Source: a virus
IMG/VR virus record: IMGVR_UViG_3300032356_000038
Location: 1-43,515 of that record
Reading direction: 5' to 3' (one strand)
Length of the DNA: 43,515 nucleotides
Shown here: in pieces, positions 1-43,515 of the stretch
Numbering within the stretch: position 1 is the first letter of the stretch
Layout of the letters: each line of letters starts with the position of its first letter
Notes under the pieces: model-generated
Databases searched by the model: none
The model's input: the letters and a program-made list of their open reading frames with translations, nothing else
What the model was told of the DNA's origin: nothing
Position numbers and translations under genes: made by a program

Positions 1-90
1 ATATTATATTATATAAATAATAATTTTTATAAAATAAAAATTATATTATATTATATTATATAAAAAAAGTAAGTAGATATAAATAAATGT
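1..90. repeat. AT-only left end with direct and inverted repeats
   Basis: This stretch is almost pure A and T. A 17-base block (ATATTATATTATATAAA) occurs at 1-17 and again at 48-64. Between them an 11-base inverted repeat (ATAATTTTTAT / ATAAAAATTAT, loop AAA) lies at about 20-44. No coding is visible. It may be part of a divergent control or origin region if the genome is circular or circularly permuted. Such low-complexity DNA could also simply be where an assembly was opened. Confidence 0.5.
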
Positions 91-91
91 G

Positions 92-119
92 TTTAGAAAT
101 CAAATAAAGTGGGTATAAT
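92..119 (+). promoter_or_regulatory. Promoter P1, TTTAGA-N16-TATAAT family
   Basis: TTTAGA at 92-97, a 16-base spacer ending GTGGG, and TATAAT at 114-119, followed at once by a second TATAAT (120-125). The same layout recurs at 4033, 14107, 22842 and, on the other strand, 37820. It looks like a host sigma70-type promoter. Transcription would begin close to the ATG at 126, giving a transcript with little or no leader. Confidence 0.75.
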
Positions 120-125
120 TATAAT

Positions 126-518
126 ATGAAACTAACAGAACTCAAAAAACTTAAAAATAAACTTTCCAAATTAATGGTCCCTGATTGGAATGTTACCATA
201 GCATTTGCTTCCCTAGATATGGAACTAGCAAATGTGCAACCAAGACCAGATGAGCGTCATGCTCATATTGAGATTTCTGATAAATTAGATGATATTGAAA
301 TCCCAGCAGTTGTGGCTCATGAGTTATCTCACCTTGTTATATTTGAATTTGAAACAATGGTGATGGATATTATCAACCAGCTTCCACCTGATATTCTCAA
401 GTATGTGGATTCTTTGATGCATCATCTCCATGAAAGAGCAGTGGAGAATATTGGTCAGTCAGTTTTAAGGTGTTTGGAAATTAAATCTAAATCCAAAGCA
501 CCAGGAGAAAAAAAATAA
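126..518 (+). CDS. Putative HExxH metallopeptidase-like protein
   Basis: A 130-residue protein with the zinc-binding motif HELSH at about residues 66-70 in a hydrophobic helix (VVAHELSHLVI), as in SprT-like and other zincin-type phage proteins. A C-terminal helix containing ERAVENIG could supply the third ligand, and the tail is lysine-rich. It has no signal peptide, so it probably acts in the cytoplasm. No Shine-Dalgarno sequence precedes the ATG and the -10 box ends only 6 bases upstream, so translation may be leaderless. It is the first gene of the rightward half. The substrate is unknown, and the peptidase assignment rests on the motif alone. Confidence 0.6.
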   Translation: MKLTELKKLKNKLSKLMVPDWNVTIAFASLDMELANVQPRPDERHAHIEISDKLDDIEIPAVVAHELSHLVIFEFETMVMDIINQLPPDILKYVDSLMHHLHERAVENIGQSVLRCLEIKSKSKAPGEKK

Positions 519-520
519 AT

Positions 521-582
521 TTGCCCTGTGACCTTTGAGTCCGAACTAACGGAGGGATATATTATTTAAGGGCAACCCTCCG
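521..582 (+). promoter_or_regulatory. Structured leader with pseudoknot potential
   Basis: Two perfect 7-base complementarities interleave between the stop at 518 and the start at 605: TTGCCCT (521-527) with AGGGCAA (569-575), and CGGAGGG (550-556) with CCCTCCG (576-582). The two 3' strands are adjacent, so the helices could stack as a pseudoknot; alternatively they compete. A further short stem, TCCG/CGGA (540-543/550-553), overlaps the second. No T-run follows, so it is not an ordinary terminator. It may control the gene at 605. I do not recognise a known riboswitch class. Confidence 0.45.
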
Positions 583-604
583 CAATTATTAAGGAGTTTT
601 ATAA

Positions 605-1792
605 ATGCCAGACAAATCAACTCATATTTTAGGTTCTCATAATCTTTTGCTCCCCACGTGGCAATCCACATCATACGATGACTATGATGACGGATACTAC
701 CAAAAGGGGAGGAAGATGACCAATAGAATCATTGATAATGGTGACGGCACATTCACTGATAGAGCCACAAATTTGATGTGGGTTCAAAATGTTAATAAAA
801 TGGCACCAACGTTCTTAAATTTACCTAAGAATCAATGGATAAAAGAGCTACCTTATTATGAGGGCACTATAGGTGTAATTGTGTCATTTGAAGTGAATAA
901 CCCAGGTACAGGTTATCAACCTTACGATGAAGTGCGCATCAAACAAGGAGAAAATGAGTCTTGTTGGTTATTAAGACTTTCAACTGGGGAATGGATTTTT
1001 TACGATGAATTTGATACGGGGTCTGGTTACACAACAGCAAATAATGTTCCGTGTGTTGGAGGGTCTGGCACAGGATTAACTGTTAATATTATAGCAACAC
1101 CACTTTATTATACTAAGGGGGATGTGCTTAGTAATTATGTTCCAGTTCGAACACCTATTACTGGTGTTAATCTATCACGTAGTAATCAATCATTTCCATT
1201 TACAGCAAATAAATCAGTTTTTGAGCCAAATGATATTGGTAGATTATTTGGGATTATAGGTGCTGGTGGTTATACTATAACGGGTGTGATAACAAAGGTT
1301 ATAAGCAATACACAAGCTTTCATAGCAACATATGGACCTACAAATAGTTTTAATAATATAACATTTGCTCCAAGTTCATTTTTTATATGTGCTGAAAGTT
1401 ACCAAGCAGAGTATACGAGTTTTCCTAGTGAATTAGCTGCCCATGCTGATAAGTGGGTTGAAACAAAATTCAAACCTTTTAGTATACAATTTGCCAATGC
1501 ACAATTTTCTCTAATGACAGCATTAGAAATAATAAATAATCTGAATTATGCTGGTTATAATGATTGGAGATTACCTAACATAATGGAACTATACTCGGTT
1601 CTATCTATTGAAAATATATACGATATTATAGGGGATTTAGAAGAATATGGTAGTAATGGTTATCTCTCATCAACATCAGCTCGTGGTGCATCATTCCTAT
1701 GTTTAAAGTGTATCCCATCACGTGGTATAATTGTTAATACGGAGAAAATATATGGGCTTGCAGGAGTGATACCAGTCAGAGGTGGTCATTAA
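605..1792 (+). CDS. DUF1566 (Lcl-like) protein with inserted beta-rich segment
   Basis: The 395-residue protein has the two hallmark parts of DUF1566/Lcl C-terminal domains. Near residues 41-60 is the opening (DNGDGTFTDRATNLMWV), and near 314-338 is YAGYNDWRLPNIMEL, followed by YLSSTS. They are separated by about 250 residues, much longer than usual. The insert carries phage-structural-type glycine motifs (NPGTGYQPYDEV; GGSGTGLTV). Lcl-type domains occur in bacterial surface and collagen-binding proteins and in phage structural proteins, so an adhesion or receptor-binding role is plausible. AAGGAG precedes the ATG by 8 bases. An internal ATG at 716 is a less likely start. No reverse transcriptase or template repeat was seen nearby. 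Confidence 0.6.
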   Translation: MPDKSTHILGSHNLLLPTWQSTSYDDYDDGYYQKGRKMTNRIIDNGDGTFTDRATNLMWVQNVNKMAPTFLNLPKNQWIKELPYYEGTIGVIVSFEVNNPGTGYQPYDEVRIKQGENESCWLLRLSTGEWIFYDEFDTGSGYTTANNVPCVGGSGTGLTVNIIATPLYYTKGDVLSNYVPVRTPITGVNLSRSNQSFPFTANKSVFEPNDIGRLFGIIGAGGYTITGVITKVISNTQAFIATYGPTNSFNNITFAPSSFFICAESYQAEYTSFPSELAAHADKWVETKFKPFSIQFANAQFSLMTALEIINNLNYAGYNDWRLPNIMELYSVLSIENIYDIIGDLEEYGSNGYLSSTSARGASFLCLKCIPSRGIIVNTEKIYGLAGVIPVRGGH

Positions 1793-1971
1793 TGGAATAT
1801 AAATTTTATTCTGATAGGGTAGAAATTACTCATACTAGTGGAGTTGTCACATCTTATACTCATGCAGAGATTATACAAATGCTTAATAATTTGTATATAA
1901 TATTAGATCAATTAGCAAATGAAGAATCACAATATATTTATATATTAAATGAAATGAAGAAAGGAGAATAA
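1792..1971 (+). CDS. Small hypothetical protein, 59 residues
   Basis: The start overlaps the previous stop (TAATG), implying translational coupling. The protein begins MEYKFYSDRVEITH and has an amphipathic helix in its second half. Its last codons (AAAGGAGAA) supply the ribosome binding site for the terminase small subunit gene at 1973. I recognise no family. The tight coupling suggests a partner of the DUF1566 protein or a packaging accessory. Confidence 0.55.
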   Translation: MEYKFYSDRVEITHTSGVVTSYTHAEIIQMLNNLYIILDQLANEESQYIYILNEMKKGE

Positions 1972-1972
1972 T

Positions 1973-2602
1973 ATGCCAGAGATTAAATTAAATAAATCAA
2001 CCACATACCAGAAAGAAATTGAAAATAAAAGAAAAGAATTAAAAAATATTAGCGAACAAGCTGCTGATAATATTATCAGTGTTGTTCGTAGCACCCGATT
2101 ATCCAAAGTTGAGTTAGCAGATTTGCTTCAGATGATTGCTCAAGGATATTCATACCAAAGAATCATTAAAAAATTCAAAGCCAAATATGACCGCACAATG
2201 TCTACCACCACTATTAACTCATATAAAACAAAATATGAAGGGAGAATTAGTGAAATTGCAAAGGATATGGAGTCGTTGGCTATTGAGAAAGGTCTTACCA
2301 AGAAGTTTAATAGACTTAAAAAAGAACAAGAATTGGCGGAAGCTTTAGAAGATGAGATATTTGATGAAGAGGGTGGTTTGAAGACCACTAACGATAAAGT
2401 TTTACGTGAATATAGAGAAATATTAAAACTAATCGCTCAGGAAGCTGGGGATATTAATGAAGGATACCAAGGCGATACAATGTTTATTAACACATCTGAT
2501 GACGAGTTGAAAGAATTAGTTCAAAATAAACTTAAAAGTAATAAAGATTTGAGTGTTATTTTGGCGGAAGCAGCAGGAGTGAGAGTTGCCACCACAAAAT
2601 AG
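1973..2602 (+). CDS. terS: Putative terminase small subunit
   Basis: A 209-residue, mostly helical protein directly upstream of, and overlapping by 17 bases, the large terminase gene. A lysine-rich N-terminal coil (about 5-35) is followed by a helix-turn-helix-like section (about 43-80: SKVELADLLQMIAQGYSYQRIIKKF), the usual DNA-recognition part of small terminases. A charged coiled segment then follows. The C-terminal part is acidic and would contact the large subunit. The assignment is from position, size and helix-turn-helix character rather than strong sequence identity. AAAGGAG precedes the ATG. Confidence 0.65.
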   Translation: MPEIKLNKSTTYQKEIENKRKELKNISEQAADNIISVVRSTRLSKVELADLLQMIAQGYSYQRIIKKFKAKYDRTMSTTTINSYKTKYEGRISEIAKDMESLAIEKGLTKKFNRLKKEQELAEALEDEIFDEEGGLKTTNDKVLREYREILKLIAQEAGDINEGYQGDTMFINTSDDELKELVQNKLKSNKDLSVILAEAAGVRVATTK

Positions 2603-4031
2603 TGAATTAGCAAGAGCATTATCTGAATTAGAGAGACGTAAAAAGGATGACCCATTAAGGTTTTATGAACCATCTAGCCCTCAGGCGTTAGAGTTTCATA
2701 AATCTAAGGCTATCACTCGTGCATTGTTTGGAGCTAATAGGTCTGGTAAAACAGAAACATGCTGTTTTGAGTTAGTATTTCACCTAGATGGCAAACATCC
2801 TTTTCAAGAGGTTCCAAAAGCACCAGTGTATTGGAGATATGTGGCAGTAGATTACCAAGAACTTGAGAAGGTAAGTATTCCTAAACTCAAACAGATTATT
2901 CCAAAGAGATTATTAATCAACGGTAAATGGGAAAACAGCTATAATGAACGCAAACATATCTTAAAACTAGCTAATGGAAGTATGGTTGACTTTATGACAC
3001 ACGAACAATCACTCCTATCGTTTGAAGGAGCCGCTCGTCACGGCACAGTTTTTGATGAAGAACCACCATATGATATATATAAATCTTGCGTACTTCGTCA
3101 TGTTGACTATAACGGACGGACCATAATGGGTATGACTCCATTATTTGGTCTTACCTGGGTTTATGATAACATATATTTACCAAGTATGACCCAATCCCAC
3201 ATTGATAGTTGGATAATCTCTATCTATGATAATAAATTTCTAAGTGCTGAAGCTATTGCTGAAGTAGAAAAACTTATAACTGATGAAACAGAAAGAGAAA
3301 TTCGTTTGTTAGGTAAGTTCACTTCAAGAACTGGTCTTGTATTTAAGAGTTTTGACGCCACAAAACATATATATGCTGCACCCACAAAAGAAGAGGATAG
3401 CTATTACCAGTGGTGGGAGGGTCCGTATCCTCCTAGTTACTGGATATGGATAGTTGGAATAGACCCTGGATGGGGACACCCTACAGGAATTGTGTGGTTA
3501 GCTATTAATCCTGATAATGGCGACACATATGTGGTTAAAGAACATAAAGCTAGTGAGATGTTTCCTAAAGACCATGCAGATATTATTCATATGACCAATG
3601 AAGAGTTAGGTGGAATTAAACCTATCTATGTTATTGACTCTCAAGCTAAGGCAATTGAACAATCCAAAGGACATTCTGTTTGGAAGGAATATGCTGAATA
3701 TGGAATAGTATGCAGATTAGGAACCAAGAAGCTAGTAGATGGAAATAGAAAGATTGCTGAGTTAATGAAGGTTACGAATGGATTTACTAAACTACATATT
3801 TCTGACGAATGTCCAGAGTTAATTGCGGAGATAGGTAAATATCAACGTAAAGAAACAAATGATAACCAAGAAAGGTTTGTAGATAAAGAAAATGATTTAA
3901 TTGCAGCATTAAGATATGCAGTATGGGAGTCAATGAGAGTTGATATGGACACATATTTGGAAAATATCAATCGTAGAGGACGAACAAACTCATTTAATTT
4001 ACAAAGAAATACATTAAAAACAGGATATTAG
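2586..4031 (+). CDS. terL: Terminase large subunit (ATPase and nuclease)
   Basis: This is the packaging motor, which cuts the DNA concatemer and drives it through the portal. The 481 residues are typical for podoviruses. The Walker A motif is GANRSGKTET (about 50-60), and Walker B is GTVFDEEPPY with the catalytic acidic pair at about 153-162. The C-terminal RNase H-like nuclease has acidic motifs in GIDPGWGHPTG (about 292-302), YVIDSQ (about 346-351) and DKENDLIAALRY (about 434-445). The start is TTG at 2586, supported by AGGAG at 2575-2579 six bases upstream. The next in-frame ATG is far inside the protein. It is translationally coupled to the small subunit. Confidence 0.95.
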   Translation: MPPQNSELARALSELERRKKDDPLRFYEPSSPQALEFHKSKAITRALFGANRSGKTETCCFELVFHLDGKHPFQEVPKAPVYWRYVAVDYQELEKVSIPKLKQIIPKRLLINGKWENSYNERKHILKLANGSMVDFMTHEQSLLSFEGAARHGTVFDEEPPYDIYKSCVLRHVDYNGRTIMGMTPLFGLTWVYDNIYLPSMTQSHIDSWIISIYDNKFLSAEAIAEVEKLITDETEREIRLLGKFTSRTGLVFKSFDATKHIYAAPTKEEDSYYQWWEGPYPPSYWIWIVGIDPGWGHPTGIVWLAINPDNGDTYVVKEHKASEMFPKDHADIIHMTNEELGGIKPIYVIDSQAKAIEQSKGHSVWKEYAEYGIVCRLGTKKLVDGNRKIAELMKVTNGFTKLHISDECPELIAEIGKYQRKETNDNQERFVDKENDLIAALRYAVWESMRVDMDTYLENINRRGRTNSFNLQRNTLKTGY

Positions 4032-4032
4032 G

Positions 4033-4060
4033 TTTAGAATTTAATAAAAGTGGGTATAAT
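4033..4060 (+). promoter_or_regulatory. Promoter P2, TTTAGA-N16-TATAAT family
   Basis: TTTAGA (4033-4038), a 16-base spacer ending GTGGG, and TATAAT (4055-4060) followed by a second ATAATA. It sits in the 52-base gap after the terminase and drives the lysis and head genes. The leader is short and carries AAGGACGGTGAT as the ribosome binding site for the gene at 4084. Confidence 0.75.
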
Positions 4061-4083
4061 TATAATACAAGGACGGTGATGGT

Positions 4084-4341
4084 ATGCCAGAAGCAATAAC
4101 AACTAGAGTAGCACGTTTAGAACAAGGATGTATAGACCATAAACTCTACTTAAAAGAAAAATTTGACAACATTGATACAAAATTAGATAAGATTCAAGAA
4201 TCAGTGGATAGTTTATTTAAAGATAAACATTTTAGAGAAGGTTATAATACTGGTCGTAGCCCATTCTTTAGAGGTTTATGGGATGTGACATTAAGACTAT
4301 TACCAGCACTTATAGGGTTTATTGTCGGGAGGATAGTATAA
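4084..4341 (+). CDS. Holin-like / XhlA-like small membrane protein
   Basis: An 85-residue protein with a coiled-coil N-terminal part (about 5-48, FDNIDTKLDKIQESVDSLF) and a single hydrophobic helix at the C-terminus (about 65-85, LWDVTLRLLPALIGFIVGRIV). Coil-plus-tail-anchor is the architecture of haemolysin XhlA-type proteins found with phage amidases. Its stop overlaps the amidase ATG by one base, so both are made together. It may help the amidase reach the cell wall or form part of the holin system. A second candidate holin lies at 13724. Confidence 0.55.
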   Translation: MPEAITTRVARLEQGCIDHKLYLKEKFDNIDTKLDKIQESVDSLFKDKHFREGYNTGRSPFFRGLWDVTLRLLPALIGFIVGRIV

Positions 4342-5081
4342 TGGGAAAACCAACTAATTTTATAAGAATATCAGAAAAAGATTTCACTAATTTTTTACGT
4401 GGATTGAGAATCCAACGTCCATTACGACGTATTATTATGCACCATTCCTATTCACCAGCAGCTAAAGACTGGAAAGGCGTACAAACGCTTCAAGCAATGG
4501 AAAAATATCAACAACGTCCAGATACATTGAATGCTAAACAAATAGCATATCATATTATTATTGACCCAGATGGTGGAATATGGCTTGGTCGTCCACTTCA
4601 AGATGTTGGAGCCCATACACGCAATCATAATAAAGATTCTATAGGTATTTGTATGATTGGAAACTTTATGGTTGATTCAGCAACAGAACCTCAATATCAA
4701 TCAGCTCTTCATGTTGTTCATCAGTTAAGATGCAAATTTGGTAAGCTGGAAGTTGGTGGACATAAAGATTATGTTGCTACAGCGTGCCCTGGGGTTAATT
4801 TTAATATCAAGAAATTTAAAGAAGATGTGGAAATGTTTCCAAGATTTCAGTTATATATTAACGATGAATTAATAGACGGAGCAAATGCTGAATTAAAAGA
4901 TGGAGCATTATATGTGGCGAAAGAACCTATTATAAAATATTTTAATATTGATACAGAATCAGGAGATATGGTGTTTTTGCGTCCGTTTTTAGATTCTCAT
5001 AATATTAAAATTATTGTTTATAATCCATTACCAACAGCAATTAAAATATATACGAAAGATAATCGTGAAAAGAAAAGCTAA
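4341..5081 (+). CDS. N-acetylmuramoyl-L-alanine amidase (endolysin)
   Basis: An Amidase_2/PGRP-fold zinc enzyme that cleaves the bond between muramic acid and the stem peptide. Zinc ligands are visible: His in RIIMHHSYS (about residues 30-38), His in GGHKDY (about 139-144) and Cys in TACPG (about 147-151). The YHIIIDPDGGIWLGRP and GAHTRNHNKDSIGICMIGN motifs of the family are present. The catalytic domain fills about residues 1-165. The remaining 80 residues are a beta-rich tail of unknown function, possibly wall-binding. The start at 4341 follows GGGAGGATAGTATA and overlaps the upstream stop. Upstream in-frame codons lie inside the previous gene and are less likely. Confidence 0.92.
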   Translation: MGKPTNFIRISEKDFTNFLRGLRIQRPLRRIIMHHSYSPAAKDWKGVQTLQAMEKYQQRPDTLNAKQIAYHIIIDPDGGIWLGRPLQDVGAHTRNHNKDSIGICMIGNFMVDSATEPQYQSALHVVHQLRCKFGKLEVGGHKDYVATACPGVNFNIKKFKEDVEMFPRFQLYINDELIDGANAELKDGALYVAKEPIIKYFNIDTESGDMVFLRPFLDSHNIKIIVYNPLPTAIKIYTKDNREKKS

Positions 5082-5208
5082 CTCTTATAAAAAGTTATGG
5101 AAAGAATATATTAAGACTGGGAAAGTTGCAGGATTAACTGTGTTTTCGGATACAGAAGCTAAAAATCTAATAGAGTCAATTATGGCTAAAAGGAGAATAC
5201 AACGATAA
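5065..5208 (+). CDS. Small basic protein before the portal
   Basis: A 47-residue, lysine- and arginine-rich protein (MKRKANSYKKLWKEYIKTG...). It starts at a GTG at 5065, just after GAAAGATAATC, and overlaps the end of the amidase gene by 17 bases. A longer reading from 5014 would overlap more and has no good ribosome site. Its stop overlaps the portal ATG (TAATG). The family is not recognised; the position suggests a small head or packaging accessory protein. Confidence 0.45.
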   Translation: MKRKANSYKKLWKEYIKTGKVAGLTVFSDTEAKNLIESIMAKRRIQR

Positions 5209-7022
5209 TGGCAAGTAAATCAAAATATAAACCAGTAACTCCATCTATTACAGAGACTCAGAGAGATGATATGACCAAATGGTTGTTGCAACGTCTTGAT
5301 GAAGTTATTGACGCAAATGTGGAACGTAATAAAAATTTTACTACTTGGAGAGAATCATATGCTGTGACTCCGTATAATAGGGACCCCATTATTGAAGGTG
5401 GGTCAAATGTTAGAATTCCTATCACTCGTATTCTAACTGACGCTATTATTATGAGACTGGTTCAATCCCATTTTGGGGTTAATCCATATGTGAGAATTAA
5501 ACCTCAAGAATCAGAAGATATTGAAGTAGCAAAAGCTATTGAGAATTTTTTATGGTATCATCATCAAATGTCTGGTGAACTGAATGCAGGATATTTGGTA
5601 ATCAAAGACGCCGTAATCACAGGTACAGGAATTTGTAAGACTGTGTGGGATATTGATTATAAAAAGATTGGTGGTAAATGGGTTCATAGATATAATGCCC
5701 CTCGGATGGTTCATATTCCTACTGAGGATTTTATCATATATCCAGCCAAAAATACCAGCATTGATAGAGCACAGTTTGTAGGAAATAGATTTTGGAGAAG
5801 ATGGGATGAATTAAAGAAAGCTGCTGAAGTTGGCTTATATAACGATGATTGGTTAGAGGAACTTCGTGAACAAACCAGTGGTAGCGAAAATGTAGTCGAT
5901 TCAGAAGATAATAGAGTTGGAGTTAAAGAAGTTGGTATTGATTGGAAGGATATAGATTATGAACTATTTGAATTAATAGTAGCTTATGATTTAGATGATG
6001 ATGGTTTAGATGAAGATTATCTTGTTACAATAGATTACACAACAAGAACAATTATTAGATTGCAAGAATACCCTGCTCAGTTTGGTGAGAGATGGTATCA
6101 TGCTTATATTCCAATTCCTGTATCTAACTCATTTTATGGAGAATCTATGGTTAAGTTGGTTGCTGATATTGATGAAGAAATCACAACACGTCATAACCAA
6201 AGATTAGATAATAGAACTTTAGTAAATATTCCTATGTTTACCGTGGTGGAAGGTAGTCCAGCATTAAACGATGATATATCTGTATATCCTGGCAAGATGT
6301 GGAAAGTACAGGAACATGACGATATTCGTCCGTTGGTTCAGATACCACCATTAAGGGATACACTAGAAGATGAAAATCAATTAATGTATTATGCTCAAAA
6401 TGTTATAGGTGTATCTGAGTTAAACTTAGGTCAAGTTCCTAGAGGAACACAGACAGCTTATGAGATTGAAGCATCATTAGCTGAAGGTTCTATTAGAATT
6501 AGATTGCAGGTAAGTTTAGGTGTTGAATGGCTCAAGAGAGTAGCATGGCATGAAATAGGATTACTAAAACAATTCTTACCTAACGACCAATTTGAAAGGG
6601 TAACAGAACATCCAAATTATTTGGAGGATATGGAGTGGGAGGACTTATGGAATAAATATGATATTGAACCAGTTGGTAATACAACAACTTCAAATGCTGA
6701 ACTTGAACGACAAAAGTTAATATTTGTGAGAGAAGCTATGAAGAATGACCCACTTATGTTTGATTTAGACCCAATGACAGGTCAAATGGTTCCAAAAAAG
6801 GGTTGGTATGAGTTGAATAAGTTGTTCTTAATAGCTCATGGTGTGGACGCATATCAGTTAATTATTGGCGACCCACCAGAGAAAGGTGGAGCACAAGCAG
6901 TTACTCAAGGACAACTACCAACAATGAATCAAGTAAGTGGTGAACAACCAGATATTGAGTCACTTATGCAAGCAGCTGGTGCAAATCCTGACGCTATGCC
7001 TGTGACACCAGGAGCAGTATAA
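5208..7022 (+). CDS. Portal (head-to-tail connector) protein
   Basis: A 604-residue portal of the podovirus type, forming the ring at one vertex through which DNA is packaged and released. Support is its position between terminase and scaffold/capsid genes, its size, and family-like features. The N-terminus is helical (MTKWLLQRLDEVIDANVERNK) and is followed by a NVRIPITRILTDAIIMRLVQ region. A central beta wing contains VHIPTEDFIIYPA. The clip/stem region near 310-420 includes HAYIPIPVSNSFYGESMVKLV, and a QVPRGTQTAYEIEASLAEGS segment follows. The C-terminus is rich in Gln and Pro. AAAGGAGA lies upstream of the ATG. Confidence 0.88.
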   Translation: MASKSKYKPVTPSITETQRDDMTKWLLQRLDEVIDANVERNKNFTTWRESYAVTPYNRDPIIEGGSNVRIPITRILTDAIIMRLVQSHFGVNPYVRIKPQESEDIEVAKAIENFLWYHHQMSGELNAGYLVIKDAVITGTGICKTVWDIDYKKIGGKWVHRYNAPRMVHIPTEDFIIYPAKNTSIDRAQFVGNRFWRRWDELKKAAEVGLYNDDWLEELREQTSGSENVVDSEDNRVGVKEVGIDWKDIDYELFELIVAYDLDDDGLDEDYLVTIDYTTRTIIRLQEYPAQFGERWYHAYIPIPVSNSFYGESMVKLVADIDEEITTRHNQRLDNRTLVNIPMFTVVEGSPALNDDISVYPGKMWKVQEHDDIRPLVQIPPLRDTLEDENQLMYYAQNVIGVSELNLGQVPRGTQTAYEIEASLAEGSIRIRLQVSLGVEWLKRVAWHEIGLLKQFLPNDQFERVTEHPNYLEDMEWEDLWNKYDIEPVGNTTTSNAELERQKLIFVREAMKNDPLMFDLDPMTGQMVPKKGWYELNKLFLIAHGVDAYQLIIGDPPEKGGAQAVTQGQLPTMNQVSGEQPDIESLMQAAGANPDAMPVTPGAV

Positions 7023-7222
7023 TGAGAATATCCGAATATGATATTATTGACTCTAAAGTATGGAATGTGATTGTTCATGAAATATCTAAAAAACTAGCAT
7101 TTGCTAGAGCTAAACTAGAAACATGTGATAAAGAAGATACTGTAAAATATCAAGAGCAAATTAGATGTTATAAAGCTGTTCTTGAGATACCGCAGAATAT
7201 AAAAGGAGACGAAAATGCCTAA
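7022..7222 (+). CDS. Small hypothetical protein, 66 residues
   Basis: A helical 66-residue protein (MRISEYDIIDSKVWNVIVHEISKKL...) whose ATG overlaps the portal stop and whose end overlaps the scaffold start by 8 bases. It is clearly part of the head operon. No motif is recognised. A role in head assembly or portal-scaffold contact is only inferred from position. Confidence 0.55.
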   Translation: MRISEYDIIDSKVWNVIVHEISKKLAFARAKLETCDKEDTVKYQEQIRCYKAVLEIPQNIKGDENA

Positions 7223-7901
7223 AGAATTATTAGAACAAGAAGACTTCGAATTAGAGGATGAGCAGATTGATACTGCTGACGAGGAATTAGATGATGAAGA
7301 ATTAGAGGATGAGGAACTAGAAGATGATAACGAGGATAATGATGCTGTATCTGTCCCGTCTGTTGAAGAGTTGGATTCTATTATTGAGAGTGAAACGTTA
7401 AACTTTCAAAAAAGATTAGAACAACTTGGAGCAGAGTTTGACTCAAATGGTAATTTTGTGAGATGGGTAAATGACACCCCTCCAACAGAAGACCAAGACC
7501 CATTAGTTGAAGTTAGACAAGAAATGAATAGAGCTAAGTTGGCTTCTATTGCAGAAAAATTAGCAAAAAGGAATCCAAGATTTGAACCATATTTAGACTT
7601 GGTTATTCAATCAGCTGAGAGTTCTAACATTCCAGCAAATGATAAAAGCGTAATGAGTTTATTTTATTGGGCTTTAGGTCAGGGATTTGAAGTAGAACTT
7701 GCAAAAGAATTAAAGAAATATCGTGAGTCATCTAGTGAGAAGGTAGAGATGGCTCGTCAAAGTTTAAGTGAAACTGGCTCAAGCAAAAGGTCAGGTAAAG
7801 TGAAAGTAACAGCAGCTATAAGAGAACAAGCAGAAGCATGGGGTTTAGACCCTGTACAGTTTGCTAAAAAGCTTGAAGCTGCTCGGAAGGAGAAAAAATA
7901 A
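7215..7901 (+). CDS. Putative scaffolding protein
   Basis: The 228-residue protein has a very acidic N-terminal third (Glu/Asp-rich, about residues 4-45), then a helical middle and a basic C-terminus (RSGKVKVTAAIREQAEAWG...AARKEKK). Low-complexity acidic start, helical body and basic capsid-binding tail, placed between portal and capsid genes, is typical of phage scaffolds, which guide procapsid assembly and then leave. No protease gene is seen here, so exit without cleavage is likely. AAAGGAGACGAAA precedes the ATG. Confidence 0.7.
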   Translation: MPKELLEQEDFELEDEQIDTADEELDDEELEDEELEDDNEDNDAVSVPSVEELDSIIESETLNFQKRLEQLGAEFDSNGNFVRWVNDTPPTEDQDPLVEVRQEMNRAKLASIAEKLAKRNPRFEPYLDLVIQSAESSNIPANDKSVMSLFYWALGQGFEVELAKELKKYRESSSEKVEMARQSLSETGSSKRSGKVKVTAAIREQAEAWGLDPVQFAKKLEAARKEKK

Positions 7902-8317
7902 TGGCTAGAAGAAAATATACAGCAGAAGAACAAAAAATGATTGATAGAGCAATTCAAAATTTAGAATCTATTGATATTCATGAGATTGTGAATAAAGACC
8001 CAGAATACGAATATGTATTAGCTGCACAGGATGAACGTCATCCAAGTTCAGTTCAGCGTATGAAGTATTTGGGATATGAGGTAGTAAATGCTGAAAATAA
8101 CTCTGGTGAATACATGCCACATGCTGTGCAGAAAGACGCTAAAGATGGTCCAGTAGTCACCGAATCGTTAGTATTGATGAGAATCCCCAAATTTATATTT
8201 GAGGAGCGTCAATTACATATTGCTGAGTTAGGAATGAGAAGACGTCAACAACACCAGGATGAACTGGTTGATGTTATCCAGAGTAATTCTGGTGCAATTG
8301 TGAGAGGGGGTGAATAA
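7901..8317 (+). CDS. Conserved-type head protein of unknown role, 138 residues
   Basis: Starts on the scaffold stop (TAATG) with AAGGAGAAAAA as ribosome site. The protein is charged and helical, with a segment resembling small proteins near phage capsid genes (DERHPSSVQRMKYLGYEVV at about 46-64) and a basic C-terminal helix (LGMRRRQQHQDEL). Possibly a minor head or capsid-completion protein. Beyond its place in the operon I cannot assign a function. Confidence 0.5.
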   Translation: MARRKYTAEEQKMIDRAIQNLESIDIHEIVNKDPEYEYVLAAQDERHPSSVQRMKYLGYEVVNAENNSGEYMPHAVQKDAKDGPVVTESLVLMRIPKFIFEERQLHIAELGMRRRQQHQDELVDVIQSNSGAIVRGGE

Positions 8318-8319
8318 AT

Positions 8320-8826
8320 ATGGGTACTAAACATATACAAAAAGCTGTGGTACAAAGAAACAGTGGTGATGTTTTCACCTATCCAGAAGCTGGGGGTCAG
8401 AGTTTTAAGAAAGGCGATTTAGTTTATTTAGATGAAGGTTTTGTTAAAGCAGCTTGTTCTACAACAGCTGGTGTAACTGCACCTGCTAATATTCTAGGTG
8501 TAGCGTTAGTAAACGCTGCAGGCGTTACAAACTCACCTGTTGCTGTTAATGTGCTTAATGAGAATAGTTTACTTGAGGTGAATTTCATTACAGGTGCGAC
8601 CCACACCAGCGTGGGAGCAACAACTTTTACTGCTTTACCAACAACTCAGATGGGTTTGGTAAAACATAGTGATGGTAAATTTGCATTAAGTAATTCTGTA
8701 ACTGTGAATAAAAACGCTATCGTTGTGGCATTACACCCAGGTGACCCCGTTGGAACAGTGGGAGGTAGAGTTATCGTCAAGATAATTCCTAAGTATCTTC
8801 AATCTATAGTTGATTCTACATCATAA
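8320..8826 (+). CDS. Putative capsid decoration protein
   Basis: A 168-residue beta-rich protein lying immediately upstream of the major capsid gene. It has a DUF2190/decoration-like composition: many Val, Ala, Thr and Gly, a segment FKKGDLVYLDEGFVKAACSTT (about 30-50) and an ILGVALVNAAG motif typical of small trimeric head-decoration proteins. It would bind the capsid surface and stabilise it. The gene follows the previous stop by 2 bases and uses the GGGGGTGA of the preceding gene's end as ribosome site. Confidence 0.65.
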   Translation: MGTKHIQKAVVQRNSGDVFTYPEAGGQSFKKGDLVYLDEGFVKAACSTTAGVTAPANILGVALVNAAGVTNSPVAVNVLNENSLLEVNFITGATHTSVGATTFTALPTTQMGLVKHSDGKFALSNSVTVNKNAIVVALHPGDPVGTVGGRVIVKIIPKYLQSIVDSTS

Positions 8827-8842
8827 AGGGAGGTGAGATTGA

Positions 8843-9766
8843 ATGGCATTACTTATAACTCAAGATATGATTGAATTGACCAAAGTTGGTCTTAACGAAG
8901 TATATCTTAATGAAATTGATGAACCAAGTATGCAGTATACTAAACTCTTCGACGTTAAAGAGTCTAAAAAGTCTTTTGAAGAGGAAATTATACTTGCAGG
9001 ATTTGGAACCGTACCACCTTGGGACGCAGATGGTGGTAAAGTATTGTATGATAAACCGCTTAGTGGCGAGAGAGTCAGATTTATCCATACTGATTACGCT
9101 ATGGCATGGACTGTTTCTCATAAACTGCTTAGAGATGATTTATATAACAAAACATCAAAAGAGCTTGTAACTGCAGCTAGTTTATCTACAAGACATAGTA
9201 TTGAGCAGGATGCTTTGAATATTTTCAACACAGGATTTACTGTGAATGGACCAGATGGAGTTCCGTTATTTAGTAACAATCATCCATTACTTGGTGGAGG
9301 TGTTCAGAGTAACTTAGGAACTCCAGCCGCTTTGACTAAAGAATCTTTAAAAGCTATGCTTACAAAGATTAGAAGGTCTGTAAACGAAAGAGGTCAGCCT
9401 GTTTCTTATATTCCTGATACTTTGCTAGTCCCCCCTGAGTTAGAAATGACTGTTTGGGAACTATTGGAAAGCAGTAACATTATGTCTATTGCTGGTGCTA
9501 ACACAGCAGCAGCTGCTCTTGACAACCCAGTCAAGGGTATGGGCTTTATCAAAAATGTAATTATATCCCCATATCTTACATCAGATAAAGCATGGTTCAT
9601 TGGAGCTATTCCAAAGCAGAGGTTCACTAAGTTCTTTTGGAGAGAAAGACCTTGGTATGACGCTGATAAGGATTTCGAGACTAAAGGCGTTGCCAATAGT
9701 GTTGCTTATGCTTATAGCGTTGGATACACCACATACAAAGGCTGGTGGGGTAACGCAGGAGGTTAG
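8843..9766 (+). CDS. Major capsid protein (HK97 fold, Mu gpT-like)
   Basis: The 307 residues match the length and order of short HK97-fold capsid proteins of the Mu T-like type. Supporting segments are an N-terminal arm with DMIELTKVGLNEVYLNEID, an E-loop region (GFGTVPPWDADGGKVLYD), a helical spine (HSIEQDALNIFN, about 115-126), PLFSNNHPLLGG and YIPDTLLVPPELE before the A-domain. Position after scaffold and decoration genes agrees. The strong ribosome site (AAAGGGAGGTGAGATTGA) and the hairpin terminator just after the gene fit high expression. Confidence 0.9.
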   Translation: MALLITQDMIELTKVGLNEVYLNEIDEPSMQYTKLFDVKESKKSFEEEIILAGFGTVPPWDADGGKVLYDKPLSGERVRFIHTDYAMAWTVSHKLLRDDLYNKTSKELVTAASLSTRHSIEQDALNIFNTGFTVNGPDGVPLFSNNHPLLGGGVQSNLGTPAALTKESLKAMLTKIRRSVNERGQPVSYIPDTLLVPPELEMTVWELLESSNIMSIAGANTAAAALDNPVKGMGFIKNVIISPYLTSDKAWFIGAIPKQRFTKFFWRERPWYDADKDFETKGVANSVAYAYSVGYTTYKGWWGNAGG

Positions 9767-9774
9767 CCGCTTGT

Positions 9775-9812
9775 ATTATCACCCACATCCACTTGTGGGT
9801 GATAATTTTATT
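9775..9812 (+). terminator. Hairpin terminator after the capsid gene
   Basis: A perfect 13-base inverted repeat (9775-9787 with 9794-9806, arms ATTATCACCCACA / TGTGGGTGATAAT) with a 6-base loop TCCACT runs into TTTTATT. This is a good intrinsic terminator placed 9 bases after the capsid stop. The adaptor gene follows without an obvious new promoter, so read-through would set the capsid-to-tail gene ratio. Confidence 0.85.
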
Positions 9813-9826
9813 AAAGGGGGTGGATT

Positions 9827-10705
9827 ATGGCAGCAATAAGCAGGGAACAACTAATACGAGATGTGCGAACTCTCACACGTCAAACTAACACCAAACCATT
9901 TACCGATGCTGATATTTTAAGATTTATTGAATTTGGGATTGATGATTTAAGTAATCGTGTACCATTTGCAATGGCACTCGACCGTACCCATTCAGAAAGG
10001 GGTATATCTGAATATATATTACCGATTGATGTTTTAGAAGTAATTGAATTGTATTATAGAAATGCTAGTGCTGTAGTACTAGCCACAAGTATTAATACTA
10101 CTGCTAATGAAATTGAAGTTAGGTCACTCACGACAGAGTTTCCAAATTCGGGAGTGTTGATTATAAATGATGAACAAGTTAGATACACATCAAAAACAGA
10201 CTATGTGTTTAAAAACGTTACAAGAGGGGTAAATAATACTATTGCGGCGTCTCACACCAGTGGGGCGATTGTTGAAGAGGTTGCAAGTTGGCAATTATTA
10301 GAACCTATATCTTCAAGAGATTTAGCAATAGCTAATCCATTATGGTTAAGTAGTAATCCAGGGGTACCGACGTATTACTACTCCTATGGTGGAGTAATAG
10401 GATTTGATAGACCTTTACCTAAGACTGGCAAAGATAATATTATGATTAGGAGTTTAATTAGACCACCAGCATTAGGTGACGATAAAGCAACAATAGCAGG
10501 TTTATTTGCGTCTGCTACAAAAGCTATTATCCATTATGCTGCGGCAGAGCTGGCATTAACATTGGCTCAAGATGACGCTTCTGTTATTCAAGCAAGACAA
10601 TGGCAACAGATGTATTTAGCTGAAGTACAACAATTTGCGACTCGACAATCGTTATATCAACGAGGTAGAGATATTAAAATGAAACCAAGGACAGGGAGGT
10701 TATAA
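9827..10705 (+). CDS. Head-to-tail adaptor (tail tubular A-like)
   Basis: The 292-residue protein has the helical N-terminus expected of podoviral adaptors (LIRDVRTLTRQTNTKPFTDADILRFIEFGIDDLSNRV). It is followed by a beta insert (about 85-150, GVLIINDEQVRYTSK...GVNNTIAASHTSGAI) common in tail and adaptor proteins. Helices near 225-265 (ASATKAIIHYAAAELALTLAQDD) fit the core. It would sit below the portal and join it to the nozzle. It follows the capsid terminator, has GGGGGTGG as ribosome site, and its stop overlaps the reductase ATG. Confidence 0.7.
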   Translation: MAAISREQLIRDVRTLTRQTNTKPFTDADILRFIEFGIDDLSNRVPFAMALDRTHSERGISEYILPIDVLEVIELYYRNASAVVLATSINTTANEIEVRSLTTEFPNSGVLIINDEQVRYTSKTDYVFKNVTRGVNNTIAASHTSGAIVEEVASWQLLEPISSRDLAIANPLWLSSNPGVPTYYYSYGGVIGFDRPLPKTGKDNIMIRSLIRPPALGDDKATIAGLFASATKAIIHYAAAELALTLAQDDASVIQARQWQQMYLAEVQQFATRQSLYQRGRDIKMKPRTGRL

Positions 10706-13353
10706 TGCTGAAAGAACAAGTTTTACAAGAAAGATATTTAATGGATGGGGAAACGGAACAAGATATGTATTGGAGAGTTGCCAATTATTTAGCTGATAAT
10801 GATAAGGAGTCAAATCGGTTTTATGAAGTTATGTCAAAGGGGTATTTTTTACCCAATAGCCCAACTTTAATGAATGCAGGAAAACCCAATGCTCAGTTAT
10901 CTGCATGTTTTGTTTTACCTATTGATGATTCAATGGATAGTATATTTACTGCTGTGAAAAATATGGCATTAATTCATAAATCTGGGGGTGGAACAGGATT
11001 TTCATTTTCAAAATTAAGACCAATGAATGATTCTGTAAAAAGCACTAATGGTGTGGCAAGTGGACCAATATCATTTATGAAAGTATTTGATGTTGCAACA
11101 AGCGTTGTAAAACAGGGAGGAACCAGAAGGGGTGCTAACATAGCTGTATTAAGAATTGACCATCCTGATATTGTAGATTTTATCACATGTAAAGCAAATG
11201 TGACAGAATTTACTAATTTTAATATTAGTGTTGGAATCACAGATAAGTTTATGGAAGCTTTATTTGCTGATACTGAATATGATTTGATTCATCCCAACAC
11301 TAACGAGGTTGTGAAAAGAGTTTCTGCTAAAGAAGTGTGGGACTTGATATGTTCAACAGCTCATCAGTTTGCTGAACCAGGTCTATTGTTTTTAGACCAT
11401 ATCAATCATTTTAATCCAACACCAGAATTAGGGGAGATAGAAACAACCAATCCATGTTTATCTGGAAACACTTGGGTAACAACTGAGAATGGACCAAAAC
11501 AAATATTTGAACTTGAGGGAATTCCAAGCCAATTGTTGTTAGATGGTAAATTTAATAAAACATCAGAAGATGGATTTTTTATAACTGGATATAAACCAGT
11601 ATTTAAGATTTCAACAGATAAAGGATATTCAGTAGAAGCAACCGCAGACCATTTAATTAAAACTATTGGTGGTTGGACTAGAGTAGAGGATTTGAATATT
11701 GGAGATTCAATAGAATTATCTTCCAATAGAGGTTCTAGCTGGGAAGGTTATGGAAAACTTGAAGACGGATACTTGTTAGGTATGCTTGTAGGAGATGGAA
11801 CACTTAAAGATGAAGGAGCAATTCTAAGTGTTTGGGATACACCATCATTAGTGAAAGCTATAGAACAGACATTCAAATCATTAGGTTATGATAAACATTT
11901 TCAGAAGATGATTGAAGATAGAAAGGAATTTAGATTAAAATCATGTTATGTAAGAGATTTGGCTTATAGATTTGATATGAGTGTTGGGGAAAAAAGAATA
12001 ACACCAGCTGTTGAAAAAACATGTAGTGATTTTCATATTGGATTTATAAGAGGTATGTTCGATTCAGATGGGACTGTAATTGGTTCAACAGAAAAAGGTA
12101 TAAGTGTTAGATTGTGGCAACATGATTTAGAAAACTTATATGCTATTCAAAGAATGTTACATAGACTGGGTATATTATCTACTATATATACGAATAGAAA
12201 ACCAGAAGGGAAGAAACTATTACCAGATGGAAAAGGCGGATATAAAGAATATGATGTAAAAGCTGGTCATGAGTTAGTTATTTCTAATGATAATTTACAA
12301 TTCTTTTATGATATTATTGGGTTTAATCATGAAGATAAACAAAATAAATTAAGAGAGTTATTAGAAACATACAAAAGGACGCCAAATAAAACAGTGTTTA
12401 TAGCAACTATAACAGGTATTGAATATATTGGGGACATGGATGTATATGATGTTAATGTTCCTAACATCAACGCATTTGAAGCAAATGGTATCGTAGTTCA
12501 TAACTGTGGTGAGCAACCTCTGTTACCATATGAGAGTTGTGTTTTAGGTTCTATTAATTTAGGTCAAATGGTAAAAGATGGTAAAATTAATTATAATAAA
12601 TTGAAATATACCACAATGGTTGCTGTTCATTTATTGAATAGAGTTGTGGATAAAAATATATATCCATTAGATGAAATCAATCAAATGAGTCGTCAAACAC
12701 GAAAGATTGGTTTAGGGGTTATGGGGTTTGCTGATATGTTAATTAGATTATCAATTCCATATGCTCAATCTGTGCCAGTAATTAAAGATGTTATGGGATT
12801 TATTAAACAAGTTGCATATGATATAATTGAAAAATATGACTATCAAAATAAAAGTGTATTTACTATTGCCCCAACAGGGAGTATTAGTATTTTAGCTGAA
12901 TGTTCTAGTGGAATAGAACCTATTTTTGCTTTAGCTGGGACTCGTAAAAGTTTAGATGGTAAAGAGTTTGCTATTGAAAGTTCATGTTATAATGATTTAA
13001 AAACTCTTGCTGAACGTATTGGTGTATGGTCAGAGGAATTACAGCAACATATATATGAGAACGGTTCTATTATTGATAGAACAGAATTTCCTGCATACAT
13101 ACGAGAATTATTTAAAACAGCAAGAGAAATTAGTCCATATGACCATGTGAACATACAAGCAGCTTTTCAATCAGAAATTGATAACGCTGTAAGTAAAACA
13201 ATTAATTTACCATTTTATTATTCTGTAAAAGAGGTATCTGATATTTTTAAAAGAGCTTGGTCTTTAGGATGTAAAGGTATTACAATTTATGTAGATGGTT
13301 CTCGTCCTGACCAGGTATTAGACACTCGTGAAAAATGTCCAGTATGTGTATAG
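10705..13353 (+). CDS. nrdJ: Class II (B12-dependent) ribonucleotide reductase with intein
   Basis: Reduces ribonucleotides to deoxyribonucleotides for phage DNA synthesis. The 882-residue precursor holds an intein (residues 251-600), leaving about 532 residues after splicing, compact for NrdJ. Active-site parts are present: Cys68 (QLSACFV); NP|CGEQ, where the radical cysteine is residue 601 after the intein, with its Asn and Glu partners; Cys612 (YESCVLGSINL); the APTGSIS loop (about 721-727); and a C-terminal CPVC pair (878-881) for re-reduction. No small-subunit or activase gene occurs in the window, which supports class II, needing adenosylcobalamin from the host. GGGAGG precedes the ATG, which overlaps the adaptor stop. 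Unusually, it lies in the structural gene half. Confidence 0.9.
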   Translation: MLKEQVLQERYLMDGETEQDMYWRVANYLADNDKESNRFYEVMSKGYFLPNSPTLMNAGKPNAQLSACFVLPIDDSMDSIFTAVKNMALIHKSGGGTGFSFSKLRPMNDSVKSTNGVASGPISFMKVFDVATSVVKQGGTRRGANIAVLRIDHPDIVDFITCKANVTEFTNFNISVGITDKFMEALFADTEYDLIHPNTNEVVKRVSAKEVWDLICSTAHQFAEPGLLFLDHINHFNPTPELGEIETTNPCLSGNTWVTTENGPKQIFELEGIPSQLLLDGKFNKTSEDGFFITGYKPVFKISTDKGYSVEATADHLIKTIGGWTRVEDLNIGDSIELSSNRGSSWEGYGKLEDGYLLGMLVGDGTLKDEGAILSVWDTPSLVKAIEQTFKSLGYDKHFQKMIEDRKEFRLKSCYVRDLAYRFDMSVGEKRITPAVEKTCSDFHIGFIRGMFDSDGTVIGSTEKGISVRLWQHDLENLYAIQRMLHRLGILSTIYTNRKPEGKKLLPDGKGGYKEYDVKAGHELVISNDNLQFFYDIIGFNHEDKQNKLRELLETYKRTPNKTVFIATITGIEYIGDMDVYDVNVPNINAFEANGIVVHNCGEQPLLPYESCVLGSINLGQMVKDGKINYNKLKYTTMVAVHLLNRVVDKNIYPLDEINQMSRQTRKIGLGVMGFADMLIRLSIPYAQSVPVIKDVMGFIKQVAYDIIEKYDYQNKSVFTIAPTGSISILAECSSGIEPIFALAGTRKSLDGKEFAIESSCYNDLKTLAERIGVWSEELQQHIYENGSIIDRTEFPAYIRELFKTAREISPYDHVNIQAAFQSEIDNAVSKTINLPFYYSVKEVSDIFKRAWSLGCKGITIYVDGSRPDQVLDTREKCPVCV
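11455..12504 (+). mobile_element. LAGLIDADG homing intein in nrdJ
   Basis: The 350-residue intein is inserted just before the catalytic cysteine of the reductase. It begins with Cys251 (CLSGNTWVTTENG) and has the block B motif TADH (313-316). It ends in VVHN, with Asn600 for cyclisation, followed by Cys601 as the +1 nucleophile. Between the splicing halves lie two LAGLIDADG helices, GYLLGMLVGDG (about 355-365) and IGFIRGMFDSDG (about 445-456). Both keep their metal-binding aspartates, so the homing endonuclease looks intact. Conserved active-site positions of reductases are known favoured intein sites. All splicing residues are present, so splicing is expected. Confidence 0.93.
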
Positions 13354-13364
13354 GGGTGATATAA

Positions 13365-13538
13365 ATGAGTAGATGGTGGAGAGTAAGAGCATTTGAACAA
13401 ACAGGTCGCACAAAAGGTGCGATGAAAATGGTATTAATCTCAGATTGGACAATGGAAGAGTTAGGAGCAAAAACTCTTACTCAATTATTTGATTATAACC
13501 CTGAAAGTGATTGGACAAGAGAATATGTGAGGAGGTAG
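13365..13538 (+). CDS. Small hypothetical protein, 57 residues
   Basis: Starts ATG at 13365 after TAGGGGTGATATAA and reads MSRWWRVRAFEQTGRTKGAMKMV...REYVRR. It is rich in Trp and Arg, with no membrane segment. The last codons (AGGAGG) form the ribosome site for the next small gene, showing a continuous operon. Function not recognised. Confidence 0.55.
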   Translation: MSRWWRVRAFEQTGRTKGAMKMVLISDWTMEELGAKTLTQLFDYNPESDWTREYVRR

Positions 13539-13543
13539 AATAG

Positions 13544-13714
13544 ATGGCTTGGATAAATGGACAGTATGTGGAAAGTACTGGCGAACAACCAGTAAGAATC
13601 GCAAACATTCAGCGTCAACCAACGGAAGACCAGTTAGTTGACCCAACGATTGAATTGACCCCACCTGTTGTTAAAAAGGGTGGAGTTAGAAAACAACCAG
13701 ACCAAAAGAGATAG
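13544..13714 (+). CDS. Small hypothetical protein, 56 residues
   Basis: ATG at 13544, 5 bases after the previous stop and preceded by GAGGAGG. The sequence (MAWINGQYVESTGEQPVRIA...RKQPDQKR) is Gln- and Pro-rich and probably mostly unstructured, with a basic end. It may be a small virion or linker protein; no family recognised. Confidence 0.5.
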   Translation: MAWINGQYVESTGEQPVRIANIQRQPTEDQLVDPTIELTPPVVKKGGVRKQPDQKR

Positions 13715-13723
13715 GAGGATATT

Positions 13724-13954
13724 ATGATTTTAAAAACGATTTTAGGTTGCATTATTGGTAAGAACGCAAGCAGAATTGTCACTAGTGCTCTTGTTGCAGG
13801 TGCTGTAACATTCACAGGTACTCTAATTGCAAATGCTACAGACGTTATTAACGTTACCGTTGCTGACGGAGGATTTGTTACCTTATTTGTAGCAGGTATT
13901 AAAGTTCTTCAGAAATGGATTGCATTACTAGAGGAGAAAAAATTCAATGTTTAG
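13724..13954 (+). CDS. Candidate holin, two hydrophobic segments
   Basis: The 76-residue protein has a short basic start and two hydrophobic stretches (about 17-36, VTSALVAGAVTFTGTLIANA; about 48-66, GGFVTLFVAGIKVLQKWIAL), ending in a charged tail (EEKKF). Size, two segments and charged C-terminus fit a class II holin, which would permeabilise the inner membrane for the amidase. It lies 8.6 kb from the amidase. A small membrane-associated structural protein is an alternative. AGGAGGATATT precedes the ATG. Confidence 0.5.
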   Translation: MILKTILGCIIGKNASRIVTSALVAGAVTFTGTLIANATDVINVTVADGGFVTLFVAGIKVLQKWIALLEEKKFNV

Positions 13955-14105
13955 ATTTGTACGTATTTTAACTGAGTATGAAAAACTGAAGACGAATGTT
14001 TATCGATGGTATATTGCATTAAATGATTTTGCAAAAGATACCAAGAGTAAAGACATTCAGAAGATTGCTGATGAAATATTAAGGGTATATCAGCAATTAC
14101 CATAG
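13947..14105 (+). CDS. Small hypothetical protein, 52 residues
   Basis: Overlaps the holin candidate by 8 bases, with GAGGAGAAAAAA as ribosome site. The sequence (MFRFVRILTEYEKLKTNVYRWY...) is helical and probably amphipathic, without a clear membrane span. Coupling to the holin candidate suggests a lysis-related or antiholin role, but nothing in the sequence proves it. Confidence 0.5.
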   Translation: MFRFVRILTEYEKLKTNVYRWYIALNDFAKDTKSKDIQKIADEILRVYQQLP

Positions 14106-14106
14106 G

Positions 14107-14134
14107 TTTAAAATTGCTACTCCCTGGGTATAAT
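14107..14134 (+). promoter_or_regulatory. Promoter P3 before the DNA polymerase
   Basis: TTTAAA (14107-14112), a 16-base spacer ending TGGG, and TATAAT (14129-14134): the same layout as P1, P2 and P4 with one change in the -35 box and a different spacer. The start of transcription would fall near 14141, giving a leader of about 10 bases that consists mainly of the AGGGGG ribosome site. Confidence 0.7.
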
Positions 14135-14150
14135 AAACTTAGGGGGTAGT

Positions 14151-16193
14151 ATGAAAAATATTGTAGCTATTGAACAAAACCTAAATAATGAGATTAGTTA
14201 TTTTGTAAGACAGAATAACAAAGTGACGGAATTTACTGAACCACTACAAACGTGGTGTATCTCAGCGGTTCCTAGAATCACAAACTGTCCAAGTAAGGTT
14301 GTGAATTTACAGGGTGAGAATAAATTAAAATATCTCCATAAGTTTATTCACAATAAATGGGAAGCACCTTATAATATAAGTTTTAAGTTTAGTCATAATG
14401 TTGACCAGCATATGGCACTTCAAAATATCCGTTTATTTGACGGTATGAAGTATGAAGATGTAACTAAACTAGCATTTGATATTGAAACAACAGGACTTAA
14501 CCCATATGTGGACGAATTGTTAATGGTAGCAGTTTATGTTGATGATACTAAACTTGCAATCACAGGAACTGAAGAAGATATAATAAATGAATTAACAGAT
14601 ATTATTCAGATGTTTGACCCTGATATTTTAGTAGGGCATAATATATTTAATTTTGATATACCGTTCCTTGAAAAAAGAGCACAGTTTTTAGGTTTAGCCT
14701 TACACTGGGGTAGAAATCTTACACCAGTTTGGATGAATAACGTTACTCAATTTAGAGTTGGATCTTCCACTACCCCTGTAAAGAATTATAGATGTTATGG
14801 TAGAACGTTTGTTGATACTTATTGGCAAATCCAGAGGTATGATTCAAATACTCAAGGTAAACTAGAATCATATTCATTAAAGTATTTAGAGAAATATTTT
14901 GGATTAGTTGACGATGATAGACCAATGGTTGACACAAAAAATATTGTGGATGAATGGGAAACAGATAAAGACCAAGTTATTCATTATGCTTTACAAGACG
15001 CTAAATCAACAAGTGAGTTAATGGATTTAATTGTTCAGTCTGAGTTTTATTTGACCACAATGATACCTGACACCTTTCAAGATATATTGTTATCTGGTTC
15101 AGCAAGTAAGATTAATATGCTACTGATAACAGAATATATTCAGTCTGGATATTCAGTACCGCTTCCCCCAACAGATGAAGCGTCATATGTGGGAGGATTT
15201 GTGGAATTAAGAAGAGCAGGATTATTTGAGAATGTTGCAAAGATTGACGTAGCTTCTCTATATCCATCCATTATGCTAAATGAGAAAATTGCACCAGAGG
15301 TAGATGACCTGGGAATATTTTTAACTCACTTAAAGTCTTTAACATCAAAAAGACTAGAGTTAAAACAATTGGCTCAAACATGTGAAGAACATCTGAAACC
15401 ATATTATCAAGGTTTAGAAAAAGCTTATAAGATTATTATTAACTCGTTCTATGGTTATATGGGAACACCAGGAATGAATTTCACAGATTTTAATCAAGCG
15501 TCGAGGGTAACAGAAATTGGTAGAGAATTAATTTCTAGCATTGCGGACCAAATAGAAGATTTAGGACACAAAGTGATAGAAGTTGACACAGACGGTGTGT
15601 TTTATTCTTACCAAGGCGACCCCGATGTGATTCCTTATTTAGATATACCTGACTGGGTTAAGTTAGAACTAGAAGGGGATTATGAACAGTTTCTATCTAT
15701 TGCCGCAAAGAACTATGCCGTTAAAGTTGGGGATAAGATAGAGTTTCATGGGAATTCATTAAGGAGCAGAAGAGATGAACAGTTTGCAAAAGATTTTATC
15801 AATGATTTGGTACATTGTATTTTTACCAACGGTCTTGATACGGTTGATAATATCTTAGATGTGTATAAAAAGTATCAGAATAAACTATTGTATGAATTTA
15901 ATGTGGACTTTATTGCTCGTAGAGAAAGAATAAGTCCAAAAACAATGGAATCTGAGGTTAAAGCAAATCTAAGACAAGCAGTAGAATCAGTTGGCTTACA
16001 AGTTGGTGATATGATATATGTGTATAAATCTACAGATAATTTGAAAGCTAAAGAGTTTTATGATAATGACGAAGATAAATACCATTATATAACTCGATTA
16101 TATAATGTGACCAAACGTTTTAGTAGCTTAGGAATTGAGTTTCCTAGAATGTATAAAAAGGAATTTAAGGAGATGGTATTATGCCCGAAATAA
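14151..16193 (+). CDS. Family B DNA polymerase with 3'-5' exonuclease
   Basis: The replicative polymerase. Exonuclease motifs: FDIETTGLNP (about 109-118), GHNIFNFDIPF (about 162-172) and YALQDAKSTSE (about 280-290). Polymerase motifs: A, DVASLYPSIM (about 366-375); B, KIIINSFYGYMG (about 427-438); C, VDTDGVFYS (about 478-486). All catalytic acids are present. At 680 residues it is compact for family B, with a short N-terminal domain and thumb. It is shorter than T4-like enzymes but longer than the protein-primed phi29 type. It sits among structural genes, far from the other replication genes, with its own promoter. Its last 13 bases overlap the tailspike gene. Confidence 0.95.
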   Translation: MKNIVAIEQNLNNEISYFVRQNNKVTEFTEPLQTWCISAVPRITNCPSKVVNLQGENKLKYLHKFIHNKWEAPYNISFKFSHNVDQHMALQNIRLFDGMKYEDVTKLAFDIETTGLNPYVDELLMVAVYVDDTKLAITGTEEDIINELTDIIQMFDPDILVGHNIFNFDIPFLEKRAQFLGLALHWGRNLTPVWMNNVTQFRVGSSTTPVKNYRCYGRTFVDTYWQIQRYDSNTQGKLESYSLKYLEKYFGLVDDDRPMVDTKNIVDEWETDKDQVIHYALQDAKSTSELMDLIVQSEFYLTTMIPDTFQDILLSGSASKINMLLITEYIQSGYSVPLPPTDEASYVGGFVELRRAGLFENVAKIDVASLYPSIMLNEKIAPEVDDLGIFLTHLKSLTSKRLELKQLAQTCEEHLKPYYQGLEKAYKIIINSFYGYMGTPGMNFTDFNQASRVTEIGRELISSIADQIEDLGHKVIEVDTDGVFYSYQGDPDVIPYLDIPDWVKLELEGDYEQFLSIAAKNYAVKVGDKIEFHGNSLRSRRDEQFAKDFINDLVHCIFTNGLDTVDNILDVYKKYQNKLLYEFNVDFIARRERISPKTMESEVKANLRQAVESVGLQVGDMIYVYKSTDNLKAKEFYDNDEDKYHYITRLYNVTKRFSSLGIEFPRMYKKEFKEMVLCPK

Positions 16194-18355
16194 CACCCTA
16201 TATGGGGTTGGTAGTTCCTGACGCACCAGGGACTAACCCAAATGAAGCATTTGATTGGAATGAGTTTCTTAGAAAGAATTTCAAAAAAACTGATACAATG
16301 AAAGTGATTGGTGGCACGGCGATATTTAATGCTCGTGCTTATACTGATAATGTTACAAGTATTTTAAATTGGGATGGTCTATTAAATGACGCATTGAATA
16401 TTGAGTTTGATAATATTGATGAACAAACAGCTGTAGCAAGAGGTATAGTTGTTTTATTCCCATCTGGTACATATAAACTTACCACAAAGAATTTAAACAC
16501 TCTAACAATTCAACCTGCCGCTCTGTCGTTGGTAGGATTTGGTAGAAGTATTATAACATGTGAAGGATATCCTGAGTTAGCTCAAATTGTGTCATTGAAT
16601 GATGTTCAGAATGTTATGATAACTGGACTCACATTTGTTGGAGCAGGTGAGGAAAATCCTTCTACTGTTGTTACGAAAGGTATTCAGATTTCTAATGGTA
16701 AGAATGTTGTTATCAGAGATTGTAAGTTTAGATATTTAGCCACAGCTATTCATTTTACCAATAATGGAAGTAGCGAATGTGAAAATCTTTGGGTTCAAAA
16801 TAACGATATTAGAAACTATCAAAGAGACGCTATTATTGGAACAAGAGCACAAAATGCTTATATTACTGATAATATTATACATAGATATAGCACAGAGATT
16901 GCATTCCCTGGAACTGTGGAGGATGGACATGCAATCAATTGGATAACAGGTCTTGGTAGTGTGAGTAACACTCCTCATAAATATTTGGTTATAAAAGGTA
17001 ATGAAATATTATACCCTAGAAGAAATGCTATTTATCTCCAACGTCAAACAGGGATGAATCGTTTACCTGTTATGGTAGATATTAGCGGAAACAATATTGT
17101 TAATCCAGGAATTCACCAGGATTATGGACAAGAGTTAGATGTTCATTTGAGAGGGTCTGCAATATGGTCACAACATACAGGTTTAACTCGTATTACAAAT
17201 AACTATATTTATGACTGGTCAGGATTTGCTATATATCTTAAAGATATATCAACAGCAAATGCAAATAATATTCGACCAAATATCACAAACAATACTATTT
17301 ATACTGAATTTTCATTCGACGCACACCTTCCATCAAATGCGTTAAACTCAGCGTCGGGTATATATGTTGAATATTGTAATTACGCAAATATATCTAATAA
17401 TACTGTTGAATATAAAGCTATAAATACAGCATTTTCTATTGAAAGGGCTGCTATTCAAGTGCAGTCTTCTAATTATGTGAATGTATGCGGAAATGTGGTA
17501 AGAGGTCGAGGAATATTTAAAAATATGAAAAAGAGCGCATTTGTTGGTAATTATTTTAGAGATTCCTCAGGAGCTGGCGATTGCATAACATTCACTGATA
17601 ACCCTGCTGGTGATAACCATTCAGTTTATAGTGGGAATTATGCTACAGGATATTTCTTTGGAATGGATTTTAATAATATTCGACCAAAAACTGTTGTGGG
17701 GAATGCTGCTACAATTCAATATTCTGAATTAACATCTGATAACGAACCAACAACAAAAATTATAGGTAATACAGACGCTACTACATTGGCTGCACCAAAT
17801 GGTACTGGTGTTATTATAGATTCTGAAGCTTACTGTATTAACCATACTGGTTTACATACCAGAGGTAAATATATTCATAGAGAAATGTTTGGTTTTCATA
17901 ATACTAAAAGTTCACATCCTTTATCAACGGTTAATATAGGTGGACAGGAATGTATTAGATTAAATGCTCATACAGACGGGGCATCAGAAGGTGCGTGGAT
18001 TTATGGTGGTGGTATTAAACAAGCAAGAAGTAATGAAGATAGGTTTAAAGTAGAAGTTCGTATTGAAAACACAACAAGCAATTCAGCTCAGCTTAGATAT
18101 GATTTGATTGTTAAGATTGGTGGTACTACCATATTATCAAAAACTAATGAGCTAGCAAATATTCCTGCCGCTGGTTCAACATTAGTGTTTGATATTCGTG
18201 CTGAGGATATAGTAGGTGATACACCTGGTGTAGAGAGATTACTTAATGTTGCATTTAGAAGAACCAGTATCGCCACACCAGATACACTAGAAAATGTGTT
18301 TGCATTAAAACACATTGGTGTGAATCAAATGGCTAGATATGATGCAAATCTATAA
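16181..18355 (+). CDS. Tailspike with right-handed beta-helix
   Basis: The 724-residue protein has a short N-terminal virion-binding part (MPEITPYMGLVVPDAPGTNPNEAFDWNEF) followed by a pectate-lyase-like parallel beta-helix from about residue 45 to 520. The Asn-rich rungs are easy to see (ITGLTFVG, VVIRDCKF, AYITDNIIHR, LVIKGNEI, ITNNYIYDW, ISNNTVEYK). A beta-sandwich-like C-terminal domain (about 560-724) follows. Such spikes bind and often cut surface polysaccharide, so this is a prime host-range determinant. The start lies inside the polymerase gene, after AAGGAGATGGTATT. The specific enzymatic activity cannot be read from sequence. Confidence 0.8.
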   Translation: MPEITPYMGLVVPDAPGTNPNEAFDWNEFLRKNFKKTDTMKVIGGTAIFNARAYTDNVTSILNWDGLLNDALNIEFDNIDEQTAVARGIVVLFPSGTYKLTTKNLNTLTIQPAALSLVGFGRSIITCEGYPELAQIVSLNDVQNVMITGLTFVGAGEENPSTVVTKGIQISNGKNVVIRDCKFRYLATAIHFTNNGSSECENLWVQNNDIRNYQRDAIIGTRAQNAYITDNIIHRYSTEIAFPGTVEDGHAINWITGLGSVSNTPHKYLVIKGNEILYPRRNAIYLQRQTGMNRLPVMVDISGNNIVNPGIHQDYGQELDVHLRGSAIWSQHTGLTRITNNYIYDWSGFAIYLKDISTANANNIRPNITNNTIYTEFSFDAHLPSNALNSASGIYVEYCNYANISNNTVEYKAINTAFSIERAAIQVQSSNYVNVCGNVVRGRGIFKNMKKSAFVGNYFRDSSGAGDCITFTDNPAGDNHSVYSGNYATGYFFGMDFNNIRPKTVVGNAATIQYSELTSDNEPTTKIIGNTDATTLAAPNGTGVIIDSEAYCINHTGLHTRGKYIHREMFGFHNTKSSHPLSTVNIGGQECIRLNAHTDGASEGAWIYGGGIKQARSNEDRFKVEVRIENTTSNSAQLRYDLIVKIGGTTILSKTNELANIPAAGSTLVFDIRAEDIVGDTPGVERLLNVAFRRTSIATPDTLENVFALKHIGVNQMARYDANL

Positions 18356-18366
18356 GGAGTGATAGA

Positions 18367-20160
18367 ATGTTAAATCTTATCACATTAGAAGAACCAACAG
18401 CTGGGTTGAATAATACTGACCCTTCATACGAAATACAAGATAACCAAGCTCAGAAACTTGAGAACTTTCGGTTAGGTTTACATAGTATTGAAACTATTCG
18501 TCCATCGAATTTACCCTATGGGTTTGATGAACCCTCTAGGGGCGGAAAAATTGTGGACGATGTTTTGATATATAGACCAAGAGTTGGCGACCCATATATT
18601 ATGTTTGCATATAATGGGAAAGTTTATAAAACACAGAATGTGTATCAACCACCAGAAACAATAAACTATAACGGAACGATTGGAGCTAGAATTAGATTAC
18701 TTCAATTTAACGATTATGTTTATATATTTAACGGCGTTGACGCTAATAAGAAATTTGATGGAACCAATGTGTTTGATTTTGGTATAGACGCACCAATGAT
18801 AGCACCTGTTAAATTAGCTGGCACTGGAACAGAAGCTCGTACTTATTATTATACTTGGTACAATGAGAGAGATAAAACTGAATCAAATCCTAGTCCAGCT
18901 TTAGTTACAACTGGTAATACAAATATGTCTATTAGAGTAAGAGGTTCAGCTGACGCTCAAGTAACTCATGTGAGATTATATAGAACAGGTTTAGGTATAA
19001 CCGTTCCTAGGTTATGTAAAGAAGTTGCAAATACTGGGGGTGGGAATATAACTATAGCAGATGATTCATCTAATCCAGATGTAGCTAGAGCTCAAAGAGT
19101 GTCGTTGGATAATGATAAACCACCAATTCTTGCAGACGGTATGTTTCATAATAATAGATTATTTGCATGGGGCGGAAAGACTGACGATGGAAAGGATAAT
19201 TTAGATACCTTATGGGTGTCGAATGAATATAAACCGCAGTATATGCCAAGAGTTCCATTTATCGACCAAACTGAAGCAGCAACAGGCGGACCCATTGAGA
19301 TAAATCCTGGTGACGGTGGGAGAATCACCCAGTTTGTGGCATGGGGTGGAGCAGGTATTTGTTTTAAAGAAAACTTTGCTTATAGGATTCAAGAAACTGA
19401 GGTTGGATTCTACACCTATCAGTCAATGAATATCCCAGGATGTATTGGAAGAAACACAGCTCAACTCACACCTTGGGGTTTGATATGGCTTTCACCAGAT
19501 GGAGTTATGCAGTTAGATTTTAACGAACAAGTGACATTTATAGGGGAACCTGTTCAATATTCAACTCGTAGAATTATTGGAGATGATAGAGTCACAGCTA
19601 TTTATGTTGATGGATTATATATTTTAAGTTATGAAGAAGTTGTAACAAATGAATGGAAAACATTATTTTATGGTGTTCAAGGTGGATGGCAAGGACCTCA
19701 TTCATTATCATATAGTTGTTATTATATTGATAGAGATGGTAAATTATATGGTGGAACACCAGGATATGTGTCGATTGTTGGTATTGTGGAAACAAGATTC
19801 CACATAAGAGGACGTCATCCTGATTATGAAGTTTACGATAAAGCTATTCCATTAGCGTATCAAACTAAAGCATTTGAATTTACCCCAGGAAGATATTCTA
19901 GGATTAGATATGTGAATGTGATAGGTAGGTCAATTCCTAGAGATAATAACCCACCTAATCTCACACTTAATATATATGACGAACAACAAAAATTGTTATC
20001 ATCTACTGTGTTTAAATACCCATATGATGGTAATGTTCAAGTTGGCATTGATAGTTCAGCTCAAGGACAGTTTTTATCATTAGAAATTAAGGGAGAATCT
20101 CATCGACCTATTTCTATTTCTAAACTTCAAGTAGCTGTTGAACAGGGGGCAACAATTTAA
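18367..20160 (+). CDS. Nozzle-like / tail tubular B-type structural protein
   Basis: A 597-residue beta-rich protein. Features are an N-terminal 'tail-complex' opening (DNQAQKLENFRLGLHSIETIRPSN), beta-propeller-like blades (VYIFNGVDANKKFDG; HNNRLFAWGGKTDDG; WGGAGICFKENFAYRIQETEVG; GLIWLSPDGVMQLDF), and an inserted fibronectin-like segment (about 150-210). Size, blades and position in a podovirus tail cluster fit the nozzle protein that closes the tail tube. No single diagnostic motif exists, so this is a structural inference. ATAAGGAGTGATAGA precedes the ATG. Confidence 0.6.
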   Translation: MLNLITLEEPTAGLNNTDPSYEIQDNQAQKLENFRLGLHSIETIRPSNLPYGFDEPSRGGKIVDDVLIYRPRVGDPYIMFAYNGKVYKTQNVYQPPETINYNGTIGARIRLLQFNDYVYIFNGVDANKKFDGTNVFDFGIDAPMIAPVKLAGTGTEARTYYYTWYNERDKTESNPSPALVTTGNTNMSIRVRGSADAQVTHVRLYRTGLGITVPRLCKEVANTGGGNITIADDSSNPDVARAQRVSLDNDKPPILADGMFHNNRLFAWGGKTDDGKDNLDTLWVSNEYKPQYMPRVPFIDQTEAATGGPIEINPGDGGRITQFVAWGGAGICFKENFAYRIQETEVGFYTYQSMNIPGCIGRNTAQLTPWGLIWLSPDGVMQLDFNEQVTFIGEPVQYSTRRIIGDDRVTAIYVDGLYILSYEEVVTNEWKTLFYGVQGGWQGPHSLSYSCYYIDRDGKLYGGTPGYVSIVGIVETRFHIRGRHPDYEVYDKAIPLAYQTKAFEFTPGRYSRIRYVNVIGRSIPRDNNPPNLTLNIYDEQQKLLSSTVFKYPYDGNVQVGIDSSAQGQFLSLEIKGESHRPISISKLQVAVEQGATI

Positions 20161-20213
20161 TGGCTAAACTAACTACAGGTGATATGCCTGAATTAACTAA
20201 AGGAGGACTTAAA

Positions 20214-20444
20214 ATGGCAAACAAAAAGAAGAAATTTAATGTGTATGAAGTAATTGATAAGGTGGTAAACAACCCTCTTCAAAAAGCTTTTACTGCTGTG
20301 GGAGTAGGGATGGCTAAACCAAAGAATATTTTACGATATCCATATGGAAAACCATCTCTTGACCCAGAAATGCGTAAGATGGAAGAGGATTATGACACAT
20401 TAAGAAACACAATTCAAACAGGTAAAAAGAAGAAGAAAAAATAG
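20214..20444 (+). CDS. Small lysine-rich protein
   Basis: A basic protein of 76 residues from the ATG at 20214, chosen because AAAGGAGG lies 8 bases upstream. An in-frame ATG at 20160 overlapping the previous stop would give 94 residues. The two ends are lysine clusters (ANKKKKFNVYEV; TGKKKKKK) around a short central part (NNPLQKAFTAVGVGMAKP). It may be a DNA-contacting or virion-associated protein; no family recognised. Confidence 0.5.
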   Translation: MANKKKKFNVYEVIDKVVNNPLQKAFTAVGVGMAKPKNILRYPYGKPSLDPEMRKMEEDYDTLRNTIQTGKKKKKK

Positions 20445-20454
20445 GAGAGATGAA

Positions 20455-22839
20455 ATGAGAAGAAGACGACCAGCAATTAGAATCCCTGGACAACCAGTTG
20501 ACCCCATTGCAGAGTTTGACGCAAGGGCTGGTGCTAATTTACCACGTCAATCTGAATATCCACCTAAAGTTCATGCTAAGAGTCATAATCCACAGACTGG
20601 GAAGGACCCATTAGCCACAGGAGAAGTAATATCCACAGGGATAGAGAATGTTGCTGGAAGTGCAGATTCATTTGCTATCTCTGACCATATACACAAATTA
20701 ACAGTAGGTGAGGTAGAAGCTTTTCCTGAATCCCCTTCTAAGGGAGATGTGGTTCAGAAAGATGGTTTACTGTATTGGTTTGACGGTACTAATTGGATTA
20801 GTCTTGGTGCTATCACCGTTACAACTCAAAGTGGTGCACCTACTGTTAATGGTGTGACCACATTAAAGTTTAATAATGGGGTGGTGACGGATAATGGTAG
20901 TGGTGTTGCCAGTATTGATGTTGGTCTAGCCGTTGAAGAAAGCGATGGAGCTCCATCATTAACTGGTATTACTAAACTTATAGTGGATAACACAGCTTTA
21001 TCATCAGTAAACGCTTCCACCGCCAGGCTCCAATCTTCATTAAGAGTAAGAGAAGATGATAATAATCCAAATGTGACAAATGTGAAAGAACTTATATTTG
21101 ATAACGCAACTCTAAGTAACCAAGGGTCTGGGGTTGTGAGAGTTAATTCATTCCCTTCAACTATATATGGTTCGACTAGTATGATTCAAGATACTGGTAG
21201 TGCTAATGATAGTGGATCAGAAACTCGTATAGCACGAGCTGACCACACACATAGACTTGCAGCAAGAAATAAACCATCTAGTCCTGTCACTAGATACATC
21301 AACAGAAGTCCCCTTGTCATCAGTAAAAAATTTGGTGGGTTATCTCAATATTCTGACTGGGTTTATGAGACTTTAAGTGGTGATATACCAGACTTTACTG
21401 TAAAAACACCAAATCGTGTTTACGGTGTCAAATCGAATTTTATAGGTAAATTAGATAATACATCATTTACATTTACACCACTTATTACTTCTAATGTGTA
21501 TGGGTCAACTATAGCTATGAAACCTGGGTCAGATTTAGAAGGTATATTTTGTCGACTTATATCTTCTACATATAGGTTATATCGCACAATTGACGGGTTT
21601 GTAACATCTTCGGAAGTTCATAATTTTAATAATAATGTACCAGCAACCAATATTAAATATTCGCCAAGCGGTAACACTGTAGTGGCAGCTCAGTCTTATG
21701 TAGCGTCTGGTAAGGTTATTGGTATATCAACCAACGGTGGTATAACATGGACAAATAAGTCTGTACCAGAGAGTTTTGGAACTAGTGCTCCTTTTTTTAG
21801 AAAGGAAACTCTCTTGGTTTTAGATGATAATACAATATTAGGAGCAAACGAAGGTAGTTCTAAGGTATATAGGTCAACGAACCAAGGTGATAGTTGGACA
21901 GAAGTGCAACCAGAATCTAGTAATCATGCTTATTATGGTATTTATGAATATAATGGGGATGTTTATTTAACTGGACGACGTAGTAATACACCAATAGGAT
22001 TTCGTTTATGGAAATCAACAAATAAAGGAGCAACATGGACTCTTGTTACTACAGCATTAAACCAAACATTTGGTGGTGATAGTAGCGATATATCTAAGTC
22101 TCGATTGGCTATAACAGATAAATCCATGTTGCTATTCACAGTCAATACTATAAATAATAGATATCGAATATATCATTCTCTTGATGGTGGACAAACATTT
22201 GACCAGTTAAATTATCTGGTATGTGAGAGAGGAATGTCAGACTGTGAACATCATGTTGACGGACCTCATATTTTTGGGTTTGGGAATATGAATGGCGTTG
22301 CTGGTGTTGTATTTCATCATAATTATGGTATTCCAGCATGGACAGAAAACCCTCAAGGTTTTAATAGTCTGCAAATCCCTGCAACGAAACCATGTGAGTT
22401 TATGAAAGAAGATAATCATGTTCCAACTTATTATGATATAGATAATGAAGCTCTTATGCTTTACTATAATAATGAATGGCACACATTCTCTAGTGGTGGG
22501 GGTGGAGTTATACCTGTAACAGAATCTAAATCAGATGATTATACGGTTACAGTAGATGATAATTTGAAAACATTTGTTATGACAACTTCAAACAAAACAT
22601 TCACTCTACCATCTGTGAGTTCAGCAAACATAGGTTTGGAGTTCACATTTATCAAACAAAATACTGGGAAACTTACCATTGCCGCTAGTGATAGTGATAT
22701 AATAATGGATAGTGGTGCAGGTAAAACAATATATAATGACCAGTCTTATGAATCATACGCTAGTATTACCCTCAAGTTAGCAACAGAAACATTATGGGTA
22801 GCCACTGCTGGATATGGCACATGGATAACTACATATTAA
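20455..22839 (+). CDS. Tail fibre/spike with Asp-box (sialidase-like) repeats
   Basis: The 794-residue protein begins with a basic virion-binding region. Three related beta repeats follow at about 120-235 (APTVNGVTTLKFNNGVV; APSLTGITKLIVDNTAL; NPNVTNVKELIFDNATL), and then a domain with four Asp-box motifs between about 420 and 585 (STNGGITW, STNQGDSW, STNKGATW, SLDGGQTF). Asp-boxes mark sialidase-type beta-propellers and related sugar-binding folds. A C-terminal beta domain (about 685-794) follows a glycine run (SSGGGGGV). Likely a receptor-binding fibre, second to the tailspike at 16181. No sialidase arginine triad or FRIP motif was recognised, so enzymatic activity is not claimed. Confidence 0.65.
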   Translation: MRRRRPAIRIPGQPVDPIAEFDARAGANLPRQSEYPPKVHAKSHNPQTGKDPLATGEVISTGIENVAGSADSFAISDHIHKLTVGEVEAFPESPSKGDVVQKDGLLYWFDGTNWISLGAITVTTQSGAPTVNGVTTLKFNNGVVTDNGSGVASIDVGLAVEESDGAPSLTGITKLIVDNTALSSVNASTARLQSSLRVREDDNNPNVTNVKELIFDNATLSNQGSGVVRVNSFPSTIYGSTSMIQDTGSANDSGSETRIARADHTHRLAARNKPSSPVTRYINRSPLVISKKFGGLSQYSDWVYETLSGDIPDFTVKTPNRVYGVKSNFIGKLDNTSFTFTPLITSNVYGSTIAMKPGSDLEGIFCRLISSTYRLYRTIDGFVTSSEVHNFNNNVPATNIKYSPSGNTVVAAQSYVASGKVIGISTNGGITWTNKSVPESFGTSAPFFRKETLLVLDDNTILGANEGSSKVYRSTNQGDSWTEVQPESSNHAYYGIYEYNGDVYLTGRRSNTPIGFRLWKSTNKGATWTLVTTALNQTFGGDSSDISKSRLAITDKSMLLFTVNTINNRYRIYHSLDGGQTFDQLNYLVCERGMSDCEHHVDGPHIFGFGNMNGVAGVVFHHNYGIPAWTENPQGFNSLQIPATKPCEFMKEDNHVPTYYDIDNEALMLYYNNEWHTFSSGGGGVIPVTESKSDDYTVTVDDNLKTFVMTTSNKTFTLPSVSSANIGLEFTFIKQNTGKLTIAASDSDIIMDSGAGKTIYNDQSYESYASITLKLATETLWVATAGYGTWITTY

Positions 22840-22841
22840 TG

Positions 22842-22869
22842 TTTAGAATTAGTAAAATGTGGGTATAAT
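22842..22869 (+). promoter_or_regulatory. Promoter P4, TTTAGA-N16-TATAAT family
   Basis: TTTAGA (22842-22847), a 16-base spacer ending GTGGG, and TATAAT (22864-22869), in the 47-base gap after the fibre gene. The AGGAGG ribosome site for the gene at 22887 follows at once. It would boost the ejection-type protein genes. Confidence 0.75.
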
Positions 22870-22886
22870 ATAGTAGGAGGAAACAA

Positions 22887-23150
22887 ATGAGTAATTTAAT
22901 AGAAGTTAGAAGAAGTTTATCTTTCATAGATAAGAACAGAGTTGTTGGGATTTTCTCAACTAGATTTCAAAAAATGAAACAATGGTTGCTAAAAATGGAC
23001 GCTGAATGTAAGGTAATATATACCACAGATAACATGTATGGAACACCCAGACAACCACAGACTGCAATACTTTTAGATGATGGTCATGTGGTAGTGTGTG
23101 AATTTTTACCAGCAACCGTTAAAAAATATATAGAAAAAGGTGATGGTTAA
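22887..23150 (+). CDS. Hypothetical protein, 87 residues
   Basis: First gene after P4, with GGAGGAAACAA before the ATG. The mixed alpha/beta sequence has no membrane segment (RRSLSFIDKNRVVGIFSTRFQKMKQW; DDGHVVVCEFLPATVKKYI). Its end overlaps the upstream region of the next gene. Family not recognised; it probably works with the ejection proteins. Confidence 0.55.
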   Translation: MSNLIEVRRSLSFIDKNRVVGIFSTRFQKMKQWLLKMDAECKVIYTTDNMYGTPRQPQTAILLDDGHVVVCEFLPATVKKYIEKGDG

Positions 23151-23151
23151 T

Positions 23152-23994
23152 ATGTTAGGTGCTATTTTAGGTGGAATAGGAAGTATATTGGGTGCAAAGT
23201 CTCAAGCTAAGGCAGCAAAAGCTCAAGCCAAAGCAATGGACAGAGCAACAGAGGTTCAAAGAGAAGCTCTTCAGCCTCAATTAGATTTGTTTAAACAATT
23301 TGGAATGCCTGGTTATAAAACAGCGTTGCAAGGTATTTTATCTTCTTTTGGTTATAGACCAGGAGCAACAGGTTTTAATCCTGATAGAGTTCCCACTTCA
23401 CCTGTGGCAGGAACATCATTAGGTCAGCCACCTAGACCTATGGGAAGTGAAGCACCATCACGTCAACCTGTAGAACAAGAAGGTTGGGGTTATTATGCTG
23501 ATTTGGGTAGGCAATTAGGAATGACTGCTGACCCTTATAATCAAGCACGTCAACAAATAATGGCAAGAGCTGAAGCAATGGGTTTACCACCTGCTGCAAT
23601 TCAAGCTCAATTAAATAGATTAGATATGCAACAAAGTGAGCAGATGACTAACCAAATGATTGACGCTCAAAGAATGGGTCCTCAAATGCTTCTTCAAGCA
23701 TTAGCACCTGCTCTTGGTGCTGGGGGAGCTGCACTACAAGGGGCTGGTCAATTAGCATCCACAGAAATGCAGAGGGCTCAGATGATTGGAGCTAGACCTA
23801 ATCCTTGGACAGACGCATTGGTTGGTTTAGGAAGTATCATAGGACAGTGGCAGAATAGACCTCGAGTCCAACAACCTGTTCAATCACCTTGGGTAACGAA
23901 CGTGACTATGCGGGGACCGTCAGCACCTATAACCGTTCCGTCCCAATATTATATGACACAAAGACAATTTAACACAGGTAAATGGACATTTTAA
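23152..23994 (+). CDS. Putative small ejection (internal virion) protein
   Basis: A 280-residue protein with a Gly/Ala hydrophobic start (MLGAILGGIGSILGAKSQAKAAKAQAKA), then Gln-, Pro- and Met-rich helical sequence. This is the usual look of small podoviral internal virion proteins that leave the particle with the DNA and help it cross the envelope. The start at 23152 is preferred over 23140/23143 because AAAGGTGAT lies just upstream. First of three such genes in a row, with close spacing throughout. Confidence 0.6.
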   Translation: MLGAILGGIGSILGAKSQAKAAKAQAKAMDRATEVQREALQPQLDLFKQFGMPGYKTALQGILSSFGYRPGATGFNPDRVPTSPVAGTSLGQPPRPMGSEAPSRQPVEQEGWGYYADLGRQLGMTADPYNQARQQIMARAEAMGLPPAAIQAQLNRLDMQQSEQMTNQMIDAQRMGPQMLLQALAPALGAGGAALQGAGQLASTEMQRAQMIGARPNPWTDALVGLGSIIGQWQNRPRVQQPVQSPWVTNVTMRGPSAPITVPSQYYMTQRQFNTGKWTF

Positions 23995-24005
23995 GGGGGT
24001 ACCAT

Positions 24006-25430
24006 ATGAGTGATTTCTTAGGACATTTTTTAAAAAATATATCTGGATTTGGTCAAGGTTATTTGGGTGCTGAAAGAGAAGCTATTGCTCACAACCAACA
24101 GCTTGAAATGCAAAAGCAACAGATGGAAATGCAAAAGCAACAGATGGAAATGCAAAAACTTCAAACATCTCAAGCTCAACGCCAATTTACCCAAGAACCA
24201 TATCTCCAAGCTGCTGATGAATTAAGTAAACAGATTGTGGATATTCGTAAAGGAATTGTGGATGGTACAATTCAGAGAAGTGATGAAGTTTTAGAACAAT
24301 TAAAGAAAATGAGTGCTATGAAAACAGCAACGCTTAATGAAGGGTTTAGAAAGATTGGTGTAAATTTTGAGCTACCAGTTGTGGATTATGACCCAATTAA
24401 ACCTATCGACCATCAAACATTGAGAGTGTTAGCAGATGTGTTTCAGCGTAACCCTATTGACCGCATTGCTGAAGAGCAAGGTATTCCCGTTGGTCAACTT
24501 GTGAATAATTTTGCAATGGAATATAATGTGTCACCTGATACAATCAGAGCTTTAGGCAATCCTGACTTAACAGTAGAGGAACGTACTAATTTTGCTTTAC
24601 AACAAGATAAGTTAGAGAAGGACACAAGAGCTAAAGCCGCAGGTATTATTACTGATTTGGCTAAACAAACATATTTCTTAGCATTAGGTAAAACAGCTGA
24701 AGGTATTAACCAACAAAAACAAATATTGTTCACAACTATGGTTACCGCTGGTATGGAACCAGATATGGCAGAGGCTATAGCGATGAGCTTACCCCCACTA
24801 AAAGACGCTCTATCTGAATTTGAGATAAATAAACTTGCTCAAGATGCCGCATTTAAAGTTGGTGATTGGAAAATTAAGAGAGAAGAGATGCGTAATCAAA
24901 GAGATATTCAGCGTATGCGTTCTCAAACTGCTCTTCAGACCACAGCTATGATTCAAGAAGGAGCTATGGCTAGAACTAAATGGGCGGGTATTAATAACCG
25001 TCAAATAGCTGAGATGAGAATTGCAGCTCAACAAGGACCTCTGAGTAAAGAAGAACAAGAGGTAACTAAAGCTCGTAAAGAAATACTTCAATCTCTTGAC
25101 GCTTTAGCTGAAGTGAAAACTCAATTAACACCAACACAAAGGAGTCAGCATAAACAGAAGATTGCTGATAACTTTACTAAAGTAATGAGATTCAAATATC
25201 AATTAGATTTTCCTAGAGATACGGCACTCCATGCTATTAACTTTGTTATAGACCAAGGACCCGAAAAATGGGAATCATATAAAAATAATATGGCTCAAAG
25301 TTTATATGCTGGGGGATTAAATGAGAATCAAGTAACATCAGTACTCACAACACTATGGGAAGAACTCGGAGTGTTTGATGCTGGTGTACCATTTGGAAAA
25401 GTACCTAAAGCAAGGAAAAGAAAGAAATAA
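24006..25430 (+). CDS. Putative coiled-coil ejection protein
   Basis: A 474-residue helical protein. Near residues 25-60 it has a short tandem repeat (EMQKQQM three times) within a coiled coil, followed by long charged helices and a basic end (KARKRKK). ATG at 24006 is preferred because AAGGGGGT lies upstream; the in-frame ATG at 23982 overlaps the previous gene. The size, helical nature and place between two other internal-protein candidates fit the middle ejection protein of podoviruses. Its stop overlaps the next ATG. Confidence 0.58.
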   Translation: MSDFLGHFLKNISGFGQGYLGAEREAIAHNQQLEMQKQQMEMQKQQMEMQKLQTSQAQRQFTQEPYLQAADELSKQIVDIRKGIVDGTIQRSDEVLEQLKKMSAMKTATLNEGFRKIGVNFELPVVDYDPIKPIDHQTLRVLADVFQRNPIDRIAEEQGIPVGQLVNNFAMEYNVSPDTIRALGNPDLTVEERTNFALQQDKLEKDTRAKAAGIITDLAKQTYFLALGKTAEGINQQKQILFTTMVTAGMEPDMAEAIAMSLPPLKDALSEFEINKLAQDAAFKVGDWKIKREEMRNQRDIQRMRSQTALQTTAMIQEGAMARTKWAGINNRQIAEMRIAAQQGPLSKEEQEVTKARKEILQSLDALAEVKTQLTPTQRSQHKQKIADNFTKVMRFKYQLDFPRDTALHAINFVIDQGPEKWESYKNNMAQSLYAGGLNENQVTSVLTTLWEELGVFDAGVPFGKVPKARKRKK

Positions 25431-28400
25431 TGCTAAAGATTCCATCCGTTAAGACTACATACCAACCAGCACCTAGAAAACCTGTTGAAGGTCAAGAAAA
25501 ACTAACGACTGGTGGTAAAATACAGAAAGCAGTATCAGCGGCAATCCAACTTCCTGGGAGGATTATCGCAACAACTGCTCAAATACTTGGTCATCTATCA
25601 GAAGGCGATGTTGAGTCTGTAAAAAAAGTACCAACTATATTTGAAAATGCTGTGAAGTTATGGAATGAAGCTGGACCATCAAGTAGAAGAGAAGCATTGC
25701 GTGGGTTAGAATCATTAAGTGAAGCAACAGCTACCTTATATCATGGTGTGGGTAAAGTTTTACCTCAAGCGTTAGGCTATATCTCTGCTGGTGATACGAA
25801 AACTGCTAAGAATTTATTAATGGATTTGGATAAACCTATAAGAGAAAATCAAAACTTAATGGAGTTTATGAAGAAGGAACTTAACACATTCTATTCTGAC
25901 TACGGACCAGGTGTTAGTTATCTCACATATAAAGATAAGGATGGTAAGATTGCCACATCTAAAGTATCTAATGAAGATGTGAAACAGCGTATCAATCAGA
26001 TTCAAAAGTCTGGTGGTAGTTTGGTAGGTGTTGATGTAACACCTGAAGCTAATATTAAAATCGGTGGATGGCAAACAAAAACAAATTTGAACACAGCATT
26101 AGCATTTGCAACTGAGGTTGCAGACCCTGTGCTAGCTGGTATATATGGTAGAGCAATAGGAAAAGGGATGAGGGTTGGAGCTAGTTTATTAAAAGGAAGT
26201 TCCAGAGTAGCAAAACAAATTCCTGGTGTTGAAAAAGCCATAGAATATATTGGTGACTTGGCAGGTCAAATTACTTCACCTGGGAGTCGTTTTGATAAAA
26301 TGATGCAAGCTATTGAAACTCATGAATTGTTTGGTATGACTCTCCGTAACTCTACCAAAAAGATAAGGGATAAATACACATTTGAAGCTCGTCAAGCTAG
26401 AGCTATGCAAGCTCAAATCAAAGAACAAGCAGAGTCTGTTGCGGCTTTATTAAAAACTAACAATAAACTTCTTGACTATGTAAGTCAAACTTATTTAGAT
26501 AACTTAGGTAAAGATGGTGGATTGCCTGCAGTAAAAAGATATTTAGCTGGTGGATTTCTTATAAACCACGGGCTTGTATTGACTTCTATTGAAGATACAG
26601 CAAAGGTTATAACAAAATTAAAGAATTTGAAAGCACCCCAAAGAGAGGAACTACTTCGCCTTGCTCATGATATGGCAACAGGTGATAGTATTAATGAAAA
26701 TATTTTAGCAAGAGTAGCTAAAGCTATGGACGCAGGTTTACCCCCACCAGTAGATAGTCCTGAACTTCAGAAAGCATTTGCTGTTTTATCACGAGTTGAA
26801 AAGAAAGCAGCTGACTGGGGATTATCTATGGATGATGTAAGAGTATTCAGTAATGCTTTACGCCTTCCTAAATCTGGTTTAGGTGTAAGACATCCTGAAT
26901 TGTACGACACTCTCACAGATTTTGCTGAGATACTAAAGGGTAATATACCCAAAAGATTTGCACTAATTCAAGGTGAAGCTGATGAATTGATTAAAAGATT
27001 TGGTGTTGATTATGAGATTCTAAATCCTGCAAATAAAGAGTTAGTGGGAAGTGGAATGAAAGCTATTGAAACTGCAACCGCTTTAGGTTTATCTGAAGAG
27101 GGTATATCTCAAATGAGAAAGGCTTTAGCTGTTGCAGGTGATAGAAAACTCCAAGGAAATTTGGAAATTTTAGTGAGGAAGTTTGACGATTATGATAAGC
27201 TTATTTCTGATGATTTGGTTGTTGGTCCGAAAGTGCCTCAAAATAAAAGAGAAATGGCTGCTAGAATAAGAGAAGCTGTACGCCAAGAAGCTAGTGAACA
27301 AGGTTTTGACCCTGATGTTGTAGAAACCATTGCTAAGATGGGAAGAAAATTAGACGAACAATGGGGTTTAATGGAAGTTGACCTAGGTATTATTAGTAGA
27401 GAACAATTTGATAAAATGCGTGGTTTACATATTAGAAGAATGTATAATATGGAAGGTGTTGAAGCTCGTTTAGAGGAGATATCGAAACTAGATTCTGCTA
27501 AAGCTGATAGATTGCGTGTTCAATATGAGAGTCTTCTTGCTGATATAGATACTGTTCATCGGTCTGGAATAGATATTGGTGGTATTGGTACCAGTATTGC
27601 AAAGCGTAGAGAGCAACTCACACCTGAATTCCGTAACTTATTAGATGAAGTGAACAACATTTCTGACGCTATAACTTTATCTGGCAGAAGGGCAGCTAAT
27701 GACATATCTACAGCTACCTTTTATAAGATGGTAAACAAAACAGGGTTAGCTCAAGATAGTTGGGCACCAGGTCATAAAAAATTAATAGGTTCAACATGGG
27801 GTGAACTTAATGGTAAATATGTGCCAGAAATTGTTTATGCAGACCTTACAAGAGCTGCAAAAGAGATGCATTCTCGACCATCTGAGTTAACAACATGGTG
27901 GAGTAAATATGTTATTCGTCCGTTTAAACTTGCTAATGTTGTTTACTACCCTGCGGCTCGTTTACATAACGCAGTGTCTAACGCTATTGCTGTAAGTATT
28001 GCACTCGACACAACATCAGTTCCTGCTTTAATTGAACATGTTGCTAGTGGAATTAAGAGTATTTTAGCAAGAGATATGTATTTTATAAGATATTCAAGAT
28101 ATTCACCATCTATTCGAGAAAGTTCATTAATTCTCAATGAACAATTTTCATCTTTATCTAAAATGGGTAATGGTGGTTTATTAGAAAATACTTTGTTAGG
28201 TAGAGCTTATAAATTTCCCCAACAAACAATGGCGTGGGAAGAGTCTGCGGCTAAGATGGCTATCTTCAAACAAGCTGTGAAACCTAAAGCTCAAGGTGGA
28301 TTAGGTATGACAGATAGAGAAGGTGTGTTACTTGCAGAAAAATGGATGATTGACTATGGAGATGTACCACCAATCGTAGATTATTTCAGACGAAGAATTG

Positions 28401-29551
28401 GTGTGTTTCCGTTCCTCACATATTCATATAAGATGATTGGAAACCTAGCAAAATTACCATATGAGAATCCTAGAATTATGACAAAACATTATCAGTTATA
28501 TGAAGGTCTTGTTGGATTAACTTCACCTGATAAAAGAGAATTAGAGAGAGTTGGTTTACCTGAATGGCTAGAAGAAAACCTAATTATTCGACTCCCTGGT
28601 AAAGAACCTAGATATTTTAATCTTGACCCATATGTGCCCTGGAATATATTTGATGTGGATGCATTGGAAGGTGCAGCTATGCCATTAAGAATAGCATGGC
28701 AAAATTTAGGACAACCATATAAAGGTATTATTGATATCGCTGTGAATAAAAACACATTCAACGGTGCACCTATTGTGCCAGAAGGAACCGACCCTGTAAC
28801 TGCTGCTGAGTTACGTTATAAATATTTGAGTGAACAGGTTGGGCAGATAAGATTAGCTCGTAAACTTCAAGCAGCTGTTTATGGTAAACCTTTATCCGTC
28901 ACAACAAAACCACAAAGATGGTATGATGTGTTACTAGATGTGAGAGATATTGATATAGATAAAACAGCTGAGTTACGTTATAAACAAAAGAATGCTGAAC
29001 TTCAAAGAGCTATAGGTAGAGCAGAAAAAGCATTAAATAATGAAGCATTAGATGAAGCTAGAAGAACCGAATTATTTGACCGTCAAATGCTAGAAGCTGA
29101 CAGAATAAGAACTGAACTTAAAGAGATTCAAAATGGATTAGTAAAACTAAGAGGAGCAAGGAATCTATTAACTGATTCTAATGTTGACCCTGACCAAATT
29201 GAAACTTTAATTGAGTTCCTCACATCTCAACCTATGCCAGATAAAGGTATTCGTATGAAGGCTCAAGAGATGGGTGAGAGATATAATGATGGTACAGGAT
29301 TTAATATGGAAGCTATGAATATGGATTATCAGAATAAACTCATTGCTATAGAGCAAGAGATGATGGCTAATATGCAGAATCTAATGCAGATTCCTCATAT
29401 GGAAGAACCAATGGCTATTCCCTCTGTGGATATGAGGCAACAGCGTCCTAATAGCAACATTGCTAATAAAGCAAGTGAAGCTATGGGAGAAGATGTGAAC
29501 CCAGCGTTACCACAAGCAGGTAAGAGGGTTATCACACCTTCCCTTCCATAA
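25430..29551 (+). CDS. Large internal virion / DNA ejection-type protein
   Basis: At 1373 residues this is the longest gene, mainly helical, at the end of the rightward transcript. Podoviruses usually end their structural block with one giant ejection protein, so that role is inferred. I found no lytic transglycosylase, peptidase or polymerase motif. The middle has amphipathic and hydrophobic helices (ANVVYYPAARLHNAVSNAIAV near 838-858; RRIGVFPFLTYSYKMIGNLAK near 988-1008) that could insert in membranes. The C-terminal 180 residues are coiled coil and then Met/Gln-rich. The ATG overlaps the previous stop (TAATG). A function inside the capsid or on the membrane remains open. Confidence 0.6.
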   Translation: MLKIPSVKTTYQPAPRKPVEGQEKLTTGGKIQKAVSAAIQLPGRIIATTAQILGHLSEGDVESVKKVPTIFENAVKLWNEAGPSSRREALRGLESLSEATATLYHGVGKVLPQALGYISAGDTKTAKNLLMDLDKPIRENQNLMEFMKKELNTFYSDYGPGVSYLTYKDKDGKIATSKVSNEDVKQRINQIQKSGGSLVGVDVTPEANIKIGGWQTKTNLNTALAFATEVADPVLAGIYGRAIGKGMRVGASLLKGSSRVAKQIPGVEKAIEYIGDLAGQITSPGSRFDKMMQAIETHELFGMTLRNSTKKIRDKYTFEARQARAMQAQIKEQAESVAALLKTNNKLLDYVSQTYLDNLGKDGGLPAVKRYLAGGFLINHGLVLTSIEDTAKVITKLKNLKAPQREELLRLAHDMATGDSINENILARVAKAMDAGLPPPVDSPELQKAFAVLSRVEKKAADWGLSMDDVRVFSNALRLPKSGLGVRHPELYDTLTDFAEILKGNIPKRFALIQGEADELIKRFGVDYEILNPANKELVGSGMKAIETATALGLSEEGISQMRKALAVAGDRKLQGNLEILVRKFDDYDKLISDDLVVGPKVPQNKREMAARIREAVRQEASEQGFDPDVVETIAKMGRKLDEQWGLMEVDLGIISREQFDKMRGLHIRRMYNMEGVEARLEEISKLDSAKADRLRVQYESLLADIDTVHRSGIDIGGIGTSIAKRREQLTPEFRNLLDEVNNISDAITLSGRRAANDISTATFYKMVNKTGLAQDSWAPGHKKLIGSTWGELNGKYVPEIVYADLTRAAKEMHSRPSELTTWWSKYVIRPFKLANVVYYPAARLHNAVSNAIAVSIALDTTSVPALIEHVASGIKSILARDMYFIRYSRYSPSIRESSLILNEQFSSLSKMGNGGLLENTLLGRAYKFPQQTMAWEESAAKMAIFKQAVKPKAQGGLGMTDREGVLLAEKWMIDYGDVPPIVDYFRRRIGVFPFLTYSYKMIGNLAKLPYENPRIMTKHYQLYEGLVGLTSPDKRELERVGLPEWLEENLIIRLPGKEPRYFNLDPYVPWNIFDVDALEGAAMPLRIAWQNLGQPYKGIIDIAVNKNTFNGAPIVPEGTDPVTAAELRYKYLSEQVGQIRLARKLQAAVYGKPLSVTTKPQRWYDVLLDVRDIDIDKTAELRYKQKNAELQRAIGRAEKALNNEALDEARRTELFDRQMLEADRIRTELKEIQNGLVKLRGARNLLTDSNVDPDQIETLIEFLTSQPMPDKGIRMKAQEMGERYNDGTGFNMEAMNMDYQNKLIAIEQEMMANMQNLMQIPHMEEPMAIPSVDMRQQRPNSNIANKASEAMGEDVNPALPQAGKRVITPSLP

Positions 29552-29552
29552 A

Positions 29553-29581
29553 GGGGTTAGGAGTAGAATTTCCTTAACCCC
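29553..29581. terminator. Hairpin at the convergent gene ends
   Basis: GGGGTTAGGA (29553-29562) pairs with TCCTTAACCCC (29571-29581), leaving one bulged base and an 8-base loop. It lies 1 base after the rightward stop and inside the last codons of the leftward gene. Neither side has a good T-run, so if it ends transcription it is a weak or bidirectional signal. Confidence 0.45.
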
Positions 29582-30090
29582 ACACATCCTACCAATAGAG
29601 CTAGTAAAGATGATGGCTCTGGTATAGCATCATAATGTATGCTATAATAGAACCCTGTATAACCATTGTGATACAATTCCATATCCATATAATATGCTTT
29701 ATGTGTTGGTAATGGTTTGTTATAATACGCTGTTTGAGTATCAACAAACATATGTTTCACGTTCCATACCAAAGGTATATTATGATGGGTATAAGTTGTA
29801 ACTGTTACACCTTCTGTAAGTCCCCAATAATATCTACCTGTCCATATATACGGTACAGTTATACGAACATCATCCTTGATTAACCAACTATCATAATAAA
29901 TATGATGAGTTATGGTTTCGTTTATTGTATCCAAATACCAATAGTTTTGATACCCAACTGGCGTAGTACCATTAATATCTGCGAACGCAATGTCATATAT
30001 AGAAGGTGGTGTTATTGGTACAGCCACCGCTGGTGTAATTAAAGTTAGTATCACACCAATTAATACAACTAATCTATTCAGTTTTATCAC
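29557..30090 (-). CDS. Secreted protein with PEP-CTERM-like sorting tail
   Basis: A 177-residue protein with an N-terminal signal peptide (basic start, VVLIGVILTLITPAVA, likely cut near residue 23). The C-terminus is a PEP-CTERM-like tripartite tail: Ile-Pro-Glu-Pro at 156-159, a hydrophobic run (SSLLALLVGCVGL) and a basic end (RKFYS). In bacteria with exosortase this signal directs cleavage and surface anchoring. The body (about 25-150) is beta-rich and full of Tyr and His. The GTG at 30090 lies inside an AAAGGGGGTGAT ribosome site, so translation may begin slightly downstream (for example CTG at 30081). It overlaps the zinc-ribbon gene by 17 bases. A surface role such as exclusion of other phages is conceivable but unproven. 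Confidence 0.7.
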   Translation of the reverse strand: MIKLNRLVVLIGVILTLITPAVAVPITPPSIYDIAFADINGTTPVGYQNYWYLDTINETITHHIYYDSWLIKDDVRITVPYIWTGRYYWGLTEGVTVTTYTHHNIPLVWNVKHMFVDTQTAYYNKPLPTHKAYYMDMELYHNGYTGFYYSIHYDAIPEPSSLLALLVGCVGLRKFYS

Positions 30091-30238
30091 CCCCTTTACA
30101 TTTATCTACAAACTTCTGTGTACCAGTGTCATATGAACTACCACATTCGTACGTGTATTCATAGAACATATGTCCGTCTAGCTTCTGAATCTTAGCCCCA
30201 CACTTGGGGCATAATGTTTTAACTGTTTTCTCTTTCAT
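30074..30238 (-). CDS. Small zinc-ribbon protein
   Basis: A 54-residue protein from ATG 30238, which overlaps the previous stop (TAATG) and follows TGGAGG. The sequence has CPKCG (about 10-14), with further cysteines in YECGSS and DKCKGG that could complete a zinc ribbon. A longer reading from 30289 would lie inside the upstream gene and lacks a ribosome site. Role unknown; it is coupled to a cell-wall enzyme and a secreted protein. Confidence 0.6.
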   Translation of the reverse strand: MKEKTVKTLCPKCGAKIQKLDGHMFYEYTYECGSSYDTGTQKFVDKCKGGDKTE

Positions 30239-30588
30239 TATTTCCTCCAATAATATACTGTTTTCTTTTGTACCCCAAATTGAATACATTCATCTCTAGT
30301 GTTTAATCTAATATCAATTCTATTCCCATTGATTTTACCTCCAGTATCGTCCGCTAGATACCACTTACCATCAATCAACACATTAGTACCTAGCGGAATC
30401 ACTTTAGGGTCAACTGCTATACCCTGCACCTTACTAGCATTGGTGCCAGACGCTGTCCTATTACCAGTCCGTTGGATAGGGCAGTTAGTAGAATAAGCAG
30501 TTACCGTCATATTCTTTTCCACCAGTTTATCGGAAGAAAACTGAAGACTATTTATCGCTATTATTATAGCTACTAATAGTAAATCCAT
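30238..30588 (-). CDS. 3D-domain (MltA/RlpA-like double-psi barrel) cell-wall protein
   Basis: A 116-residue protein with an N-terminal membrane or signal helix (MDLLLVAIIIAINSL) and a 3D domain. TVTAYSTNCP is the first strand, then GIAVDPKVIPLGTNVLIDG, and LADDTGGKINGNRIDIRL carries the aspartates that name the family. Related domains (MltA, YocH, YuiC) cleave peptidoglycan glycan strands. Facing outside the membrane it could help lysis or wall remodelling alongside the amidase. Unusually, it sits at the far end of the leftward operon, not in a lysis cassette. It overlaps its neighbours at both ends by TAATG. Confidence 0.82.
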   Translation of the reverse strand: MDLLLVAIIIAINSLQFSSDKLVEKNMTVTAYSTNCPIQRTGNRTASGTNASKVQGIAVDPKVIPLGTNVLIDGKWYLADDTGGKINGNRIDIRLNTRDECIQFGVQKKTVYYWRK

Positions 30589-30656
30589 TATCCAGTCGCT
30601 TCCACAATTTTACTAGGCGGTTTGTATTCTTCTTGTAAATATTCCCAGTTAGTCAT
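30588..30656 (-). CDS. Possible 22-residue peptide
   Basis: ATG at 30656 lies 8 bases inside the end of the pyrophosphohydrolase-like gene and the stop overlaps the 3D-protein ATG (TAATG). It reads MTNWEYLQEEYKPPSKIVEATG. The upstream GGGATGG is only a moderate ribosome site. It bridges the gap so that every gene from 31020 to 29557 overlaps the next, suggesting it may be translated mainly for coupling. Confidence 0.35.
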   Translation of the reverse strand: MTNWEYLQEEYKPPSKIVEATG

Positions 30657-31020
30657 TTTTCAATCCCATCCCTTTCTTCACAGGTCTATCATCCTTACCT
30701 ATATTATGTTTAGAATAAAAAGCTAAAGCCATAGCATTCCATATAACAGCTATAATATGTCCCATCCCTGTTTCCTCATCTATATCATCTCTTTCCCAAA
30801 ATGCGTGAGCATGACGAAGCATAGCACCAAACACTCTACTCCAATCCATACCCTTTTCCCAATTTCTATCTTCATATTTCTCTGCACCTTTAGCATAGAG
30901 CATAGCTAAATCATTTAATACATCAAAAGGTAGTAAATCCCAACGAGGTTTACCGCCGTCAAACTTCACACCTTCCTGTAAGATTTGTTGCTCTAAAGTT
31001 TTATGTGATACTTTTGGCAT
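30649..31020 (-). CDS. dATP/dGTP diphosphohydrolase-like protein
   Basis: The 123 residues match the N-terminal domain of phage dATP/dGTP diphosphohydrolases: KFDGGKPRWDLLPFDVLNDLAMLYAKGAEKYEDRNWEKG (about residues 18-56, here quoted in part by its key GKPRWDLLP and GAEKYEDRNWEKG), then MLRHAHAFWERDDIDEETG and HIIAVIWNAMALAFY. The acidic and histidine residues of these helices bind metal and triphosphate in this all-alpha NTP-pyrophosphatase superfamily. It would trim nucleotide pools beside the reductase. No PurZ or DatZ genes are present, so a 2-aminoadenine genome is not suggested. AGAAAGGACAAAAGA precedes the ATG. Confidence 0.72.
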   Translation of the reverse strand: MPKVSHKTLEQQILQEGVKFDGGKPRWDLLPFDVLNDLAMLYAKGAEKYEDRNWEKGMDWSRVFGAMLRHAHAFWERDDIDEETGMGHIIAVIWNAMALAFYSKHNIGKDDRPVKKGMGLKND

Positions 31021-31615
31021 TCTTTTGTCCTTTCTGGTATTTCTCTCGTTGTTTTGCTAGTTGGTCATTAACCAACTTATCCATACTATCCCAGTTATCA
31101 TCAAAAGTGATAGCTCTATCGTCTATATACACATCTGCATATGGTTTACCTAACTGAATGCGTGAGATATAAGGTAAGAACCCATGCTTTTGTAAGTGGT
31201 CGTATAATGCGTTATACTCTACATCACTTCTAGCAGTATGAACACCTAAACTTCTACCTAATTCATGCTGGCGTTTAAAGAATTCTAATGCACCTTTCTT
31301 AGGTTCACCAAAATGATATGCTTTGTATGTATCGTATTCAAATATACAGTTGTCAACATCAACAGAAAACCGAGTTTGGAATTCCATTTCTGGGCTAATA
31401 CTTCCTGATGTTTTACCAGTATCCAACAATACCATACATGTTGGTTCGTTAATCTGAGATGTAACATCTTCCAATAACTCCATCAAGTTATCTATATCTT
31501 CATTAAATTTCTTTTTCGTCTTCTTCTCACGCTGTTCGGTTATCATTATAAATAACCAATACACAACACATGTTATACCACCTAAACCTAGTAAAAATAA
31601 TATAACCTGTTCCAT
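31001..31615 (-). CDS. Membrane-anchored HAD-family phosphatase
   Basis: A 204-residue protein with an N-terminal membrane helix (about 4-26, VILFLLGLGGITCVVYWLFIM), a charged coil (about 27-57) and a HAD-like domain. Motif I is FSVDVDN (nucleophile about Asp86, acid about Asp88), motif II GVHTAR (about Thr127), motif III the lysine of LGKPY (about 157) and motif IV YIDDRA (about Asp165-Asp166). Such domains remove phosphate from nucleotides or DNA ends. ATG 31615 is preferred over 31624 because AAGGATGGTGA lies just upstream. A membrane anchor on a small phage HAD protein is unusual. It overlaps the next gene by 20 bases. Confidence 0.7.
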   Translation of the reverse strand: MEQVILFLLGLGGITCVVYWLFIMITEQREKKTKKKFNEDIDNLMELLEDVTSQINEPTCMVLLDTGKTSGSISPEMEFQTRFSVDVDNCIFEYDTYKAYHFGEPKKGALEFFKRQHELGRSLGVHTARSDVEYNALYDHLQKHGFLPYISRIQLGKPYADVYIDDRAITFDDNWDSMDKLVNDQLAKQREKYQKGQKNAKSIT

Positions 31616-31626
31616 GTTCACCATCC

Positions 31627-32451
31627 TTATCTTTGTATATGTCCGACATCAATTAATCTATTTACTACCATACCATGTTTGTGATTTATCACATACATGT
31701 TTTGAGCGGCTAAATTACCACCACCTGATTTGATAGCAAAATGGTCTAGCCCCACAAGGCTAGGGCACATTATAGTTCTAATCACACCATCATGTTCCTC
31801 ATAATATCTATGGAAGTGTCCACATAGATAGTAGTCTAGCTTACCTGCCAACTGTTTGTATCTACGGTCTTTTTGTCTATTCAAACCATAGTAAGGCGTT
31901 CCTAAACTTGCTCTTACTGTGTCCAAATGCTCTGCAAAAAACCACCACTTATTGATATTCACATGAGCAGACAATCCCCCTACAGTTTTTACGGTAATAT
32001 TTTCTGTAACATTTTGAAACATAATGTTAAGTAAATCATACACCATATTATCAAAGTTTGAATCATCATGTTCCTCGCCATATTTACCTACCCTTCCATG
32101 ATTTCCTCTAATACCATGAATTAAGATTTGATTAATCGTTTCCGTCTTACGGTAAAACTCCATAATCCGATTGAATAAAACTTCTGCCACTAATGATACC
32201 TGTTCCCTGATGTTGGTCTCAGTGTGCATCTTGGCACTTCCCCTCATTGTTTCATTGTGAACTATGTCCCCTGTTAAAAAGATATGGCATATCTCTGGTT
32301 GTTCTATCATATTATTCACAATATCGGTTACTTGAGTAAAATAGTAATCCAATCTATGAGTTGCAATCTTCATACTATACCTGTTTTCGGGGAATTTAAC
32401 TACTTCTCCGAAGTGAATGTCTGACAAATGTAAGACTATCACATCCTTCAT
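31627..32451 (-). CDS. Calcineurin-like metallophosphoesterase (SbcD/Mre11-like)
   Basis: A 274-residue two-metal phosphoesterase. All motifs are clear: Asp11-x-His13 (HLSDIHFG), Gly61-Asp62 (TGDIVHNE), Gly116-Asn117-His118 (IRGNHGR) and Gly211-His212-x-His214 (CGHFHRY). Phage proteins of this kind act as nucleases in DNA processing (SbcD/gp47-like) or as phosphatases. No SbcC/gp46-type ATPase partner is visible in the window. Placement between nucleotide enzymes and the helicase fits a role in DNA metabolism. It overlaps the next upstream gene by 56 bases. Confidence 0.85.
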   Translation of the reverse strand: MKDVIVLHLSDIHFGEVVKFPENRYSMKIATHRLDYYFTQVTDIVNNMIEQPEICHIFLTGDIVHNETMRGSAKMHTETNIREQVSLVAEVLFNRIMEFYRKTETINQILIHGIRGNHGRVGKYGEEHDDSNFDNMVYDLLNIMFQNVTENITVKTVGGLSAHVNINKWWFFAEHLDTVRASLGTPYYGLNRQKDRRYKQLAGKLDYYLCGHFHRYYEEHDGVIRTIMCPSLVGLDHFAIKSGGGNLAAQNMYVINHKHGMVVNRLIDVGHIQR

Positions 32452-33040
32452 TATAATCCTCTGCTTTCCGAACCCAAATATTTTCTTCTATATTCATTTG
32501 TGTTTTAGGTTCTATTACCTTTTTCAAATGCATGCAAAACTCACGCATGTTTTTAACCTCTGGAACAATTAACTGAATAGCCATATGAAAATCATGTCCA
32601 GCTTTCCTTAATGTTCCATGATTACCCATGTAAGAGATGGGTAATTTCCAGTATTTGTTCTGGTATCCCTTCCAGATACCTTCAATTACCCATCGTCTTT
32701 TATATCTTACAGATATATCTTCTGGGTGGAGTGATACCCATTGGGTGCTAAACACCATTTGATTTTCATTTGTGAATAACCTTCTTGAACGAGCAATACC
32801 ATGAACATCATACCATGCCATCCTTGCAATTGCTACAAATTCTCTGTGGGGTGATTTACAGTTTAGTTTATTTTTTAGCGATTGAATAGAATTTGTATCA
32901 GCACGACAATCCATGTTTTCTCTAAAGTAGTTTAAACACTTGAGATAATCACCTTTTTGTTGGGCTACCACACTCTCAAAATAACTAAGGTCAACCGTAT
33001 ATGGATTCAATGTTTCTTCTAATAACATAAATTTAGTCAT
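32396..33040 (-). CDS. Unrecognised replication-cluster protein, 214 residues
   Basis: A basic, aromatic-rich protein (many Trp, His and Arg), for example WVSLHPEDISVRYKRRWVIEG and a GNHGTLRKAGHDFHMAIQLI stretch. Several histidines near about 140-155 could bind metal. I recognise no family. The ATG at 33040 overlaps the helicase stop and follows GAGG; a TTG just upstream is less likely. The 3' end overlaps the phosphoesterase by 56 bases. A nucleic-acid role is inferred only from charge and neighbours. Confidence 0.55.
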   Translation of the reverse strand: MTKFMLLEETLNPYTVDLSYFESVVAQQKGDYLKCLNYFRENMDCRADTNSIQSLKNKLNCKSPHREFVAIARMAWYDVHGIARSRRLFTNENQMVFSTQWVSLHPEDISVRYKRRWVIEGIWKGYQNKYWKLPISYMGNHGTLRKAGHDFHMAIQLIVPEVKNMREFCMHLKKVIEPKTQMNIEENIWVRKAEDYNEGCDSLTFVRHSLRRSS

Positions 33041-34196
33041 CAAAAAACCTCATACTATTAGTGTCTAAGACAGCTCTAATTTTTCCAATATTCGTTTCCC
33101 TTGATTTAGCTATTTTAATATCTGTTAATACTTCTTCTGTGTTCCGATTGACTCTGGATAAAAACATCACAATATCAGCGTCCTGCTCTAACGAACCACT
33201 ATCTCGTAAGTCATGCAATTCTGGTTCTCTGTTTTCCCTAACACTTTCTCTTGATAATTGTGATAAAAGTATGACGGTTATATTAAGTGTCCTTGCTAAT
33301 GCTTGACATGTTTTTGACACATATCCTAAAAATTCGTTCATACTTTGTCCACTTTTTCTTCCTGATAATAGTCCAACATAGTCTATAATAACCACTTCTA
33401 TATCATATAACATCTTTAACATTTGTGTTTTATAATATATCTGGTCAATAGATATACTGGAAGAGTCATCTATCCATAACGGCACATCCTGAAGCACATC
33501 AACATTATTATCCATTATTTTATTAAATCTACCACGCAAACTAGATTTCGTTTGCTCTAAGGTAAACAATAAAGTTGGAATCTTTTGTAAAGCAGAATTC
33601 ACAGCAACCTGCAAACCAAAGGTTGTTTTACCAACTGATGGTCTAGCCGCCACAATCACAAATTCTCCTCTAGCAAACCCTCCATCTAAGATACAATCCA
33701 ATTCGGTGAGAGTTGTAGAAACAATAACATCTCTTTTATAATCTCCACCTTTTAATAAATCTGTGATTGATTGTATGTTTTCTGCTTTATGATTTATTTG
33801 ATACAATGAATTAATTGTGGTACCAATCAATGACTCAATATCTAATGTATCTTCATTTGCTAACTCCTTTAAAAGATTTTTTATTGTTCGTAGTTTACCC
33901 TGTTCTGCTAATTCCTTGCATAACATAGTGAAACTATCTATATCTAAAAATGTATCAATATCCCTGATTGTTTGAAGATACACTGGTATTATGTTTGCTA
34001 CCAACGGATTGTCATGTAGCTTATATAATATGGTATCATTTGTAATACCAATCCCCTCTTCAAACAAATCTTTAATGCCTTTATATATAACACCATTTAT
34101 TACATTAAGGTCATCTGGATTTACAATAGATAGACCAACTTTTAAATATCCGTCATCTTTAATTATTTGAGATAAAAATAAATACTCTTTTTCCAT
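33033..34196 (-). CDS. DnaB-like replicative helicase
   Basis: A 387-residue helicase with an N-terminal helical domain (about 1-135) and a RecA-like motor. The lead-in LDCILDGGFARGEFVIVAA precedes Walker A ARPSVGKTT (184-192); Walker B is in VVIIDYVGLL (about 264-273). The SQLSRESVRENREPELHDLRDSG stretch with the sensor glutamine follows, then QDADIVMFLSR and an arginine-finger segment (KIAKSRETNIG). It would unwind DNA ahead of the family B polymerase. It lacks a fused primase; a primase-like gene lies upstream at 35737. AAAGGATA precedes the ATG. A strong hairpin lies just before that site. Confidence 0.92.
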   Translation of the reverse strand: MEKEYLFLSQIIKDDGYLKVGLSIVNPDDLNVINGVIYKGIKDLFEEGIGITNDTILYKLHDNPLVANIIPVYLQTIRDIDTFLDIDSFTMLCKELAEQGKLRTIKNLLKELANEDTLDIESLIGTTINSLYQINHKAENIQSITDLLKGGDYKRDVIVSTTLTELDCILDGGFARGEFVIVAARPSVGKTTFGLQVAVNSALQKIPTLLFTLEQTKSSLRGRFNKIMDNNVDVLQDVPLWIDDSSSISIDQIYYKTQMLKMLYDIEVVIIDYVGLLSGRKSGQSMNEFLGYVSKTCQALARTLNITVILLSQLSRESVRENREPELHDLRDSGSLEQDADIVMFLSRVNRNTEEVLTDIKIAKSRETNIGKIRAVLDTNSMRFFDD

Positions 34197-34211
34197 ACAT
34201 TATCCTTTGCT

Positions 34212-34244
34212 GGGGTATAGAGGAAGAGAGGAACTCTATACCCC
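34212..34244 (-). promoter_or_regulatory. Perfect hairpin before the helicase gene
   Basis: An 11-base perfect inverted repeat, GGGGTATAGAG (34212-34222) with CTCTATACCCC (34234-34244), and an 11-base loop, between the annealing-protein stop and the helicase ribosome site. No T-run follows on the leftward strand, so it is more likely an RNA processing, stability or translation signal than a terminator. Confidence 0.6.
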
Positions 34245-34251
34245 ATTAGGT

Positions 34252-35115
34252 TTAGCTATTTTTTAAAGACTCTAGTAATTGGCTACAGTCTTGCTTACTT
34301 AAAGACAAGAAATCGGGAACTTCGGCATTCTTTGTTGCTACCAAGTTTGCCAAGAATTTAAACTGCGGTCCCGTTGGTGGATTAACATTAGTTGTATTAT
34401 CCAAAACAACATCAACTAAAGAATCTATTGTCGAATCGGGTTCAACATCATATGCCATCTCTGTGAGATAGTTAGCTAACACATCCCTACCACCGTTATC
34501 TCTTGTTGTTACACCTAACTGTGCTTGAATATTACGCCCTCTGGTTCGTGGTAAACCTCTAGCTGGTGCTTGAGCTGGTGAATAATCCTCATTTAACGCT
34601 TGTTCAAATTTATCCTCTGATACCTTACCTTCAAACAATGCCGCATACACATCTTCAGTAAACTTACCTGAGACTCTATCACCTTGCCAACCCAACCATA
34701 ATTTAGGTAGGTTATATAGATATTTACCAATACCAAAGTTAGCACAAGCTCTTTTAATAGCATCTGACTCTGCTGATTTGTAAGGGTCGTTACTTACCTT
34801 GCCATCTTTGAAGAAGATTTCAGCTTCTCCAATTCCTGTTCTACATATATATGCCCCATCCACAAATATAGTTATCTTTGCTTTCACAACTACTTTGTTC
34901 AAGTCATCTGGAACATCAATAACTTCACTATCTAAATTCCAATATCTACCCTCACCCTTTGCACAAAATTCGTCCAGTCTTTCAATCACAGCTTTCGCTG
35001 AAAGATAAGCAAAGGGCATGGCCTTGTCGTTATTAGTCGTCCAACGGATAGGTCTAATATCCACATCATCTTTATCAAACGGTGCTTGTAAAATCTCTAA
35101 ATACTCTTTAATCAT
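34252..35115 (-). CDS. Rad52/22-like single-strand annealing protein
   Basis: A 287-residue protein with the phage Rad52-type core: AFLS-like strand region MPFAYLSAKAVIERLDE, WNLDSEVID, then TGIGEAEIF and the diagnostic KSAESDAIKRACANFGIGKYLYNLP (central part SAESDAIKRACANFGIG). The variable C-terminal third has a basic linker (ARGLPRTRGRN) and an end resembling partner-binding tails. It would pair complementary strands during recombination-dependent replication together with the nuclease at 36967. ATG 35115 is preferred because AAAGGATAAACAG lies immediately upstream; the longer reading from 35154 lies further inside the preceding gene. Confidence 0.75.
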   Translation of the reverse strand: MIKEYLEILQAPFDKDDVDIRPIRWTTNNDKAMPFAYLSAKAVIERLDEFCAKGEGRYWNLDSEVIDVPDDLNKVVVKAKITIFVDGAYICRTGIGEAEIFFKDGKVSNDPYKSAESDAIKRACANFGIGKYLYNLPKLWLGWQGDRVSGKFTEDVYAALFEGKVSEDKFEQALNEDYSPAQAPARGLPRTRGRNIQAQLGVTTRDNGGRDVLANYLTEMAYDVEPDSTIDSLVDVVLDNTTNVNPPTGPQFKFLANLVATKNAEVPDFLSLSKQDCSQLLESLKNS

Positions 35116-35452
35116 TCTGTTTATCCTTTGTCGTAATTTGTTGTATTCTTTCACGGAATTCGGGATTATTAAAGTTTAAACTTTTACTATCAAACATAAT
35201 TTCATATGCTTTCAATAATCCCATCATTAACATGTGCATTTCTACTGCATTTAACTTAACAATTCCACTTTCTAATTCTACTTCATAAGTTTTTGTATCC
35301 CCCTGAAATATCGACTCTAAACACAACTCCAATAGAACCTTAAAGCTGTCTTTAGATATGAGTTGTACTTGGTCGTCTAATTGTAATTCAACAAACTCAT
35401 TTAACGGAATTACTTCTACTTTTTTGTAAATTGTTGGATTCGTTTCCTTCAT
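35108..35452 (-). CDS. Hypothetical protein, 114 residues
   Basis: An acidic protein (KVEVIPLNEFVELQLDDQVQLISKDSFKVLLELC...) with a possible helical pair at about 60-90 (LNAVEMHMLMMGLLKAYEIM). Its end overlaps the annealing-protein start by 8 bases, a sign of coupling. Its start overlaps the preceding gene by 56 bases with only a weak ribosome site. No family recognised; a recombination or replication accessory role is inferred from position. Confidence 0.5.
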   Translation of the reverse strand: MKETNPTIYKKVEVIPLNEFVELQLDDQVQLISKDSFKVLLELCLESIFQGDTKTYEVELESGIVKLNAVEMHMLMMGLLKAYEIMFDSKSLNFNNPEFRERIQQITTKDKQND

Positions 35453-35579
35453 GTAACATCCCCATTATTCTTTGTGAGAGATATTCCCTCTCTTCTTCAG
35501 TTAGATTAAGTTCCACATCTAACCCTCGACTCTTATCATATTCTTCCATACACTTGCGTATTTTTTCTGGCAGTGTCAT
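35397..35579 (-). CDS. Small charged protein, 60 residues
   Basis: Reads MTLPEKIRKCMEEYDKSRGLDVELNLTEEEREYLSQRIM..., helical and highly charged. A strong AAAAGGAGGTATAATTAA precedes the ATG. It is one of the few genes here ending in TGA. It overlaps the gene at 35452 by 56 bases. Function not recognised. Confidence 0.5.
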   Translation of the reverse strand: MTLPEKIRKCMEEYDKSRGLDVELNLTEEEREYLSQRIMGMLHEGNESNNLQKSRSNSVK

Positions 35580-35753
35580 TTAATTATACCTCCTTTTCAT
35601 ATCAATGTCAATCAGTATTGTTACCAGTTGTGTCACAAGTCTTTCAGCTTCGTCAATAGTTAATTCTTTTTCAGATTCACCTAAGAACAATTTAATTTTT
35701 AAATCATTGCGTTCCACAAGAACCTGATTTTTCACATTAGTTTTGAATGGCAT
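35580..35753 (-). CDS. Small hypothetical protein, 57 residues
   Basis: ATG at 35753 lies 17 bases inside the end of the primase gene. It reads MPFKTNVKNQVLVERNDLKIKLFLG...LIDIDMKRRYN, with a beta start and a helical second half. Its last codons form the ribosome site of the following gene. No motif recognised. Confidence 0.5.
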   Translation of the reverse strand: MPFKTNVKNQVLVERNDLKIKLFLGESEKELTIDEAERLVTQLVTILIDIDMKRRYN

Positions 35754-36573
35754 GTAATTCCCTTCCTTTTTCTATACTTTTTTTCAAATATGCATCCCCA
35801 TTAGGATGTTCTTGATACTTATCACCAACAGGTTTAGTTTCAAACACTTCTCTTATTTGTTCGTCTGTATAGTCACAAGCTATCATATTCATTATAACAG
35901 CAAAATCCCTATGACTTCTACTGCTATAATTACCAGATTCCCCAGTTTCAATAATGTTTGCTATATATTTAGATAGTTTAGGCATTGGTAAGATATTAAA
36001 ATCATAAACAGAATATATCTTCATAGGTATATTCGCAATAACCTTACATTGAGCATTTGATTTATGATTAAATGTATTGGGTAATCGTAATAATCTTGTA
36101 ATATCACTACAATTATCTCCGTTCCATTGTTTAGCCAAACATTTGTTCGCTTGAACCACATAATCAAAGTCTTTAGTTGGTTCAATATACCAATAACAAT
36201 GCAGCCCTCTACCACTATCAACAATACAACTTGGGGCGTTTTCACTACTCACTAATTGTAAGATAGTAGATTGTTTAGGATTTACTAAACTATTAGCTTT
36301 ACTAAATTCATCTATATCAACCCATAACGCCGTTGCAATTTCTGGTTGTTCCTTATCATCCCTAAGTGTTACACCAAAGTAAACATTCCATCCTTGTGAA
36401 TTATACTTTTGAACCTCTTGTTCTAGTTGATTTAATGATGGTTCTGTGATACTGTTATCCGTTCCTGAATACGCATATAAACGAGATACAGCAAGTGAGT
36501 TAGGTTTCAAATACCTAATAAGAATGTTTGAATATTCCACACCATCATATAAATCTAATATAAAATCTCTCAT
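35737..36573 (-). CDS. RepB-like archaeo-eukaryotic-type primase
   Basis: The 278-residue protein has the RepB-primase pattern. ATALWVDIDEF (about 80-90) carries the metal-binding Asp-x-Asp, SGRGLHCYWYIEP (about 118-130) the conserved glycine-histidine, and DITRLLRLPNTFNHK (about 157-171) the RLP-NHK motif. It would make primers for the family B polymerase, replacing a DnaG-type enzyme. A C-terminal helical part (SHRDFAVIMNMIACDYTDEQI...) may bind template or helicase. The start overlaps the resolvase stop (ATGA), preceded by AGAAGGGATGG. Confidence 0.8.
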   Translation of the reverse strand: MRDFILDLYDGVEYSNILIRYLKPNSLAVSRLYAYSGTDNSITEPSLNQLEQEVQKYNSQGWNVYFGVTLRDDKEQPEIATALWVDIDEFSKANSLVNPKQSTILQLVSSENAPSCIVDSGRGLHCYWYIEPTKDFDYVVQANKCLAKQWNGDNCSDITRLLRLPNTFNHKSNAQCKVIANIPMKIYSVYDFNILPMPKLSKYIANIIETGESGNYSSRSHRDFAVIMNMIACDYTDEQIREVFETKPVGDKYQEHPNGDAYLKKSIEKGRELHAIQN

Positions 36574-36974
36574 TCATCCATCCCTTCTGCAACTAATATT
36601 GATAACACAGCAGACGCTTGGTGACTATCTTGAACAGTATACCCCAACTTCCTCACACCTGCAACCTTATCATCATTTGTCTTAGCCTTTATAATATTGT
36701 TTGCTTTTTTAATATTCGTTTCAATACAATCAATACCTAATTCATTACATACACCCTTAATATACCCAATTTGTTCACATAATATTTTATAATATTTAAT
36801 ATTATTTCTACAAAAAGGTGATTCGACTGCAACAAATTGTATAGGATTATACCTCTGTATAATTCTTTTTACCAAATAAATATCATCTACGGTTGTGTAC
36901 ATATTATTGTCTTTCAATGGTACTGCTGCTACTCCAATATTCTTAACCCCCACATCTATACCAATTTTAGTCAT
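36570..36974 (-). CDS. RuvC-like Holliday junction resolvase
   Basis: A 134-residue RNase H-fold nuclease. Catalytic acids stand in KIGIDVGVKNIG (Asp7), VAVESPF (Glu51) and VQDSHQASA (Asp116), the last in the typical C-terminal helix. The size is close to small phage and RuvC-type resolvases. It would cut branched DNA before packaging. It overlaps the nuclease gene by 8 bases and the primase by 4, so the three are made together. It ends in TGA. Confidence 0.82.
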   Translation of the reverse strand: MTKIGIDVGVKNIGVAAVPLKDNNMYTTVDDIYLVKRIIQRYNPIQFVAVESPFCRNNIKYYKILCEQIGYIKGVCNELGIDCIETNIKKANNIIKAKTNDDKVAGVRKLGYTVQDSHQASAVLSILVAEGMDE

Positions 36975-37740
36975 TAGTTACCACTTCCGTATATTCTAAA
37001 TCAGTATAAGTATCGGTATAATCATTTCCACTACCATACTTACAGTAATTCCATGCGTCACAAAACTCTTCTGAACAATGCCATCCTATATAGGTCGGGG
37101 CAAACACATTATTTGTTAAACATAATTGTATCGCATTCCAATTACTTAATAAAGCATGGTATGCCTTAACAGGGTCAAGAGGTTCTACCATTACCTTAAC
37201 ATCTCCATCCGTTCTAACGGATATAATACCCCCATTACATGCCCCTCTGTTTACTAAATATCCATACACACCTAACTGGAATATATGGTCGTTCACACTT
37301 TTGTGACGACTTGACACTTTATAATCATAAATTGTTCCATCTTCTGTTACTAAGTCAACAACTCCAACAATTTTAAATTCTTCATCTAGTTGTAATTCAA
37401 TAGGATATTCAACTAGCATAGGTTTAAAATCTTTAACCTTTTTAATAATTTTAGGTATCAATTTACTGGATGTTCTTATCACTTCATCCTTCTCATTGTC
37501 GGATAAATTATATCCATCCACAGCAAGATTCATACAATCTACAATATCAGTTTCCATTACTTCTCCATGTGCTTTATGGTAGAATGCCATACCCTCATGC
37601 ACGGCTTTACCGATACACATCTTTATGTTTTCTATAAATGGTATCTTTCTTAGATATCTCCAATAGTATTTCAACTGGCATTGCTGAAACGCTTGACACC
37701 CACTTACTGATAAAGAAGTTGGTGTTTTTGTTCTAATCAT
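36967..37740 (-). CDS. Cas4/RecB-like PD-(D/E)XK exonuclease with iron-sulphur cysteines
   Basis: The 257-residue nuclease has a GKAVHEG motif (His48), EYPIELQLD, FKIVGVVDLV (catalytic Asp) and TIYDYKVSS (Asp-x-Lys), then QLGVYGYLV, the order of RecB/Cas4 nucleases. Cysteines at about 222, 227 and 233 (HCSEEFCDAWNYC) with an N-terminal cysteine (15 or 21) fit the 4Fe-4S cluster of AddB/Cas4 types. Paired with the Rad52-like annealing protein it makes a two-component recombination system. Promoter P5 lies about 50 bases upstream; GAAAGGAATAAAA is the ribosome site. Confidence 0.85.
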   Translation of the reverse strand: MIRTKTPTSLSVSGCQAFQQCQLKYYWRYLRKIPFIENIKMCIGKAVHEGMAFYHKAHGEVMETDIVDCMNLAVDGYNLSDNEKDEVIRTSSKLIPKIIKKVKDFKPMLVEYPIELQLDEEFKIVGVVDLVTEDGTIYDYKVSSRHKSVNDHIFQLGVYGYLVNRGACNGGIISVRTDGDVKVMVEPLDPVKAYHALLSNWNAIQLCLTNNVFAPTYIGWHCSEEFCDAWNYCKYGSGNDYTDTYTDLEYTEVVTND

Positions 37741-37885
37741 TTTTATTCCTTTCTAAATACGCAATAAGAGCTTTAACTAACTCACTATGAGTATTATACC
37801 CACTTACCACACTTCCTAAACCCACAATCAGTATTCCAAGACAAACAAATATTATTACCTGCACACCTAATATTACCCATAACAT
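37733..37885 (-). CDS. Small single-span membrane protein, 50 residues
   Basis: ATG at 37885 follows AAAGGATGGTGAAAGATT. The first half is one hydrophobic helix (MLWVILGVQVIIFVCLGILI), followed by a Gly/Ser turn and a polar tail (ALIAYLERNKND). The stop overlaps the nuclease start by 8 bases. The region also contains promoter P5, so the sequence is doubly constrained. Possible roles are membrane tethering or host inhibition; no family recognised. Confidence 0.55.
   Translation of the reverse strand: MLWVILGVQVIIFVCLGILIVGLGSVVSGYNTHSELVKALIAYLERNKND
37793..37820 (-). promoter_or_regulatory. Promoter P5, same family as P1-P4, inside a small gene
   Basis: Read leftward: TTTAGG (37820-37815), a 16-base spacer ending GTGGG, and TATAAT (37798-37793). 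It is the only leftward member of the family seen. It lies within the coding region of the 50-residue membrane protein and would start transcripts about 46 bases before the nuclease gene, driving the recombination and replication block. Confidence 0.65.
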
Positions 37886-37901
37886 AATCTTTCACCATCC
37901 T

Positions 37902-39791
37902 TTAATCATTTATCCATACAGAAAATTCTTCATCTTCAACACTTAAGTGAGACATTATATCCCCAACTTCATAAGAGTCATCGACTGGTATATCAGAGTC
38001 AAAACAACTTGCATAAACTACTGCTGGATACCTAATATTATCATCTATATCTGGATATTCATTCGCAAATGTTACACCGACGGGTTGTTCACTGACATGG
38101 TCAGCTAATACCCGTATCACCGTACTCATATATGCCGCAGTGTTATTCTCATAAGATAGGTTTTCAGCAATTATTGTAGCTATTTTATTTCTTAAAACTG
38201 TATCTTTTATAACATGATAGTATATCCTTGCCATAAACGCAGGATGAATAACGCTATCATTAACAAATTGACAATTCCCATAATATGTTTGTATTACATC
38301 TCTTATTACAACAGGTGTATAACAACTTGTAAACGCATTTAAGAATACTAAAGAATTTGTCGGATAGAATAACATCTCTGTATTCTTTGTCACATCTGCA
38401 TGGCGGTTAATAATCTCAATCAATTTTATACAATTACATAAAAATGTATATTCATCCATCGCATTTAGTTCCCCATTTAGATATTGTGAAAAATTATCTA
38501 ATGTGGCACATAAAGTCCCATACTCTTCTCTTGCCATACTAGATTTATGATAAGTTGCAATCGCTTCTAACATTTGTTTAAATGCCATTACATGTGCAAT
38601 CTCTTCCTCACCGTTTGAGCTATCACAATTTAAAATAGTTGTTCGCATTGGAGATATTCTATCATTCAATTCACTCATTAATACATCATGTAATTTAACA
38701 ATCACTTTTGATGTATTTGAACTCAATTGTGCATCAATCCAATCAAAGTAAACATTAGCTTTACAAACATTTGAACAGCACATACAAGAGATATATTCTG
38801 CATTCATTGAACACCTTTCAATTTTAGTTCTCATCTCTTTTTTGTTCAATTTAGTTTTAATAAATAGGTCAACAAGTTCTTTATCATAAAGAACTCTTTC
38901 ACTAACAACCGAACCGTTTACAGTTTCAGTTCGTATGCCGTTATGTTCCATAATGACTCTTGTCTCATCTCCATCCACATAAGTAGTTTCAGTGATATAT
39001 CCAGTTTTATCTATTGCCTTATAATGAATATTCTTATTTTTATATGGAACGGTTGTTATTTCCATTGCCCAACCTAAGTATTTGTTAGTTACAGGATTAT
39101 TAACATCAATCATAAATTGATTAAAATCCATATCTTCTTGAGTCATACATTCCACAAAATAAATGGCTTTAGCAATCTCATGAATATCAAATGTTCCATT
39201 GAATAATCTAAACTCAACTGTTCCATGTTTTAATAAAGACTGAAGGTTTAGCCATCTATACCTTGCGTCACTATCCAGATTGCGTAAGAAGTTTACAACT
39301 TCTGTTTTAGTTGCACAATCGGGTGTGACAATTTCATTATCATTTAACTTATCTGCATATCTTTTTCTAAAATCATACCTTTGGAAGTATTTGAATACTT
39401 TGTCTTCCCATTTTACTGCATTCTTAATGATAGTAAATAATGTGCTAAGTCTAATTGGAAACTTTTTCCAATCAGTATTATTATTATCATACCAATCTAA
39501 TTCACTGAAATGGATATGTAACCCACAAGTCTCATTAACAACAGGTCTATAAGCATGTGCAACAGTGTTTAGTTGTTTCATAAAACTATACACATGATTA
39601 TCGAATTCTAAATTAGATTCACAAGTATTTAAAACTCTTGTTTTTATTTCTTGCTGAACACATCCAGTCATGTTTTTTCCGTATGCTAATCCTTGAGCTT
39701 TTATACTTCCATCATAACAAAAGCTACAGGACTTTAAATGCTTCTCTCTTATAATCATTCCAGTGAATTCAATCTCTATTCCAATATTCAT
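37902..39791 (-). CDS. Amidoligase (glutamine-synthetase-like), large form
   Basis: The N-terminal about 240 residues match the Amidoligase_2 family (COOH-NH2 ligases of the glutamine synthetase fold). GIEIEFTGM (about 3-11) carries the metal-binding Glu-x-Glu. NETCGLHIHFSELDW (about 85-99) has the His-x-His strand, and YRWLNLQSLLKHGTVEFRLFNGT (about 182-204) the conserved Asn and Glu-x-Arg. Such enzymes join amines to carboxylates using ATP. The C-terminal about 390 residues are an unrecognised helical region with a Cys cluster (CMCCSNVC near 336-343) that may bind zinc. It lies 47 bases from a glutamine amidotransferase gene. The target is unknown. Confidence 0.8.
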   Translation of the reverse strand: MNIGIEIEFTGMIIREKHLKSCSFCYDGSIKAQGLAYGKNMTGCVQQEIKTRVLNTCESNLEFDNHVYSFMKQLNTVAHAYRPVVNETCGLHIHFSELDWYDNNNTDWKKFPIRLSTLFTIIKNAVKWEDKVFKYFQRYDFRKRYADKLNDNEIVTPDCATKTEVVNFLRNLDSDARYRWLNLQSLLKHGTVEFRLFNGTFDIHEIAKAIYFVECMTQEDMDFNQFMIDVNNPVTNKYLGWAMEITTVPYKNKNIHYKAIDKTGYITETTYVDGDETRVIMEHNGIRTETVNGSVVSERVLYDKELVDLFIKTKLNKKEMRTKIERCSMNAEYISCMCCSNVCKANVYFDWIDAQLSSNTSKVIVKLHDVLMSELNDRISPMRTTILNCDSSNGEEEIAHVMAFKQMLEAIATYHKSSMAREEYGTLCATLDNFSQYLNGELNAMDEYTFLCNCIKLIEIINRHADVTKNTEMLFYPTNSLVFLNAFTSCYTPVVIRDVIQTYYGNCQFVNDSVIHPAFMARIYYHVIKDTVLRNKIATIIAENLSYENNTAAYMSTVIRVLADHVSEQPVGVTFANEYPDIDDNIRYPAVVYASCFDSDIPVDDSYEVGDIMSHLSVEDEEFSVWIND

Positions 39792-39838
39792 TTTATTCTT
39801 CCCTTTCTCTAAACATGATTATAAAAACCTATAATTTA

Positions 39839-40954
39839 TTATCCAATATATGACTTATAAGGGTCATCCCATAACGGGTCTAAATCATTTACAATCTCAC
39901 TTTCTGTATATTCATCTTCTGTTATATTAATTATTGGTATTTTTTCATAATCTTCATCATCTTCATCTATACCCAATACTTCAGAAGGTTTTAAATCAAA
40001 TTCAAACATCTCTTTTATATCAAATTCATTAAGGTCATATATTTTCACTCCATTGATTATGATAGGTAAATCTAAAGTAAGATGTAATTGTTTTTTAGTT
40101 TTAGCTTGAGTGTATGAACTCCATGCTGGGTTGTTACAAGTATATGAACAGGTATGTTTAGCTGTTTTATATGGAATCGGTTCATTATAAACCCATTGAC
40201 AATCAACCGTATCATACACCATGAACTTATATTCATCTTTAACTAATTCACTACTAAATACAATATTATATTCTTTAGATAGTTCCTGCCATGCCGCTTG
40301 AATATTTATATATTGTTTATTCCATGATACACCCAATAATTCATCACATAACACACTGAATGTACTGGCATAATATATAGTTCCTGTTTCCTTATGTTCA
40401 ATCATTGTAAACTCTTGAGTATCCACACCAATATACACATATCTTGGCTGTTTCATATTTACTAAAGTAAAGGCATATACACCTGTTAATGTGCTTAAAT
40501 CTTTTAAAAACTTGTCAATACTATCATAATCATTCACATCTAAGTTACACTCATGAGCAATTAATGGAATATACTCACTATCCACATCATGCTGTTTTAA
40601 TTTACTATACTTGTTACTTGAATTCCAATTATATAAATACCCATTATGATTGACAATCCAATCATTATACCTTACAGGGTGATTGTTATTATTTTTAGAA
40701 TAATGTCCTTTAGTCATCATTCTTGTATGGCATAATATTGTATTGCATGTGTCCTTAATCATATTATATGGCTTATCATTTATAAGCAAATAACTTGCTT
40801 TAGGTTGTTTATATATAAAACATTTGTTCTGATTATTTATTCCTATTACTCCGCTTGAATCTGTTCCTCTTACTGAAATCCACGCAAACATCCCTTCCAT
40901 TATATTTTTATCTTTACTTTCTTTACTATTAATAATTCCTGCTAATCCACACAT
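39839..40954 (-). CDS. Class II glutamine amidotransferase (Ntn hydrolase)
   Basis: The N-terminal MCGLAGI gives Cys2 as nucleophile once Met is removed. Further family motifs are RGTDSSGVI (about 29-37), CHTRMMTKG (about 75-83, with the oxyanion arginine region), and VNHNGYLYN followed by DSEYIPLI (about 100-130), as in GATase II domains. About 220 residues make the glutaminase; the C-terminal 150 are acidic and unrecognised and contain no synthase domain like those of asparagine synthetase or GlmS. Between two amidoligase genes it could supply ammonia, or act as an Ntn peptidase on the ligation product. AAAAAGGATGGTATAA precedes the ATG; a promoter lies at 40998-41023. Confidence 0.85.
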   Translation of the reverse strand: MCGLAGIINSKESKDKNIMEGMFAWISVRGTDSSGVIGINNQNKCFIYKQPKASYLLINDKPYNMIKDTCNTILCHTRMMTKGHYSKNNNNHPVRYNDWIVNHNGYLYNWNSSNKYSKLKQHDVDSEYIPLIAHECNLDVNDYDSIDKFLKDLSTLTGVYAFTLVNMKQPRYVYIGVDTQEFTMIEHKETGTIYYASTFSVLCDELLGVSWNKQYINIQAAWQELSKEYNIVFSSELVKDEYKFMVYDTVDCQWVYNEPIPYKTAKHTCSYTCNNPAWSSYTQAKTKKQLHLTLDLPIIINGVKIYDLNEFDIKEMFEFDLKPSEVLGIDEDDEDYEKIPIINITEDEYTESEIVNDLDPLWDDPYKSYIG

Positions 40955-40997
40955 AGGTTATACCATCCTTTTTATTTAATCTTTCACCATCCTATAT

Positions 40998-41023
40998 ATT
41001 ATATACTGCAAATACTGTGCCAA
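40998..41023 (-). promoter_or_regulatory. Leftward AATTGGCA-type promoter before the amidotransferase
   Basis: Read leftward: TTGGCA (41023-41018) directly after the stop of the amidoligase gene, then TATAAT (41003-40998) with a short 14-base spacer, or TAATAT at 16. Two ribosome-site-like AAGGATGGT/AGGATGGT blocks follow before the ATG at 40954. It shares AATTGGCA with sites at 42013 and 42627. Confidence 0.5.
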
Positions 41024-41956
41024 TTAAGCAATATTAACTAATTCTTTCTGATATATTTTAAGATTAGATTCAACTAAGTCACTAGCTATCCAATGAATTA
41101 TATCATCTTTACTACTTGGCACAGGTAATGTTACTTGTTCTACTCCACAAATCTCATTCAGTGTGTTAAACAGACATGCAAATGTTGAATAAACACATAA
41201 TTTAATATATGCTTTTATTTGACTTTCACTGAATATATGACCTTTTGTATCATCGGCAGCAGAACATTTATAATCACCATCAAATAGTCTAAACTCAACG
41301 GTATTAGTGTTATCATCGATGGCATGTCTAGTGTTCCATGTGATTTCACATCCTTTAAATGAACGGTCAAGGGCTGTTCTGCCAGTAGTATCTATTGTAT
41401 CCCATGATAAAGGCTTACAATATTCAGTTTTCCTTTTTCTAAAGACCCTTAATGGTCTAAAATGTTTAGCAAACACATGCTGATTATTATATATAATTTG
41501 TTTAATATCCGCAGGAATACCAACATGTACATGCAATCCGCATGTAGTGTTAGCTTGAAATTGATCTAATTCTAAAGAATCAACTAATTTAAATAGGCGT
41601 TTTAATAAATACCCATTCACTGTTTTTAATTCACTTCCAGCATCATAACCTTCTGAACAGTTACATCCTCTAAAACTCCATGAACAGTAATCAGTATCTG
41701 TTATGGTGTCACCGTTTGTGTTACTAAAAATGCAGGGACAATCATCTTCATTTAAACAGTAATGGCATTCACCATAATAATACTCTTCACAGTCACATCC
41801 ATGCACATTCACACTTCCATCATGACCTAAATAAAAATGATTTGAATTGTAATGTAAAGTAATAAACTCACCTTCTAATTCAAAGCCAAAAGTTATGTTG
41901 TCTAGAAGCTGATGTTTCAATTCTTCAGCCTGTCTTTTTAATACCTTTATACCCAT
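41024..41956 (-). CDS. Amidoligase (glutamine-synthetase-like), short form with Cys-rich insert
   Basis: A second Amidoligase_2 protein of about 310 residues: FGFELEGEF (about 22-30, Glu-x-Glu), HDGSV, NTTCGLHVHVG (about 137-147, His-x-His) and NTVEFRLFDGD (about 219-229). Between the first two elements lies an insert with about ten cysteines (about 52-100: CDCEEYYYGECHYC, CPC, CNC), probably one or two zinc knuckles. It resembles the 629-residue protein in motifs but not length. ATG 41956 is preferred because AAAGGATT precedes it, and transcription from the promoter at 41986 would start too close to the ATG at 41974. Confidence 0.8.
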   Translation of the reverse strand: MGIKVLKRQAEELKHQLLDNITFGFELEGEFITLHYNSNHFYLGHDGSVNVHGCDCEEYYYGECHYCLNEDDCPCIFSNTNGDTITDTDYCSWSFRGCNCSEGYDAGSELKTVNGYLLKRLFKLVDSLELDQFQANTTCGLHVHVGIPADIKQIIYNNQHVFAKHFRPLRVFRKRKTEYCKPLSWDTIDTTGRTALDRSFKGCEITWNTRHAIDDNTNTVEFRLFDGDYKCSAADDTKGHIFSESQIKAYIKLCVYSTFACLFNTLNEICGVEQVTLPVPSSKDDIIHWIASDLVESNLKIYQKELVNIA

Positions 41957-41985
41957 TTTTTTTAATCCTTTCATATTAGAGTGTT

Positions 41986-42013
41986 ATTATACATGTTACA
42001 CAAAGTATGCCAA
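41986..42013 (-). promoter_or_regulatory. Leftward AATTGGCA-type promoter before the short amidoligase
   Basis: TTGGCA (42013-42008), a 16-base spacer containing ACTTTGTGTAACAT, and TATAAT (41991-41986). The spacer sequence is shared with the site at 42627, so the conservation goes beyond the two boxes and may include a regulator-binding site. This is the best-formed member of the family. Confidence 0.7.
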
Positions 42014-42021
42014 TTAATCAA

Positions 42022-42042
42022 TTATATGAAGATTCTAATCAT
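42022..42042 (-). other. Possible six-codon leader peptide
   Basis: ATG ATT AGA ATC TTC ATA TAA (42042-42022) starts on the stop of the 40-residue gene (ATGA) and has AAGGAGGC upstream, a stronger ribosome site than most genes nearby. It ends 9 bases before the next promoter. It may be a leader peptide or chance. Confidence 0.25.
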
Positions 42043-42161
42043 TCTTTACGCCTCCTTATCTTATATTTATATAAATGCCATCCGTTTTTATAGCCAATAT
42101 AGGTCACATAATCTAGTAAATCAACTTCACAATATACTTTCAATGATACTATAATATCCAT
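42039..42161 (-). CDS. Small protein, 40 residues, paralogue of 42630-42782
   Basis: ATG at 42161 follows AAAAAGGATGGTATAAAA. The sequence (MDIIVSLKVYCEVDLLDYVTYIGYKNGWHLYKYKIRRRKE, here noted by its core DLLDYVTYIGYKNGWHLY) matches the 50-residue protein at 42630 (core GLEGYVEYLGFKDGMHVY): YV-x-Y-x-G, aromatic, K, acidic/Asn, G-x-H, aliphatic, Y. Both have basic ends. Function unknown. It ends in TGA. Confidence 0.5.
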   Translation of the reverse strand: MDIIVSLKVYCEVDLLDYVTYIGYKNGWHLYKYKIRRRKE

Positions 42162-42205
42162 TTTTATACCATCCTTTTTATTATGTATTCTATGTAACGG
42201 GTTTA

Positions 42206-42577
42206 CTAGTCTATTCCAAGCTCTAATAATTGCTTTTCTAATTGGTCAATGGTATTCTTTAGTTTATCAATGGTATCATCATTTAACCTTATAACATTCT
42301 TATCCCAGCCTTTACAACCCCAATAGCCTGCTGATATATGTAAATGTCTTCTTGTTAGATTCCCATGCTTAAACCCATGCACCCAATTATCACTACTATC
42401 AGATTTATAATACACATGAGTGTCACTATAACCGTAAATCTTAAACGGTATCTTACTGTTAGACCTTGTACCTTGAAAGTCTTGTGTATGATTCATTATG
42501 ATTTTAGGGTAATCGAACCCATCTATATTGTAATGATTATCATATTCTACTACCTTTAAACTAACTAGTTTCTTCAT
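42206..42577 (-). CDS. Hypothetical protein, 123 residues
   Basis: Starts at ATG 42577 after AAAAGGAGTGTTATA; a longer reading to 42721 would overlap another gene and the promoter at 42602, so it is rejected. The protein is rich in Tyr, His and Asn (KVVEYDNHYNIDGFDYPKII; THVYYKSDSSDNWVHGFKHG) and ends in a coiled helix (DTIDKLKNTIDQLEKQLLEL). Possibly a DNA-binding or host-takeover protein. No family recognised. Confidence 0.55.
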   Translation of the reverse strand: MKKLVSLKVVEYDNHYNIDGFDYPKIIMNHTQDFQGTRSNSKIPFKIYGYSDTHVYYKSDSSDNWVHGFKHGNLTRRHLHISAGYWGCKGWDKNVIRLNDDTIDKLKNTIDQLEKQLLELGID

Positions 42578-42601
42578 TATAACACTCCTTTTATATTTAT
42601 A

Positions 42602-42627
42602 TTTATATGTTACACAAAGTGTGCCAA
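42602..42627 (-). promoter_or_regulatory. Leftward AATTGGCA-type promoter
   Basis: TTGGCA (42627-42622), then the spacer ACTTTGTGTAACAT shared with the site at 42013, then AT-rich TATAAA/TAAATA (42607-42600), a weaker -10. It lies just after the stop of the 50-residue gene and before the ribosome site of the gene at 42577. Confidence 0.5.
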
Positions 42628-42629
42628 TT

Positions 42630-42782
42630 CTAATATTCTGATATAATTCTTTTGTTTTTCTGCATTTTATTATGTATTGCATACACATGCATGCCATCTT
42701 TAAAACCCAAGTATTCAACATAACCTTCTAGTCCTGTTAAATCGATTCGATGTTTAAACAATTTAATCTGTGTTTTCTGCAT
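42630..42782 (-). CDS. Small protein, 50 residues, first leftward gene
   Basis: ATG at 42782 follows AAAAAGGATGGTATAAACTT. The protein (MQKTQIKLFKHRIDLTGLEG..., ending NKRIISEY) shares its middle with the 40-residue protein at 42039. It is basic, small and the first gene after the right-end promoters, as is typical of early host-takeover peptides. The function is unknown. Confidence 0.5.
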   Translation of the reverse strand: MQKTQIKLFKHRIDLTGLEGYVEYLGFKDGMHVYAIHNKMQKNKRIISEY

Positions 42783-42821
42783 AAGTTTATACCATCCTTT
42801 TTATTTTATATTTATATATTC

Positions 42822-42883
42822 CATGTTTAATCGAATTAATTAATATATTATTTTAATTATTTTAATATTGTCAATTAAACATG
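42822..42883 (-). promoter_or_regulatory. TTGACA promoter flanked by an inverted repeat
   Basis: Read leftward: TTGACA (42874-42869), an 18-base AT spacer and TAATAT (42850-42845). A perfect 10-base inverted repeat, ATTAAACATG (42874-42883) and CATGTTTAAT (42822-42831), brackets the promoter. One arm touches the -35 box and the other falls just past the start site. This looks like the first leftward (early) promoter with a paired operator. A second -10-like TGGTATAAT lies at 42919-42911 upstream. Confidence 0.55.
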
Positions 42884-43178
42884 ATGCTTTCCTGCATATA
42901 TAAATTATACCATAGATTACACACTACGCACCTGTGTGAATTACCAGTATTTAACAGTATATTTTTTATTATACTATTAATAGTACAGTCAGAATTATAA
43001 AATAACAAGGATACTGGTAGGAATACTAGGAATTAGTTGCATATATGTGTTAGATGGGTAGAAAGTAGGTAAGAATGCTAGGGTGGGGAAAAAATACCCA
43101 CACCCGTACACTGGTATACATACTACAGGTAGAATAGTGTATAATATATTACACACTAGTATAATTACCTGCATTTCC

Positions 43179-43239
43179 ATACGAACATTACTTGAATAAA
43201 TTGTGAACAACTATACGAACAACTATACGAACATTACTT
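43179..43239. repeat. ATACGAAC iterons
   Basis: ATACGAAC occurs at 43179, 43213 and 43225. The last two belong to a perfect 12-base tandem repeat GAACAACTATAC (43205-43216, 43217-43228), followed by another GAAC. A 15-base copy ATACGAACATTACTT is at 43179-43193 and 43225-43239. This spacing fits binding sites for a regulator or replication initiator. Confidence 0.6.
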
Positions 43240-43347
43240 TTAGAAAGTATGACAATTATGAACCCCCTATGTCAAAAATGAAAAGGGGTGAGAGGGGATA
43301 ATATTTCCACCTGCACAATTTTCTCCTTAAAACTCGCCCTTAGCCTT

Positions 43348-43428
43348 TGCATTTTTAGTGTAAAAATAGTCACTTTCTTCCACTTTAACCCCCTTTTTAG
43401 ACTTTAAAATGCATTTTTAGTGTAAAAA
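43348..43428. repeat. 19-base direct repeat
   Basis: TGCATTTTTAGTGTAAAAA occurs at 43348-43366 and 43410-43428, exactly 62 bases apart (about six helical turns). Read leftward each copy holds TTTACAC followed by AAAAATGCA. Possible regulator or promoter elements; function not known. Confidence 0.6.
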
Positions 43429-43515
43429 AAGCGAGCGATTCTAACCTCTTTTAATATAACCAATAATTCTATAATATAAAAATAGAGGTGTTTTACTAAA
43501 ACGATTTAGCTCCGC

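Follow-up and report, generated by a model that had tools for sequence, protein, structure and literature searches.

The window analysed here comprises positions 1 to 43,515 of a viral record, IMG/VR IMGVR_UViG_3300032356_000038. On its minus strand a glutaminase gene lies between two amidoligase genes of the Pfam family PF12224, and replication and recombination genes, also leftward, adjoin this trio. The genes are:

37902-39791, minus strand, large amidoligase, an open reading frame (ORF) of 629 amino acids, PF12224
39839-40954, minus strand, stand-alone class II (Ntn) glutamine amidotransferase (GATase), an ORF of 371 amino acids, PF13522
41024-41974, minus strand, small amidoligase, an ORF of 316 amino acids with an internal ATG at 41956 as a possible start
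42206-42577, minus strand, small gene upstream of the trio, 123 amino acids, function unassigned

The original prediction had described two amidoligases flanking a class II glutaminase in the leftward region, and this is borne out by the ORFs and by Pfam matches above cut-offs; the trio does run leftward and lies beside replication genes. The motifs then quoted, Glu-x-Glu, CGLH-x-H and VEFRLF in the ligases and MCGLAG in the glutaminase, are all present. The ATG at 41956 has a better ribosome-binding site than the upstream start of the small amidoligase and agrees with the end point given in that prediction. Family searches gave no confident match to the 123-residue protein, the gene for which is possibly part of the same early block as the trio. 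A six-frame search of the whole record gave no amidoligase beyond the two known places, and PADLOC gave no match to known anti-phage defence.

The glutaminase matches Pfam GATase_6 (PF13522) with an E-value of 2.8e-7 and 31 bits, the cut-off being 27. It carries the motifs MCGLAG...HTR...HNG...DSE, in which Cys2, Arg78, Asn104, Gly105 and Asp125 are conserved in the alignment, and so displays the set typical of GlmS and PurF: N-terminal cysteine, arginine, Asn-Gly oxyanion hole and aspartate. Its profile matches GlmS (4amv/1xff) at E~1e-14, and the glutaminase domains of PurF and AsnB are matched also. The NCBIfam glmS/PRK00331 match is limited to residues 1-176, family matches overall cover only residues ~1-200 with no fused synthase (acceptor) domain, and residues ~240-371 match no family; the protein is therefore a stand-alone glutaminase and not GlmS. 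Relatives of the C-terminal part were absent from the fetched loci, and a narrow pattern scan confirmed no cellular relatives of the protein.

The large amidoligase matches Pfam Amidoligase_2 (PF12224) with an E-value of 1.2e-11 and 45.5 bits against a curated cut-off of 22. The active-site set ExE...E...GxHxH...R...ExR is complete and, from alignments of relatives, comprises Glu6, Glu8, Glu48, His92, His94, Arg177, Glu193 and Arg195; Asn182 is a further residue of the catalytic domain. Across the two ligases the motifs read GIEIEF / GFELEGEF and CGLHIH / CGLHVH, with TVEFRLF in both. The ligases were aligned with divergent relatives, 36 in one alignment and 33 in the other, and the catalytic residues are conserved in them. 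The catalytic domain occupies residues 1-~220 and is followed by a mostly helical C-terminal part of ~370 residues, for which the fetched loci hold no relative. The model of the protein resembles glutamine synthetase (GS)-like carboxylate-amine ligases: the first PDB match of the AlphaFold model is the carboxylate-amine ligase/glutathione synthase-like 1tt4 (E=6.5e-3, prob 0.99), and its viral structure matches are phage amidoligases, with E-values down to 2e-7. Sequence searches gave no convincing solved relative of either ligase. Peptide-tagging roles were reportedly proposed for this ligase class by Iyer et al. in 2009.

The small amidoligase scores barely above the PF12224 cut-off of 22 (E=8.1e-5, 23.0 bits). 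It keeps, in the alignment, the ExE pair (Glu32, Glu34), Glu117, CGLHVH (His148, His150) and TVEFR (Glu227, Arg229); the RYxxLN motif is unrecognizable, the segment being missing in the profile alignment with the large ligase, and residues ~50-110 form a Cys-rich insert. Profile-profile comparison with hhalign places the two ligases in the same family (100%, E=2.4e-88). They also cluster in a tree (0.84), but with long branches and ~18-25% identity; a recent duplication was considered. The small ligase is the more diverged of the pair. The nearest subfamily by tblastn consists of amidoligases of the Terrisporobacter prophage TPDSL_ph1 and gut Heliusvirales phages. The model is of low confidence (pLDDT 49.6) and the fold search ranks glutamine synthetases first, though not significantly. 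The expectation that predicted structures of both ligases would display a GS-like active site is not contradicted by the model of the large enzyme, which resembles 1tt4; the model of the small one is too weak to decide.

Three further features lie before the genes:

40955-40984, minus strand, repeated leader with exact AAAAGGATGGTATAA, directly before the glutaminase start
40996-41023, minus strand, promoter-like TTGGCA / TAATAT before the glutaminase, a consensus match only
41986-42013, minus strand, promoter-like TTGGCA-16-TATAAT before the small amidoligase, a consensus match only

There are three exact copies of AAAAGGATGGTATAA, the other two at 42164 and 42787, and three similar TTGGCA[C/T]A...TATAAT-like sites; the copies and the sites alike lie upstream of leftmost-transcribed genes. 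The site at 41986-42013 is a 26-nucleotide repeat of 42604-42629. The genes had been thought to have their own promoters. The similar sites and the copies of AAAAGGATGGTATAA support this in part, but sigma-70-like sites occur at the frequency seen in shuffles (82 found, 81.6 expected), and neither such a site nor a copy of AAAAGGATGGTATAA precedes the large ligase. The large ligase and glutaminase, separated by a gap of 47 bp, are probably on one transcript. A sigma-54 promoter (TGGCAC-N5-TTGC at 41023) was rejected; it fits one of the three sites, its count is at chance and the sigma-70-like assignment is simpler.

Is the trio linked in other phages? When viral contigs were searched with each protein singly, nothing closely related to the three came up, and profiles were therefore used. 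Of 35 other viral contigs that bear a GATase, 31 have a GS-like ligase close to it; for the contigs flanked by 3 kb on either side the figure is 22 of 24. The 27 terminase relatives include two that carry both genes, side by side, and the other 25 have neither, a joint presence expected with a chance of 1/351 if the genes were independent. The same neighbours occur in the Arthrobacter phages Kovu and Edmundo, a Melvirus, Vibrio phage 275E43-1, Pseudomonas phage Rembedalsseter and Stenotrophomonas phage StenR_269. The predicted co-occurrence is thereby upheld, and GS-like ligases with a GlmS/PurF-type glutaminase make up one recurring phage cassette beside replication genes. A cyclotransferase is found in 8 of the 35 GATase contigs and an ATP-grasp protein in 17; since they vary among members, neither was treated as defining the cassette. 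The record holds no gamma-glutamyl cyclotransferase (own profile, PF06094/PF13772) and the window has no match to an ATP-grasp profile, with the caveat in both cases that the record may be a fragment.

The cassette is not new, and the novelty implied by the original prediction was overstated. A 'peptidoglycan modification cassette' has been described in RIO-1/PSA-HP1, phiEco32, LUZ24, tf, PA11 and CW02 (PMC5498523), and annotations of the cassette already exist for phages of Arthrobacter, Vibrio, Pseudomonas and Stenotrophomonas. PMC5498523 cites Hardies et al. 2013, and that work and Iyer 2009 reportedly describe the cassette too; its components are GATase, amidoligases, ATP-grasp and gamma-glutamyl cyclotransferase, and wall modification is the role predicted. 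In common with the RIO-1/phiEco32 type, which occurs in podoviruses, our trio has a glutaminase-fold GATase and two GS-like amidoligases among replication genes. It differs in the lack of a detected cyclotransferase or ATP-grasp and in the unique C-terminal part of the large ligase, and identities to the relatives compared are about 20-30%. The second ligase is of PF12224 type, whereas in the Melvirus examined a different family, 'COOH.NH2 ligase', fills this place. In Kovu, Edmundo and other Laroyevirus relatives the order is GGCT - amidoligase - GATase. As here, a PF12224 ligase adjoins a stand-alone GATase of MCG type, near genes for a Cas4-like nuclease and a helicase (tblastn E=1e-6 for the ligase, 6e-9 for the GATase), but the Arthrobacter phages have a single ligase and a cyclotransferase, and host and phage type are different. 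TPDSL_ph1 and the Heliusvirales phages share one or two PF12224 ligases, with a cyclotransferase in place of the GATase. The trio belongs to the known phage amidoligase/GATase cassette as a divergent and minimal form, and peculiar to it is the combination of two amidoligases, no detected cyclotransferase or ATP-grasp, and a large-ligase C-terminal part for which no relative was found.

The cassette recurs in phages of many hosts, and a change of the host wall directed against rival phages has long been its suspected role. The collected loci define a recurring core, a GATase adjoining a GS-like ligase, with cyclotransferase, ATP-grasp and a second ligase as optional parts, and therefore a narrower requirement for biochemical test. 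The present phage contributes a combination that is among the smaller ones observed, and a ligase whose C-terminal extension is unusual; the general picture is unchanged.

As the best explanation of the whole we propose an early, wall-modifying, minimal amidoligase/GATase cassette, to which we assign about an even chance of being correct. It builds on the gene identities, the catalytic residues conserved in the large ligase and the glutaminase, the 1tt4-like model of the large ligase and the recurring linkage; catalysis, ammonia transfer, substrate and benefit to the phage are inferred from these. The trio would be expressed early, together with the replication genes. The glutaminase would hydrolyse the amide of glutamine or of a gamma-glutamyl compound and may pass ammonia to the GS-like ligases, which, using ATP, would amidate a carboxylate; the peptide moiety of host peptidoglycan or of its precursors is the most plausible site. 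The phage might benefit from a cell surface altered during infection, with competing phages blocked or precursor amidation rebalanced. MurT resembles the Mur ligases, GatD is a glutaminase of class I, and neither is homologous to our proteins. Their amidation of cellular peptidoglycan, in which a ligase and a glutaminase amidate wall glutamate (PMC3267633), is an analogy only. Published predictions for the cassette agree with a wall-modification role (PMC5498523, PMC10580990, PMC11318856, PMC11253131). Our literature search found no experiment on any phage cassette, and wall modification or superinfection exclusion remains a prediction. Against the proposal, the cyclotransferase and ATP-grasp that frequently round out the cassette were not found in the record, the small ligase combines a marginal score with an unrecognizable RYxxLN and a poor model, and the data do not favour peptidoglycan over protein, nucleotide or peptide substrates.

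Several other readings should be considered. The small ligase may be a weak or dead paralogue serving as partner subunit of the large one, leaving a single active ligase, which would fit any of the substrates. Its marginal Pfam score, absent RYxxLN segment and low-confidence model point that way, as does the fact that other phages with two amidoligases can hold one poorly conserved copy (TPDSL_ph1, L008:6593-7321); with ExE, the third glutamate, CGxHxH and ExR all retained, we consider this somewhat unlikely. The ligases might instead modify a host or phage protein, by a peptide or gamma-glutamyl tag or by amidation of glutamate or aspartate, with the glutaminase-fold protein removing or editing the tag, so that host factors are taken over and the wall is not changed. 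The 370-residue helical extension of the large ligase and the Cys-rich insert of the small are possible protein-binding parts, the trio sits among DNA-metabolism genes, and Iyer et al. 2009, going by the title as cited in PMC7824862, proposed peptide tagging for such ligases. The cyclotransferases linked in relatives, however, point to gamma-glutamyl amines, though without settling the substrate; we judge protein modification unlikely.

In a further reading a free gamma-glutamyl amide is formed or cleaved by the cassette, in nitrogen or polyamine metabolism or to support the nucleotide pool for phage replication, with the glutaminase replacing the cyclotransferase that most amidoligase phages have. 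Among sampled amidoligase loci, 134 of the 154 without a GATase have a cyclotransferase as against 9 of the 33 with one (Fisher p=2e-11, a value inflated because the loci came from separate searches and share ancestry). The phage also encodes a ribonucleotide reductase and a nucleotide pyrophosphohydrolase-like protein and therefore invests in metabolism. The two proteins are nevertheless not strict substitutes, since nine loci, including those of the Arthrobacter phages, carry both, and we regard a free gamma-glutamyl amide as quite unlikely, well below the even chance given to wall modification. Just upstream of the trio, and with the same leaders, are two paralogous early short ORFs of about 50 and 40 amino acids (42630-42782 and about 42039-42161). 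These might encode substrates of the ligases, giving a modified phage peptide for which the glutaminase acts as ammonia source or editor, a reading that we hold to be very improbable.

The leftward strand of the window carries a three-gene cassette, in order of transcription:

41024..41974 (-), small amidoligase, 316 aa
39839..40954 (-), stand-alone class II glutamine amidotransferase (GATase), 371 aa
37902..39791 (-), large amidoligase, 629 aa

Pfam matches, conserved residues, the fold of the large ligase and linkage in other viruses show that the original prediction of two amidoligases around a stand-alone GATase was right. The accompanying proposal, modification of host wall, protein, nucleotide or a peptide, is reasonable but not new, being already in the literature. 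The cassette belongs, in divergent and reduced form, to a known phage system of predicted function.

The window is an entire virus record of 43,515 bases, classed as linear in IMG/VR, and may be a fragment. It is AT-rich (30-40% GC) despite a terminase (2586-4031, +) whose nearest relative among named phages is that of Arthrobacter phage Jasmine, at about 35%. Rightward genes encode terminase, portal, capsid and internal virion functions together with DNA polymerase and ribonucleotide reductase, the large subunit of which (10705-13353, +) is split by an intein, at about residues 250-600, that bears a LAGLIDADG endonuclease domain. Leftward genes extend from approximately 42.7 kb down to 29.5 kb; following the cassette are a PD-(D/E)XK nuclease, RuvC-like resolvase, primase-like protein, Rad52/Erf annealing protein, DnaB and SbcD-like exonuclease. 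A 3D-domain protein (30238-30588, -) and an N-acetylmuramoyl-L-alanine amidase domain (4278-5081, +) would together fit a Gram-positive host.

The cassette proteins pass the curated Pfam cut-offs, the small ligase by a narrow margin. Aligned with 35 relatives, all from viral contigs, the large ligase retains all of ExE, the third Glu, GxHxH, RYxxLN and TVEFR. The small ligase, aligned with 32 relatives, likewise viral, retains the same residues except for a recognisable RYxxLN. In the AlphaFold model of the large ligase residues 1-220 are fair to good, with many blocks at 70-90 pLDDT, and the active-site residues are placed on strands 2-11, 44-50, 89-94 and 191-195. The top solved-structure match is 1tt4 (probability 0.99, E=6.5e-3), a predicted glutathione synthase/carboxylate-amine ligase, and the viral structure matches are amidoligases, for example that of Arthrobacter phage Salgado. 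Glutamine synthetases top the fold-search ranking for the small ligase, but the quality of its model (pLDDT 49.6) is insufficient for any use.

Searching with a profile of the glutaminase brought up 35 viral contigs. With ligase calls re-scored at a stricter threshold, a glutamine synthetase-like ligase lies inside the fetched flanks in 31 of these, mostly adjacent, and in 22 of the 24 having a 3 kb flank on both sides. Of 27 viral contigs picked solely for having a related terminase, an amidoligase is present in two, and a GATase adjoins it in these two only. Their ligases are similar in size to the large ligase, although the extra residues occur inside or before the catalytic domain rather than C-terminal as in the window; relatives of this C-terminal part (370 residues) were sought in all fetched loci and none was found.

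Among named phages the listed genes are cyclotransferase, ligase and GATase in Arthrobacter Kovu and Edmundo, and cyclotransferase, GATase, COOH.NH2 ligase, amidoligase and ATP-grasp in a Melvirus, with like neighbours in Vibrio 275E43-1, Pseudomonas Rembedalsseter and Stenotrophomonas StenR_269. A second group, to which gut Heliusvirales and Terrisporobacter TPDSL_ph1 belong, pairs ligase with cyclotransferase but lacks GATase; most loci retrieved with the two ligase profiles (cyclotransferase in 77/80 and 58/79) fall here too. Profile searches across the record, which may end early, found neither cyclotransferase nor ATP-grasp, and none of the other sampled loci combines a pair of PF12224 ligases and a single GATase while lacking both these partners. 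Cyclotransferase is much rarer with GATase (9/33 sampled loci) than without (134/154). The two may partly replace each other, a lead and not a proof since the loci come from separate searches and are related.

Glutamine synthetase-like ligases use ATP to activate a carboxylate, to which an amine is then joined, whilst class II glutaminases employ an N-terminal cysteine to hydrolyse the side-chain amide of glutamine. Alignment and profile search place the GlmS/PurF catalytic set in the window's glutaminase, and family and profile searches detected no fused acceptor domain. The constant pairing with ligases suggests that it would provide ammonia, or trim gamma-glutamyl amides, for the products they make. 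Published work guesses that such cassettes modify peptidoglycan peptides and so exclude other phages: PMC5498523 with reference to Hardies et al. 2013, and PMC10580990, PMC11318856 and PMC11253131 with reference to Iyer et al. 2009. The cell wall is our leading candidate substrate, at roughly an even chance because the sequence does not separate wall from protein or metabolite targets.

The cassette had also been credited with its own promoters. An exact leader, AAAAGGATGGTATAA, is common to leftward genes at the right end (40958, 42164 and 42787), where similar promoter-like sites occur at 41023, 42013 and 42627. Such putative promoters are plausible for the small ligase and glutaminase, and only that since a general promoter scan found sites at chance level; for the large ligase the claim is unsupported. 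The right end is AT-rich with few genes, and two near-identical direct-repeat pairs (28 nt and 22 nt) at 43179-43252 and 43348-43431 possibly mark an end of the genome or an origin. Two paralogous short ORFs, 42630-42782 (-, about 50 aa) and about 42039-42161 (-, about 40 aa), each lie immediately downstream of an exact copy of the AAAAGGATGGTATAA leader; they align as YVEYLGFKDGMHVYAIHNK and YVTYIGYKNGWHLYKYK with a similarity score reached by 0 of 5000 shuffles.
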